From Fragilariopsis cylindrus CCMP1102 (taxonomy: Eukaryota > Bacillariophyta > Bacillariophyceae > Bacillariales > Bacillariaceae): a DNA stretch of 64,000 bases. A program made the position numbers and the translations under genes. Location: positions 1-64,000 of the forward strand of contig FMBT01000432.1 of the NCBI GenBank assembly GCA_900095095.1, read 5' to 3'. The notes under the pieces are model-generated. The model had not been told where the DNA came from and did no database searches. It worked only from the letters and a program-made list of their open reading frames with translations. Below, piece by piece: positions 1 to 64,000 of this stretch; positions within the stretch are counted from its first letter, which is position 1, and each line of letters opens with the position of its first letter.

Positions 1-134
1 TTCATGCACTTTGTTTTCTTCTTTTTCTGAGATGATGGTGACATACCCACATAACTATCTATCTTCATAATAGTAATCTTCAGTACCAGTGATAGAATTA
101 TCATCACCAACCATTGGTGGTTCTGGTACTGTTT

Positions 135-448
135 TTATTTCTTCTTGATCTTATTGTCCTTCTTTTTCGTTGATAAGGAGTTGTTGTTGTTGTTATTGTT
201 ATTAACGGAATAATGATTACTAAATACGACACCATCAAACACCCCTTCGACATCGTAATTATCTTCCCAACGGATGCTATCATCATCAGTAGAGGTATCA
301 TTGTGATGATGACCTAATAATGCCGATGATGAAAATATAGACCAATCTTGTATTTGTGTGATTCTTCTTAATACATCTGATACGGTACTGCTTGCACGGC
401 TTGACGCACCTTCCGATGCGATAGATTTGTTATCTTAGTCGTTGACAT
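135..448 (-). CDS. Small hypothetical protein (frame broken near its start)
   Basis: No family is recognised. A 99-codon open stretch (434 down to 135) runs from Lys-Ser-Ile-Ala-Ser through a Ser-rich segment, a possible helix (SDVLRRITQIQDWSIF), an acidic part containing RWEDNYDVEGVFDGVVF, an Asn run and a Lys-rich tail. It has no internal ATG. An ATG at 448-446 (MSTTKIT) lies one base out of frame, and one extra A in the short A run near 427 would join them to a protein of about 104 residues. The biased, acidic and then basic composition looks like a real diatom protein and not chance. What lies downstream is outside any recognisable gene. A short first exon elsewhere is the alternative. 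Confidence 0.4.
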
Positions 449-1132
449 GATGGTTGAGTTGAGATTGAGTTGAGGTTGTTGTAGGAACGGATTGTGAATT
501 CTGTAGTATATCAACTTGAGTATTGATTGGTACGATTTATTATTGTATCGTTTTTATGATTGTGAGAGTTGATGGAAAATGAAATGTAAAAAGCGATTAT
601 TTTGAGATGAAAGTGTTCATTTAAATACCACTATCGTGTAGTTGTTGGTTGAAAAGGTTTTGTCATTCGGGTAACTTTTCGGAATTGACCTTGAGTTGAC
701 GTGATAAACATGCCATAAACCCATTGTATTTATTCTTGTTTTTGTCTTTTGTTGGAATCGATTGGAAATTATTGGCTGCTGTCGTTAAATTGGTATTCAT
801 TGGGTATGTATCATTGGGTGCGCGATCTAAGTTAGAATTCAAACTATTATTTATTTAATGAAAGTGATCGATGAAGTCGTGAAAGCATCAGCGGATTAAA
901 TCGTGAACTTTGATCGCAGATTGGAACGAACACGATCGCCCGCGGCGAGGTGAAATAACTCACATTGAAGGTCTGTCCGTATGCTATAATGATTTTCTAG
1001 AAATCTAACAACAGGCAGACATTACAGACATTACCGTACAGTCTCTCGCGTTAACAAAAATTCAGGTACAAGTAGTGCACACCGGTTTGATGTTGGACGT
1101 ACTAGTATTTGTTATGATTGTTCAACGTTACG
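449..1132. other. Intergenic, no gene seen
   Basis: This is the presumed 5' flank of the small minus-strand gene plus spacer up to the TIR element. It is AT-rich, with no convincing open frame and no RNA gene recognised. Confidence 0.5.
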
Positions 1133-3442
1133 AATATAAGAACTAAATCATGCCCAAAATTTACTATTATTTGTTAGTTAGTATATTTAAACAACTTTAG
1201 CATCAACTATGTACACCTAAAAAGTCATTTTTTCTTGAAAAAAACTATGAAATTTATAACTGACCTATTGGATGGAGAACTGTTATATTCCTTAGTCTCC
1301 TAAGCCTACTGGTATCTCACAATGTAGGCTCACACACAGCACACATCATCTCTTTATGAGATATCTTGTTCAGGACAGAAAGCAGGGTAGAACTTCCAAG
1401 AAGATGCTTCTTTTTGTCAGGGAGAGCTCCTCTACGTTATTATGTGTGTATGAAATAACAATTAAGAAATATGTTGTAGGAACTCCTTCAGTTCATGCAC
1501 ACAGTCATGTACAATGACTAGCCTTTAACACACTGCACTATGTTACTAGTTAATTTCTTGTGGCTATCATTTTTGCTAGAGGACCTTTTTCCGGAAATAA
1601 AGTAATGTAACCCATTATGTGTTAAATTTGATATGTCTGCAAGGCTACATTGGTGAACAGGGGTTGACTTTCTTTGTCAAGGGTCAGAAACAAATTTTTA
1701 CCCCGTATCAGCTAAATCCACTAAAAAATATTTTGCAGGAGGTGTACTTTGTGAACCAGAGGCCCTATTGATCAGGGCTTTAGGTGGGTTAGTTTATTTT
1801 ATGAGTATTTGTGTGGATGTTCCTGTAAATCAGATGGTTGGTTGGTGTTTCAATTCAGCTGACACTTATCAGACAGATATGGTTATGTTTTGAAATTCAT
1901 TTTGCTGTTTTGGAAGGGGGGAGTCAGATTTTTGACAAACAGATTTTGACTAGAAATGAACAACAAAATATCTCATATAAAAGGGTTGCAGAGAACAATA
2001 CCAGATAGGTTGGGTAAACAATCATCCACAAAGTGTACTAGAACATTGAGTTTGTCTCCTACAACTTTCCTGTCCATGTGGTTGAGGAATAAAATTCGTT
2101 TTGCTGTTGATGCATGCGTGCACACACAACAACAACCCAATTTTTTTAAACAGAAATGAACAACAAAATTACTCAAATGGAAGGGTTGCAGAGGAAAACA
2201 CAATGCAGTAGTATAGCCTATTAGTGTTATATTAATGTTGAGTTGTTGACCATTTAACACACAAGTAACAGTACCAGTCACTATGTAAAGGATTCTTTTG
2301 TACTGTTAGGTAGTTGTGTGCTATTTATTGAATGAATTCCTCATTCGGTGTCTTTTTGCTATGGCTTTACCACCAATTCAACTGGAAAGAACAGTAACTT
2401 TTGCATCCACATATAGTAATAGAACATTGTGTTTGCCTCCTACAATTTTTCTATCCATGTGGTTGTAGAATGTAGATCATTTCAATGTTGTGGAAGGCAC
2501 AAAAACAACAAGATGATTTTTGATCAGAAATGAACACAAAATATCTCATTTGAAAGGTTTGCAGAGGACAAAACCAGATGGGTCAGGTGCATTAGCATCC
2601 ACACAGAGTAAAAGAACATTGTGTTTGCCTCCTACCACTTTTTTATTGCTGTGGTTGCGGAATGAAATCTGGTTCACTGTTGGTGTGGAAGGCACAAAAA
2701 AAAACAAGATTTTAATCAGAAATGAACACAAAATATCTCATTTGAAAGGGTTGCAGAGGACACCACCAGATGGGCCGGGTGTACTAACATCCAAATAGAG
2801 TTAAAGAACATTGTGTTTGCTTCCGGCCACTTTCTTATTCCTGTGGTTGTTGAATAAATTACAATCCGCTGTTGTGGAAGGCACAGAAACAACAAGATTT
2901 TCAATCAAAATAAACAACACAGTATCTCATTCGAAAGTCCTACAGAGGACAACACCTTCTGAATCAGGTGCACTAGCATCCAATATACCTATACCTACAA
3001 GGTCTCCATAATGCTTAGGTTTCTATGGAGGTTATGAAGTTGTAGAGCAGCATTAACCAAAATGTGGGTTGTTTAGGCCCCAAAACAGGGTTTTCCACTT
3101 TTGTGCGCACCTAAGCTGGATCATCAACACAATGCACCAGGAGTAAGCTCCCTTTGGGATATATATATTTTGGGATGATTCTCCTTTTTTAGTGTACTGT
3201 ATGTCCACAAAACACTGCAAATGGGCCATTTTTGGGGGTTATTTGATGTGTGCTGTGTGTGAGCCTACATTATGAGATACCAGTAGGCTTAGGAGACTAA
3301 GGAATGTAATAATTCTCCATCCAAAAGATCAATTGTAAACTTCAAAGTTTATTTTTCCAAAAAAATGACGTTTTAGGTGTATACACTTGATGCTAAAATT
3401 CAAATACTAGAAAAAAATTGGGCATGATTTAGTTATTATATT
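1133..3442. mobile_element. Non-autonomous DNA element with ~200 bp terminal inverted repeats
   Basis: The left end (about 1133-1348) and right end (about 3244-3442) are inverted copies of each other at roughly 80-85% identity by eye. Examples are AACTAAATCATGCCCAA at 1141 against its reverse complement near 3434, and GTAGGCTCACACACAGCACA at 1324 against its complement near 3265. The interior has no transposase, only tandem copies of a ~195 bp unit and unique DNA. Open frames inside (1956-2159, 2520-2798, 2811-3011) simply follow the repeat unit and are not credible genes. The structure fits a large MITE or a foldback-type element. No clean target duplication could be fixed, so the superfamily is unknown. 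Confidence 0.75.
1945..2990 (+). repeat. Tandem ~195 bp repeat units inside the TIR element
   Basis: The unit begins around AGAAATGAAC at 1952, 2152, 2526 and 2718, with a degenerate last copy from about 2907. A further partial copy lacking the start covers 2350-2522. Each unit carries the same ordered landmarks: ATCTCATTTGAAAGG, GTTGCAGAGGAC, AGAACATTGTGTTTGCCTCC and GTTGTGGAAGGCACA. Spacing is 192-200 bp. Copies are degenerate, suggesting an old expansion within the element. Confidence 0.75.
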
Positions 3443-3728
3443 AATTACTAATTCCACCGGAGCTTTATTGAAGCGTAAGTAAACAGGCTAATTAAAGATT
3501 GATTCAAGGCCTAAAACAAATTCTTCAAGGCCTAAAAATGCATTCACAGAGCAGAAAAACGCTCGTCATTTAAATTGCGAATCTGAATTTCATCGAATCA
3601 GTATCTCAACTCGATCACAATACCTATTATCAATGCGATTTGCAACTGTGCACTTTTGAGAATCGAATCAAATTTAGCCTAAAGATCTTCACAAAATACG
3701 AAGCATAACAGATCAACAGTATTATATT

Positions 3729-5486
3729 ATGACTGCTTTATCAGCGTGTGATGATGAAACATCATCATGTGAGATGCCTACTGCTACTGCTACTGCTACT
3801 ACTGATCATTATGATTTTTGTATTATCGGATCAGGTCCGGCAGGTCTTGCAACATTATCAGCGTTGCGTGAATCGTATACATTAGGTGATGGTATTCATT
3901 TAAATGACTTAAATATCCAGAGAAATCAGATAATATTAAATCGAGAAACTAAGAATAATCATCATCAAAGAAATAAACGAATTTGTGTTATTGATCCACA
4001 TCCAAATTGGATGGATGGATGGAAGAATAATTTTGATCGTCTAAATATTAAATTCTTACGTTCACCGGTTCTAGCTCATCCTGATGCATTTGATCCAAAT
4101 TCATTACTAGCATACGCATATACACATCATCGACAACATGAACTACAAGAAAGTGATTGTTCTCATTCTAAAAAACTACAATCATTAGGTGAATCACAAA
4201 TTGGACTTTGGGATTTACCATCAACATCATTATTTAATGATTTTTGTGTTGATTTGTCTAAACGATTACAACATGATTATATTTGTGGTAATGTTGTTGA
4301 TATTATGGATCATAGTAATATCAAAGACAATGTAGATAATGGAGAGGCTCCGCCATTCCAATTGACTATCAATAAGAAGGGTAGAACAAGGAACATCAAG
4401 GCAAATGCGGTAATTTTGGTTTTAGGTACAGTCGGAAAGCCTATAATTCCTCGTGGTTTAAAATTGGTACCTAATTCTAAGGTATGTCATTGGCAACAAC
4501 TTGACGCACACACAGATAAAATACAATATTGTAAGAATGTGTTGGTGGTTGGTGGTGGACTAACAGCAATCCAAACTGCCCAGTTTGCACTTGCTAACAG
4601 TAAAAACACAACAACAAAGGTTATATTATGTAGTCGTCGTCATATTCAAGAAAAGGCATTTGATGTTGCAAATTCTTGGTTTGATCGTCGACACACAAAT
4701 AGACATATAAGTAATTTTTATCATTCTTCTGTAGAGGAACGATTACGTATATTGAAAGATGCAAGAAATGGTGGTAGTGTCCCATCAATGTATATGAATG
4801 CAATTCAACCATACATAAAGAGTGGACATCTTGAAATAATTGAAGGTGGTGAAGTTGTATTCAATCGTATGACGATTGATGATGAGAATGATGAAGAAAG
4901 GAATGATCCTTCATCATCATCAAGAGTTTCCGTTACTATAAATCAGCAAGGTGAATTCAATAACAAACCATCATCATCATCATCTGTCAATACTAGCAAC
5001 TCGTCTGCTGAATATGAATTTGATTTAATATTATTGGCAACGGGTGTTGAGCCAGATTGTAATGTACATCCATTAATCCAACAGGTTCAGAAACGTTATC
5101 CAATTGATACTGTTGGTGGCTTTCCATGTATAACAGAAGATTTACAATTCCCATGCCGTGAAAAGTTATGTGTTGTTGGTAGTTTATCAAGTTTAAATAC
5201 AGGTCCTGATGCTGCAAATTTAATGGGAATTAAACGTAGTGCAAATATTGTCGCTAATACATTAGATTGTCGTTCATGGTTACGTAATGAAGGCGGGAAT
5301 GAAGATTATAACGATGACGATGGAAAAGAGATAAAGAATGGACGACGCAGTAGAGGTGGCGGTGGTGGAGTACTAACAAATCAATTTCGACACTTACAAT
5401 GGAGTGACGATGAAAGTAGTGACTCCGACTCTTCGTCATCGTTGTCGTCGTCGTATTCATCAGATAGTGAACAGGATGAAGCATAA
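3729..5486 (+). CDS. FAD/NAD(P)-dependent oxidoreductase, lysine/ornithine N-monooxygenase-like
   Basis: A single uninterrupted 585-residue frame starts at the first ATG. Residues 29-45 (DFCIIGSGPAGLATLSAL) form a dinucleotide-binding beta-alpha-beta with GxGxxG that should bind FAD. A second Rossmann signature, NVLVVGGGLTAIQTAQFAL near residue 270, would bind NAD(P)H. LILLATGVEPDC near 434 is the usual third strand that closes the FAD site. The segment FLRSPVLAHPDAFDPNSLLA is typical of proteins annotated as L-lysine 6-monooxygenase-like in bacteria and algae. The tail after about residue 520 is acidic and Ser/Asp-rich. The substrate cannot be told from sequence. Flavin oxidoreductase is secure, N-hydroxylase activity is inference. 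No targeting peptide is obvious. It lies 3' of the TIR element and is not disrupted by it. Confidence 0.8.
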   Translation: MTALSACDDETSSCEMPTATATATTDHYDFCIIGSGPAGLATLSALRESYTLGDGIHLNDLNIQRNQIILNRETKNNHHQRNKRICVIDPHPNWMDGWKNNFDRLNIKFLRSPVLAHPDAFDPNSLLAYAYTHHRQHELQESDCSHSKKLQSLGESQIGLWDLPSTSLFNDFCVDLSKRLQHDYICGNVVDIMDHSNIKDNVDNGEAPPFQLTINKKGRTRNIKANAVILVLGTVGKPIIPRGLKLVPNSKVCHWQQLDAHTDKIQYCKNVLVVGGGLTAIQTAQFALANSKNTTTKVILCSRRHIQEKAFDVANSWFDRRHTNRHISNFYHSSVEERLRILKDARNGGSVPSMYMNAIQPYIKSGHLEIIEGGEVVFNRMTIDDENDEERNDPSSSSRVSVTINQQGEFNNKPSSSSSVNTSNSSAEYEFDLILLATGVEPDCNVHPLIQQVQKRYPIDTVGGFPCITEDLQFPCREKLCVVGSLSSLNTGPDAANLMGIKRSANIVANTLDCRSWLRNEGGNEDYNDDDGKEIKNGRRSRGGGGGVLTNQFRHLQWSDDESSDSDSSSSLSSSYSSDSEQDEA

Positions 5487-6421
5487 GATTGCCATCGAGA
5501 CTTACTAGTAGTTGAATAGTTCTTCATTAAAATAGAGTTATTTCGCTATAGAAGTGACTATTGCTTCTCTGCTGCCAACTCAGAAAGGGAGAAGCGTGAA
5601 ACACATACCACAACAATACCTACTTAAAATATCTTTGTTTCAAATAATAAATATAGAGTTTTCCTCTATATCATTGTTATTCTAGCACAAATCATCGATA
5701 CACGCGTAATAAGAAGAATTGTTCGATAATTCATTCATCCGTTTGCCTTTTATGACGAGAGTTTCAGAGGACGCAAGCAGTACATTGTAGTTTGTGAATC
5801 GTGTAGCGCTAAATCACTCAGCGAAGTAAATCATTGCTCAGATAACTTGCAGAGTATTTTCTCTGTTAGAACTAGTGGCCGAGTAGTGCATTTGTACAAC
5901 GACTGTATAGTAAAGTAACTCAGTAAGGGATAGGACGCGACACGACTCGACACACCTTCACTTAACGAGCAGGTGATCCCAGGTGGTTTTATTGTATACG
6001 GTGCTTCTTCAATTTATCTTTAATAAAATAGTATTACATCAAGTGAAGTTTAAAGTCGCTACAATGGCTCATGCAATGGCTGGTATGATGCATGAGAGTG
6101 TTCGATTCTTTTTAAACGAAATGAAATGAGTTTGCTATATGAAGCAGTATGCTGTAGTACTAGTATCAAAATATAAGTATGACGGATGTGTGTCATGCAT
6201 CGTACGTGTACGTTAATGTAGTGTTCTGTTGAAGTTTTGTAGTAGATAATTATTACTGTATAGGAATATTTAAAGAATTCATGTGTTCATTATTATTCAT
6301 ATGTAGGAATTATCATTGGTCTGGCAATAAATTGCCGTCATTCACGATACGTAATACATAAAAAAAAATCCATATATATGTTATGACACAATTCAGTAAA
6401 TAATCTAACGTTTGTCGTCCA
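5487..6421. other. Intergenic, convergent 3' flanks
   Basis: This lies between the oxidoreductase stop and the stop of the UGA-containing gene on the other strand. It holds both 3' UTRs. A perfect small hairpin (GGCAAT..ATTGCC, minus strand, about 6322-6337) lies about 85 bp past the minus-strand stop. No gene is seen. Confidence 0.5.
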
Positions 6422-6944
6422 CTACATACTTTTTTTTAATTCTTCTAATGATGAATTGATTTGTTTCATTGCATTTATTCTTTTGGATTTATATTTTGAA
6501 AATAAATCTTGTTGTCTTCCTGACCAAATTTCTATTGCATCAATACCATCACTGGTATGCGCAGTAACAATTACTCGTATTGGATATGTATCAACACGAT
6601 TTTCAATTATTTGTGAGGAAGGAAATACTTTTTTCACAACGTCCAACGCTGTATTGTATTCCTGTTTCCCTCCATCTCAGTTCTTTGACTTTAGTATAAT
6701 ACAATAGATTATAATTATTGTATTAAAGTAGAAATAAATACATATCAAATGATAGATAAAAGCAAATATGGCAAGTTAGTCAGCAACATGTCGATTGATT
6801 TGTAACGACGAGTGCTTTTGACAATACTATAGCGTACGGTATACAGTAAGTTAATACAATTGTACTGTAGAGAAACATGACTTATTTATACATCAAAAAT
6901 CTTACATAAGTAATCGTAAATTTTGGAGCGACAGCAGAACTCAT
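6422..6944 (-). CDS. Rdx-type (SelW/SelH-like) thioredoxin-fold protein, candidate selenoprotein
   Basis: Two exons are proposed: exon 1 at 6906-6944 (MSSAVAPKFTITY) with donor GTAAGA, and exon 2 at 6422-6688 after an AG at 6689-6690. Both are phase 0, giving 101 residues. Exon 2 opens SKN, then TGA (6677-6679), then DGGKQEYNTALDVVKKVFP, and ends EEIKKSM-like with TAG. The layout strand-SxxU-K..Y..L...V...FP matches Rdx proteins (SelW: strand-CxxU-K..Y..L...L...FP). The later part, with IEIWSGRQ, resembles SelH. The UGA therefore falls exactly where the family has selenocysteine, but the usual first Cys is Ser. An alternative acceptor (CAG at 6662-6664, also in frame) would skip the UGA and remove the redox loop. 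No SECIS was identified by eye downstream. Rdx proteins are thought to be thiol-redox enzymes. Confidence 0.55.
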
Positions 6945-7526
6945 GGTTGATTTGAATAGTCTTCTTTGATTGGTATAGTAATGAGCCTCCTTAGATGTAT
7001 GGTACCTTAGATTAATGTGATGGTTTTGTTTGATGGTGCGTTTTGCTTATGTTATTATTTTATTGATGATGTTGTGATGTCGACACAGCGTTTTTGGCAC
7101 GACAAACACTCTCAACTGTCGAAGGGCAGGCGCAGAAGAATTTCCATCCGTAATAGGGAAAAACATTTTTCAGATCGTGCGAATTACATTCATACCATTA
7201 TTTTCAGTTTATTTTTGTGACTAGTAATTTGATCTCTAATTCGTAATAGTACAATCATGGCTGATCGTGCAAAATTTTGGTCGTTCTTGCTTGTAAAATA
7301 TACGGACATACAATCTGATCTAATCATTTGACAGACAAACAAACAAACAGTCTGATCTAATCATTTGACAAACAAACAAACAAACAAACAAACAAACAAA
7401 CAAACAAACAAACAAACAAACAAACAAACAAACAAACAAACAAACAAACAAACAAACAAACAAACAAACAAACAAGCGACATCTTAAAAAGAAAACCAAC
7501 CATATGCAGAAAAAACAAAAGAAGTA
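6945..7526. other. Intergenic with large CAAA microsatellite
   Basis: This is the divergent 5' region between the Rdx-like gene and the next plus-strand gene. Apart from the microsatellite at 7366-7475 and its duplicated flank, it is unremarkable. A 67-codon frame at 7017-7220 has no supporting features. Confidence 0.5.
7314..7475 (+). repeat. (CAAA)n microsatellite with duplicated flank
   Basis: A 37 bp unit (TCTGATCTAATCATTTGACA followed by a few CAAA) at 7314-7350 is repeated at 7351 and runs into about 27 copies of CAAA ending at 7475. The array ends about 50 bp upstream of the next start codon, so it probably lies in a promoter or 5' UTR. Its length suggests it is polymorphic. Confidence 0.9.
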
Positions 7527-8348
7527 ATGAATACACCATCAGCCGCTGAGATCGCAATCGGCAATATAAGATCGCTGTTTGAATGCTCAGTACTGATATC
7601 ACAACAAAAGATGAAACCGGAAGAGGCAGTAGTTATATTCGACGCCTTCTGCGATGAGAATATATCATTAGAATTAAATGGAAAAAGGTATCGTTATGAC
7701 TGGTTGTTATTTAGTGCTCATCAGAATTGGGCAAAACAATCTACTTTCGAAAATCTTGAGACAGAAGTGCTTGATAGAATAACATTCCATTACACATATG
7801 ACTTTTATTTCCATGACGATGAAGACGAAGACTATCTGCGAACAGTATCTCAACCTCCATCCTACAAAATTCATTGTATGGCTACGGTCAATCCAAAGAA
7901 TAGTAAAGTAATCAAGATAAAAGTTATGACGGGAGAAGCAGCCATGCACCTAGTTCATTTCAACAGGAATAACTTAAAAGAGTTGGATAATAGTAGTAAT
8001 AATATTGATGTTAATAATAACGTGAAGCAGACTACTACTACTACAAATACCAAGAAAAAGAAAAAATACAACTCATCTACTGCAACAACGCTACTACTAG
8101 TAAACAATGACCAGAATACATTATATTCAAGCACTGTTACTACAAGCGGTAGTAACGTTAGTCCGATGCCATCCTCCAATCTTATTAAGAGAGGACATCG
8201 TCGCATAGTCTCATCATATACACACGACGGTAGACATCCTCATCGCAATAATCAACACCATCATCCCATAACGTCGTTTCAGGATCGGTTGCATTCCAGG
8301 ACGATTAACTGGCTTACCACATGCAGTACTAATAATAACAAGGAATAA
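7527..8348 (+). CDS. Conserved-looking hypothetical protein with low-complexity tail
   Basis: This is 273 residues starting at the first ATG. The first ~150 residues look globular: a helical start (AAEIAIGNIRSLFECSVLIS, then a stretch with KMKPEEAVVIFDAFCDENI), a Trp/Tyr-rich middle (RYRYDWLLFSAHQNWAKQST) and strand-like segments (RITFHYTYDFYF, KIHCMATVNPKNSKVIKIKV). The helices-then-curved-sheet pattern is reminiscent of NTF2-like folds, but no diagnostic motif is present and that is a guess. From about residue 155 it is Asn/Thr/Ser/Lys-rich and probably disordered. No signal peptide or membrane segment is present. The function is unknown. Confidence 0.6.
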   Translation: MNTPSAAEIAIGNIRSLFECSVLISQQKMKPEEAVVIFDAFCDENISLELNGKRYRYDWLLFSAHQNWAKQSTFENLETEVLDRITFHYTYDFYFHDDEDEDYLRTVSQPPSYKIHCMATVNPKNSKVIKIKVMTGEAAMHLVHFNRNNLKELDNSSNNIDVNNNVKQTTTTTNTKKKKKYNSSTATTLLLVNNDQNTLYSSTVTTSGSNVSPMPSSNLIKRGHRRIVSSYTHDGRHPHRNNQHHHPITSFQDRLHSRTINWLTTCSTNNNKE

Positions 8349-8777
8349 TCATAGCCTGACCACATACTATAGTAACAGTCAATATCTTGCAAACACATTA
8401 TAGATAATAACCAGCAGCATAATCAATACCACTAATCTGATACAGATCACCATCAATTTTATCGATATAGCCTTTTCAATAGTCGCACTTCATCTAATAA
8501 ATTTGTTTTTTTGTTAAATTATTGTTTGTAGAATGGTTTTGGTATAGTACAGTCTCGTTTGTGAACTGTAGCATGGTTGTGGTCGTGACAAGCACTGACC
8601 GAATAAATATAGCGCGTGGCAGGTACAGTACTTCCGGTGGTGGTGTAAGGCGTGGTCTTTGATATAAAACGTTTTCACTCCGATACTGTTTGTCTTTTTG
8701 AAAGGATGCGTCATACTAAGCAAACAAGAACATAACTAGCCAAACCAAGAACGAAAACGAAATCATGACCAAATGAA
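8349..8777. other. Intergenic, no gene seen
   Basis: 3' flank of the preceding gene and 5' flank of a doubtful small gene. A 69-codon minus-strand frame (8514-8723) has no coding character. Confidence 0.45.
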
Positions 8778-9183
8778 ATGATGATGGTCCCAACGAAGAG
8801 CAATACTGAAGATGACTTCCCTGTCATCGATCTTGAAAATGCTACCACCACTTCAGACGAACATACGAATCAAACACCGATGATGAAGAAGAATAACCAA
8901 GTATTTGCATTCGTTGCTTATGTAGTAATTACTCATCTGCTTTTTATTCACCAATTTTTTTGCCATTATTATTCTCATAATTTTTCTTCGTGTTGCGAGT
9001 CCTCAAGTCTATACAATTGATCATGTTGCAACACAAAATATACAGTTACTGGATCTGAAGGCTGCAGAGATATCGAAATTGTTGCTACGAGCCTTCTGCC
9101 CCTGCTCATATCACTGGAGACAAAAACTCGATGTATATTCTTCTGGATCAGTAACATTTCATGGAGGAGTATCGCCAGTATAA
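8778..9183 (+). CDS. Doubtful small gene, possibly one intron
   Basis: An ATG-rich start (MMMVPTKSNTEDDFPVIDLE) is followed by a Thr- and Glu-rich segment ending KKNNQ at about 8904. There a GTATTTG donor and a TATACAG acceptor at about 9045 would splice in phase to LLDLKAAEISKLLLRAFCPC and a further ~30 residues, stop at 9181-9183. Unspliced, it reads to 9020 through a hydrophobic stretch that looks like intron sequence. The start resembles another short reading frame at 13144 (MMSPAKKNTKD) with similar upstream DNA, which argues for a gene family. No function can be suggested. Confidence 0.25.
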
Positions 9184-9873
9184 GCAGCAAAGTTATTTTT
9201 TTCAAGTGTAACGCGTTGAACTGTGACTATTCGATTCATTCGGTAAACGCGCTAAGGTGCTAGGGGGGGGGGGGGGGGATCTTATTAATCGTACACTTCT
9301 TCGTACTGTACTGCGATTATCTAGGTCGGATAAAAAGATGAACGAAGGACCCCCCCCCCCTCCCCCCTTATGAAGACACAACCTGGGTAGGCTAAGAAGG
9401 CTGCCCGTACCCGTACCCTACGAGGAGGGTAAGGACAGGAGGGAGGAGAGGGTAGGAAAGGAAAGATGGAGAGGACAGGACATTCGATTTGACTAATAAT
9501 AGCTGTCATACTAGGATTTAAAGGTGTGCAGTTTTACAGTATACTAATGGACAACGATAGATAATTGATTCTGTAGATGCGAGACGAGACGAAGACAAGA
9601 CAAAGATGGTGACATGGATATGATGGATACCATAAAATAGTCTACTACTTGGCTGTATGTGTCGTGTTGAGTATTTTTTATTTATTTTGTTGTTTTTTAA
9701 CTATGCATTGTATGGTATTGCATTTGCATGCTGTTTTAAGTGTGTCTCTTTCTCTCTTCCTTTCTTTTTCTTCTTTACGTTATATACTAATTCTTCCTTG
9801 ATTCATTCGATTCTTTATTTTTGTTTCTAATTTTCCTTTTTGTATTGCTTATTATCTTAAAGAAACTTTGTAC
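9184..9873. other. Intergenic with G and C homopolymer tracts
   Basis: It contains a G run at about 9265-9278, a C run at about 9351-9366 and a purine-rich stretch at 9425-9480. It then becomes AT-rich toward the 3' end of the next minus-strand gene. No gene is seen. Confidence 0.5.
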
Positions 9874-12233
9874 TCACATTATTTCTAAACGTTCACGAAC
9901 ACAATCAGGCATTGTTTCGTCCATTGGTGGCTGTTCATCACTATTACCATCTTGTAGTACTAGTAATTTCGATGGTACATGATCAATAATAATCTCATTA
10001 TCATTTTGTTTTTGCTGTTGCTGTTGCGATTCTAATTCTGATGAATCATCAGTAGTAAAAGTAGTAGTAGTAGTACCAGCCGCAGTACCAGCAGTAATAG
10101 CAGTAGCAGTAGTTCCAGCATTGTATACTGCATTTATACTATCATAATAATTATATACTTTACCTAATAGATATGATGTATAACCATTTAATGTTGAATC
10201 TAATGTATATGGACAATTCCATATCCCACCATGTACAGATCCATTCCAAAACATACTAAATGGTGTTGAATTATATTGACTAGTATAACCATCATCTATT
10301 GTTGGCATTGGACGATTTACTAATGGATCACATAATCCAGCTAAACCAATAGCTGTCATTAAGGATGATGCAACATTCACATCAAATATTTTTAAATTTG
10401 GTTCTAATATATTTGTGTCTGTGAAGAAAAATTTTGCTATGTTTTTTAATATTGGTACATATGGTGCAAATACATGAACATAATTCTGATTTGTAGCATT
10501 TGTAACATCATCATCATCATCAGAGTCTTCATCACTATCGTAACTACCATCAATATTACCTTCATTTGGATGATTATGTGATAAATTAATAAGAAGACAT
10601 CTCCACATACGTATCATTTCAGCTAACACGTGATGTGATCCACCACTACCACCACCTCCATCAACACCACCAATAGTAGAAGATGACGTGATAATACCAT
10701 TCACAATAGCATAATCATGATTATTATTGTTGTGTACTCTTGCTGTTGTTGTCTCTTCTTTACTTCACCAGTATCAGCCACAGCAGTCACAGCTTCTTCT
10801 TCTTCTTCTTCTGATACATCATTATCAACGTTACTATTACTAACACTAGTATCAACTTCAAATTGTGGTGTTAATACAGTATCCATACTTAATGTATGTA
10901 TCCATGCCTCATGTGATGGACGTTTACTCAACAGTTCTTTTGATTTTGTTGTGGATGCTGGTGGTACAATCATACATGTTGTGGAGGATTGATACATCCA
11001 CATTGATATCTTAGCTTTAGCACTTCCTACTATTGATCCAATTAAACGTTGTATAATTAAATCAGAGGATGCGGAATATCGTACAGATAGTTCAGGCGGC
11101 AAATAAGACGATGACAAAGACGACCACAATAACATCATTGGCATTGGTACTAACACGAATTCATGTTCTTTACTACCGCTGTCGTCAGACAATATTCTTG
11201 TTGTATTATCTAATATCCATTGTACAATATGTGGTCCATGGGATAGAATTAAGTTACCATCATTCCGTTCTGTACTATTCCCACTTGTAGCATCATTACT
11301 ACTGCTAATAGTTGGATATATAAATGTTGTATCATCTGGTGAATTGTATTGTACATATTCGATAATACTATCTAATCCGATCCAGGATTGGGGTATACCA
11401 ATAACTGTTACATTTGGTATTCGTAATAGACTCTTTGTTGGACTTAATGGATGATCACAACCCAATACAATAAATGTTTTATCTGTTAGTTTGGATACAA
11501 TATCTGAATTCATTAATGTATATTTTGCTAAGGAGCTTGATGATGTTTCAATTTGACCTGCCAGACGCAATTTTGTAATATAATCACATGCCTTTCCACT
11601 ATATAATTTATTTATATCATCTTGCTCAACATTAGTATTAGAAGTGCCATTGCCATTGTCATTAGTGTATAAACCAAATTCATAATCAATATCAGGTGAA
11701 CGTGAACCAGTAATGATATTTGTATCTAATTTGATTGTAGAGGAAGTACATAAACTTGAACATAGTATATATGCATCTTTTGCTGCCAATACTGAACCAG
11801 TATCAGTAGGTAATTGATATTTGAATAAATCATGTACTGCATCTAATCCACCCTGACAGATATCTATAATACGTCCATTACTATTCTTGCCATTATTATC
11901 ATTGCAGGAAGCCGCAAATGTCATTAATTCCATAAATTCAGATGCCATTTTACGATAACCATTCTTATCATTTTCAGTTGTATCAGTAGTAAGGCTATTG
12001 TAACTGGTATTGTTCCAATTTTCTATATCAATCTTTTGTAAATTATTTAAATACGTATGAACTTTATCTTTTAATCCATTATCAACATGATTAATTGTTA
12101 TGTCACTTATACATGCACTTGCTGCACGTGAATATATTTCTTTTGTAACTACTATTGTTGTTAAATTCGTAAGATATTGTGGAGTATTATTATTACCAAT
12201 TGTTTCAGGTAAATTAACTATTGGCCATTCCAT
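9874..12233 (-). CDS. Large hypothetical protein in two overlapping frames
   Basis: I do not recognise the family. The likely start is ATG at 12233 (MEWPIVNLPETIG). The first frame runs about 510 residues to 10701, and a second frame, one base off, continues about 275 residues to 9874. The switch falls in a CAA/AAT-rich linker near 10710-10760. Upstream of its first ATG the second frame reads VHNNNNHDYAIVNG without a stop, so one continuous protein of about 790 residues is likely. Notable segments are KTFIVLGCDHPLSPTKSLL and RIPNVTVIGIPQSW (strand-turn-helix, nucleotide-fold-like), LILSHGPHIVQWILDN, and, in the second part, HVFAPYVPILKNIAKFFF and SLMTAIGLAGLCDPL. Acidic, Thr- and Gln-rich linkers separate them. 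A Rossmann-like N-terminal domain is inference only. Confidence 0.5.
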
Positions 12234-13616
12234 AATTTTGCCTATACGATTTGATTGTGAGGAGGGGGGGGGGGGGGGGGGGACGTTACTGTACTGTACT
12301 GTCCTGTCCTGTGCTGTCCTGTTATGCAACGATCGTCCTTGATTGTTTGTTGTAGCTGTTTCTGTTCGCTTGTTGCTGTTATTGTTCTATTACAACCTTT
12401 TTCGTTCGCTTGTTCACCTCACTGATCCAAAAATATCTGTACATCAACGAGCACAGGCATTCTCAAAAAGAGAACTCAAGAAAAGCGAAGATTGCTAATT
12501 TCATACTGTATTACAGTACGAGTTAAAAAATCATATCTAATCGAAAGAATCGAATGAGTCGAATATTTATTTTTGCGCTAACAATATACAGTATTATGTA
12601 TGTATCGATCTTGTATACTATACATTCGTATATATGTATATGCTAGTACCTATGTGTTCTAGTTTTTTACGGTACTATATTATGATGTACATATATACCT
12701 TGGGGGGGGGGGGGGAGGGGGGATGTCCATTTGGGTGCCAATGGTTTTTTTTTTTCCCGTTAGCTAATTCGCTTTTGCGTAATTTTTTTAAATAGTACAG
12801 TACACAAATAAGAAACTGACGATAGTGCGAGAAGCTTTACCAACGATTAGCTTGAACCTAGTAGCTCGTAGCTACTACAGTAGAATCATTTGTAGAAGGA
12901 GACCCGGAACGACCTGTATAATGTATCACAACCATCAGCGTTATTCGTACTGTAGTATGTTACTGCAGCATCCAAGTAGTTGTTGACGCTATAGACGAAT
13001 GTGCTTCTTTTTCGATTCACATTCTCTGCAATCCACATCTTTCTCACAAGATAAAAATGTAATTGAACCAAAACAAAACAAAACAAACCAAACCCAAAAA
13101 TATAACATACCGAACAAAAACGAAAACAAAGACAAGCAAGATAATGATGAGCCCAGCAAAGAAGAATACCAAAGATGCCGTCTACATTAGGGTTTCGGAC
13201 AGTGATAGTGAAACGTTGTGCTCAATCTAGCCAATTGTTAGTTCAATGCAAGTTTGGATATATGTTGGTCTTACAGCACAATAATATGATGACGCGACAT
13301 TTTTAGCGCAAGAATGGTATTCCATTCACAGATACTGTACAGTGTTTACTGCAGGTACACGTCGTCAACATACATTTTATCAAGTCGTGAAATAATTCGA
13401 TGTCATCAAAAATAGCTGTACACACGTAAACAAATCTATCGACTCCGACCAGAAAAGTGTTCGCTGGAACAATCGAATCAAAGAATAGCGGGTCATCTCA
13501 TCCAAACCAGGCTAACAATACATCAATACCTTATTTCCATTCATCGTCAATTACTGAAAGAGTCGACATCAGGTCAACATATCAAAGACTTGAATAATTT
13601 AAAAACAATTTGAACC
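12234..13616. other. Intergenic with C/G tracts and pentanucleotide repeat
   Basis: A 17 bp G run (about 12265-12281) lies just upstream of the minus-strand start. A CTGTA/CTGTC pentamer array follows at about 12290-12322. Another G tract lies at about 12703-12722. A 28-codon frame at 13144 (MMSPAKKNTKD) resembles the start at 8778 but stops early. No secure gene is seen. Confidence 0.5.
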
Positions 13617-13988
13617 ATGAAGTATTTCGCATCTGAGAGCAACAAGGTAGTCGTCTTCGATAAGAAAGGAGCAGCAACCGACTCATCCTTTGCGACGAAC
13701 AAGCATAATCGAGAATGTGGTAAACACATCATTATCAAAATACAGTACGAATCCTACAACCATACTGAATCAACTGAAGCAGCTATAAGTTCGAGAGAGA
13801 ATAGAGAAAGTTGGAACGATGATGATATTTATAATCCTCACTCTGTATATTTGATGTCCCTATTTGGGGGAAATAAGGCCGTCGACGATGATGGCGCAGT
13901 GCGATGCTGTGGTGCGGACTCTAGATCACCGCGATCTAGCATGCAACAACTTGAAAAAGAATTGGATGCTCCATACTTTTGGCACTAA
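13617..13988 (+). CDS. Small hypothetical protein
   Basis: A 123-residue frame starts at ATG 13617. It is hydrophilic, with a central YNPHSVYLMSLFGGNK segment, a paired cysteine (AVRCCGADSRSP) and a C-terminal helix (SMQQLEKELDAPYFWH). No signal peptide, membrane segment or known motif is present. Codon usage and the lack of long simple repeats fit a real gene, but there is no family support. Confidence 0.4.
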   Translation: MKYFASESNKVVVFDKKGAATDSSFATNKHNRECGKHIIIKIQYESYNHTESTEAAISSRENRESWNDDDIYNPHSVYLMSLFGGNKAVDDDGAVRCCGADSRSPRSSMQQLEKELDAPYFWH

Positions 13989-14848
13989 ACAACATATATT
14001 GAATCGCGATTTTGAGAATGACTGACTACATGCAATGGTGGCGTCAATATTTGCCAAAAAATGAGTGCAGTGCGTAGTCATGCACCTTCTCGAACATTTT
14101 CAACTATATAGAATACAATAGAAAACAATAGAATAAAATAAATAGAATCGATGTATAACAGACAAAGCAATTTTTAAATTATTTGAATGCTGCTACATCG
14201 TCGTCTCTTTTTGAAATCCAGATTTGTATGTGACGTGAATTACTCTGAATCAAAATGGTAGAGCTTACTATCTAAAACTAAATGTGATTGACCGTAATAG
14301 TCCGAATTCCTAGAAAGCAATATCAACAAATCATTTACTATGCGACCAGTTTTGCTAAATTACTACTTTTATTATCATCAGTTTGCTGTTACGAGGTGAA
14401 TGAACATGAACACTGAATATATATTGTAATACTTGGCATCGTTTACAAATTTCACCTTGAAGTATGGGTTTTCATACCGGTTATGAGTGACAAAAAGAGA
14501 ACTAATAAATAAATAATAGAACGAATGAATGATTTCTGAAAAGAGCAACGGAAATGGTGGCGCGCGCGCCTAGCATGTAAATGAGTACAAAACCTTAGTA
14601 AATGTATTGTAATTTGAAATTTCTCAATATTCTCTTTTCCGCTAAGAGGCGCGGCTGTGCATGATTTGAGAAACTGTGGAATTTTCTGACCGGTGGCGGG
14701 AACGGTACACCTTTCACTCTTCTGTTTTGTACTCACAAAATTAAATCCAAAGACTTCAAAAGGCGGAAACCAGAACACGATTCATCTACCAAAAACTATC
14801 ACTTATACTGTATGTGATCAAGTACAATTACTACTATTATCCTAAACC
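13989..14848. other. Intergenic, no gene seen
   Basis: It contains the 12 bp palindrome GGCGCGCGCGCC near 14560, unusual in this AT-rich DNA. A 108-codon minus-strand frame (14452-14778) begins at GTG and lacks coding features. Confidence 0.45.
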
Positions 14849-16303
14849 ATGATACATATCATTAGAAGAAAAAGGACTATAAGTCATGGCGATGAAGAAG
14901 GGTTAGAGGTATTCCCGATACTTCTACCGAAACCGAACTTTACGCGTACTATTACTACATCGACTACTCCTTCTGAACTTGATGAGGATGGAATCGAATC
15001 CTGCAATGATAACGAGAGTGAGCTAAGCTCAGCCAGTGATAGTTCTTTAGCGAATGTTTATACGTCCACGCAAGATAGTCCCAAAAGAATTGGTCGAACT
15101 TTAGAAGTGAAAAGACAGTCCTTGATGAAGGTCTTTACGAACTTAATCGACTATGCTGCTAGTAGACGTAGTCCAATACGCAATCCGAGGAAAGGAAGTA
15201 GGAAAATCGAGAAAAATAAGAACCAGCTATCTTCGTCATGTAACTTTGATTTGCCAGAATCTGCAGAATTGTCAATGAATCATTTATTAGAGCTCCTTCG
15301 TAAGATTATCCCACTTCATTACCAATACTGTAGGTATGGGACATCATCGTCAAACATGAATCATGAGCACGATATATCATTAATCAAAATGGCAGCTATG
15401 TACACAACGAAATTAGATCAGGCAAATAATGGTAAGGGTAGCATATCTAGAGATGATAAAGATCAAATCGCTACGTTATTGGAATCCTTTGTTGGGTATC
15501 CATATCTCAAATCCTCGTGTTTACTCGTTGCCGATATACACACATACGTTGGTTTGTTACGACAGTCTGGTGGTACGAATCTCGACTGTGCCACCATATC
15601 ATTGTTGAAAGCACTTTGGATCTACACGCATCACTTGAATGCTACTGCTTCTCTTCAAAGTAAGAATAACGACAACGACGAAGAAAGTGTTGTCATTGTT
15701 GCCGAAGAAGAAGACATGGATCGAATTGGACTTGCATCGCATCGATTGGGTCTGGCGTATTGGGACGCGGGAGATTGTCTTGAATCAGTTACTCTATTGA
15801 GACAGGCATTAGAATTCTACGAGAGACCAAGACGGTTGCAATATCTACCACAAATGTATAACCATCCTTTGGTCAATGCTGCCCGAAACGATTTACAGTA
15901 CTATATAAAAAGAACGAAGAGCGCATTGCTCCAACAATCGACATCATCGTTATCGATATTGGTATCAAAATCATCCTTGTCATCTACATCGTCATCTACG
16001 TCTACGTCTACGTCTACATCTACATCGTCAACGTCAAGAATATCATATTCAACAACAAAGTCTTCCTCTACTACTGGCAGTACGAAGTTGTCGAGAATTC
16101 ATAGCAGGGCAATACCGTCATCATCAAGGAGGACAAGCAATCGTCGTCCTTATCAGCAAAAGAAAGTTACCAGTACTACTATTAGTCGCAGTAGCGTATG
16201 GACTAGTAGTAGAAGATTATCTACGATAGAATCGGTGGTCGATACCTCCGGCAGTGGTACTAATAATTCATCAAGCTCATGCTTACATCTGCGTATGCGA
16301 TAA
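14849..16303 (+). CDS. TPR-like helical protein with Ser/Thr-rich tail
   Basis: This is a 484-residue uninterrupted frame from ATG 14849. After a basic and acidic N-terminus, residues about 145-200 are helical (MNHLLELLRKIIPLHYQYC). Residues about 248-330 contain two TPR-like helix pairs: CATISLLKALWIYTHHLNAT, and GLASHRLGLAYWDAGDCLES followed by VTLLRQALEFYERPR, with the A/G/Y spacing of tetratricopeptide repeats. The last ~130 residues are a Ser/Thr tract (alternating ST codons around 15990-16030) with scattered Arg, probably disordered. Short TPR-like proteins of this form are common and mostly uncharacterised in diatoms. The protein is likely a scaffold, partner unknown. Confidence 0.65.
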   Translation: MIHIIRRKRTISHGDEEGLEVFPILLPKPNFTRTITTSTTPSELDEDGIESCNDNESELSSASDSSLANVYTSTQDSPKRIGRTLEVKRQSLMKVFTNLIDYAASRRSPIRNPRKGSRKIEKNKNQLSSSCNFDLPESAELSMNHLLELLRKIIPLHYQYCRYGTSSSNMNHEHDISLIKMAAMYTTKLDQANNGKGSISRDDKDQIATLLESFVGYPYLKSSCLLVADIHTYVGLLRQSGGTNLDCATISLLKALWIYTHHLNATASLQSKNNDNDEESVVIVAEEEDMDRIGLASHRLGLAYWDAGDCLESVTLLRQALEFYERPRRLQYLPQMYNHPLVNAARNDLQYYIKRTKSALLQQSTSSLSILVSKSSLSSTSSSTSTSTSTSTSSTSRISYSTTKSSSTTGSTKLSRIHSRAIPSSSRRTSNRRPYQQKKVTSTTISRSSVWTSSRRLSTIESVVDTSGSGTNNSSSSCLHLRMR

Positions 16304-17111
16304 AAAAGAAGAAGAAGAAAGGCTTATATAAGAAGTAAAAAATTATTAAGCTTGTAGGTATACATTTATATGACATAATTAGATCGATCATTCAGTACTA
16401 CACTATAATTGCACTAGTACTTCAGTACTAGCTAGCCATATAATAGCATGAAGAAATAGTTGTAGTGGAAGTAATAGCAATAGCAATAGTACCAGTAGAC
16501 TTTTATTATACCCATTGCTATTATAGGTTGCTACTACAAATGACATACTCATATACTACTACGTAATAGTGGTCAATTAATTTATATGAAAGGCGTAAAA
16601 CAGATACGAATTTCTAGAACAAACTATGGTACACGTACTTATGTAACTCCAATATTTATTTACTAAGTATATCATTACTTATTTCTTCTACTGTACACTC
16701 TATTTCAAGGTGCTGTTTTTCATCTACTTATTTCCGAATTTCACTCTACCGAAGTAAGTGAACTTTTTTCGCCATAAAACCGCGTGTTCCATCTGCGTCC
16801 AATCAATCAATCACACTGAAAGTTCGTATTGATAATCTCAAAGTCAGTCGTGTACCCTTCTGTACGTATGTACGGTACGTACGACCACAACACATTTCAC
16901 AACCACGATCGATCCATCAACACACAATTGACAATAATCATGAAACAAACACATCATCATTTTTGTTTTTCCTTGTTTAAAAAAAAAATTGAATGTAGAA
17001 AGAATAAGTAGGAAGAATAAAGCAGACATGTGATAAGACAGCTAGTAGGAGAGACAACTTAACATCCTCGCAATCAAATATCTACTTCCGTGTTTTTTTT
17101 CTGAGATATAT
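16304..17111. other. Intergenic, no gene seen
   Basis: 3' flank of the TPR-like gene and 5' region of the prenyltransferase. Many short TACTGTA/ACTAGTA motifs occur. 60-codon frames on both strands at 16829-17029 look random. Confidence 0.5.
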
Positions 17112-18403
17112 ATGTATCTACCTTTCTTCACTACAAATATGAGTGGCACAAAGATAAGCGCTCGTCATCATCAGCAACTCAATGTTCTGTCGTTATCAAT
17201 AATAAAATGGCTATTCTATAATTATTTCGCAATAACAATAACAACATCAATCATAATAAAAATAATAATGACGACACAATATTCTAATGGATCTGCAATT
17301 TTGGCGTTTACACCTTCCTATATAGATCATCATCATCATCATCATCATATTATTATACATCGTCGAGGAGGAATAAAGGAACTAAAAAGGATACAAGATT
17401 TGTTTAGTACTAAAAATAATAACGGAGACTATTACGACGACGACAAAGCAAAGAAGACTACGACGAAATTTACTACTGCTACTACTGCTCAAGGAGAAGA
17501 TCCAGATCCAGATGATCATCGTAGTAGTAATAATAGCAATAGTAATATTATAGGACTACAACCCAAACATGTGGGTATAATCTGTGACGGTAATTCACGT
17601 TGGGCCACAGCACGTAATTTACCAACCTCCTTTGGTCATGCCGAAGGTGGTCGACGTTTGATTGATTTAATAAAAAATTAGTTCAAGAAAAATCAAATAA
17701 TTATAATTCTAATTCTAATAGTGAAGATAATAATAGTGAAGATAATAATGAACACAATAAGGATATGACGGAATGTGTGACATTTTATGCTTTTTCTACT
17801 GAAAATTGGAATCGTTCACATGAAGAAATTAAAAATATCTATACTGTGTTAGAATTGACTGGTCAAACCATGTTATTATTTGATCCACAATTATTAAATT
17901 GTTTATGTATTCAAATCCTTGGTGATTTAGACGATGTTCGTATACCCAATACTTGTCGTAGTGTCATGAAAAAATTAGTAGAACGAACGAATAATGGCAA
18001 TAACTCTAATAATGGCAATAATAATAGTAATAGCAATGATAATACTAATAAAAAATTAACGATATGTTTTGGTATCAATTATGGTGGACGACGTGATATC
18101 CTGTTCGCCTGTAAAGAAATAGTGCAACAAGTCCAAGATGGAACATTAACGATCAATGAGATTACAGAAGAAACGATCTCTAATAATTTATGTACCTCTT
18201 CGTTACAACAACGACAAAATTTAGATTTAATTATACGCACTGGTGGTGAAAATCGATTATCAAATTTTATGATTTGGGAATCGGCATATAGTGAAATCTA
18301 TATCTCAAATATCTTCTGGCCTAATTTTACCTATGAAGAGGAATGGTCGACTGCCATGGAATGGTATCAAAAAAGAACACGTAATTTTGGTGGTCGTACG
18401 TAG
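17112..18403 (+). CDS. Cis-prenyltransferase (UPP/dehydrodolichyl diphosphate synthase family)
   Basis: It catalyses chain elongation of isoprenoid diphosphates with cis double bonds. The catalytic motif HVGIICDGNSRWA (Asp159 of DGNxRW) is followed by GHAEGGRRLIDLI, TFYAFSTENWNRS, NLDLIIRTGGENRLSNFMIW, ESAYSEIYISN and IFWPNFTYEE, all in family order. The frame breaks at about 17672 in the run ATAAAAAATTAG. One more A restores reading through an Asn/Ser/Glu linker into TECVTFYAF, so it is annotated as one locus of about 430 residues. The long N-terminus has a hydrophobic segment (about 23-52) and then SAILAFTPS, resembling the diatom signal peptide plus Ala-Phe plastid-targeting motif. That would place the enzyme in the plastid rather than the ER. 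Start choice among Met1, Met10 and Met53 is open. Confidence 0.85.
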
Positions 18404-18853
18404 ACGTAGTACGTAGTACTAGTACTAGTAGTACTAGTATATCATTCATCCTCATCATCCTCATCATCAACATCGTCATCGTCTTAAGAATAAAGATAAT
18501 GATATAAGATCAAAGATCAAAGATAGTCGTGTAGTAAGCCTTTTTGGGTTGACTTAGTCAAGCTTAGAAGCAGATACACTACTACGGGCACGATGATAAA
18601 ATTATTTCACAAGACACAAAATACCTATGCTTCTACTACTGCTACTAATAATGCTAGCCACAACTATTAATACCTTTCTATACTGTTATACTAAGTATCC
18701 TGCTATTATCGTTTTGTCATTTAATTTTACTTGTAGTATTCGCTCAATTGAAGAAGAAAGGAGAAGGTCAATATCTTAATAGAAGGAGATTACGGTTGCG
18801 GTCTAACCGTTGCGACTAACGGCACGGCGGTACAGTTGGTGACTATAATGTCA
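18404..18853. other. Intergenic, convergent 3' flanks
   Basis: Short repeats (GTACTAGTA and CATCATCCTCATCATC) follow the prenyltransferase stop. No gene is seen. Confidence 0.5.
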
Positions 18854-19188
18854 TCAAAGTAGAAGGAGCAGTAGTAGTAGTGGGAACAGTGTCGTCGTCC
18901 ACAAAGTTGGTTCATTCGTGGTAGCGATCGACGACAAAGTTGGTGGTGCATTCGTAGTAGCGATAGACGACAAAGTTGGTGCATCGGTGACAGTTGTTGC
19001 TGTGTTGGCGATTGGTGGTGCACTTGGTACGGTTGTGATTGTTCTAATAGTAATAGTAGGTGCATCTGTAATAACATCATTACCATTAGTTTCTTCTAAG
19101 TCTAAATCTTTATCATCTTTATCATCTAATTCGTCCAAGTTGTTGTAGTATACATTATTATCTATTGGTACGTTACTTTTACTAATTA

Positions 19189-19231
<43 letters not shown>

Positions 19232-20460
19232 TGTACAATTCCATTCTTTTGGTGCAGTATTACTACCAATACTACCACCCCCACTTAATTGACAACCCCA
19301 GTATAATATCCATTCTTTATGAAATGATATACGTGAATTCCACAGAGGTAAGTACTGATTTCCGCAATACCCTGATGCACCACTAATAACAGCTAATAAT
19401 AGATCAGTATCCGTATCCGTATCCGTATCTTGATTATTGTCATCAAAATTATTAAAATTAGCAAAATAATTTTCTTTTATAATTGGTCCACCACCATCAC
19501 CAAAACATGTTGCCGTTACCTCGTCGACAGTACAAAACCAATTTTCTTTGACAGATGTACGTTGTGGATAATCAACACCATATACCACACCAGTATTCGG
19601 ATCTTTGGACATAGCACATGTTGACAGTGGTACATAATTTGTATTTGCTTTCTTTAGTATAGAGGATTGTTGATTTGGTGGATTAGGCAATCCAGTTTCT
19701 GGACCACCAATTATACTACCAAATCCTAGCATTGTTAAATCTAAACCATTATCTGTATTGTCATTTGGATAATTTGGATCAAAATTTAAACGTACGGGTT
19801 GTGCTATAGATGATGGAACAGGTGTAGCTAATTGAGATATCATTATATTATAATCAATGAGTAGTTACCAGTACCATACAATGGATGTCGTACATTAGCA
19901 ATTACATCATATCCACTATCATCTGGTTTATTATCCAAGTCATATACACCTAGGTAAATTTTCGTTGGTTCCGTACAATGTGCAGCAGTTAAGACTAAAT
20001 CAGGTGCTATTAAACTACCACCACAGGCATCAAGACCACTACCATCAAGTTTGTTACCAATTACACGTGCAAACCATGGATATCTATTGGTTGGTTCTAT
20101 ATCTTGACCACCAACAATACGATTCATTTTTATTTTTCCATCAATGGCATTTGTATTGTTGTTGTAATGTTCTTTTTGATCTGGTTCTTCAACTTCACCT
20201 ATTTCGACTGCTCTTCGTCGTCGTCTTCGAAGCTGATGCTGTTGATGCCGTCGATGCTGTCGATGCTGTTGCTGTTGATGTAGTTTTGATTCGGGAGTTG
20301 CTACATCTACTGATGTTGCTGCTGCTGTTGCTTCCGCTGTTGCTGCTGAAGAAGAAGAAGAAGAGTATATTAACTTATTGTTTCCATCAACTACTGCCAC
20401 AGTACAGGACGTAGTCAACAACAAAAGTAGTAGCAGTAATAATGTGGACGGCATCGGCAT
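18854..20460 (-). CDS. Secreted trypsin-like (S1) protein lacking the catalytic serine
   Basis: It starts at ATG 20460 with a signal peptide (MPMPSTLLLLLLLLLTTSCT), a Gln/His/Arg propeptide-like region and then an S1 protease domain: RIVGGQ at 114-119, CGGSLIAPDLVLTAAHC with His161, and DYNIMISQLATPV with the expected Asp. The serine motif reads CFGDGGGPI where active proteases have GDSGGP, so Gly replaces the nucleophile (19486-19503). The frame changes by one base at about 19843-19850, just at the Asp motif. Adding one base makes a continuous protein of about 534 residues. After the domain come an Asn run, Asp-rich DKDDKD repeats, Thr/Ala/Pro repeats and a C-terminal poly-Leu tail (TLFPLLLLLLLL) like a GPI-anchor signal. 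Likely a surface-bound pseudoprotease, unless the Gly codon is a base error. Confidence 0.75.
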
Positions 20461-20986
20461 CTTATATTACTATAGGTAGCCTTGTTCGTCGAAAAAAGGA
20501 CAATTTTGCGATATGGTTTTGCGCTTCCGCTACCCATCCATCAATAGGATGTGGCTAATAATGAAAAAATACAGACATATTTGGATTTAGGACTTTTAAA
20601 TAATAATATATATGCAAAGAATGAGGGTTAGGGGGGCGGGGGCAATATTAATACATATTTTAAATAATAGAAAGCCTTCGTTTTGAATGATTACACGTGG
20701 AGTGTACTGTACTAGTACGTCAATAAAATCAGAGAACGCAAAAGAGAGCTACTGTACTAGTAAGTATTCAAAAAATGCTGTTATTTGAAGTTTGCTTCTT
20801 TATTTTCCTTTCTATCTCTTCTCTTCACAAACTGTGCTGTACTGTCAGTCCATCACAAAGATACAGTACATCACCGATCACCGATAAAATAATACCAATA
20901 ATAGACCATCATATTGTAAGCAGTTACGCAAGAGTTTATTACCTGCAGAATAGTAGTAGAGACTGTACGTTACGTGCTATATAAAT
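20461..20986. other. Divergent intergenic region
   Basis: This is shared upstream DNA between the protease-like gene and the MYND gene. GCTATATAAATATG lies directly at the MYND start. No open frame with coding character is seen. Confidence 0.5.
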
Positions 20987-22422
20987 ATGCCATCTCATCA
21001 TCCTCCTCCTCGTCCGACAATAGTGCTGCCAAAGTTTGCTGATACAACTACGACGATAATATATTGTGTTCATTGTCGATGCTCGTCATCATCAGCATCA
21101 TCATCAGCATGTATTATTAGTGACGAAGCAGAAACAGAAACAGAAAATACAAATAGATTATGTTCACGATGTAAGGTGGTACATTATTGTTCGAAAGAAT
21201 GTCAAAAATTAAATTATCAATTTCATAAAAAAAGATGTCAACTAATTCAAAAATTAAGAAACGACATAATAATAATAGAGAAGAAGAAGAAGGAGAAGAA
21301 TGAAGAAGATGAACACGTAGAGATAAAAGCAGAAGTAGACGATGTTAAACATCAAAAACAAAACGATATGAATTATCCTATATCATATTTGAATTAGGAT
21401 ATATGTCCACAGATACAATTGAACGTGGTAAATATATATATCAATGTTCTTTATTGGAATATTATAAATTATTGCAAATTGATTGTGATTATACAGGTGT
21501 ATTAGAATCAATAGTTTTACTGTTATCAATTTTAGATCGCAATTATGATAAATATTGTATATCATTAATTGAATATGTTCTTTATAATAATGACGATAAT
21601 AATGACAATAATGACATTTACAATAATGGTGAATTATTGTGTTGGGACTACGGTGATATAACAACATCATCATCTACTTTTGAGATATCAGATTATAAGA
21701 AATTTCGTAACCTACTAGCCATTCGTCATCATAACAATACTAAAAATGGGATGTTTAATCCGAATCCGAATATGAATCCGAATATATTCTTTGTACCATT
21801 AATGATAATTAAAATGAGACAATATGCAGATATGACTAATATTCATAATGATCATGTTGATGATGATCAATTATTGAATTTGAAAAAGGAAATAGCTGAA
21901 ATATGTCATCAAATTGAAATTGAATATGAGACTAATTCATCATCTGATAATCATACTGGAGGAGATTATAATAATACTGAAAAAATACCTGTAATTAGCT
22001 CATTATTTCCTGATTCAAATCAGCATTGGGGTGAGGAAGGAGCACAAATGCTACTAGCAAAAAGAGTGACGACGACGACAACAACTAAAAACAATCAGAA
22101 TGAATGGGAACAATGTTGTTTTCTATATTGGATGCTCATTAAAGATTGTTATGCGTATACACCAGGATTATTAGATGTTGTGGAAGAAATTATTCTATAT
22201 ATGGAAGAATCAAGATCAAAGGAAGATGTTATTCCAGATGATGATTTTATAAGCAATAATGATAATGATAAATCATTAGAATCAGAATCAGATCATAATA
22301 CTAATAATCGATCAGTACATGATTCAGAAGAATATATATCATTTATTAATTCCATGTCATCTACTGCTCAAGAACAACAACACAAACAACAACAAGAGGA
22401 GCAGGAGCAGGTAGGATTGTAA
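20987..22422 (+). CDS. MYND zinc-finger protein
   Basis: The N-terminal finger has the ordered ligands CVHC, a gap with a Ser run, LCSRC, HYCSKEC, then QFHKKRC (residues about 26-82), the C-x2-C, C-x2-C, C-x3-C, H-x3-C layout of MYND domains, which bind proline-rich partner peptides. A Lys/Glu coiled segment follows. The frame stops at 21397. One base short of continuity (TATTTGAATTAG near 21390), the next frame carries on FELGYMSTDTIERGKYIYQC for about 340 residues of helical, Asn/Asp-interrupted sequence (LLEYYKLLQIDCDYTGVLES; CCFLYWMLIKDCYAYTPGLL) to 22422. One locus of about 478 residues is proposed. MYND proteins of this architecture form large uncharacterised families in diatoms. The tail is Gln/Glu-rich. 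Confidence 0.75.
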
Positions 22423-23227
22423 AGAGGAAGAGGATCGCCACTAGTTGGATTACTAGCTAGATTTCGAGATTGCATGTTTGACTTGACAACGAAAACGGGA
22501 GAAGCTGCTTCTAACACGCATACGCCCGTACACTATAGTACAGTTTTAATAGCCGGTACTTGAGTATGACGACGACGACCTACTGTAAAAACTAGATTAC
22601 AGTACAAGAGAGAGATTAGGTCAAGTCGATATTCACTAAGAGAGAGAGAGAGAGAGAGACGCACGATATTGAACATTCGGTGACAAAACTTAGTAATATA
22701 ATTACAGTACGTCTATTTGTATCATAGCTAGCTATAAAACGATAATGAATGATGGCCAGTAACCAACCGTACTGCACTACTAGCTCCTACTGTATACTAT
22801 ACTGTATCCTATTTAGCATTTTAGTCTTGGTATCCTAATTAGCATTCTAGTCTAGTCTTGTCTATTTTGATCTCGATGCGCACTACTGTATCTATTTTAC
22901 TCCAATTCGATCAAAACTTCAACTTAAGCGCGCACCACCTTGACAATTTGCTAAGTGAAACTTACTGACACTATCGTGTAGAGTATTGATAAAAAATTTA
23001 GTTATTACTACGATAGGTGGTAGGACTGATATTTATGCGCATATCGAATCATTTTGTTACAATTGAAAACCTGAACTGACACTATTGCTCGAAAAGTTAT
23101 AATACTGTGATGAATAGGCACAGTAGTAAAATCAAACAAGTTGAACTGTCAATAGAATATATCCTACCTTAATTCATTGTTTGTGGACATAAGCATGATT
23201 GTATCGTTTGCATGATAGGTGAAGGAT

Positions 23228-23267
<40 letters not shown>

Positions 23268-23696
23268 AATTGTTGATCTATTTCTAGCAAGTGTACTGTT
23301 GGCGCGAATGAAATATCGTGAAAAATGAGAACCTGAAATGAGAAGTGTTACATTGAAGTGAGAAATGTTTCATTGAAATGAGAATAGTGATTAATGAACA
23401 AGTAAGTAGCACTCGGCAAAGAACAATATGATACGGTGAAGAACAATAATTTAAGTAGGAATTTACATTATTAATAGTCCATAATCTAAATGATAGTGCA
23501 TAAAGAAAGGTAAAATAAAGAAAAAGATTAAAAGGGAACACTTCGTTCTATAGAAATAGGTCATCACATCGCGATAGGAACATACGTAAAACGGATCATT
23601 CCAACATGTACTATATTCCGCATTTTAATTCATATTCTTATATCTAAACCATTTTATTATTTGCAGGAAAGAAAATATCCATCTACAACTTATATT
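22423..23696. other. Intergenic with microsatellites
   Basis: It contains an (AG)n run at about 22639-22660 and a (GCT)n run of about 11 units at 23231-23268. On the minus strand the latter could encode Gln, but no open gene surrounds it. TTTGCAG at 23659-23665 could be a splice acceptor for a leader exon of the next gene. Confidence 0.5.
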
Positions 23697-24428
23697 ATGT
23701 CCTCAACAAAACCAACAACCGCGTCAATATCCGACTTAGCACCGTTTGTTGCGGCAGTCCTCAAAGATAAAACCGTAACAGATGTAACTAGGGAAAATGA
23801 AGAATTGAGAGAACGTGAAGAGGAAAGATTACTTGTTGAAATCACAGGACGTGGGGGTACACCAGTTTATTATCAGACATCATTAAAAGATGGAAAAACA
23901 CATCCATTTCAGTCCGACATATGGAATGTGTGTTTTAAACAGAAGAAAAATGAAAACGGTGAGGATATCGTTTTGCCTTTAAACTTGATCAAAAACTTAG
24001 AGATTCGTTTGGGTGGAATCGTTGTTTCGGATATGAAATATTTATCAACTGACATCGAGGGGGGTGGTTGTACTTTCAGCGATAATGAAGAAGACTCCCA
24101 AATTGGTAATATATACTGGGGGTATTTAGACAAGTCAATTTCTCCTATACAATACTTACTTTGTCGTGTCGGACCGGTACTTTACGAGGATTACCTTTCC
24201 TTAATTGGAAACAACTTTGGAGGTTTGACAGATGCTTCAATTGACAGCTTCCCCGTCCGTTTCAACCAAACACAAGCAAATTATATCATTAATGGAGTAG
24301 GAATCAAGAAAGAAAAAATCGGATCGCTTCTTTCTATAGTTGAACGGATGGGAATTTCAACTAAAACGGATTCGCTTCTTACTAAAGTTGAACGATTGGG
24401 AATTGCGGATGACGCCAATGAAAGCTGA
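23697..24428 (+). CDS. Hypothetical protein with C-terminal duplicated helix
   Basis: This is 243 residues from ATG 23697. The frame is open slightly further upstream but only to a non-ATG codon beside a splice-acceptor-like TTTGCAG. Residues 1-50 contain ISDLAPFVAAVLKD and a charged helix (TRENEELREREEERLLVEI). The middle is compact and strand-rich (VYYQTSLKDGKTHPFQSDIW, LIKNLEIRLGGIVVSDMKYL). The C-terminus holds two similar ~19-residue helices (GSLLSIVERMGIST and DSLLTKVERLGIAD). The family is not recognised and no targeting signal is seen. It has few low-complexity runs compared with neighbours, suggesting a well-constrained protein. Confidence 0.6.
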   Translation: MSSTKPTTASISDLAPFVAAVLKDKTVTDVTRENEELREREEERLLVEITGRGGTPVYYQTSLKDGKTHPFQSDIWNVCFKQKKNENGEDIVLPLNLIKNLEIRLGGIVVSDMKYLSTDIEGGGCTFSDNEEDSQIGNIYWGYLDKSISPIQYLLCRVGPVLYEDYLSLIGNNFGGLTDASIDSFPVRFNQTQANYIINGVGIKKEKIGSLLSIVERMGISTKTDSLLTKVERLGIADDANES

Positions 24429-24628
24429 GTTGAACGTTTTCTAATTTAAATTTTACATTACATTATTGTAAATCATTGTTTACAGTATATCAACAGTAGT
24501 AAGCACACTACCAAAACCAATATAAGAATAAATAGAGTACTGTGTAGTCATTCTAATATTGATTTAATTCGTTTGTTTGTAAACAGAATAGTATTTATTT
24601 CGTATTTATCACTATAGTTAACAATTTG

Positions 24629-25735
24629 TTATAGAACTAAATTATTATCATTTTCTATTATTATTAATTGTTGCTGCTGCTGCTGCTGTTCTACTTCTTT
24701 CCGACACCACTTTTCACCATCACGATAACCGCGTTCATATAAATCTGTTAATTCTTTTCGTGAGGATGTTTCTGTTGCTAACCGAAATATATCTGTTACA
24801 GTAAATTTATCATCCGTACTTATTGAGATCAAGTTATTATTATTATTATTTGTATTAGAAGTACCTTCATTATCTTCGTTATTATAATTATTAAAGACAG
24901 TATCCATCCCAAATAATTCTTGTGGAATACAGGTAATAGCCACAGTCCGATCCACAACTGTAGCAGCAGCATTATCAGTACTATCAGTATTGGTATTGGC
25001 ATTGGCAAAGACATCTTTTTCAAATATAGGACAACCAAATTGTTCTCTTGGTAATGAAAAATAACCATCCATTAAAAATCGTGGTAACTGCAATCTGGAA
25101 TTTGAAATTATATTTTCATTACTATTATTTGCATTCTCATTAGCATTTGCACTATCATTTCCATTTGCATTGGCATCATTATTGTTTATTGCATCATTAT
25201 TCATTTCAATAATAAATGGATAATTGGTGGTAAAGAATGGAAACATACAGGAATAACCAACCGTATTAAAAAAATCATCACGAGTCTTAAATTTTGTTTG
25301 AAAATGTGCTTTTCGTAATGGAAATATTTCTTGATACGCAATACAGACACCCGTACCAAACTCTTCATTGCCGTTAGTCTTATCAATATAATGCTGTTGT
25401 CTTTGGTTTAAAAAATCATATTCCTCATCACCCACTAATAATTTCATTTGTTCTTTTAACAGAGGTAGTAAGTTGCCACGAGCTTTTTTACCTTGTGATA
25501 TACAATTATCACTAATTGATATTGTACCCTCTAATCCCTTGAGTGGATCTAAGCCACACCCGATCGCCATGGCCGCAATTGATCCAGCAGACGAACCACC
25601 CACTACGGACTCGAATTGATTTAGATATTTTTCTTTTATTAAACAATCAGCAACACCCATGTGATAAGGTAGCAACAGTCCACCAGGACTAAAACTAAAT
25701 CCAATATTATTAGTGGCAATCTTTGGAAGTATCAT
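24629..25735 (-). CDS. Patatin-like phospholipase/acylhydrolase
   Basis: This is a 368-residue intact frame. Near the N-terminus GFSFSPGGLLLPYHMGVADC supplies the glycine-rich oxyanion loop. VVGGSSAGSIAAMAIGCG has the nucleophile elbow GxSxG with Ser49, and LMDGYFSLP holds the partner Asp at about 223 (DG[G/A/Y] motif), completing the Ser-Asp dyad of patatin enzymes that hydrolyse acyl ester bonds of phospholipids or galactolipids. Asn/Ala-rich inserts occur at about 178-215 and 265-300, outside the motifs. A Gln run is followed by a short tail. There is no signal peptide, so it is probably cytosolic or peripheral on a membrane. It is convergent with the unknown gene at 23697, only 200 bp away. 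Confidence 0.85.
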   Translation of the reverse strand: MILPKIATNNIGFSFSPGGLLLPYHMGVADCLIKEKYLNQFESVVGGSSAGSIAAMAIGCGLDPLKGLEGTISISDNCISQGKKARGNLLPLLKEQMKLLVGDEEYDFLNQRQQHYIDKTNGNEEFGTGVCIAYQEIFPLRKAHFQTKFKTRDDFFNTVGYSCMFPFFTTNYPFIIEMNNDAINNNDANANGNDSANANENANNSNENIISNSRLQLPRFLMDGYFSLPREQFGCPIFEKDVFANANTNTDSTDNAAATVVDRTVAITCIPQELFGMDTVFNNYNNEDNEGTSNTNNNNNNLISISTDDKFTVTDIFRLATETSSRKELTDLYERGYRDGEKWCRKEVEQQQQQQQLIIIENDNNLVL

Positions 25736-26418
25736 TTTTTATCGGTTTATCTCTAGTAATTTTTAAAGTTGTAATACGAGTAACAAAAAAGCTTGTAAAT
25801 AGGTTTCGAATGAGCGAGAAGATAAGATGTCGTTCTTTTACTGATTGTGATTTACGTGTGGCTGCTGTCTGCTGTCTGCTTTCTGCTGTCTGCTGTATAT
25901 GTCTGTCTCAAGTGGCGTTTTTCTTTCCTTCTTTTATTTGGTGGAACAGTCTGTTGTAAGAACTAATCCTTTTAGTTTCCTTTGAGTATATGCTTCGAGC
26001 ATGCTTCGCTTTTATGATGTATTACGATGCATGTGATGTGATGTGATGTGATGTTTGTTTTGGGTTGTTGTTCTAAAGAAAAGAAGGAAAACGAAAAATT
26101 AACACGTCATCGGTACGGCGACGAGAAAAAGAGGATTTCTAAAAGTAAAATGAAATTCATTTTTTTTTCAAACATCAAAGCACCCTCTCCCCCAAATGCC
26201 GGCTTGTGTTGTTATCTATTCTCTGCACACATTATTCCATACGCAGTACAATAGTTGGGGCATCTTTTCAAGGTTCAATCTTTTCATCCTTATACAAACA
26301 ATATATCAATACCGTACACCTCACTACTTAAATATAGTTAGCTATAATAGTATAAAAGGGAATTTTACCTGTATGAATTCGATTTAATTTTTTTCTTTCT
26401 TACTATACTTTAGTCCTA
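25736..26418. other. Intergenic, no gene seen
   Basis: 5' flank of the patatin-like gene. It contains GTCTGCTGTCTGCT-type and GATGTGATGTGATG short tandem stretches. Frames on the plus strand here (25723-26387) are short and compositionally random. Confidence 0.45.
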
Positions 26419-27287
26419 CTAATACAGTGATGACATAGCTACATCTCCTGAGATTACTTCGCCAGCAATACATTGTATGAATAGTTCTTGTTCATAATCG
26501 TCATCAATTTCTTCTTCTTCTTTCCTGTACATCAGAACCGAAACTGAAGAAGTAGGCGTTGGTGTTCTTGGCAATGCTTGTTCCTTCGTCGTATTGGATT
26601 GTTTTTGTTTATTCACCTGCTGTGGCAGCCTTTTGCAGTGTTCCTTCTTTTCTTCTTGCAATCGTTTCCGATTCTTTCTTTCCTGTTGTGTTCGTTTCTT
26701 TTTTTCTTGACATTTATGCAATTGTTCAGAACGTGGTTGCCATTGAAAACCAAGATCATCCAATGATTGAATCCTCTCGAGGTTTAATTGACTTTTTTTA
26801 TTTGAGATATACAGTTTATACTGACATCTTTGCCGATGGACCCATCCTCCCAGTGCTTTGTATATACCCGGATGCGTTTGTGGGACATTTGTATCCCCCT
26901 CATGATGTAATGCATAGTCACTTAATTGACAGATACGTTCTTTCCATATAGCCTTATTCTTCAGTGGGCCCGTCTGACGAACGGCGTACTGTTGATTCGT
27001 CGTGGATTCGTCGTCGTAAGTATTATCGTCATCATCTTTACCTTCATCCTTGGCAGTAGTAGCAGTGCTAGTAGTAGTATTAGAGGTCTTGTTCAAATTC
27101 GAATTCGAATCGTTCCTACTAGGTACAACCAATGCATCATTGCGTTCTCTTATAAAACGATTAGTAACATATTGTTTATGCTGAGGTTGATGTTGCTGCT
27201 GCTGCTGCTTCTGACAAAATTGCTGTTCGAACAACTGTTGCTTCGTCGAGTGTTGGTTTCGTTGTTCCAAAAATTGATGCGTCATTC

Positions 27288-27340
<53 letters not shown>

Positions 27341-27480
27341 TGCTGTAACAATTGTTGGTTCATTGTCTGATATTGACATTGATGTTGATGACTATGATGA
27401 ATTTGATGTTTTAACAGTTGATGTAATCTTAGTTGTTGCTCCTGCAGCAATTGCTGTGACATTAATCGTTGCTGATTCAT
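26419..27480 (-). CDS. Gln-rich protein with helicase-associated domain
   Basis: This is 353 residues. The first ~110 are Gln/His-rich with a long Gln run encoded by a GCT-repeat tract (minus strand, about 27290-27352). After an Asp/Thr linker, residues about 185-255 match one helicase-associated repeat: IWKERICQLSDYALHHEGDT, ALGGWVHRQRCQYKL and LERIQSLDDLGFQW, with the conserved Trp, the LGxWVxxQR core and the GFxW end. Such domains are abundant in diatoms, usually without a helicase and with inferred nucleic-acid binding. A basic coiled region (KKKRTQQERKNRKRLQEEKK) and an acidic C-terminus follow. A nuclear regulatory role is inference. The Gln run is likely length-variable. Confidence 0.8.
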
Positions 27481-29582
27481 CCTACTTTTCGTCGTTGTGA
27501 TTCGAGTTCGAATACTATTCGTTTTGATAGGATAGCAATACTGCCGACGATGATGATGAATGCGATGAGATTGTATTGCTGGTGTTAATGTTTCCTGACG
27601 TTACTTCTTCTTTTATACTCGTCCTTCTCATCCTGTTTCATTTGTGGCACACGTAGCGATACGGAGCACTTTTTATCACGTGTTTCTAATATGTTTGATT
27701 ATGTCCGCACAGTCGCCTCCCAAGGCAACCAGCCAATACAGAGGTTAAGTTGTATCAAAATGGACACTTTTTCTATCATAAAAAAAAATTTTACAGGTGA
27801 AGGAAAATTTGATATTATTATTTTTACTTATTGTAATTGTACGTTCTTCAATGTGCGAACAGGAACATAAAAACAATACATTTATCAATTTAGACTATAA
27901 AACATCGCGCGAATTATACTTTACGTACTTTACGTACTTTGTATCGTTATCATAACTAAAAATTTGTGACTGGATACGTGTCTCACACTATTTAAACTGG
28001 TTTTGTGCCATGTAAGGCATAGAGATTGGACGAATAAATCAGGGCATATATAGATATGAAATGGATAAAGGTACAGCACATCAGGATTGGCTATGAATCA
28101 ACTACAGCTACAGAGCACTGTGTACTATACTTATGTTTTCAGCTTATTTTCTGGAGTAGCCCATGCAATGATATGATTTCAGGGTTATGGACCTGTTAGC
28201 TCTACTTTGAAATCAGATGATGCTACACAGCATTAGAAATGAATCACAATGTCAAACATCCATATCTTACCAGCAGCATCTGACTAAAACTACTGATCCC
28301 TATCTCTGAAAAATGTGAACTGCAGTAATAGCAGGAGGAATCAATCACAAATTGTACTGACTAGCAATTTTTCTTCATGTTCACTTGTTTGTACACATAC
28401 ACAGATTCAATTGAAAATTAAAACAATAGGACTACATCTCTTTCTTTGATGAAAGGTGGGGGTGATGTATTGTGCATATTGGTATCATGATATATCCCAG
28501 CCAACAGCAAAGAAATGAAATGAGTGTAAGTACCAGTATATTGTGTTTCTTCCTTGTGTGAGTAGTAGGGACTTCAATTATACGTCTTACTTGTATCATC
28601 TTCCTGCACATCCGCAAAAATACATATAATGTCCGTCAAGTTGATGTAAGTTCATAAGTCTAGCACTAGCAGAAACAAAAGAAAATAGAAAAAGCAAGAT
28701 GTGTCATATACGTTGCTATGTTTCATTTTAATTATATTTGCATGCGTGCTGTGTTGTCATCTTTTGTATCAGAATGTGTATGCACCCCATTTTATGCCTG
28801 ACTGAATAATTGTAAGGAGGAGATGTACAGTAGTATCATAGAGGAACAACTAAATTGTGTGTGCACATGATGATTTGTTTCTATTAAAACCTACCCCCAA
28901 TATGATGTGAATGAACCTATCAATTCTTATGATTCAAATGTATAATGCCAGGCATATGGTGTATAAATAGATATCCTTGTGTATTATGATATCTCACTTG
29001 CAATGTATGTATGGTGTGTCCATACTAAAAGGAAACATTCTGCAGCTTTTGTGTGCAAACCAGTAGAAATCTTCTTCAAAAACAAGTTGCACTGCACTGG
29101 AAGGCTAAGCTTCAAGTAGTACATGCTTGCTCGCTTTTAGTTGAGATGGTAGATATGGATGATGATAACACTCGCCGAATTCTATCACTGCCTCGTATCA
29201 CAGAATAGGGTATTGTGTGCGTGGAGTAGGGCAGGGAAGTATCATCTTTTTTCTTTACTTATAGAATACCTGTAAATTATCAATATCTCATAGGTTAGTG
29301 TGAAGTGTAGTCTACTAGACTAGTATAATATTTCTGTTTGCATGCAAATGAAATTGACGTAATGAATGAATTAAATATTCTACAAATAATGCATTTTATT
29401 GTATTGTAATTATCTAACGCATTAACAGGGTATAGATAGATGTCCTAGGACTCTATAAAGTATTGATATGTACGGGTATGTGTGTCAAAATATGCCGAAA
29501 TGTCAATTGGATTCAATAAAAACCAAAACTGATTGATTCATTCAATCCGCCTGTCATTTCGTTTTCATTTTCATAATATTAG
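27481..29582. other. Long intergenic region, nothing recognised
   Basis: About 2.1 kb on the 5' side of the helicase-associated-domain gene and the 3' side of the first bestrophin gene. It is AT-rich, has no open frame above about 60 codons with coding character, no terminal repeats found by eye, and no RNA gene recognised. Confidence 0.5.
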
Positions 29583-31418
29583 TTATAGTTCAGATTCAAA
29601 GTAAACAGAATTATGTCCTTTGGCTGGAAAATTATTGGATGGTTTATTGTACACACCATTATCACCATCCTTCCAACTCACAATTTCATTACACCAATTA
29701 CCAATCTTATCACAAAATGCTTGCATTGGTAATATAGTGAATGGTTCTTCCATTTGTGTTGCTAATTCTTCAATACCAAACAGGAATAAACTAAGTAATG
29801 CAGTGGTTGGTATCATCATCACATGATTCCATGATTCTTTAAATGGGTCATATAATGCAAATGGTAGGAAAGCTAACCACACAAATAAGAATCTTGCCAC
29901 ATGTCGATTATAAAATATTGGTACCGGACTTGTTAGTAGACGTTCTGAGGAACCAAGATTGTCTTCAAATATTGTTAATGCTTTATGCATCTGATCTTTA
30001 CGTATAAAATGCATGGGCAGTTGTTCAATTGCTAAACTCAAGTCATACAGTGCCCGATTTGGACGATGTGCCGCATCTAATATAGTTTGTGCTTGTTGGG
30101 ATGGCAATCTTTGATATAATTCCATTTTAAATTCTTGTTCATCTTCCCATTCTGGACTTAAATGTCTCTTCATTGATCGGACGAAGGCCCATGTGCATAA
30201 ACTTAATCGTTCTAAATCAATATCACGTTGTTCTGGATTTGATATTTGTGCATCGTCATAAAATGTGGTACCCATACGAACTAAATCTCTTGTATGATTA
30301 ATATTCATACCCCAATTTTTACGTGCCTCATCCCAACGTTGGTATGCTTTATTTGTACGAAAAACTAAACAGTACATACATAATATATATATTGAATCAA
30401 ATCAAATCAAATCGAATCATATGAATGAATGAGAAATGTGTAAATCATACAAAAGGAAAGAGTGAGTGAGTTAGTGCGAGAACCAAGAATAAAATGGGGA
30501 AATGATGTGATACGTGCATTCATCGGTATGACTTTATATATTTTAAAGAAGGAAGACTATACATACATACCTAAAAGTAAACCTAAAAATCCAGAGGATA
30601 ATGTAAATGGACTCATTGGTAATGCTAAACTTGGTGTAAATTGTCCTCGCATTATACCAGGATGTACTAAACCAACTAAATCAGTATATTCACCGGTTAA
30701 CATATTCCATAACATCACAAATGTGGCAATAAATGTGACAGCTAATACTTCACGTCCAACATTCTATTTATTGTTATTGTTATTTGGTGTTGTTTCGTTT
30801 TTGAAAGCGTTTGATAATAGAAGACGGGACGAGAGACGGACAGATAGGAGGGGAGGTTGTGAGCGAAGAAACAACGAGTCGAGTCCGATTGATTCCAAAA
30901 ATATAAATTCAACTCGCCCCTCGTCACATTCGTTTACGAATTCTCCTCCGTCATCAACAAAAGCTTATGTATGTATTCTGCAGCTATGCCACTGCTGTCG
31001 TTGCGTTTCGTTGCGTTACATTGAACATGAACGACTCATGAGTCATTTCAACTCAACTCAACTCAAAATTTACAGTAAAAAAAGAAAGCAAGATAAAACG
31101 TACCTTATAAATACCTGATGTGGTTGTGGTACGGAGTGTTTTAAAGAAACGATCAGGACTTCGGTGTTTAATCCAATCATCATGAGTGTAGACAGTTCGT
31201 CGAAATTTACGTGATTCTTCACCGTATGGTATATCTGTGGCATCGGGTGGTAGGATATATAATGGATCTTTTGCTTTTTGTTGTGATGCAGCACTACTCA
31301 AAGACGATGATGTCTTGCCGGAAGGTGGAACAAAGGCAGAAGTAGAACCAACGAGACAGGAGACGACGACAGTCATTGCTGCCGCCATCATCAAGGACGA
31401 TACACCGACGAATCTCAT
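29583..31418 (-). CDS. Bestrophin-like anion channel, plastid-targeted (paralogue A)
   Basis: There are three exons: 31104-31418, 30571-30763 and 29583-30364 (introns of 340 and 206 bp, GT-AG), giving 429 residues. The N-terminus is a signal peptide ending TSAFVPPSG, the Ala-Phe motif that sends diatom proteins to the plastid. The channel part contains RRTVYTHDDWIKHRSP, VTFIATFVMLWNMLTG, FLGLLLVFRTNKAYQRWDEA, MHFIRKDQMHKALTIFEDN, FLFVWLAFLPFALYDPF and GIEELATQMEEPFTILPM. FRTNxAYxRWxEAR and the IExPF-like acidic loop are family signatures. Bestrophin-like proteins pass chloride or bicarbonate, and algal members sit in thylakoids and take part in the CO2-concentrating mechanism. It is head-to-head with a close paralogue at 32431. 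Confidence 0.88.
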
Positions 31419-32430
31419 GATTCTTTGTTTTGGTTTAATTTGGTTTGACTATGGTTTTCAAAGGTTTGAGGGGGACTGTGCAAGAGAGAGAGAGAGAGAG
31501 AGAGATACTTTGAGTACAGTCGAAGAGGGAAATACTATTATTATTGCTGTTGTCGCTTGCTGATGGCAAAAAAAAAGCGAGAGGATGTGATGTCGTTTGC
31601 TTTGCGTTCAAATGCGTGATTTGGAGGTGGATCTTTGTTTAAGACATATGACGTAAAAAATCATTGTTGTATTGCGACATCCCATCCGCCAATCAGAACA
31701 AACTATGCGTTGAATGTGACGTCATTGATGTATGAATTAAAACCCCTAAGAAGTATAAAATAATAGGCTTCTTCTGAACTTTGATAATACTACTATATTT
31801 TTGGCATTTTTTTTGAAACGACTGAAAAAAGTATTCAAAAACAATAACTTAGGAGTGTGATGACGTCGAATTGTTGTTTCAGAATTTCAAACGATCGGTT
31901 CGCAATCCCGTATGTTGAAGTTCTTACCCCTTAGCATGAATATGTTCGTTTGTTTTTTGGATCAATGTATATTTTGTGTGGAATAAAGAAACAAATGTTA
32001 TTATTAGGAGTGTTTGCTTGTGACGTCAGATTGATGAAACGATCAGAATTCTCCTCTAGGAGGGATTGAATAGATTTTCATGGCGTGCGAGGATAAATAA
32101 GTAGGAACATCAAAATGACGACAGTGTGCGGTGTGTGCGACGAGCAAGAAGATGTGCTTTCTTGTGAAAGATTACTGGATGTGATGTCTTGAGATGTGTA
32201 TGGATAAGAAAAGTATCAAGTAAGTTCTGTCGCTCCAGTCTATTCATTCCAATCGAATCGAATCCATCCCTCTATTAGCAGCTATCCTTTACGCATTACA
32301 GTACACCCCTCGGCTGGATATAATATAGAACTCATCAATAATAATTGGAAGAAGAAGAAGAAGAAGAATTATAGCCGCCTATCCCGTATAACGACGACAA
32401 CAAACATACATACATACATACATACATACA
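31419..32430. promoter_or_regulatory. Shared divergent promoter region of the two bestrophin genes
   Basis: The 1,012 bp lies between the two start codons. Near gene A is a GA dinucleotide run at 31484-31504. Near gene B is an (ATAC)n run at about 32405-32430 ending at its ATG. TGACGTCA-like and TGACGT motifs occur at about 31719, 31860 and 32020; such motifs are bound by CO2/cAMP-responsive bZIP factors in diatoms. No open frame of note is seen. Regulation is inference. Confidence 0.45.
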
Positions 32431-33940
32431 ATGATGATGAAACTTATTGTTACTCTCTGCGTTTTGGTTTTGGCAGGATGTGCCATAACCTCTATTGATG
32501 CATTCGTTACGCCATCCACAACTCTGGTGTCTGCAGTACCCACTACTACTACTACTACTGAACTGTACGCTGCAAATGGACCACCAGATACAGCCACAAA
32601 AGATATTCCATATGGAGAAACATCACGTCAATTCCGAAGAACTGTGTATACTCATGATGATTGGGTGAAACATCGTAGTCCGAACAGATTCATTAAGAAT
32701 TTATCTACTATTGTTAGTTCTGGTGTTTATAAGGTGCGTTATATATTGAGTGAAAGGCAAGGCAAGCGAAGCGAACTTGTATATAGTGTCTGTCTTCATT
32801 TGTGAAATGAAAGAGATAGAGCACTTTATGAAAGACACTGCACTCTCACTCATTAGTCTTTTCTATTTCCTTTCTTTTCAAATAAAAATCGCAATTACTG
32901 AATATTTATAGAATGTTGGTCGTGAGGTTGCATCAACAACATCGATAGCAACATTTGTTGTATTATGGAATATGTTAACAGTTGGATATGATGATTTAAA
33001 TCAAATTCATCATTTACCATTCATTAATTCCTATTATGTTCCTGGATTAACGTTACCATTGCAACCATTTACTTTAGCAAGTGGAAGTTTGGGTCTGCTA
33101 TTAGTATTTCGAACGAATACTGCCTACCAGCGTTGGGATGAAGCACGTAAAAATTGGGGTATGAATATTAATCATACACGTGATTTAGTTCGAATGGGGA
33201 ATACATTTTATGATCGTACCGGTGTATCAGATGAAACACGGAAGGAAGATTTACAACGATTATCAGTATGTACCTGGTCCTTTGTACGATGTATGAAACG
33301 TCACTTATCACCCGAATGGGAAGATGAGGCAGCATTCCGATTAGAAATGTTTGAACGATTGCCAGAATCACAAGCCAATGCTGTTATTAATGCCGCACAT
33401 CGACCAAATCGTGCCTTGTTTGATTTAAGTATGGCCATTGAAAATTTACCAATGCACTTTATGAGAAAAAATGAAATGCATAAGGCATTAACAATCTTTG
33501 AAGATAACTTAGGATCAAGTGAACGCCTGTTAACAAGTCCTGTACCATTAATTTATAATCGTCATACATTACGATTTTTATCTATTTGGTTATTATTAAT
33601 GCCATTCTCTTTATATAAACCATTCGATTCAACGTGGAATCATATTGGTATGATTCCGGCAACAGCAATGATATCATTATTTCTATTTGGTATTGAAGAA
33701 TTAGCAACCCAGATGGAGGAACCATTTACGATCTTACCAATGCAAGCATTTTGTGATAAGATTGGTAATTGGTGTAATGAAATTATTACATGGGAGGATG
33801 GTGATAATGGTATAACAACTGCTGATACATATCAAGGTCATTCGGAAGTATATTTTGAAAATTTAGGTTCTAGTCCTGGTGTTGTAGATGGCAGTAATGC
33901 ATTTGTTGAACAACAACCTGAAATTGTGAGAGTACCTTAA
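32431..33940 (+). CDS. Bestrophin-like anion channel, plastid-targeted (paralogue B)
   Basis: There are two exons, 32431-32733 and 32912-33940 (178 bp intron, GTGCGT to ATAG), giving 443 residues. The signal peptide (MMMKLIVTLCVLVLAGC) ends near SIDAFVTPS, again an Ala-Phe plastid motif. The body parallels paralogue A throughout: RRTVYTHDDWVKHRSPNRF, ATFVVLWNMLTVGY, LLLVFRTNTAYQRWDEARKN, HKALTIFEDNLGSSERLLTS and FGIEELATQMEEPFTILPMQ. The intron after GVYK is at the same place as in A, but B lacks A's second intron. The tail after EVYFENLG is unique and Val/Gln-rich. The expected role is anion (possibly bicarbonate) conductance across a plastid membrane. Confidence 0.88.
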
Positions 33941-36900
33941 TAGTTGGACAGCAACATCCCTTTATTTCTGGAACTACCTTAAATTAAGAAACACCAACAA
34001 CAATATCACTACCACATCGCCCCCCCCCCCCCTTTTTTCGATTCAAAGTCATCTAATGAGTCTTTGAATAGTAACCATAATACGTCACAGCCCCGTGAAC
34101 GAATAAAGGACTTAACTCGATCACTCGGCTCTGTTCGTACCGGATTGCTCGTGTGCATACATGTACAATACTACTTGCATGGCGATCGTTTTATATTAAC
34201 ATGACATAGAATATAGTATTTACACGGCAAATAAAAATAATCAATAGTAATTTAAATAAAGTAATAGTGACTATTATTATTTTATCCACAGTTAGTCATC
34301 CCTTCTCTTTCATGCACATAGAAAGAGGTATGGTGCAATAGTATTACCACTCCAACAAATACATAATATATTGTGAGATGTAGAAAGCAAAGGACATAAT
34401 ACTGCTGCTGAACACAAAAGCTGTCTATACTAATATCTACTCCCAATTCTTGCAGAACTGTATTGTTAGTGTGTTAGTGGCATTGAGTATGTAAACATGT
34501 AGCAAGCTTCTCAGCATGTACATGCATGAAGTGACTCAACAATAGCAATAGACATCCAAGCAAATGGGTATGTGGTCCATCTAAGTTCCTTTCTTTCATT
34601 GATTGTGAAGTACCTGGGAGACTCTTACAGTGTGTATGATGATGCTTTAGGCAGAGAGAAATACAATCACCCACAAGCACAAACATAATGCTGCAAAAAC
34701 CAGTGTGGGGCCAATCAATTATAATTTATCTCAGGTGCATGCATGTTCGTGTGCAGTTCATGCATGTTTGTGTGCAATCCAAAATGTATAAAGCACATAT
34801 TCTAAAGCACATAAGGCATGTTTATGAGGGGTGCCTTTTTTTGTAGCAGTTATTATGTACATGTTGTGTGTTACAATGGGCATGATGACTGATGACTGAG
34901 ATGACTGAAAAGTGATCTTGAATATGTGTAGTTTTGTGCCACTTTCATGTAAAAGTAGTGTGTGGAACTGTGTACATCTAATTCTAACGCATATTTTTAC
35001 TTTGCGCAAGACCCATCAGAAACTATTGCTAGGGAGAATATTACAGGAGGATCATTCTCCCACACCTGCCTTGTTGCAAATTTTCATGAAAAATGGCATC
35101 AGCCCATACCCTTGCTGCCATTTGGAGATTATTTAACCAGTACATATGTTTGATGTGACATTCACTTGATACACCATTGAGTGCAGGGACCTAATTTATG
35201 GTGCACCACACTGTTCCAAACCAACCATACCACAATTTCTAGTAGTTGTTTTTTGTTGCTGCATGCAGTAGTACATTATCCCTCTGCACAATACTTTCTG
35301 CACCTTCTGCAGTGTGAAGCAATGGGTTGGTAGTTCTATTTTGGGGGGGGGGGGGGGGTCATTAGGAATTTCATTCTTGGTATTCTTGGTCAATGTATTT
35401 CATATGAGTAAGGTCGGCATGTAGCATGGCTGGTTAGCTTACTGTACATGTGTGTCACATCAACTTCTAAACATAGTTTTTGGTTTGGCAGTCCATAAAT
35501 AATTACACACTGGAGATTCCACTGCAGGAGAATTTTCTGAAGCTATCAAAAAATGGTCAACTGAAATGAAATGCTGTGTGGAGCTCTAACCGTACTGCTG
35601 ATGAATGCAAACAACTAATCTACAATATACAGATGTTAGTCATGATGGTAATAATCTAATCAGATGCATATAGCATGAATTCATTCTGTTTCTCTATTCT
35701 AATAAGCACTTTTATGTTGAAGAACTATTTTTATTACTATAATACAGCCAAGCCCCTTGAATTTAGATTTATTATTATGGTGGAAGAACAATTTTGTCTA
35801 CCATAATATGATGAATTAGTTGGGAGGGGTGTTATTCAAACACCCCTAAGACAAGTAATTAGAATTGGTAGAAGAAAATTTCATGTATCCTACTTGATCT
35901 TCCTTTCCAAGAGTCCCCACAAATATTTTGAAGCATGATATACATAAATCATGTGAACAGTACTGTGCAAGAGTGATTGACCATGTGTTCTATATAGTTT
36001 TATTTATGATATGATTTGTTGTAGTGTGGCAGCGTTTGTAGTTTGCTGGGGGCTTTACTGTCAATTGGTATGATGTACCCAACACATCCGCAATCTATAT
36101 TACAGACAACATCAGGTCAATCATCATCTCCCTTTGTTGAGTTGTTATATCAGGATTCCACCAACAAATATCATGCTGCTTGCATTATGAATATGCCTTG
36201 TTTGGAGAAAATCTTTGACTGAAATATACAATACACACAACTAGCTTGCTTACAGTGCAGATTTTAGCCATGGGGATAATCTTCTAATCAAATATGAATT
36301 TATTCAGTCTCTCCAAAAGTACTGAATACTTCTACAAAACAAATATTTATTATTATATAGACTTGAATTTAGATTGTATAGGAATAATAATGATTTTCCA
36401 ACATATCATAATATGAAATAGTTGGGATATATGTATATTAACAGTAGAACAACCAAGCCCGTAGACAAGTAATTACCTAGTTGATCTTCCTATTTAAGAG
36501 TTCCCATAGAAAATAGGAATCTCTGTGAGTGACCAGCCCTCTCTGTTCTATCTGATTATTTTATTGATTGGTTATGGTAGCTTTTATTTTGGTGCTCTGA
36601 TGGAGGTAGGTTCAGTGTTATTAATTGATATTTATATATTGTATCCAACCATAAACACATCCAACCAGACAGCAACAACATAACACCAGGTCAATCATCA
36701 TCACACACTTTGTTGAGTTGTCACTACATTCCATACCAGGTCAACAAGTCAAGTATCTGTGCTGACTTGACTTGCATGCTGCTTGCATAGATATGCCTTG
36801 TAGGCAGGGAGGAAAGCATTGACAAAAAAATCAGCAGCAAAGGGTATTATATAATATGTGCTATGTTGATGGAGTGTTAATAAACAATCAACACACACAC

Positions 36901-37398
36901 ACACACACTCTCTCTCACACACACACATTCACATTCACAAAATAAGAACATACGAGCGACTTACGTACAGACAGACGGACGACACATATCAGGCAGCATA
37001 GCATCTGTCGTAAAGACATGGACGTGAAAAAAGAAAGAAGTTGCTTGCATTTTTTTTGACCAATGAAAACATTAGAAACATTCATGATGCGATCTTTTTT
37101 TGTTAGTTCTACCGGCGGTAGGTAGCTATCACGATACAGTAGGGAGTAACGTACGGTAGTAACGGATATGAGCTTCGCCATTGTCGCTCGATTTCCTTTT
37201 TCTTGTTTACTTACTTCCTCCATTTCTTTGATGCAATCTGCTAAAGCTCTCTCTCTGCCTCGATAAAGACATCCATCATCCCCTCCTATCGCTCTTTGTT
37301 TGTTGCAATATAATCAGCTACTAACTACTGTACCCAAGCATCATCAGCTACCCATAACTGAAATAAACAAATCATCAAATAATTAAGATATTATTATT
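33941..37398. other. Long intergenic region with C/G tracts and an old duplication
   Basis: About 3.5 kb. A C run at about 34020-34031 lies just past the bestrophin stop and a G run at about 35342-35358. A degenerate direct duplication covers about 35640-36200 and 36260-36800. An AC/TC dinucleotide tract at 36890-36930 precedes the succinyl-CoA ligase promoter. No credible gene is seen. Frames of 60-100 codons are scattered and random. Confidence 0.5.
35640..36800 (+). repeat. Degenerate direct duplication, two units of ~570-610 bp
   Basis: Shared landmarks occur in the same order: GACAAGTAATTA at 35850 and 36463, CTTGATCTTCCT/GTTGATCTTCCT about 50 bp later, CAGGTCAATCATCATC at 36113 and 36686, TTTGTTGAGTTG after that, and CATGCTGCTTGCAT near 36173 and 36776. 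Spacing varies between 573 and 613 bp, so indels have accumulated. No element type is assigned. Confidence 0.55.
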
Positions 37399-39092
37399 AT
37401 GTTTTCATCAACTCTTCGTCGTGTTGCATTCCGTGGAAATGCTGTTGCTTCTTCCTCACGTGTTGTAGGAGCTGCCGCTAGTCAACAACAGCAACAAGTA
37501 CGATATTTAAATTTACATGAATATCAATCTGCTAAAATTATGGAAGAGGCGGGTGTGAATGTACCCTTTGGTATTGCAGCACATTCGGTAGAAGAAGCAG
37601 TAGCAGCAGCTGCCACCATTGGTGATGAAGAAGTGGTGATTAAATCACAAATTTTAGCTGGTGGACGTGGACTGGGTCATTTTATCACTGGTAATAAATT
37701 ACAAGGTGGGGTACATATTATTAACACATCCGAGGTACAGCAATACGCCACGGATATGATTGGTGGAACACTCGTCACGAAACAATCAGGACCACAAGGC
37801 AAACCCGTCAATACAGTCTTACTAGCAAAAAAAATGAATTTAAAACGTGAATTTTATTTTGCTATTATGATGGATCGTGAAAGTCAAGGTCCTATGATTA
37901 TTGCCTGTTCGGAAGGTACGTCGTGTTTATTATCTTATTACGTTTACATATGTTTTACAACTTATTATGTTATTTAAAAAGAAAGACACACACACACACA
38001 CACTAGAAGAGAAAGAAAATATCTTGATCTGATAGATAGATGGATGGTAGTTCTCTTTTGTATTGTACACGTTATCATTCCTTCTTTCTTTCCTTTCTTC
38101 CTTCATATCCCGGTCGCTTCCGTTTTTATACCGTCCTTTCATTCCATTCTATATTCATCCCCGTCCGTCCGTTTTCATTTCATTTTCGTTTGTTTAAAAT
38201 GACTTAATTAACTCACTCACACAAAACCTATATTTTGACTATCCTTTCTTTTTCGTGTGATCGCTCTACTACTGCTACAATTATTACTATTACTATTACT
38301 ATTACTACACTGTTGTTAGGTGGTACATCCATTGAAGATTTAGCGGAAAGTAATCCAGAAATGATTATTAAAGTACCAGTAAATTTAAAAGAAGGTATTA
38401 CCGAAGAACAGGTAATGCAAGTGGTGGATGGATTAACCTGTTCGGGTGATCGTGTCAAGGCTGGTGCACAAATTCGTGCCTTGTATCAATTATTTGTCGA
38501 TAAGGATTGTACGATGGTTGAAGTGAATCCCTTAGCAGAAGATAGTGATGGTAATTTAATTGCAGCCGATGCGAAAATTGGTTTTGATGATAATGCCTTC
38601 TTTCGTCAACAGGATGTCTTTGTACAACGTGATGTTACACAAGAAGATTCACGTGAAGTTGCCGCCTCGGAATGGGATTTAAATTATATTGGTTTAGATG
38701 GACAAATTGGTTGTATGGTCAATGGTGCCGGATTGGCAATGGCTACCATGGATATTGTCAGTATGCATGGTGGTACACCCGCGAACTTTTTAGATGTAGG
38801 TGGATCCGCCACTACGGATCAAATTACTGCAGCATTTAAAATTATTACCGAAGATCCAGCGGTGAAAGCTATCTTAGTAAATATTTTTGGTGGTATTATG
38901 AGATGTGATGTGATTGCCGAAGGTATCGTCGAAGCGTCCAAGACATTAGAATTAAAAATTCCTGTGATTGTACGATTAGAAGGTACTAATGTTGATTTAG
39001 GGAAGAAAATTTTACTGGATTCCGGACTAGCATTAATTTCTGCAGATGATTTAGATGATGCTGCGAAGAAGGCTGTTGCATCTATTAAATAA
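37399..39092 (+). CDS. Succinyl-CoA ligase beta subunit, mitochondrial
   Basis: It is the TCA-cycle enzyme subunit that with the alpha subunit interconverts succinyl-CoA and succinate with ADP or GDP phosphorylation. There are two exons, 37399-37915 and 38320-39092 (404 bp intron), giving 429 residues. The basic N-terminus (MFSSTLRRVAFRGNAVASSS) is a mitochondrial presequence before LNLHEYQSAKIMEEAGV. The ATP-grasp part contains KSQILAGGRGLGHF, and IIACSEGGTSIEDLAE spans the splice junction. DCTMVEVNPLAEDSDGN holds the Mg-nucleotide ligands. The CoA-ligase domain follows with VNGAGLAMATMDIV, PANFLDVGGSAT, VNIFGGIMRCDVIAEGI and RLEGTNVDLGKKIL. Length and motif order are those of a normal active enzyme. 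The nucleotide specificity cannot be told. Confidence 0.95.
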
Positions 39093-40091
39093 ATTAATAT
39101 ATATATATAAAATTAAATTGATAAAAAATCAATAATGAAAGAAGATGAAGAAGAAGAAGGAGAAGATATTAAAAAATGAAAGAAAAAACTAACTATAATA
39201 TTTATACCATTTTATTCTATTAATAGGACATGCATCTATGTATAAATTCGTATCAATGCAATTTAAGTTACAAGTAGTATTTTGTGTACATTGCTTATTG
39301 TATCCAAAATTTATAACATACTGTAGTACACATACGTAGGACCACCTATATTTATATCTTTAAATAATGTTCTCTTCAGTCGTGCAGTATGCCAAACAGT
39401 ATAGTCCTACCTGTACGTTTGTGGGTGTGTTTTGTGTTGTAGAAATAATATCAATATTTTATACTTTTGACACACACGCCATGAATATTCTTTCTATTCA
39501 TGTACTGTAGTTGTGTTATGATAGATATTCACAGCCCTACAGTACTACTGACTAAAGCTAGCTACTGTACTTTTTGATATTTAATGTAGCATACAGGACG
39601 GGCACTATTCTGGCTAACTCCGATCAAAAAGTGAGCATCTTCGGATCGCCTATCTATCTATCTATCTATCTATCTAGCTATTCATCTATATTACAATTGT
39701 TTCCTTTGCAGACCTACTGTACTATTTGACTTCATGAATTATTATCATTATTATTAAATAATAATAATGCGGTAATCGATCGTGATTTGGTTTTTAGACC
39801 ACACATAGCGTATTAAGTACATGAGTTCATCGTACATAGCGTACTATTCACGGTAATTTCGCTAGTTCGCAAGTTAGTGTTAGTTGGAGGCGTTATCGCC
39901 TCATATGGAAGAGACAGAACCAGCAGCAGCAACAACAACAACAATGTAATTGTTTGCTAATGTTCACATTATCGGTTGCTATTTATATATAAACAAAAAC
40001 AAAAGACGCATCCAAATTCACACTTGAATTAGTAGCCTCAGGATTCGATGCCCAGCACGCATACCACGTGATTCAATTATTCGTCTCTTTC
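39093..40091. other. Intergenic, convergent 3' flanks
   Basis: Contains a (TATC)n microsatellite at about 39651-39678. No gene is seen. Confidence 0.5.
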
Positions 40092-41224
40092 TTAGGTTTC
40101 GGTTTCTTCGTCTACTTGTTGTTGTGCATTATTATTATTGCTTCTCTCGGAGGATGAACAAGAAGAAGTATCAGTTTCTTTCCAGGGAACATTAGTTTTC
40201 TAAGAAAAGACATACATGCATGAAACGAATGGAAGTAAAATGTAATGGAAATGAAAGAGTAAGAAAATGAGACGGGCGAGGAATGATAATGTCCTGTACA
40301 TCGAGTGTTGATAGGTAGCTAGCTAGACTAACGTCGACAAAACAAACATAAATCATGCAAATGTACTGTACATACCTCATGATACGTATTCGTTTGTCCA
40401 CCGACGGCAGCTGCACGATGTTCGAGAGTCGTTTCGACTTTGATTTCGGGTGATAAAAATCGTAAATCGATTTCTTCGTTGTTCGTAATATGGAACGTCA
40501 ATCCAGCACAGATACCAGCCATCAAACCGGATATCCAGTATACCCATAAATCGCTTTGTGAAAATTTTGAATGAATGACATGAAACGCTGTGGCGAATGC
40601 TGGATTCAATGCTGCACCCGTGACCGGTCCGATACTGGTTATACCCGCGATCAAGACAAATCCAATCGCTATACCATAAAATTGATTCCCATGCAAACTT
40701 GCCGTCGTAGCAGTATTCAAAACGGTCGTACACAATGCGTACGTATACAAAAATTCCAGTAGGAATGCATCTCCCGTCGATACAGCATCATGATCCAACT
40801 CAAATGCTGGTAAATATTGAACACCACCCACAACCCGTGCCGCAATGGTTGCCCCCGCAACCGCACCAGCGACTTGAAATGCAAAATACGGTATCAAAGT
40901 CAACAAGGAAATTTTTCCACGGATAAAAACTGCCATTGTTACAGAAGGATTGAAATGAGCACCAGACACATGTCCGTAAGAGTATAACATTGCTGTTACC
41001 ATTGCACCAATTGCGATTGGTGCCATTTGATTCGTTGCATCGAACCCATCATCTGAACGGTTCGTCAATGCAACCGTTAAGGTGATAATCAAGGCACCAA
41101 AAAATTCGATCCAATACGGCGTTATCGTTCGACACAATTTGTGTACGAAACTTCCTTTCGTGCCGAATGTTTGTGACAACACTACATCAAAGAACTTCCG
41201 TTCCGCATTCTGGATAGATTCCAT
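40092..41224 (-). CDS. Aquaporin (MIP family)
   Basis: It forms a six-helix membrane channel for water or small solutes. There are two exons, 40376-41224 and 40092-40199 (176 bp intron; donor GTATGT, acceptor TTCTTAG), giving 318 residues. The first pore motif is HFNPSVTMA at 91-99 (NPS instead of NPA) and the second is ALNPAFATAF at 205-214 (normal NPA). Membrane segments are seen at about 37-55, 67-88, 106-128, 152-170, 183-203 and 226-246. There is no plastid or signal leader. The hydrophilic C-terminal tail, including the second exon with a Ser-rich SSCSSSERS stretch, is a plausible phosphorylation region. NPS in the first half is tolerated in some MIPs, so selectivity is uncertain. It is probably on the plasma membrane or vacuole. 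Confidence 0.92.
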
Positions 41225-42177
41225 TTCAATATTATGTTGATGATTTACTTGACTAGTATTGATCTTGACTATTGACTTGAATCTCGTGCTATCTCTTACG
41301 AGTTTGAGATGTATTTTATGGGTTGACAGCTAAGGCCGTTCATTTGTAGTTTCGGAACGTTCTTATGTGGCTGTAATTATTGCCTCCTCTTTCTTGCCTC
41401 TACTACAGTTAAAAATTCCCAACGTTCATAGTCTGATGTCGTTTTTGGATCTAATCCTAAGGAATTATAAAATGGTGCTTCACATAGTTTGTAGGTTTTA
41501 CGCTACCAAAACGCGCCTTTACTGTGAATTGTTTATGAACGTGACCCTTCGCACTTTTCAACCTACAGGCATTGCGTTCTTCTTACCACCTGCTAAGTAT
41601 TATAATATTATTTATATAACAACTGCAGTACTATACAGTACCATATACTACAGTACCTAACTAATATATTGTATTTATCTTTACTGATTGAAATTCCCGT
41701 TCTTCTTCTGATTGTTCTTCTTTCTGTATTTCGCCTTCTCGCTCCATGCATTAAAAAAGATTTCGCTCCATATTGCGTACGCGTGAAGTAGGTACATTCG
41801 TTTCAATCTTCTTCTACTGTATTGCTCGTGACAGTGATTGTCAAAAAAGACAAACAAATCTAATTGGTTTATACAATTGTTGAAAGTGTACGCGCGAAAT
41901 CGTGTGATCATACACGAACCCGCACGAAATGAATGAAGAGAAGTATTAGATTGCTTTGATCAATCAGCCAGTACAGTAATCCTGATACAAGTATTCTATG
42001 GACGATAACGGTTTTTACGATGACGACGATAGACGACGACGGTGGATTGTAATTCTTTTCTTTGGACGATGACGATGTATGATGATGTATGACGACGAAG
42101 ACGACGATGTACGTTGTTGCCTCGTTTCTGAAAATATCTGTAATAATACAACCATCGTTGCTTATAATCTTCCACTC
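41225..42177. other. Intergenic, no gene seen
   Basis: 5' flank of the aquaporin. 76- to 97-codon frames at 41367-41911 have no coding character. Confidence 0.45.
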
Positions 42178-42291
42178 TTTTCAATAACAGGACGCCCATT
42201 ACAGTCACAATTTGTTGCTGGAAGATGCCGTTCATCAAATTCAACCAATAACGTAGCATTAACAAGTACGGGAGCAAGTAAGGCGCTGAGT
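42178..42291 (-). pseudogene. Truncated copy of the DUF285/DUF3494 gene's 5' end
   Basis: The minus strand reads LSALLAPVLVNATLLVEFDE and then RHLPATNCDCNGRPVIEKSG, close to the start of the large neighbour gene (SALLAPVLVTARLSVEFDE; RQLAASNCDCPNGRPVINKSG). The signal-peptide start and all WNTS repeats are missing and a stop follows at once. Nucleotide identity across 114 bp is about 85-90%. It sits about 0.55 kb past the stop of the full gene and in the same orientation, so it is a remnant of a tandem paralogue. Confidence 0.8.
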
Positions 42292-42367
42292 AGCAACCCT
42301 TACCATCTTGGTAGAATCTTACAGCTCTAAGCAACCCTTACCATCTTGGTGGAATCTTACAGCTCGA
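42292..42367 (+). repeat. Two tandem 38 bp repeats
   Basis: Copies start AGCAACCCTTACCATCTTGG at 42292 and 42330 and differ at only two or three bases. They abut the truncated gene fragment. Confidence 0.85.
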
Positions 42368-42846
42368 AGAGTAAGACTATTAGAATCCTGTTTCAACAAT
42401 CATCGATCATTTGTGAAACGTAACATAACACGGATGGAATATTATCAAATTCAATGGATATAGTATTCAAACATACATACAACGTTGCTGTAGCAGTTGT
42501 ATAAATAAAAAATAAATAACTTTAAAACAACAAAATTAGATTTGGTATCATAATAATAAAATTAACTTATATATTATTATAGTAGGACTTGAAACCCGTG
42601 TTTTTTTTTAAATTCCATACATATCCATTTTTGCCGACTAATACGTTTATAAGGAGGATGTCCTATAGGCTTCACATTAAGTTATCACGATCCCATTTTT
42701 ACCAAATAAGGTGGGTATCCTGTAGGGGTCACAAGTAGTTATTACCATAAACTATCACGGGTATACAAGATCTACTCGTCAATGCTCGTTTAAATCTTCT
42801 ATCTTTTTTTCTAGAAACGTCAACTGATCACCTTGTACTACTTTTT
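42368..42846. other. Intergenic, no gene seen
   Basis: AT-rich 3' flank of the large surface-protein gene. Two similar stretches (AGGAGGATGTCCTATAGG at about 42652 and AAGGTGGGTATCCTGTAGG at about 42708) may be a small duplication. Confidence 0.4.
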
Positions 42847-45588
42847 CTAGACAATTAGGGCGTTGTATATACCATCACCTTCGTAATGATTGAGCACAAC
42901 AGATCCTTCGCTCTCAAAGGTCACGGCAGATTGGGCGAGTGCACAGCCATGCAATTCCGATCTGGTACCAAAGGTGATGGCGGTTCCGGCCATAATGGAG
43001 CCAGCAACATGACTGCGGGCCCCAAGGGTGGCAGCAGTACCAAGAGCCCAGACAACGTTCTCTGCTTTGGCACCATTCTTCAGGTCAAAATAGGTGTCCG
43101 CAGCAGTAACCAGAGTGCTGCTAGCAATGAAGAGAAACTCGGGGTTAGTTTTGTTGCCACCGTCTAGAGTGACCACAGTACCATGAGCGAAGTTGATGGC
43201 ACTGTCTGAACGGTAGATTCCTGGGGTGAAAGTCATGCCTCCGATCTCGATCTCCATGGTTTCTTCGTCATCATGGTATTCCATTGCAATAGCGTGGGCA
43301 TATACAACGTGATCGGCAAAATCTTGAGAGTCCACCACAACTTCCCCAGTCTCAAACTGAAAAGCCCCAGTAGCATTCCCAGCATTAGTGAACTCAAAGT
43401 CCCCAGTAATAGAAGTGCCAGGATAGACGCTCACATCCCCATTGTGGACCGTGCTTGTAACACCATCAAAAGTGACGGTGGTTCGAGCATGGATAGCAAA
43501 GTTCTCACACAAATCGTGAGAGACCGACTCAAAAGTGGGAGCAGAAGATGGGCTGGTACTTGGAGAAGTACTTGGACTAGTACTGGGCAAATCACTTGGA
43601 GATGTACTGGGCATAGTGCTGGGACTGGTACTAGGCGAAGTGCTTGGAACAGAACTTGGAACAGAACTTGGTGCAGAACTTGGTGCAGAACTTGGTGCAG
43701 AACTTGGTGTAAGACTTGGAATTGAACTTAGACCAACACTTGGTGCAGAACTAGGCACATCACTTGGGATTGAACTTGGTGCTAAACTTGATGCAGCAAA
43801 GCATCTTTGTTCAGAATTCTGGCACCATGGACCTGATGTGGGAACTGGGTCAATCTTATCTGGACAACTTGTTAATCCTAGCATACCTTTGGTAATAACA
43901 GCATCAGAAGTCTTCTCAGCCCATGTGGCAAGACATTGATTGAAATTAGATGCACGATAAAACATTTGATTCATATACTTCACTTGAGAGGTGTTCCAGC
44001 CATCAAGGGATTGATTAAAAGAAGTTGCCATAGAAAACATAGAAGCCATGTTTGTCACTAGAGTGGTGTTCCATTCCGCAATAGATTGGTCAAAAGAAGA
44101 TGCTCCTCTAAACATAGAAGCCATGTTTGTTACTTGAGAGGTGTTCCATTCACCAATAAATAATTGATTGAAAGAAGAAGCAAAAGCAAACATACCATTC
44201 ATGTCTGTCACTTGAGAGGTGTTCCATTCAGCAATAGATTGATTATAAGAACGTGCTGTACTAAACATAGAAGCCATGTTTGTTACTTGAAAGGTGTTCC
44301 AGCCATCAATGGATTGATTAAAAGAATGTGCTTTGGCAAACATATTAGCCATGTTTCTCACTTGAGAGGTGTTCCAGCCATCAAGGGATTGATCGAAGGA
44401 AGATGCTTGAATAAACATTTGATGCATGTCTGTCACTAGAGAGGTGTTCCATTTAGCAATAGGTTTGTCAAATGCATATGCATAAGAAAACATGCGTGCC
44501 ATGTTTGTCACTAGAGAGGTGTTCCATTCCGCAATAGATTGGTCGAAAGAATGTGCTGTATTAAACATATAAGCCATGTTTCTCACTTGAGAGGTGTTCC
44601 AGCCATCAAGGGATTGATTAAAAGAATTTGCTCCTCTAAACATAGAATTCATGTTTGTCACTAGAGAGATGTTCCAATCCGCAATAGATTGGTCAAAGGA
44701 AGATGCTACATGAAACATTGAAGCCATGTTTGTTACTTGGGAGGTGTTCCATTCACCAATAAATAATTGATCAAAAGAAGAAGCATAAGCAAACATACCA
44801 TTCATGTCTGTCACTTGAGAGGTGTTCCATTCAGCAATAGATTGATTAAAAGAACGAGCTGTATTAAACATAGAAACCATGTTTCTCACTTGAGAGGTGT
44901 TCCAGCCATCGATGGATTGATTGAAAGAAGATGCTTGATAAAACATGATTTCCATGTCTGTCACTTGAGAGGTGTTCCATTTAGCAATAGGTTTGTCAAA
45001 TGCATATGCATAAGAAAACATGCGTGCCATGTTTGTCACTAGAGAGGTGTTCCATTCCGCAATAGATTGGTCAAAAGAATGTGCTGTATTAAACATATAA
45101 GCCATGTTTCTCACTTGAGAGGTGTTCCAGCCATCAAGGGATTGATTAAAAGAATTTGCTCTTCTAAACACTCCTCTAAACATAGAATTCATGTTTGTCA
45201 CTAGAGAGGTGTTCCAATCCGCAATAGATTGGTCAAAAGAAGATGCTCCATGAAACATAGAAGCCATGTTTGTTACTTGAGAGGTGTTCCAGCAATCTAA
45301 GGGAGCATTGAAATCACGTTGATGAACAAAAGCAGAAGCCATATCCGTAACTCTACTTGTGTTCCAGCAATTGAGGTCGTCATAACCAATTAGACAAGAA
45401 CTGTCATCACTAGTACATTCTTTAATCAAATTTTTGAATGCTGTGCCACTCTTATTGATAACAGGACGTCCATTAGGACAGTCACAATTTGATGCTGCAA
45501 GCTGTCGTTCATCAAATTCAACCGATAACCTAGCAGTAACAAGTACGGGAGCAAGTAAGGCGCTCACGCATGCAGGAGAAAACTTCAT
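42847..45588 (-). CDS. Secreted DUF285 (BspA-like) repeat protein with mucin-like stalk and DUF3494 ice-binding domain
   Basis: This is 913 residues. The start is ATG 45588, giving the signal peptide MKFSPACVSALLAPVLVTAR; the frame is open further upstream but only to non-ATG codons. A Cys-bearing N-terminal segment (NCDCPNGRPVINKSGT) is followed by 19 repeats of about 25 residues with consensus WNTSQVTNMxxMFxxAxSFNQSI, typical of DUF285 surface proteins. A Ser/Pro stalk (PSSAPSSAPS type, about 55 residues) links to a DUF3494 domain: TVHNGDVSVYPGTSITGDF, FTPGIYRSDSAINF, FLFIASSTLVTAADTYFDL, NVVWALGTAATLGARSHVAG and SIMAGTAITFG, ending in a Val-rich strand. DUF3494 is the fold of ice-binding proteins and also occurs in adhesins. 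The whole is best read as a cell-surface or extracellular adhesin. Ice binding is not established. Confidence 0.9.
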   Translation of the reverse strand: MKFSPACVSALLAPVLVTARLSVEFDERQLAASNCDCPNGRPVINKSGTAFKNLIKECTSDDSSCLIGYDDLNCWNTSRVTDMASAFVHQRDFNAPLDCWNTSQVTNMASMFHGASSFDQSIADWNTSLVTNMNSMFRGVFRRANSFNQSLDGWNTSQVRNMAYMFNTAHSFDQSIAEWNTSLVTNMARMFSYAYAFDKPIAKWNTSQVTDMEIMFYQASSFNQSIDGWNTSQVRNMVSMFNTARSFNQSIAEWNTSQVTDMNGMFAYASSFDQLFIGEWNTSQVTNMASMFHVASSFDQSIADWNISLVTNMNSMFRGANSFNQSLDGWNTSQVRNMAYMFNTAHSFDQSIAEWNTSLVTNMARMFSYAYAFDKPIAKWNTSLVTDMHQMFIQASSFDQSLDGWNTSQVRNMANMFAKAHSFNQSIDGWNTFQVTNMASMFSTARSYNQSIAEWNTSQVTDMNGMFAFASSFNQLFIGEWNTSQVTNMASMFRGASSFDQSIAEWNTTLVTNMASMFSMATSFNQSLDGWNTSQVKYMNQMFYRASNFNQCLATWAEKTSDAVITKGMLGLTSCPDKIDPVPTSGPWCQNSEQRCFAASSLAPSSIPSDVPSSAPSVGLSSIPSLTPSSAPSSAPSSAPSSVPSSVPSTSPSTSPSTMPSTSPSDLPSTSPSTSPSTSPSSAPTFESVSHDLCENFAIHARTTVTFDGVTSTVHNGDVSVYPGTSITGDFEFTNAGNATGAFQFETGEVVVDSQDFADHVVYAHAIAMEYHDDEETMEIEIGGMTFTPGIYRSDSAINFAHGTVVTLDGGNKTNPEFLFIASSTLVTAADTYFDLKNGAKAENVVWALGTAATLGARSHVAGSIMAGTAITFGTRSELHGCALAQSAVTFESEGSVVLNHYEGDGIYNALIV
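43870..45360 (-). repeat. 75 bp coding tandem repeat array with higher-order duplication
   Basis: Nineteen units of about 75 bp encode the DUF285 repeats. GAGAGGTGTTCCA recurs once per unit on the plus strand. Units 2-9 and 9-17 (counting from the N-terminus) match in order, showing a duplicated block of about seven units with one extra unit in the second. Unit 3 carries a 15 bp internal duplication (ACTCCTCTAAACA region near 45165-45180) adding GVFRR. Confidence 0.85.
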
Positions 45589-47047
45589 TATGACAAATAA
45601 AGATTTATTTGCTATGAGTTGTATTGTAAAGTAATAGAAACCAGAAAATTGAAAAAGGGGAAGGATTGGATTTAACAATAATGTGAGAAAAATTATACTG
45701 GTTCGTTGCACTGGTTCATTATGGTAACTGATCTATGTAGGATACACAGTGCACATAGTAGAGACGTTGATGGTGACGACATAAAAGCATTTTGGTGGTT
45801 GTGGTACAATACTGTATACATAAACCACCACTTTCATTTGTTATTTAGATCAATTTACTATCAGATAAATCACAATATAAAATAATACCATTGGTGTTTA
45901 TTATTAGTAAATATGTTCGTTAGAATGAATTAATGAATATGGACCAGTATACTATTGTTATCATTGTTGTTATCATAATTGATTCTATAAATTGTTGGTG
46001 TAGTGTAGTGTATGTAGATTCACGACATTAATGATGGTTATGAGAGTGAGAGAGAGAGAGTTGTAGCAGCAAGCAATGGATGGGTAGATAGGTAATACAG
46101 ATCAATTAAAGTCCCATTTGATGATGCTGCTGGAATGAATATATATATACATTCCACATCGTCGTGTCGTGTAAATAAGCACAGTATGTACGACAGATAT
46201 ATCACTCGCTGCTGCTGCTGTTGTTGCTGAAACACCAATTCTCATTCATCATTATACAATGAACGTGTTGCTGCTGATGTTGTTATCATTCTGATAAATT
46301 TGTTGGTGAATGCATTCAATTTGGACGATGCATTTCGAAGCTACTTGTTTACGACGACGTTCACGTGAGGTGAACTATTATATCTGATCTTCATCATGGC
46401 ATACTGTAACACGTACACATCAATTCTTACGTAATCGTAACGAATCATTACGTTGTCACCACATGGTCGTCAAGTTAAGGTAGGATGATATTGAAGCATG
46501 TTAAGGAATGGAGTTCAAGCCATACCTGTGTGGTGGCTGCCTGCTGCTGCTCCTGCTCGTGTGTAGTAGTACATTATGTTCTAACACGATGGTGTGTTTT
46601 CTTGTGAGTCGACTTGAATTAGTTTCTTTCTCTCTCTCTCACTCTCTTGTCTCTTCATATATTTGTTGTTTTTCTTCTATTCAACAAAGACTGATGATCG
46701 GCACTACCATAAACGTCCGTAGTCGATCAGATGCTCTTTGTTTGTTAAATTATTGTATTTATTTGATTTTGTTGAAGACAACATAGTTTTTCTATCCTAA
46801 TTTTATTCTAAAATGACATCGTCTTTTCTGACTACAACAACAAAATTTTCTACAAACAACAGCAGGACACACAACACAATACGATTCGATACATAGGTAC
46901 TTACATTTTTCTAGTATACCGATATGTGAGAATAATATTCGATAAGGTATGTATTGTTGGTTGATACTGAGTTTATGATGATGATGATCGATGTTCGATG
47001 TTCGATGATCAATTTTTCGGACTGTTTTCTTTTGGTATCTGTTTACG
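45589..47047. other. Intergenic, no secure gene
   Basis: 5' region of the large surface-protein gene and start of a 7 kb gene-poor block. A 92-codon frame at 46508-46786 (MEFKPYLCGGCLLLLLLVCS) has a signal-like start but nothing else to support it. A short AG run lies at about 46047-46060. Confidence 0.45.
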
Positions 47048-47257
47048 ACTCTGAATTTCAGAAGCGCGGTTAGTAGCGCGACGGTATTGACTCTGAGTTT
47101 CAGAAGCGCGGTTAGTAGCGCGACGGTATTGACTCTAAGCTGATATCTTAATACTCAATCGCTAAATGTATTGACTCTGAATATCAGAAGCGCCATTCAT
47201 AGCGCGACGGTATTGACTCTGAGCTGATATCGTCATACTCAATCGAAAAAATGCTCA
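47048..47257 (+). repeat. 42 bp satellite, five units in two alternating variants
   Basis: Five units of 42 bp each start GACTCT. Variant 1 (TTTCAGAAGCGCGGTTAGTA then GCGCGACGGTATT) occupies units 1, 2 and 4. Variant 2 (AGCTGATATC..ATACTCAATCG) occupies units 3 and 5. Only the first six bases and part of the end are shared between variants. Confidence 0.85.
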
Positions 47258-47383
47258 ATTCATCGCTCTTTGTATTTAGATCGTTTTGACACCAGCAGCT
47301 ATTTCATCCCGGTCCAATGGGCTTGTGCCCGCTGCATGCCACTGAATGGCAGTAGCGTGTTTCATCGCGCTTCAATGGGCATA

Positions 47384-47391
47384 GGCGGGTT
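47384..47391 (+). repeat. Target site duplication, left copy
   Basis: GGCGGGTT directly before the hAT-like element. The same 8 bp follow its right end at 48060-48067. Confidence 0.85.
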
Positions 47392-48059
47392 TAGGGTTTG
47401 GAAACTTCAATATATTCCACGTCTCGATATTTTGGAAACTTTTCCATTTTTTTGAATTTTAGAGAAACTTCACTTATTTTAAGAAAAAAAAGTGAAATTT
47501 CGAATGAGACGAAAGTTTCAGTCAACCGCACCTCTAGTGAAACTTCGTAGAGGTGTTTTATGTTTTTAGTGACATTTTTTTAGTATGTCTGAAATGTGTC
47601 CCAATTTTGTCTCAAACTTGTTTTTGATACTGTTCTTTGTCCAAAATTCGATACTTATGGTTGTTTTTAAGGGATTTACTTAGAGAAATCATAGAAAAAT
47701 ACAAAAATCACATAAAAAGCAAGTTTTTCCTACTTCTGCGCAATTACTTTTTATTTTCATTCCACTTCTAAAACACGACAGATATTCTTCTAAAACACGA
47801 CAGATATATTTTTGCTATTATTCTCGGATTTGCATTTTTGGGACATTTTTTAAAATCTATGTCCGAAATATGTCTGAAATATGTCCAAATGAGTCACGAG
47901 AAATCGAGTCCTGCAAATGGATCTGGAAACTTGAAGAAAAAATTTCAATTAGTAAATGAAAAAAATTGTATCACGAGTTACATTCCTAATGGAAACTTCA
48001 GGAAACTTCAGGTTAAAAGTTTCACCTACTTAAGCAAGTAGTGAAATTTCCAAACCCTA
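47392..48059. mobile_element. hAT-like miniature inverted-repeat transposable element
   Basis: The 668 bp element begins TAGGGTTTGGAAACTTCA and ends with the inverted complement of TAGGGTTTGGAAATTTCA, a terminal inverted repeat of about 18 bp with one mismatch. It is flanked by an exact 8 bp duplication GGCGGGTT. TIRs opening TAGGG or CAGGG with 8 bp duplications are the hallmark of hAT transposons. There is no transposase, so it depends on a full-length relative. Subterminal GAAACTTC/GAAATTTC motifs recur inside (for example near 47466, 47497, 47541, 47993), resembling transposase-binding clusters. The intact ends and perfect duplication suggest a fairly recent insertion. Confidence 0.88.
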
Positions 48060-48067
48060 GGCGGGTT
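48060..48067 (+). repeat. Target site duplication, right copy
   Basis: GGCGGGTT, identical to 47384-47391. Confidence 0.85.
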
Positions 48068-48097
48068 CACAACATCCGTCTTGATAATTTAATACTC

Positions 48098-48172
48098 AAG
48101 CGCGACGGTATTCACTCTGAGTTTCAGAAGCGCGATTAATGGCGCGACGGTATTGACTCTTAGCCGACGATT
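48098..48172 (+). repeat. 42 bp satellite, outlying units
   Basis: Two more units lie beyond the hAT-like insertion: a variant 1 copy (CACTCTGAGTTTCAGAAGCG at about 48112) and a partial variant 2 (GACTCTTAGCCGACG at about 48154). Together with 47048-47257 they show one older array broken up by other DNA. Confidence 0.7.
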
Positions 48173-48245
48173 TAACGTTCTCACATTTTAGGCATACTTC
48201 TTCGTGTTCTCTTTTGTGCGAGACGGCTCGAATTGGTTCCGTATA

Positions 48246-48307
48246 CGTATGACTATACAAAGACCTGTACTATATGTACAGACCCGTATACATATGTACG
48301 CACGGCA
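48246..48307 (+). repeat. 62 bp direct repeat, copy 1
   Basis: It runs from GTATGACTATACAAAGACCT to ACATATGTACGCACGGCAT and is apparently identical to 52226-52287. It contains nested palindromes such as GTACATATAGTAC and CATATG. The copies are in direct orientation about 4 kb apart. Confidence 0.8.
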
Positions 48308-48463
48308 TTCTCCTTCGATCTATATTAATTGCTAATGTTGTTGATCTTGGATATAATATTTGACTCACTCATTTATATTAAGATTGATCTCATATTTTTG
48401 CTGTGTTTATTTGCTTTGTAGGATATCCAAAGTGTATTTGTTATTCTCCTGTTTGTTACCTTC

Positions 48464-48801
48464 CCAACCACCAGAAAGGATGTTGGGGTGTAAATTTAAA
48501 AAAAAGTTTATTAGTAGTATGAAATAACCACCACTTAGGAATGTTGGAAATTTACATGTTTGTTATTATAACGACCAGTAATTACTGCTGTCGTTACTTA
48601 TTTATTTGTTGTTAGAACAATTACTTTAAACCAACCACCATAAAGGAATGTTGGAAGTTTGTTGCTGTTGTTGTTGTTATTCAGTCATACGTCTTGACGT
48701 GACCAGTAATATTTTTTTTTTCCTAAACCAACCACCATATAGGAATGTTGGAAGTTAATATTTTCATCATAAACCAACCACCATATAGGAATGTTGGAAA
48801 T
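48464..48801 (+). repeat. Five dispersed hairpin repeats CCAACCACC...GGAATGTTGG
   Basis: Copies occur near 48464, 48526, 48631, 48728 and 48774. Each is about 24-26 bp with CCAAC at one end and GTTGG at the other, able to form a 5 bp stem. The central part CCACCATATAGGAAT is nearly constant in the last three. Spacing is irregular (46-105 bp), so they are not a simple tandem array. Confidence 0.75.
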
Positions 48802-51459
48802 TGTTGTTATCTTCAGGAATGATCAGTAGTAACTGCCATCACAGATTCATGGATTTTTTATTTTTATTTTATTTTTATTTTTAATATTGTCAACAGTAAC
48901 TATAAGTACAATTATAGTTTCAACTTATTGTATGTTACTGTTACTGTTGTTGTTGTTCATTGATCAATTTGATCATATGCTAATTTTGTTATGTGTGTAC
49001 GTATCAGTTTGTACTATACTTACTATTCTGGTTCTATCAAGAAACAATCATATTGAAAGTCTCAAGATTAAATAATATTATTATTTGCACCATCCATAGA
49101 CGGATTCATAAAGTATTATTTGTACCATCTGTAAATGGATATATATATTATTACATGCTTTTATAGTACCGTAGTACTATTACATGCTTATTCATCTCTT
49201 ATTGTACAGTAGTACATTAAGAAGGAAGTCAACGTTGTTATTGCATGCTCTTACTGTACAGTGGTACACCGAGACATACTTAACGTATTTTCCTTTTTAT
49301 TATCATAATGATTCTTGGTAAAGTTATCATTGATTTGTTAAAGTCTTTATTGCTTCATCTATACCAGTATATTGTTAACGGATTGTAAACGGTTTGATAT
49401 TCATTCCATATATGATCGTATTGATTAAGTGCAGAATATTTGACGTGTATCAGTATCCATAGTACATAGTATATAAAGACCGTTATTGTTTAGACACACT
49501 AGGTGTACTATCCATAGATAGATTTCTTATCTTCATTTGATATGTATTCGAGAATATAGTTCATTACTCCTCCATATCAAATTATAAAGATATCGTTATC
49601 TCCATGCATTATTGATTGTAATGGAAAATGTTATTACTATTCAGTTGACCGATAAATCGCGTCACTTCTGTTTTTATTCTCGGTGCCTCAATATTTTGAT
49701 TGACAGCAAAGAGTAGTTAAACATATCATGCTGTTTGACAAGCTTGATAGTATTGTTTTGTTTTATCTAACTTCACTCTCGTTACTACTTCACCTGCTCA
49801 GTTTAAAATAGAAAAGCAGAGGGAGAGAGAGAGAGAGCAAAGATTTTTGTTTAGTATAATTGTCTAGAATCCATTCGATCAATATTGTTTTTCAACTTAT
49901 TGATTCATTCATTCATTATATATAGCAACTTGTACTATCCGTGGATATATTGTTGTTTTTATTTGAATTTATTGATACACGTAGTAAGATCATACACGTA
50001 GTAGTAAGATCACGTGATCTATTTGTGAATAGATTGATACCTAGAAGAGAGATTGTTTCATTAACTTCTTTTCTCCTCCATCTCTGGCGTCATTATTACA
50101 ACCAATTGATTCACGTTGGATCATATTGATTTTTATTACGACCAATTGATTCACTTTGGATCAAATTGGTTTGTACATATTGAAGGTTCTTATGCATGCA
50201 TAATACTGCTTCTTATGTATATTTTATATATTTCACCGTCATCTTATTGCGATATGAATTGTTATTTTGATTTGAGTTGTCATTGATAAGCATCATCTAC
50301 TCGTGTGTTTCCAATGATTACTATTATTATTATTATTATTATGTTCCAATCCTTTTATTTAGATACAGACCTTATTATTATTTGGTTCTGATCGTTTTAT
50401 GGTACGGTCATTCGATGATATATTATTCAACAGAATCGTTATTTCTGTTGTGTCTTCATTTTCAATTTCAATGATGGAAGACAATGATAGGTTCATTAGT
50501 ATTTAAACTTATGATTATTACCTATTAGTAGTCGCTATTTTTATTTATTTTACCGTTATGTAAACACCTGTACCAATAGGTTTGATGTTGACACTGTAAA
50601 TGTTTATGTTGTTAAATTTTCATCGACAACATAATGCGTTAAATTATTTATATTAACACCTGTGTGTTGACTCTTTCTATGGTTAGTAACATTGATACTA
50701 TTATATTGACCATCACAGATTATTCCAGTCAATTGAAAGGGCCATTTTCAAAAGATGTAGATTAAAATGTGGCCATAATTAATTTGTCTATTCAGAATGG
50801 CTAGTTCCGAAAAGACAACCATATGGTCTTTTTCATCATCAGGTTCGATGAGATCATTGCAGATCATTTATTCGATTGCCGTATTAGAATCCAGCTAAGG
50901 ATCCAATTTTCGTTTTAAGTTAGCATTCGCTTCATTCGTTGTTGAATTTGATTAGGAATTTACTTAGGGATTAAACATCCACTTTGCTTCGAATTCATTT
51001 AAGAATACGATTAATTATTTCGATTAGAATCCATTTGAGGATTTTGCACGATAAGAATCCATCTAAGGATCCATTTATTACTATATTTAGAATTCGTTTC
51101 GATTCGTACAGTATTACTGTTCTTTTTACTATTTGAGTTAATGAACAGTAACTTCGGTTGTATCGTACTGTATTGAAAATACGATTGAAATACGATTAAG
51201 TATTTACTTAACATACTTCAATTTACCATACCAATCATTAGTGACTTAATCAGTCACAGTTTCTTATCTCATTTTTGTTTGAAATATTTAAGATGTCCGT
51301 TTAGTCTTGGTTCGCTGTTTGCATCCTAAGACAACTTTCACATTCTTTATGACTTTAGAGATGATTCTTTTCACGATTAGTTGATACAGTAACTTTTCAC
51401 TTTCTTTTTGATACAGTACTTAAAAGTAGTTAATTTCGAGTACCGTAAATAAGTGAAGG
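48802..51459. other. Gene-poor AT-rich region with degenerate repeats
   Basis: About 2.7 kb without a credible gene. ATTTGCACCATCCATAGACG/ATTTGTACCATCTGTAAATG and TACTGTACAGTGGTACA-like motifs recur at 49080-49270. A 50 bp near-tandem (ACCAATTGATTCAC) lies at 50098-50170. GAATCCATCTAAGGATCC-like motifs recur at 50890-51075. Confidence 0.5.
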
Positions 51460-51483
51460 AATTATGTTCTTTTCTTTTCGATC

Positions 51484-51725
51484 GACTCTTTCTGAATCGA
51501 ACGAACTTTATCGTTGTCTCTTTTTGAAACGTTATCGTCGTCTCTTTCTGAATCGAACGAACGTTATCGCCGTCTCTTTTTGAAACGTTATCGTCGTCTC
51601 TTTCTGAATCGAACAAACGTTATCGTCGTCTCTTTTTGAATCGAACGAACGTTCTTTTTCTTATCGATCGACTCTTTTTGAATCGAACGAACGTTCTTTT
51701 TCTCTATGAAACGAACGTTCTTTGT
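51484..51725 (+). repeat. Minisatellite with alternating 32 and 24 bp units
   Basis: Long units (CTCTTTCTGAATCGAACGAA then CGTTATCGCCGT, 32 bp) alternate with short ones (CTCTTTTTGAAACGTTATCG then TCGT, 24 bp), the short form lacking ATCGAACG. The array ends in degenerate CGAACGTTCTTTTTC copies. A minus-strand frame across it (51377-51616) merely follows the repeat. Confidence 0.85.
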
Positions 51726-52945
51726 TGTTGTCGTTTGATCTTTGATCTATGATCTATGATCTTTGATTGACAATATTATTCTTATTCAAAGAAAGAGAGT
51801 TTCACTCCTCCATGAATCTTGTTTAAACGTCTTGGTTAGAGGTTTTATTCTCCACCATGACCGTCTATTTTTATGTATTTTTATTTCTTTTTCTTTTGAT
51901 TATACAATCGACTTGTCGTTGTTTAATCTATTTTATTTGCCATGAACCTAGATAAGAGAGGTGAGGTGGACCTCATTAGAGTGAACGTCTCTTGCTTACC
52001 ATAACTGGTCCTTATAACAAGATTTTAAAATCATGCCATGCTCTAAACTAGTATTCTAGAGGTAAGGCGTTCATGTTTGATAATATGATAATTATGAGCT
52101 TTATTAGTCTATTGATATGCAGACAGCATTCTATTGATGTTGTATGCATTTACTAAGTTTAAGTTCAAGTGATACAGTGACATATGTATGACTATACACA
52201 GACCCGTATGACTATACACAGACCCGTATGACTATACAAAGACCTGTACTATATGTACAGACCCGTATACATATGTACGCACGGCATAGCACTCGGTCTC
52301 CGATATCGGCGACTTGTGCATTTATTCGAGGGAATTTACCAGGATGTGGTTGCGTGAATTCATCGCGCTTCAATTTATCATGTATGGCATAATTCATTCG
52401 AGCCCTTGATTTGACCACGTACAGTATTATGATGTAATGTCGTGAATTATTTGACAATTTTTTATATTATTTTAATAATAAAGAACAAAGAACTTTGTTC
52501 TCTCCAAAAGTTCCGGAATCAAATAAAAAATGTCAGCGCATTGCTTCATTCATCCGCTCAAAACAAAAAAAAAGTCATGCACACTTTACTAGAAATAAGA
52601 ACGTGATGTGTATTTAAGTGACCCTTCCCACTGAAGACATTCTTACCGTACCCACTAAGCTTCATTTTAATTTAATTTTATAACTTAAAAACAACATAGT
52701 TGTTTTATTGTGGCATCATAAAATCTGTTTTCCATGGAATGAGAGCGAAATAAGGTTCATTGCAAACAACTTCCATATGGTATGGAAGCGCGAAATCGAT
52801 CATCATTGAAAACACACGAAATGAATGAATCCATCGAATGAAATTACCAATACCGTATACATGCTCATACTTTTTTTCTACATTCATTTTGATATCATCT
52901 ACCTTATACCATATCACTATCTCCCTCTCTCGAAACTACTGTACC
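51726..52945. other. Intergenic, includes second copy of the 62 bp repeat
   Basis: The region upstream of the secreted repeat-protein gene. Apart from the repeats at 52184-52287, nothing is recognised. Confidence 0.45.
52184..52287 (+). repeat. 62 bp direct repeat, copy 2, with extra tandem units
   Basis: Two extra 21 bp units (GTATGACTATACACAGACCC) at about 52185 and 52206 precede the 62 bp segment 52226-52287, which appears identical to 48246-48307. The added units show local expansion of the first third of the repeat. Confidence 0.8.
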
Positions 52946-55359
52946 ATGAAAGTCTATTCTGCCATTCATCTTTTCTCTCACACAACCGTGTTGGCAACCA
53001 TCGTCACTGGTGGTGCGATTAACGTCTCTCTCACTCACGCAGTTAATGAGAATGTCAAGATTTCTCAATCCCAAGAATCCGTAAATAAACGGAAGTTGAA
53101 CAACAACAAGAACAAAAATGACGAGGATGATTCATTGTTTTATCCATACGAACGAGGATATCTTGTTGTTGTTAATGAAGATAATTCAGTTTTAGTCGGA
53201 GCTAATGGAGGGGATTTGTTTCCTGCTTCTATTACTAGGCGCAGACAACTAGCAGAACCATTACCAAGAACACCAACATTTGCTGGTTCATCTGTATTTC
53301 AAAGTGGACTTGTATATGATCCAACTGAACTTAAAATTCGTAACAAACCTGACGGTGTTACTGAAGAAGATGCACCAATGGTGATGCAGAATGCACTTGG
53401 TAGAAAGTTTGCTGGTGGTAGACAACCAGTATTGCCACTCCCACCAGGTGATAAAAGTTATTTCTTTCATGGTGGTACGTAGTACGAACGCAATCGTGTG
53501 AACGTTCTACTTTTAATTTTTGCCTATCAATATCGTATCAATCAATATGTTTTTGCTTACACACCATTTTGTCTCCTCTTTTCATAATAGAATGCGTTGC
53601 AACTTCTGTTATTGAAGATAAGAAGGAAACATCACCTATCGGACCAATCGGTGACACACTTTTTATCACCACAAGTCATACATGCACATTAAATCTATGT
53701 TTAGGTGGTGGAGGATATGATTGTATCGCTATTTATGCAGGCGGTGGGTATGTATTTGATTTAAGTCCTAGAGGACCTGATGATGCACCTGAAATTGCAC
53801 CACCCTTCCGTGGTACTATTATTGGAGGTACCGGTTCATTTGAAGGTATTGAGGGTACTGTTGATGTTGTTACTATCACAGGTACAACAGGTCCAATTGC
53901 TCTAATTGATACTGGTAGACGTCTTAATACTGGTCTCAATGCACAATTGTTCGAAGGTTGGTATAAGGCCGTCGACAATAAAGTACGTTTGGCAGCAGGC
54001 AAACGTTGCACATGGATCGAACCTGCAGAATATGCCTTGAAGGGATTCGAAAAGAACGCTAGAGAGACCATCCTCGATTATTCTGTTTCGAACATTGGTC
54101 TAATCGATGTTAATGAATGTTGGGTTTTCAAGACGGACGATCAACTTTGGATTAACTTCAATAAAAATATGGTTGCACAAATGCTCGGCTACAATATGAT
54201 CAAAGTTGCACAGAGGGATCTCGATGTCACGTTCAAAATTGGCAAATTGGTAGTGACCGACATTGATAAACATATATGGGTGAAGACCGGTGGCGATTTG
54301 GTTTTTGGTGCAAATACTGAGTGCTTACCGTTACAACAGTCTGCTTTACCTGCACTACAGATCGTTACCAATGGATCGATATTGATGCACTTCGATAGTA
54401 AACTAGCTGCAGAGCTACCTTTACATGGATGTTTTTCTGCCGAAATTGATGGACAGACCTGGATGAAGTTCGATGAAGATTTGGTTGCACTAAAGTATGA
54501 CGCTGATTCTCATTTAGTTGCACGAGAGTGGGAAGAATACAAAATTTCCAGAACTGATGGATGGTGGAAGGTAGACGACTCCATCAAAGTGGACGTACTC
54601 GAATTGAATTGCGCTCGAATCACTCTTCGAGCACTCGATGACCCACAGATCACAGGCAAACTACAGCCGGACACGAGCGAACTAAAGCAGGCCATGAGTT
54701 ACCTATGGGATTCTGAATATTCGATCGATAACTATGGATGTGCAACTGTACAGATCGATGATCATTTTTTGATGACCTACAATTTAGATCTGGTTGAACT
54801 AGAGACCGATGGTAGGGCTCTAGTCTTCAATGATATGACACTTGCACAGAGATTTTACAGTGAAACGTTCAAAACTGGGAACAATGTAGTAGTTCTCGAA
54901 ACTGATGGACATGTATGGTTGAAGGTCGGTAACGAATTGTTCTCCAAGAAAGCTGTCGTCGGTTGCGAGAAACTGTCCCCATCTGATAATCGTTCGGAAA
55001 ATTTCAAATCCACTGAACATCAGACGTTGATGTACTTCGATTCTCTAGCAGTTGAACATCTCAATTATGCTGGTTGTTTACATGCCGAAATCGATGGAAC
55101 AACCTGGATGAAGTACGATGATCAGATGGCTAAAATAAGTTTAACTGCAGATCTACATCGTTTACAGGCACGAACGAATTTTTCGTACAAAGAAATTTCG
55201 GAACTACCCGTGATTTATAAGCTTCTTGATTCAGAAGATTTATTCGACCCAGTACAAGACGCCGACGCAGGACCATTACTTCGTGGTTTCATTTCTTTTG
55301 GTAAGACTACATTAAAGATCAACGTTAAGTCAAACATTCCACTTCCTGTAGGTCCCTAA
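52946..55359 (+). CDS. Secreted protein with dirigent/allene-oxide-cyclase-like region and repeated W-K/D modules
   Basis: There are two exons, 52946-53474 and 53591-55359 (116 bp intron, GTACGT to ATAATAG), giving 765 residues. The start at 52946 gives a signal peptide (MKVYSAIHLFSHTTVLATIV), although the frame is open further upstream. Residues about 175-320 include CIAIYAGGGYVFDLSPRG, GTIIGGTGSFEGIEGTVDVV and TITGTTG, where GGTGxFxGxxGxV is the strand-turn signature of dirigent and allene-oxide-cyclase barrels. From about 330 on come at least six related modules with cores such as DDQLWINFNKNMVAQ, DKHIWVKTGGDLVFG, DGQTWMKFDEDLVALK, DGHVWLKVGNELF and DGTTWMKYDDQMAKI, each near a conserved Cys. 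I do not recognise these modules. An extracellular or wall-associated role is inferred from the leader only. Confidence 0.75.
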
Positions 55360-55791
55360 AACTCGATATAAATTGAAAAAAAGATAATCAGCAATGAACT
55401 AAGAACACACATACACACACACACGCTCAGGCAAAGAAAAGAAGCAGATGAGAGAAAAAGTAAGAACCCTATAAAGAACAACATCACTTTTTACGTTTAA
55501 AGAACACACAGAAAAAAAAACATCATATAATAATTCAATACTATTACTATTTTATATAAAGCGTATGTATATATTTGTATCCAGCACAATGTATACCACC
55601 AGATTGTTCTAGATTTGTTGTTGTTTCGTTGTTGATAACATACGTATATTTTTTCAAGAAATTTGTTGGTATGCGGAACTGCTCTTGCTCTCTACTGTTC
55701 TTTTCTTCTTCTATTATCGATTAATTATGAATGGTAGAATTAGAACAACAGAGTGGACGAAGATGATAGTTTACTTCATTTGTTGTTGTTG
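55360..55791. other. Intergenic, convergent 3' flanks
   Basis: Includes a short AC run near 55410-55425. No gene is seen. Confidence 0.5.
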
Positions 55792-58752
55792 TTATTGTGA
55801 CGATACATCGTTGCCATCACCAATGCTGCTATTATTATGACTGGTACGGGTACTGGTATTGGTATTTGCATTATCACTATTACCATTACTATTACCATCC
55901 GCTGTCGTCGTCGACGTTGTGGCAGTAGTAGTGAAGAGACCACGGGAAAAGTCCCCGAATCGGTACGATGATCTACTACCGTTATTAGTACAATTATTAT
56001 TTTCTCGTGTCACACCAGCAGCAACTTCTTTTCCTTTTGCAATTAAACCACGTGAAAAGTTATTAAATCGGTATGTGTCGGGATTATTATTATCAGTGGC
56101 GGCTGCGGCGGCGATGGTATTATTATTATTATTATTATTGGAATCATTCTCACACACATTATCATTGTTCTCACACAGTACTTCATTATTGTTTTGTTCT
56201 TGTCCGACTGCTTGTCCGACTACTACTACTTCTTCTTCTTCTCCTCCTCCTGCTTTAGTAGCACTACGTGTCGACTGAATTAATCCACGTGAAAAATCAC
56301 CTATTCGGAATGAAGATGATGAATCACGGCCTGTTATTTCCTTCCCACGTGCAACAGTCTTACGTATATTATCACCAATTCTAAATGAATTATTTCTATC
56401 ATTATTATTATCACCGCCAACACTCTTTTGTTGTTGTTGCTGTTCATGTTTTTGTACAGCAACTTGACCACTCATTGAACCAACAATTGATCCTGCTAAT
56501 GCACCGACCGGACCAGCAATGATCATACCTGCAGCTGCACCAGCACTTGCACCAGCAACACCAGCAAATCGACCTTTATTTTCTGTTAAGTAATTCTTCG
56601 AATTCGAATTCGAATTCGAATTAGAGTTTGATACTGTTGAACTTGAATTTGATACTGAATCTGATGTTGATGATGATCCAATGGTAGAAGCTGTTCGTGT
56701 TGTTGAATCATCATCACCATTACCATAATCATTATCATTACTACTACTCATACGTGAAGATTGTCGCTTTTCACGGATCGATCCAATCAAACCACGTGCA
56801 ACATCACCGAACTTATATCCTCCATTGTCATGATCATTATTATTATTTTGTGCTGCAGTAATACTAACATGATTGGATGGAATACTACCACCAGTAGAAG
56901 ATGATGTTGATTCTTTTCCCCTTGCTGTATTACCACCATTTTCGACATTTAAACTAATACGATTAGTTAAACTATCACCCCCATCGACTACTGCTGCTGC
57001 TGCTGCTGCTGGTGTTACCTCCTCTCTATTTCTATTACTATTACTGTTACTACTGTTACTTTCTTGTTGTTGATGTTGGTGTTGTTGTTGTTGCTGTAAT
57101 ATACGAACTTCTTTTCCTTTACGTGCAGCAGCTGATACACCATCTTTTGCTGCTAATGCTGCAATTGAAACAACTGCACCAATTGGTGATACAAATGATG
57201 AACCGGTTGCTACTAATGCACCAAAAGTTGTTATGGAATCACCCATAGTCGATATAAATCGAGTTTTACTTGCATTTGCATTATTTGATTGACGAGTACT
57301 AGTAGTAGTACATGCAGATTTTTTACTACTATCCCTATTAGTACCATTACCATTACTAGCACAATATGTTCGTAAGTAGTATTTAATCACATCACCTAAT
57401 GTAGTATCATCATTGGATACAAATAACGATTGGGGGCAACTATCATCACTATTGTTATCATTATTATTATCGTCTTCCCCACCACTCGTATGCTGCTGCT
57501 GGTCCTCGCCACCACTAATGCTATTATCCGATGATGATGATGATGGATCTGAATCTGGTATATTATTATGAATAGTAAGATTTAAATTAGGTACAGAAAC
57601 ATAGTCAAGAAGTTTCACGAATGAACGAAGTGCTGCACCAACACGAATCTTTTCATCATCACCAACAATACCACCATTGGCAAAAGATTTTATGAAACCA
57701 ATATCTAAAACAGAATTAGGATTCATATTGAAATAATAACGTTGACGTCGAAGACGACGATGGTTTGTTGTTGCGTCTACTTCTAATTTTCCTTCCTTTG
57801 ATGACAGTCCAATTCCACCAATTAATGATATATTAGTCCCTTCTAATAAATCTTCTTCGGTTAGTATGGCATCATTTTTTACATAATCATTGTTGTCATC
57901 GTCATCATCGTTTCTAGTATTGGAAGAAGAAGAAGATCCAGCAGTAGTACCAAAACCGGAAGCAGTCCATGATAGATTTGCTTTATCAATTTTCCAAAAA
58001 CTTTGTATATTATTATTACTATTGTTATCTTTAGTATCTGTAGTAGACGATGACGATGACGACAATAATGTATTTCCTTCTAATGTCCATTGAAATTTAG
58101 ATATATCACATACAGCAATGACTTGTTGTTGGTGTTGTTGCTGAGAAGGAAAAGAAGAAGAAGTTGAAGACGAAAGGAATTCAATCTTAATTCCATCTGA
58201 ACATAAAAAACTTAGATTGCATGTTGAATATGATGTTGACGACGAACATGAACCTCCTCCTTCTTCCACAGCAGCAGCATGTTTCTCCCAAATCCAATGT
58301 ATAGAAGGATTCTTATTATTTGTGTTCCATATTGTTCGAACATTTGATGATGGTGACGATGATGGTGACGATGATGAGGAGGTATTATTGTCATCATTGA
58401 GATCAAGACGTAGTATTGTTGATCCTGAAGTAGAAGCAGAAGAAGTATCATCATCTTCGTCTTTTTCTTTAAGAATTTCTTGAATGATTTCTTCTTTTCT
58501 GTTTCGTAAACCTTCATGTACATGTTCATGTTGTTGTAAATCTGTTTGTAAAGTATCAAATAATATAGTAATTAAATTTTCAACAAGTGTACGTTTCCGT
58601 CTTTTTTCACGTTCATTGGATGTTGCAATTGCTACTAATGAAGCAAATGCACAAAAAGTAGTAGTTGATGAAGAAAAAGGTGATGACGATGCGGTACTAT
58701 TATCATTATCATTATCATCATTGTCGTAATCGTCGAGGGTATAATCTTCCAT
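55792..58752 (-). CDS. Large low-complexity protein with repeated RGL motif and glycine zipper
   Basis: This is an uninterrupted 986-residue frame from ATG 58752. Residues 28-95 are a helical, charged segment (TLVENLITILFDTLQTDLQQ). Ser/Asn-rich spacers dominate the rest. Residues about 520-552 (PIGAVVSIAALAAKDGVSAA, RKGKEV) and 727-765 (GVAGASAGAAAGMIIAGPVG, ALAGSIVGSMSG) are glycine-zipper-like and could insert in membranes. From about 640 to the end a short motif recurs five times: YKFGDVARGLIGSIR, FRIGDNIRKTVARGKE, FRIGDFSRGLIQSTR, YRFNNFSRGLIAKGKE and YRFGDFSRGLF. The motif survives between unrelated low-complexity spacers, so it is probably selected. No family is recognised. A (CTT)n tract (58767-58800) lies in its 5' UTR. 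A membrane-associated scaffold is a guess. Confidence 0.65.
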   Translation of the reverse strand: MEDYTLDDYDNDDNDNDNSTASSSPFSSSTTTFCAFASLVAIATSNEREKRRKRTLVENLITILFDTLQTDLQQHEHVHEGLRNRKEEIIQEILKEKDEDDDTSSASTSGSTILRLDLNDDNNTSSSSSPSSSPSSNVRTIWNTNNKNPSIHWIWEKHAAAVEEGGGSCSSSTSYSTCNLSFLCSDGIKIEFLSSSTSSSFPSQQQHQQQVIAVCDISKFQWTLEGNTLLSSSSSSTTDTKDNNSNNNIQSFWKIDKANLSWTASGFGTTAGSSSSSNTRNDDDDDNNDYVKNDAILTEEDLLEGTNISLIGGIGLSSKEGKLEVDATTNHRRLRRQRYYFNMNPNSVLDIGFIKSFANGGIVGDDEKIRVGAALRSFVKLLDYVSVPNLNLTIHNNIPDSDPSSSSSDNSISGGEDQQQHTSGGEDDNNNDNNSDDSCPQSLFVSNDDTTLGDVIKYYLRTYCASNGNGTNRDSSKKSACTTTSTRQSNNANASKTRFISTMGDSITTFGALVATGSSFVSPIGAVVSIAALAAKDGVSAAARKGKEVRILQQQQQHQHQQQESNSSNSNSNRNREEVTPAAAAAAVVDGGDSLTNRISLNVENGGNTARGKESTSSSTGGSIPSNHVSITAAQNNNNDHDNGGYKFGDVARGLIGSIREKRQSSRMSSSNDNDYGNGDDDSTTRTASTIGSSSTSDSVSNSSSTVSNSNSNSNSNSKNYLTENKGRFAGVAGASAGAAAGMIIAGPVGALAGSIVGSMSGQVAVQKHEQQQQQKSVGGDNNNDRNNSFRIGDNIRKTVARGKEITGRDSSSSFRIGDFSRGLIQSTRSATKAGGGEEEEVVVVGQAVGQEQNNNEVLCENNDNVCENDSNNNNNNNTIAAAAATDNNNPDTYRFNNFSRGLIAKGKEVAAGVTRENNNCTNNGSRSSYRFGDFSRGLFTTTATTSTTTADGNSNGNSDNANTNTSTRTSHNNSSIGDGNDVSSQ

Positions 58753-59310
58753 GGTGTGGGCTATTTTTCTTCTTCTTCTTCTTCTTCTTCTTCTTCTTCT
58801 GTTGCTTTGCTTTGTGGTTTCTCTTTATTTATTCTGTTCAAATTTGTTGATTTTGTGTCCGTTATAGTTCTTGTATGGTACTGTACACGGTATGCTTTGT
58901 TTTTTAAATTTTGGTTGTTGATGTTGATCGATGCTTGAGTTCGCTCATTTCTGTTTGTTTTCTCCTGTTGTTCAATTGAAGTCGAGAATATATATATAAG
59001 CCCTTCTCAGTCACGCGTGATTATACGGTCGTCGAACGGACCTTAACTACACAAAGACAAACAAATCTTATCTGAAGCGACAACTGTTATGATACAAAAT
59101 CATATTATTATGTTGAAAAGCAGAGAGGAGAACAAAAAAGCTTCACCCAGCCATCATCCCTCCAGCATCTCAACAGCAAAAAAAAGACGCTATCGTAAAT
59201 TTGTGATGTGTTGTGCACACACATACATACAAATCGACTAAATTCTACTTTATTAATTACTATTACTTATTTATTTATTAACCACAACTATTAACTATTA
59301 ACCACCGCTA
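58753..59310. other. Intergenic with CTT microsatellite
   Basis: The CTT tract at about 58767-58800 lies just upstream of the 986-residue gene. The rest is 3' flank of the methyltransferase gene. No gene is seen. Confidence 0.5.
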
Positions 59311-60462
59311 CTACATACTCCCAATCGGAGGAAGTTTCGGATCATCTTTTTGTAATTTAGATTTTGATTTTGTATTTTCTTTTATTGGTTTCATTGCAGT
59401 ACGACCAATATATAATTGTACCGAACCAAAATTCATATTTTTTACTGGTTGCATATTATAATATCCAACATAATCATTATCATTGTTATCATTGTCATTG
59501 GTATCATCAGTACCTTCACGATTATTATTATTAAGTAATGAACATTCTAAATTTTGTAATTGATTATTAAATTGTTCTGGTGATGGAAATTCTTTAATGG
59601 AATTTTGTAAATGAATATATTCTTGTCGTGCACCACCACTCAGTATACCACCAATAAATGGTACCACGTGTTGGATGAACACACCAGCAGCTGCACCTAA
59701 TATACCATTGGAGTCATAGGAGGGTTGTGAAAATTCTAGTATGGCTAATACACCATTTGGTTTAATTAATTTATATATTTCACATAATGCTAAATCACGA
59801 TTTGGTACCACATTACGTATACCAAATGCTATTGTGGCTGCATCAAATAATTGAGACTGGGAATTGTTGTTTGTATAATAGTGACTTAAATCACGTGCAT
59901 CTGCACGTTCTAATACAATTTGTTTCTCTAAGCCACGTTTACTAATTTTTCTTCGTCCAACTGATAACATATTTTCAGATGGATCTAATCCTAATACAGT
60001 AACATCATAATCCTGTGTATTTGTTGACGTTGATGTTGATGACGTTGATAAATCATCAATAAGTTGTAATGCAACATCAGCTGTACCTGTTGCAATATCT
60101 AATATTTTCCAACCACCTTGGTCACCTTCATCATCTTCTTCACTATTACTACTACTACTACTTCCTTCTTGTTCCTCATCTTTTTTATTTGTACTAATAT
60201 ATTTTTAATATCATTTGTCATCACAGACCGCCATCCAATATCCATACGTAATGCTAATACACGATTAATTGTATCATATCTATCAGCTATTGAATCAAAC
60301 ATTGATCACTGTACCAAAATCTAATCCTGGTAGTTGTGTAGTAGTACTATCCTGTGATGCATCTTTGTTGTGTTGTGTTGTCGTATTTAATCCTTGATCT
60401 AATACTATTGCAACAATTACAACAATAATTGTTGCTAGAATAGATTTCAAACCCCAATTCAT
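59311..60462 (-). CDS. UbiE/COQ5-family quinone C-methyltransferase
   Basis: It is a SAM-dependent methyltransferase of ubiquinone, menaquinone or phylloquinone synthesis. Motifs occur in family order: MFDSIADRYDTINRVLALRM and DIGWR (60302 down), WKILDIATGTADVAL (SAM motif I), VLGLDPSENMLSVGRRK, FDAATIAFGIRNVVPNRDLA, KPNGVLAILEFSQP, and the C-terminal NFGSVQLYIGRTA. The reading frame shifts near 60205, where one more T joins NDIKNI to a Ser/Glu linker and then motif I, and again near 60300, where the ATG of MFDS is one base off an upstream frame. That upstream frame starts at 60462 with MNWGLKSILATIIVVIVAIV, a single membrane helix. Whether the helix belongs to this protein is uncertain. It could act in mitochondria (COQ5) or plastid (MenG); sequence does not decide. 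Confidence 0.8.
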
Positions 60463-60916
60463 TATTAACGACAATCTATATTATTAGGTCGTTGTTGTTG
60501 TCCTATGTCGTCGTTTGCAGTTATACCTCTACTACAATGATTTCTAATATATTTCCTTTTTTTTTCTGTCTTTGATCTTTTTCGACATCGTCATCAACAT
60601 GGAAAATTTGTTTTGTAAAGTTAAGGTCCGCTCGCCGACCGTTTGATCACGCGGGACTAAGCAAGGGCATGTAGAAAATGGTGAAAACTAAAAAAACATA
60701 CCTTATCCGCCATGGGTTCTTAATTCGTTCACTCAATCATGCTTACATACAAGTTTTGTAGTCGCAGTCCCACATCATGCATTATTCCGATAAATTTCAT
60801 AACGTATGGTCTTCTCACTTCACATAAAAAAAATCGAAGACAAAACAGAAAACGATCAACAATCAAACAACACAACGACGACTACGACAATCTAATCAAT
60901 AATACATACGTACGCA
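60463..60916. other. Intergenic, no gene seen
   Basis: Divergent 5' flanks of the methyltransferase and the decayed gene. No feature is recognised. Confidence 0.45.
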
Positions 60917-61492
60917 ATGAACACTAAATTTCGAGCTTTCTAGTAGTAGTAGTAGCAGCTGCTATCGCATTGGCGTCTACGACCTCATCTGGTGTAGATG
61001 CAGCTGCTTATTCATCTGGTACGGTAGAATGCCTACCAGAATCATCCACTGATATTTGTGTGGAGAAGCATCCTTCACTTCACCTAGTCCAGCAGTGGCG
61101 TGTAATGATCCTACGATCCATAATTGTACCACTTTATACCTTGGTGGATATACTGGAAATATGAGTTTGTTCAAGGGTTAGAGAATGGAACGGATATATA
61201 TGATTTAGATCCAGATGTGCGGCGAAAGCCAAAACTGGTTTAGTAGTAACAGTAACAATCGATGACGATAGCGCTTGTAGTATTGATGTGGGCAATAATG
61301 AGACATGCAATGCTGTTCCGATGCTAATTGTGGTGGAAATGCTACGGCAATTTCATTTGATTGTACCAATTACCAAAGGTAGAGCCTCACCAGTTGTGAA
61401 CCATTAGAAAAAATATTTTATCCTCTTCTGCTGGATGATACAACTGACAGTATGTTAAAAGAGGACAGTGATGAGACTAGTGTATAGATGAA
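60917..61492 (+). pseudogene. Decayed gene for a secreted Cys-rich protein
   Basis: It begins MNTKFRAF at 60917 and, in the next frame, continues with a typical secretory leader (VVVVAAAIALASTTSSG). Coherent coding-like pieces then alternate between frames: SSGTVECLPESSTDICV, SPSPAVACNDPTIHNC with TTLYLGGYTGN, LENGTDIYDLDPDV, VTIDDDSACSIDVGNNETC, ANCGGNATAISFDCTNY and KEDSDETSV before a stop at about 61492. Five or so frame changes and at least one stop in about 570 bp are far more than in neighbouring genes, so it looks like a true pseudogene. Regular cysteines and the leader indicate an ancestral extracellular disulfide-rich protein. The family is not recognised. Confidence 0.5.
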
Positions 61493-62010
61493 TTGATGTT
61501 GGCGCCAACACATTATCATCTACGTCGTCATCTTCGTCATCTTCGTTATTCTCATCATCGTGGCGATGAGTGTTGTTGGATTTGGAACCTTTTTACTTCT
61601 TCTTGAAGTAGTCAACTTTTTCTTGTAGATACAAACTCAAAAAAATATAAATTCTTAGATATAAATAATAAAGTCTACTAGAAGAACTAGCAATAGGAAT
61701 TTAATAAATAAAATAAACAACAACATCCAAATATGAACTATAAACGAGGATCTTTCTAGCTAGCAATATGGTTGCGGTTAAGTTCGATCTCGCCTCTCCA
61801 TCTCTTGACTGAAAAAAAACAAGAACAAAAATAAGAAAATAATACAAAAGGTCTATATCTCTAGCTATATGATATATTATAAGTTGATTATGCGTGTAGT
61901 AGTATTCATTTTTTGTCTGTTTGGTTTTTTTTTTGCGTCGTTGTAGTACGTTGTCTACATAGTTCTTATTAAGTCCATCATTAATTTCCATCATCGTCAT
62001 ATCATCTTTA
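61493..62010. other. Intergenic, no gene seen
   Basis: 3' flanks of the pseudogene and of the pseudouridine synthase. A 111-codon minus-strand frame (61701-62036) overlaps the synthase end and looks random. Confidence 0.45.
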
Positions 62011-63641
62011 TCATCCTTCAAGTCCATCATCATCATCAGCTAATAATGATAATCGTTCACGACTTGAACGAATCGCATCTATAATAGTTTCAATTGTCCA
62101 ATTGCAATCTTTTCTTTTATCAATTCTACTTTTAGTATATTTATTAGTACTAGTAGTTTTTTTATCCTCAGTACTTGTGGTGGTAGTAGCATTGGAGTTG
62201 TCTTGTTTTTCATCATCATCATCTGTTTCTTTAACAGTTTCAAATTTAGCATCATTATTAGTTTCAACTTTATCATCATCACCATTATTATCAACATTAA
62301 CATCATTTATATAATCATCAATATTACCATCATTATTTGAATCATTTATTTGATATTGAATACAATGATTATCTTTTTCATTCAGTAAAAAATGACCTTG
62401 TTTTGTTCTTTCTAATTTTGTCATTGTTGCACAAGTACCTAATTCAGTACCAATATCTCGAACTAATGAACGTATATATGTTCCACCACCACATTCCACA
62501 TTGATACTAAATTTTTCTATTGGTTGTGACGACGACTGTTTGTTTTCTGATTCTGATTCTAAATCTAATAATTCTGAATTCGATAATTCTAATTTATATA
62601 TCATAACTTGTCTTGATTCAATTTGTATATCATCTGCTGTTAATCCATCTTCTCTTGCTAATTGATATAATTTTTTACCATCACGTTTTAAGGCGGAAAA
62701 GATTGGTGGAATTTGTTGTATTTTACCTAAAAATTTATTTGTAGTAGATCATTAATTTGTTGATAGGATGTTACATGATCATATGATTTACGTAATACTA
62801 CACTACCGGATTCTTCACTATCTAATGTTGTTGTTTGATACCCTAATGTAATTTCTGCTTGATAACCTTTAGAACCAACTAAATATTTTTGTAATAACTT
62901 TGTACCTTTCCCAACACCAATCACTAATGTACCTGTTGCTAATGGATCTAGTGTACCACCATGACCAACCTTCATCCATGGTTTACGTTTTTTTTTACGT
63001 ACATCGATACAATTACGTGATTTTGCATCCTGTTCTAATATATTACGTATCTTACCAACAACATCTTGACTAGTCCATCCTAATGGTTTATTAACAGCAA
63101 ATAAACCTTCTTCTAAATATAATATTGGTTCGGGTAGTTTTGGTGTTGGTACTGGTGGTATTTCTACTACTGCAGGTTCTTCCTTATTTGGTTGTTGTTG
63201 TTGTTGTTGTTGTTCTTCTTCTTCAGCAGATTCAGTAGGTTCTTGAAGAGACGACTTGGATGTAACATCATTTTCTTGTGCTGCTGCTGCTGAGTCCGAT
63301 GCTGTTGCTGACAATGAAGTGAAGGATCTTTTCTTTGTGTTCATCATGATCGTATCTGATAAAATGGGTGACGACAACGACGACATGTTGTTGTTTTCAC
63401 GACACCACCAAAGATTATTGGATGAAAAAGAAAGACTCCTGCTACTGCGACAACTTGTCAGCGAGAATGGTGTAGCCGTTGAGTAGTACGACGAAGACGA
63501 CGATGACGATCTTAATGCAGAAACCGTTAAAGTAGTGATCAATTTGTTACTACTGATATTGTTGCTTGAATGAAGGAAAGCAGATGCTATCATGAGAATT
63601 GTTCGTATAAGATTATTGTGTCGTCGAAGTATTACTATCAT
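62011..63641 (-). CDS. TruB-family tRNA pseudouridine synthase
   Basis: It converts uridine (usually U55 of tRNA) to pseudouridine. It starts at ATG 63641 with a long Ser/Arg/Asn-rich, Asp-poor leader suggesting organelle import, then an acidic Gln run. The catalytic part begins GLFAVNKPLGWTSQDVV. KVGHGGTLDPLATGTLVIGV carries the catalytic Asp232 of GxLDPxATG, and QAEITLGYQTTTLDSEES follows. The frame stops at 62727 in a T run (AATTTTTAG). One more T continues with GKIQQIPPIFSALKRDGKKL and YQLARE, then GGGTYIRSLVRDIGTELGTC, a canonical TruB block. The last ~110 residues are Asn/Asp/Thr-rich and then basic. It is annotated as one locus of about 543 residues. All key motifs are present. Confidence 0.9.
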
Positions 63642-64000
63642 TGTACGGTTGGCTTCTTATTGTCGGTTTGGTGCATGATGGTTTCTTGCCTTAATAATTA
63701 TTATGTATTATTTTGTTTTCTGTGTATTTGACAGTTGTTCAATTTGATGAATGAATGATTGATTACGGCCAGGTAAGCTTTATACGATTTTTAACCACGT
63801 ACCAGGCAAGACGTTACGGTTTAGGGACAGTCTAATTACAAAGGTAAACAATAAAAAAGAATTCAAATCCCCTCCAAAACAATCAATCCATCCCATCCCT
63901 TCAGGAATTATATTAAAGGACGAATTACAATCAACTACTGTAGCTTCAGCGACTAGCATACAGTACTTGTATGTAGTCGCGGATGATTTGATTCCCCTTC
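63642..64000. other. 5' flank of the TruB gene to window end
   Basis: Presumed promoter region. No further gene is seen. Confidence 0.5.

Follow-up and report, generated by a model that had tools for sequence, protein, structure and literature searches.

The sections of PMC11227280 that deal with SECIS elements describe the eukaryotic types I and II as two stems with an AUGA/GA core and an apical loop that mostly carries an unpaired A, and they give for Asgard archaea a loose eSECIS-like model with an upper stem of 7-15 bp and, for type I, a loop of 8-20. In the SELENOH, SELENOW and SELENOT proteins of the Rdx family (PF10262), selenocysteine (Sec) lies between the first strand and a helix. 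The relevant portion of PMC7539508 reports that SELENOH is common in algae and that SELENOW of Ostreococcus and amphioxus has a UxxU motif, and the part of PMC2375036 that gives the 2007 list for Thalassiosira pseudonana includes neither SelH nor SelW. Motifs of the SxxU kind are mentioned, in the passages concerned, for engineered SelO mutants (PMC3994087), for bacterial peroxiredoxins (T/SxxU/C; PMC1794560) and for a putative mercuric transport protein (C/SxxU; PMC13188914). Finally, the SPS1-UGA genes of Hymenoptera keep an in-frame UGA without a standard SECIS and, according to the section of PMC4561486 on these genes, have a helper structure that overlaps the UGA.

Here we describe a gene with an in-frame UGA in the diatom Fragilariopsis cylindrus CCMP1102, located on a window of 64,000 nucleotides (contig FMBT01000432.1, positions 1 to 64,000) and followed by a conserved RNA element that contains a SECIS core. 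Judging from the sequence, we think it probable that this gene is an SxxU Rdx-like candidate selenoprotein that is read through by means of a miniature SECIS. The predicted protein resembles SELENOH, SELENOW and SELENOT in the position of the Sec, in a VT..DG..E[IL]W[ST]G segment and in a C-terminal helix-like end, whereas it differs from them by having Ser where the resolving Cys would be and by falling below detection by Pfam. As in the UxxU SELENOW proteins, an Rdx selenoprotein would have replaced its resolving Cys, but there by a second Sec and here by Ser. The likeness to SPS1-UGA is limited to the UGA kept without a standard SECIS, since the candidate has a SECIS-like core and lower stem downstream of the gene. 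Among the matches listed in an open-licence library, neither an SxxU selenoprotein of the Rdx family nor an equally short SECIS upper stem came up.

A two-exon gene and its diverged second copy

Direct reading of the sequence places two exons on the minus strand (6944-6906 and 6688-6422), and both this reading and a second copy of the gene confirm the two-exon model of the initial annotation, with its in-phase, UGA-bearing second exon. Exon 1 (6906-6944) comprises 13 codons, ATG...ACT TAT (MSSAVAPKFTITY), and provides the start codon and the proposed first beta strand. The intron (6689-6905) begins with GTAAGA and ends with AAAG. Exon 2 (6422-6688) starts at 6688 behind the first acceptor (AAAG|TC), continues as TCA AAG AAC TGA GAT GGA and encodes SKN-U-DGGKQEYNTAL...EELKKSM, with a TAG stop codon at 6424-6422. 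The in-frame UGA proposed to encode Sec occupies positions 6677-6679, and the codon for the Ser that replaces the resolving Cys positions 6686-6688.

The second copy, at G000:C202:67612-68405, shares 83% identity over 741 nt with the window copy and was the one further copy present in the genome (67.9 Mb, 818 contigs searched). It has the same exons and the same UGA, together with a TAG acceptor. All 39 bases of exon 1 are the same in the two copies, as are 185 of the 210 aligned bases of the intron (12 gap columns) and 249 of the 264 aligned bases of exon 2, whose protein is 88% identical and, in the second copy, two residues longer. The UGA, the preceding Ser and the reading frame are common to both copies, and the presence of the UGA in two diverged copies makes a sequencing error unlikely. 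The stretch bearing the UGA is identical at 26 of 27 positions, which on its own is not significant against the intron rate (P 0.13). After the UGA, exon 2 contains neither a frame-shift nor an additional stop in either copy. The 15 coding changes between the copies (4 synonymous and 11 non-synonymous) correspond to a dN/dS of 0.72, and dN is 0.048 versus an intron divergence of 0.137. By these comparisons there is coding constraint, though it is modest.

Both copies have the same neighbours, an oxidoreductase gene downstream and the ORF at 7488-8348 upstream, and may be diverged haplotypes, which the published genome of F. cylindrus contains according to the part of PMC5634323 that bears on this. 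The convergent downstream neighbour (window 3738-5483, plus strand), which adjoins the gene in both copies, encodes an NAD(P)/FAD oxidoreductase (Pyr_redox_2, Lys/Orn monooxygenase-like). Between the gene and the next upstream ORF lies a long (TTTG)n simple repeat (7361-7478, read on the reverse strand), which is shorter in the second copy.

Likeness of the predicted product to Rdx proteins

The curated cut-off of the Rdx family in Pfam is 22.6 bits. The native protein gave no Pfam family at E<=10, and hence no Rdx match, and an NCBIfam search likewise returned no Rdx match. When a probe was used in which Cys replaces the Ser of the motif, Rdx was the sole Pfam family reported, with 13.0 bits (E 0.12), below the cut-off. 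The CxxU SelH encoded by the same genome also remains under it (13.6 bits, E 0.079, second of the 7 families listed), and the SelT of the genome obtains 45.1 bits.

A home-made Rdx profile built from six proteins (four PDB rows, human SELENOH and the SelH of the genome) ranked SelT first (21.2 bits), the candidate second (10.7 bits) and the second copy third (10.3 bits); the best of 1203 ORFs scored 7.5 bits, and none of 2000 shuffles reached the score of the candidate. This profile places the UGA in its catalytic column, at the second Cys or Sec of the CxxC/CxxU motif. With X placed at the UGA the score drops to 5.7, and one of 1000 shuffles was as high. In pairwise comparisons of the window copy, the numbers of shuffles as good (of 1000) were 10 with human SELENOH, 14 with SelT, 213 with SELENOW and 430 with the SelH of the genome; for the second copy these numbers were 41, 57, 106 and 381, respectively. 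Thus, pairwise likeness to the CxxU SelH of the same genome is nil. The two proteins also differ in that SelH has a long lysine-rich N-terminus, which the candidate lacks. In a hand alignment with human SELENOH, both proteins have P at +19 from the Sec. Folding exon 2 alone gave a poor model (pLDDT 51.6), with 31 PDB matches at E<=10 and none at E<=0.001.

These results bear on several claims of the initial annotation. Its placement of the UGA at the Sec position of Rdx proteins agrees with the catalytic column of the profile, and the Ser that it saw in place of the resolving Cys is found in both copies, encoded by TCA in the window and by TCC in the second copy, so that the motif after strand 1 is SxxU instead of the CxxC/CxxU of Rdx proteins. 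Membership of the Rdx family holds in part: the six-sequence profile ranks the candidate below SelT and above all shuffles, but neither Pfam nor NCBIfam recognizes it. The sequence comparisons point to a remote Rdx-like protein with the UGA at its catalytic position and Ser for the resolving Cys. On balance, we use Rdx-like as a working description of a protein that scores below the formal limit of the family.

Searches for close relatives of the candidate in viral contigs and in a collection of prokaryote genomes confirmed none, and scanning the viral contigs with the CxxU SelH of the genome did not yield relatives either. As a side observation, a 552-aa open frame on the reverse strand of locus L005 (G000:C723:1-3135) contains two Rdx-like matches, the first with a CxxC motif (YCPGCRWM) and the second degenerate (YCPKQQYL).

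A conserved SECIS-like element downstream of the gene

Downstream of the stop codon, in what would be the 3'UTR, lies an island of 83 nt (block 6368-6286) that is much alike in the two copies: 79 of its 83 aligned bases are identical (8 gap columns), compared with 28 of 53 (16 gap columns) in the stop-proximal stretch and, beyond the island, 41 of 56 (11 gap columns) and then 84 of 205 (27 gap columns). Conservation to this degree has a P of 2e-7 at the rate of the next stretch and is mildly improbable at the intron rate (P 0.016). The blocks of both copies fold into the same three-tier stem (6291-6364, minus strand), which consists of the helices TATGTA/TACATA (6360-6355/6305-6300) and TATCGT/ATGATA (6349-6344/6316-6311), an internal loop and a top hairpin. 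The fold has a z score of -1.50 in the window copy, a modest advantage over shuffles (18 of 200 as good), and of -2.36 in the second copy (4 of 200); as a yardstick, the region of the SelT SECIS gives -0.41.

The internal loop, GAATGAC / AGACCA, contains the SECIS core AUGA/GA. Its 5' part is GAATGACGG (6335-6343), with the TGA at 6340-6338, and the miniature upper stem and the 3' core AGAC occupy 6319-6336. The arrangement of AUGA...GA at the base of an upper stem, with an internal loop and a lower stem, is that of a SECIS. The upper stem, on the other hand, has only 5-6 bp, closed by loops of 4-5 nt that carry no apical AA (GGCAA-TTTA-TTGCC in the window and GGCAAT-TTCGT-ATTGCC in the second copy), compared with the at least 7 bp and apical loop expected of a SECIS, and we therefore class the element as SECIS-like and not as a SECIS. 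From the UGA to the GA the core spans 16 nt in the window and 19 nt in the second copy, versus 35-55 nt in six SECIS elements of the genome, too little to accommodate a normal upper stem, an apical bulge or the AA. In addition, the base preceding the 3' GA is A, while it is U in these six elements. Besides its short upper stem, small loop, missing AA and this A, the element differs from the eukaryotic SECIS described in the relevant sections of PMC11227280 in having no ministem. The initial annotation had seen no convincing SECIS, whereas a conserved SECIS-like element that bears the core typical of this genome, but a very short upper stem, is present at 6364-6291. Since the loops differ by three inserted bases and the stem has nevertheless been kept in both copies, we argue that the element does something. 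A DNA search of the genome with the element found the two copies alone at E<=10, so there is no detectable sign of a dispersed repeat. When 16 sequence sources were searched with a covariance model built on the element, the model recovered its own two sequences and one match at chance level (18.5 bits, E 0.81).

The core also stands out by its score. With a matrix built from the cores of five families (SelT, SelD, TrxR, SelM-like and GPx, with SelH held out), the 5' core scores 16.59, versus 12.38 for the next of the 2800 TGA sites in the window, and the held-out SelH SECIS scores 14.58. A six-family matrix likewise places the candidate core first among these 2800 sites. In the second copy the conserved stem holds the sole high-scoring core among 5 TGA sites (17.04; next 3.23). 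Among 5409 distinct TGA contexts in other loci, the cores of TrxR alone outscore the candidate; where no known selenoprotein gene lies nearby, TGA sites attain up to 15.14, and the top-scoring loci of this kind had been retrieved by the core pattern itself. Leave-one-out scores of the known cores range from 3.54 to 15.96, so that the matrix would not pick up every SECIS element.

Similar cores accompany other selenoprotein genes of this genome. For TrxR, SelM-like and the GPx of locus L014, the best SECIS-like fold has AATGACGG...TGA at its base, the core of SelT is GAATGAC...CCTGAT (from a strict scan) and that of SelD, read by eye and then folded, is GAATGAC...TTGAT. Searching the genome for GAATGACGG N26-56 CCTGA, a pattern chosen after the candidate core had been noticed, gave 11 matches versus 2 for the reversed control; seven of the 11 lie 3' of TrxR (3 loci), SelM-like (2) and the CxxU SelH (2), and thus stand for some three genes, present as alleles or duplicates. 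A structure scan had already brought up TrxR, SelM-like and GPx, and the CxxU SelH was discovered through this pattern. The Rfam model SECIS_1 did not match at the locus, in ten loci that include UGA-containing genes, or in a genome search in which 133 of 1400 first-look candidates were scored. As SECIS-like folds adjoin the SelT, SelD, TrxR, SelM-like and SelH genes, and the model is silent at UGA-containing genes too, its silence is uninformative here. A strict, hand-written scan for canonical SECIS elements found that of SelT, gave single matches in the L014 and L016 stretches, which we did not adopt, and returned nothing for the candidate, the second copy, L020, L031 and the GPx loci L012 and L013. 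Because it misses other UGA-containing genes such as the latter two, this result is not decisive. In the two GPx copies, located on G000:C67 and C464, scans of the downstream stretch gave no clear SECIS, and these genes possibly have another unusual element.

Selenocysteine decoding and possible readings of the locus

By all signs, the genome decodes Sec. Of 18 matches to tRNA-Sec, 13 exceed the Rfam cut-off, and some of these are probably alleles. Run on three of the loci, ARAGORN predicted 8 tRNA-Sec genes, all with tca as anticodon, and a ninth Rfam match, in L010 (64.8 bits), was not called by this program. These results can be compared with the eleven non-identical predictions of a multi-copy tRNA-Sec in F. 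cylindrus given in the part of PMC5330540 that covers them. Several of the 13 genes above the cut-off, which lie on G000 contigs C69, C547, C56, C138 and C678 (L008-L010), are arranged in short tandem arrays, spaced 163-220 bases from start to start. Genes containing a UGA comprise SelT, the GPx genes of L012, L013 and L014, TrxR (ending in GGCUG) and the CxxU SelH (ACKQUG), and a gene of the selD family is also present. For SelD and the SelM-like protein the matched exons are ones other than those with the Sec codon, and the SelM-like match lies under the Pfam cut-off (22.5 vs 26 bits). The SelH gene (L039/L042/L046, on G000:C68 and C238) encodes ACKQUGAFKSRANKIL and has a long, well-paired SECIS. 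Together with the UGA kept in both copies, a genome that decodes Sec supports the view of the initial annotation that the gene is a candidate selenoprotein.

Other readings of the locus deserve consideration. The gene could encode a selenoprotein whose working SECIS is a different, more canonical structure further down, with the conserved stem serving another role, such as stability, localisation or binding of another kink-turn protein. About 650 nt further down, the window indeed contains a long fold (about 5695-5634) that resembles a SECIS, has a GAAAA loop and ranks first by free energy there, ahead of the miniature element, and the strict scan was also empty for other UGA-containing genes such as the GPx of L012 and L013. 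This fold, however, has a core (CGATGATTTG) unlike those of the SECIS elements of the genome, and it sits in a stretch that cannot be aligned to the second copy, in which the next ORF follows after 315 nt in all and the scan found the miniature element alone, with a core far ahead of the other TGA sites. We consider this reading unlikely. The UGA might instead be removed from the mRNA by an in-frame acceptor downstream, giving a shortened protein without Sec. The initial annotation had proposed such an acceptor, together with a splicing switch between a redox form and a dead one. The acceptor exists as a CAG (6662-6664, AAACAG|GAA) that is in frame and kept in both copies, although its AG ends at 6662 and not at 6664, and the failure of the Pfam Rdx model to see the native protein would speak for this reading. 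It is, however, the fifth of five successive AG dinucleotides between 6689 and 6662 and has a poor upstream context: pyrimidines make up 20% of the preceding 20 nt in both copies, versus 55% (window) and 60% (second copy) before the first AG. Its use would delete the nine residues SKNUDGGKQ, that is, the whole active-site loop, and would offer no explanation for the SECIS-like core that is conserved downstream. A further AG in frame, at 6683, would remove Ser-Lys alone and retain the UGA. For these reasons the proposed switch finds no support, and a product that consistently skips the UGA seems to us quite improbable.

Two further possibilities accept the UGA in the mRNA but not Sec in the protein. 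An ordinary tRNA could read through the UGA without selenium, as the section concerned of PMC4561486 proposes for insect SPS1-UGA; Sec insertion could then be absent and the frame still open past the UGA, in keeping with an element that lacks the standard long upper stem and the AA. Given that the element retains the SECIS core and lower stem, and that in the Rdx profile the UGA occupies the catalytic column, we regard such selenium-free decoding as very unlikely. Even less credible, in our opinion, is a decaying gene that now yields a product truncated at 16 residues, both copies having inherited the loss of the SECIS top. The short top in both copies and the relaxed-looking dN/dS would agree with decay, but the intact frame of exon 2 beyond the UGA, a non-synonymous divergence well under that of the intron and an island better kept than its flanks all argue against it.

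Returning to the SxxU candidate selenoprotein read through a miniature SECIS, the gene would be transcribed and its intron removed, after which the UGA would be decoded as selenocysteine within an S-x-x-U active site. The product would be a thioredoxin-fold selenoprotein of 101 residues and 11 kDa, Rdx-like and of the SelH/SelW/SelT type. In the 3'UTR element, the kink-turn core (AUGA/GA with the flanking lower stem) would serve as the binding site of SBP2, which would recruit eEFSec and Sec-tRNA, with the SECIS upper stem cut down to its few base pairs and small loop. As the resolving Cys would be missing, the lone selenol might depend on glutathione or an external thiol for its reduction; alternatively, it might form a one-residue site of a peroxidase-like or glutathionylation-sensing kind. 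More generally, a eukaryotic SECIS may be able to function with a kink-turn core, a lower stem and a capped upper stem of 5-6 bp alone, without a long upper-stem ruler or an apical AA, and in this case direct Sec insertion into an Rdx-like SxxU protein whose selenol acts alone. We put forward this wider proposal tentatively, as possible but somewhat doubtful.

A working miniature SECIS would mean that the established rules for such hairpins are overly strict, and a conserved element that retains the core alone would be missed, as would the gene it serves. An active element would separate what SBP2 needs, namely the core and lower stem, from features that have been taken as essential, namely the length of the upper stem and the apical AA. 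An SxxU protein of the Rdx type would, in turn, offer a naturally occurring parallel to the Cys-to-Ser mutants with which biochemists trap partners, as in the work on SelO described in the pertinent part of PMC3994087.
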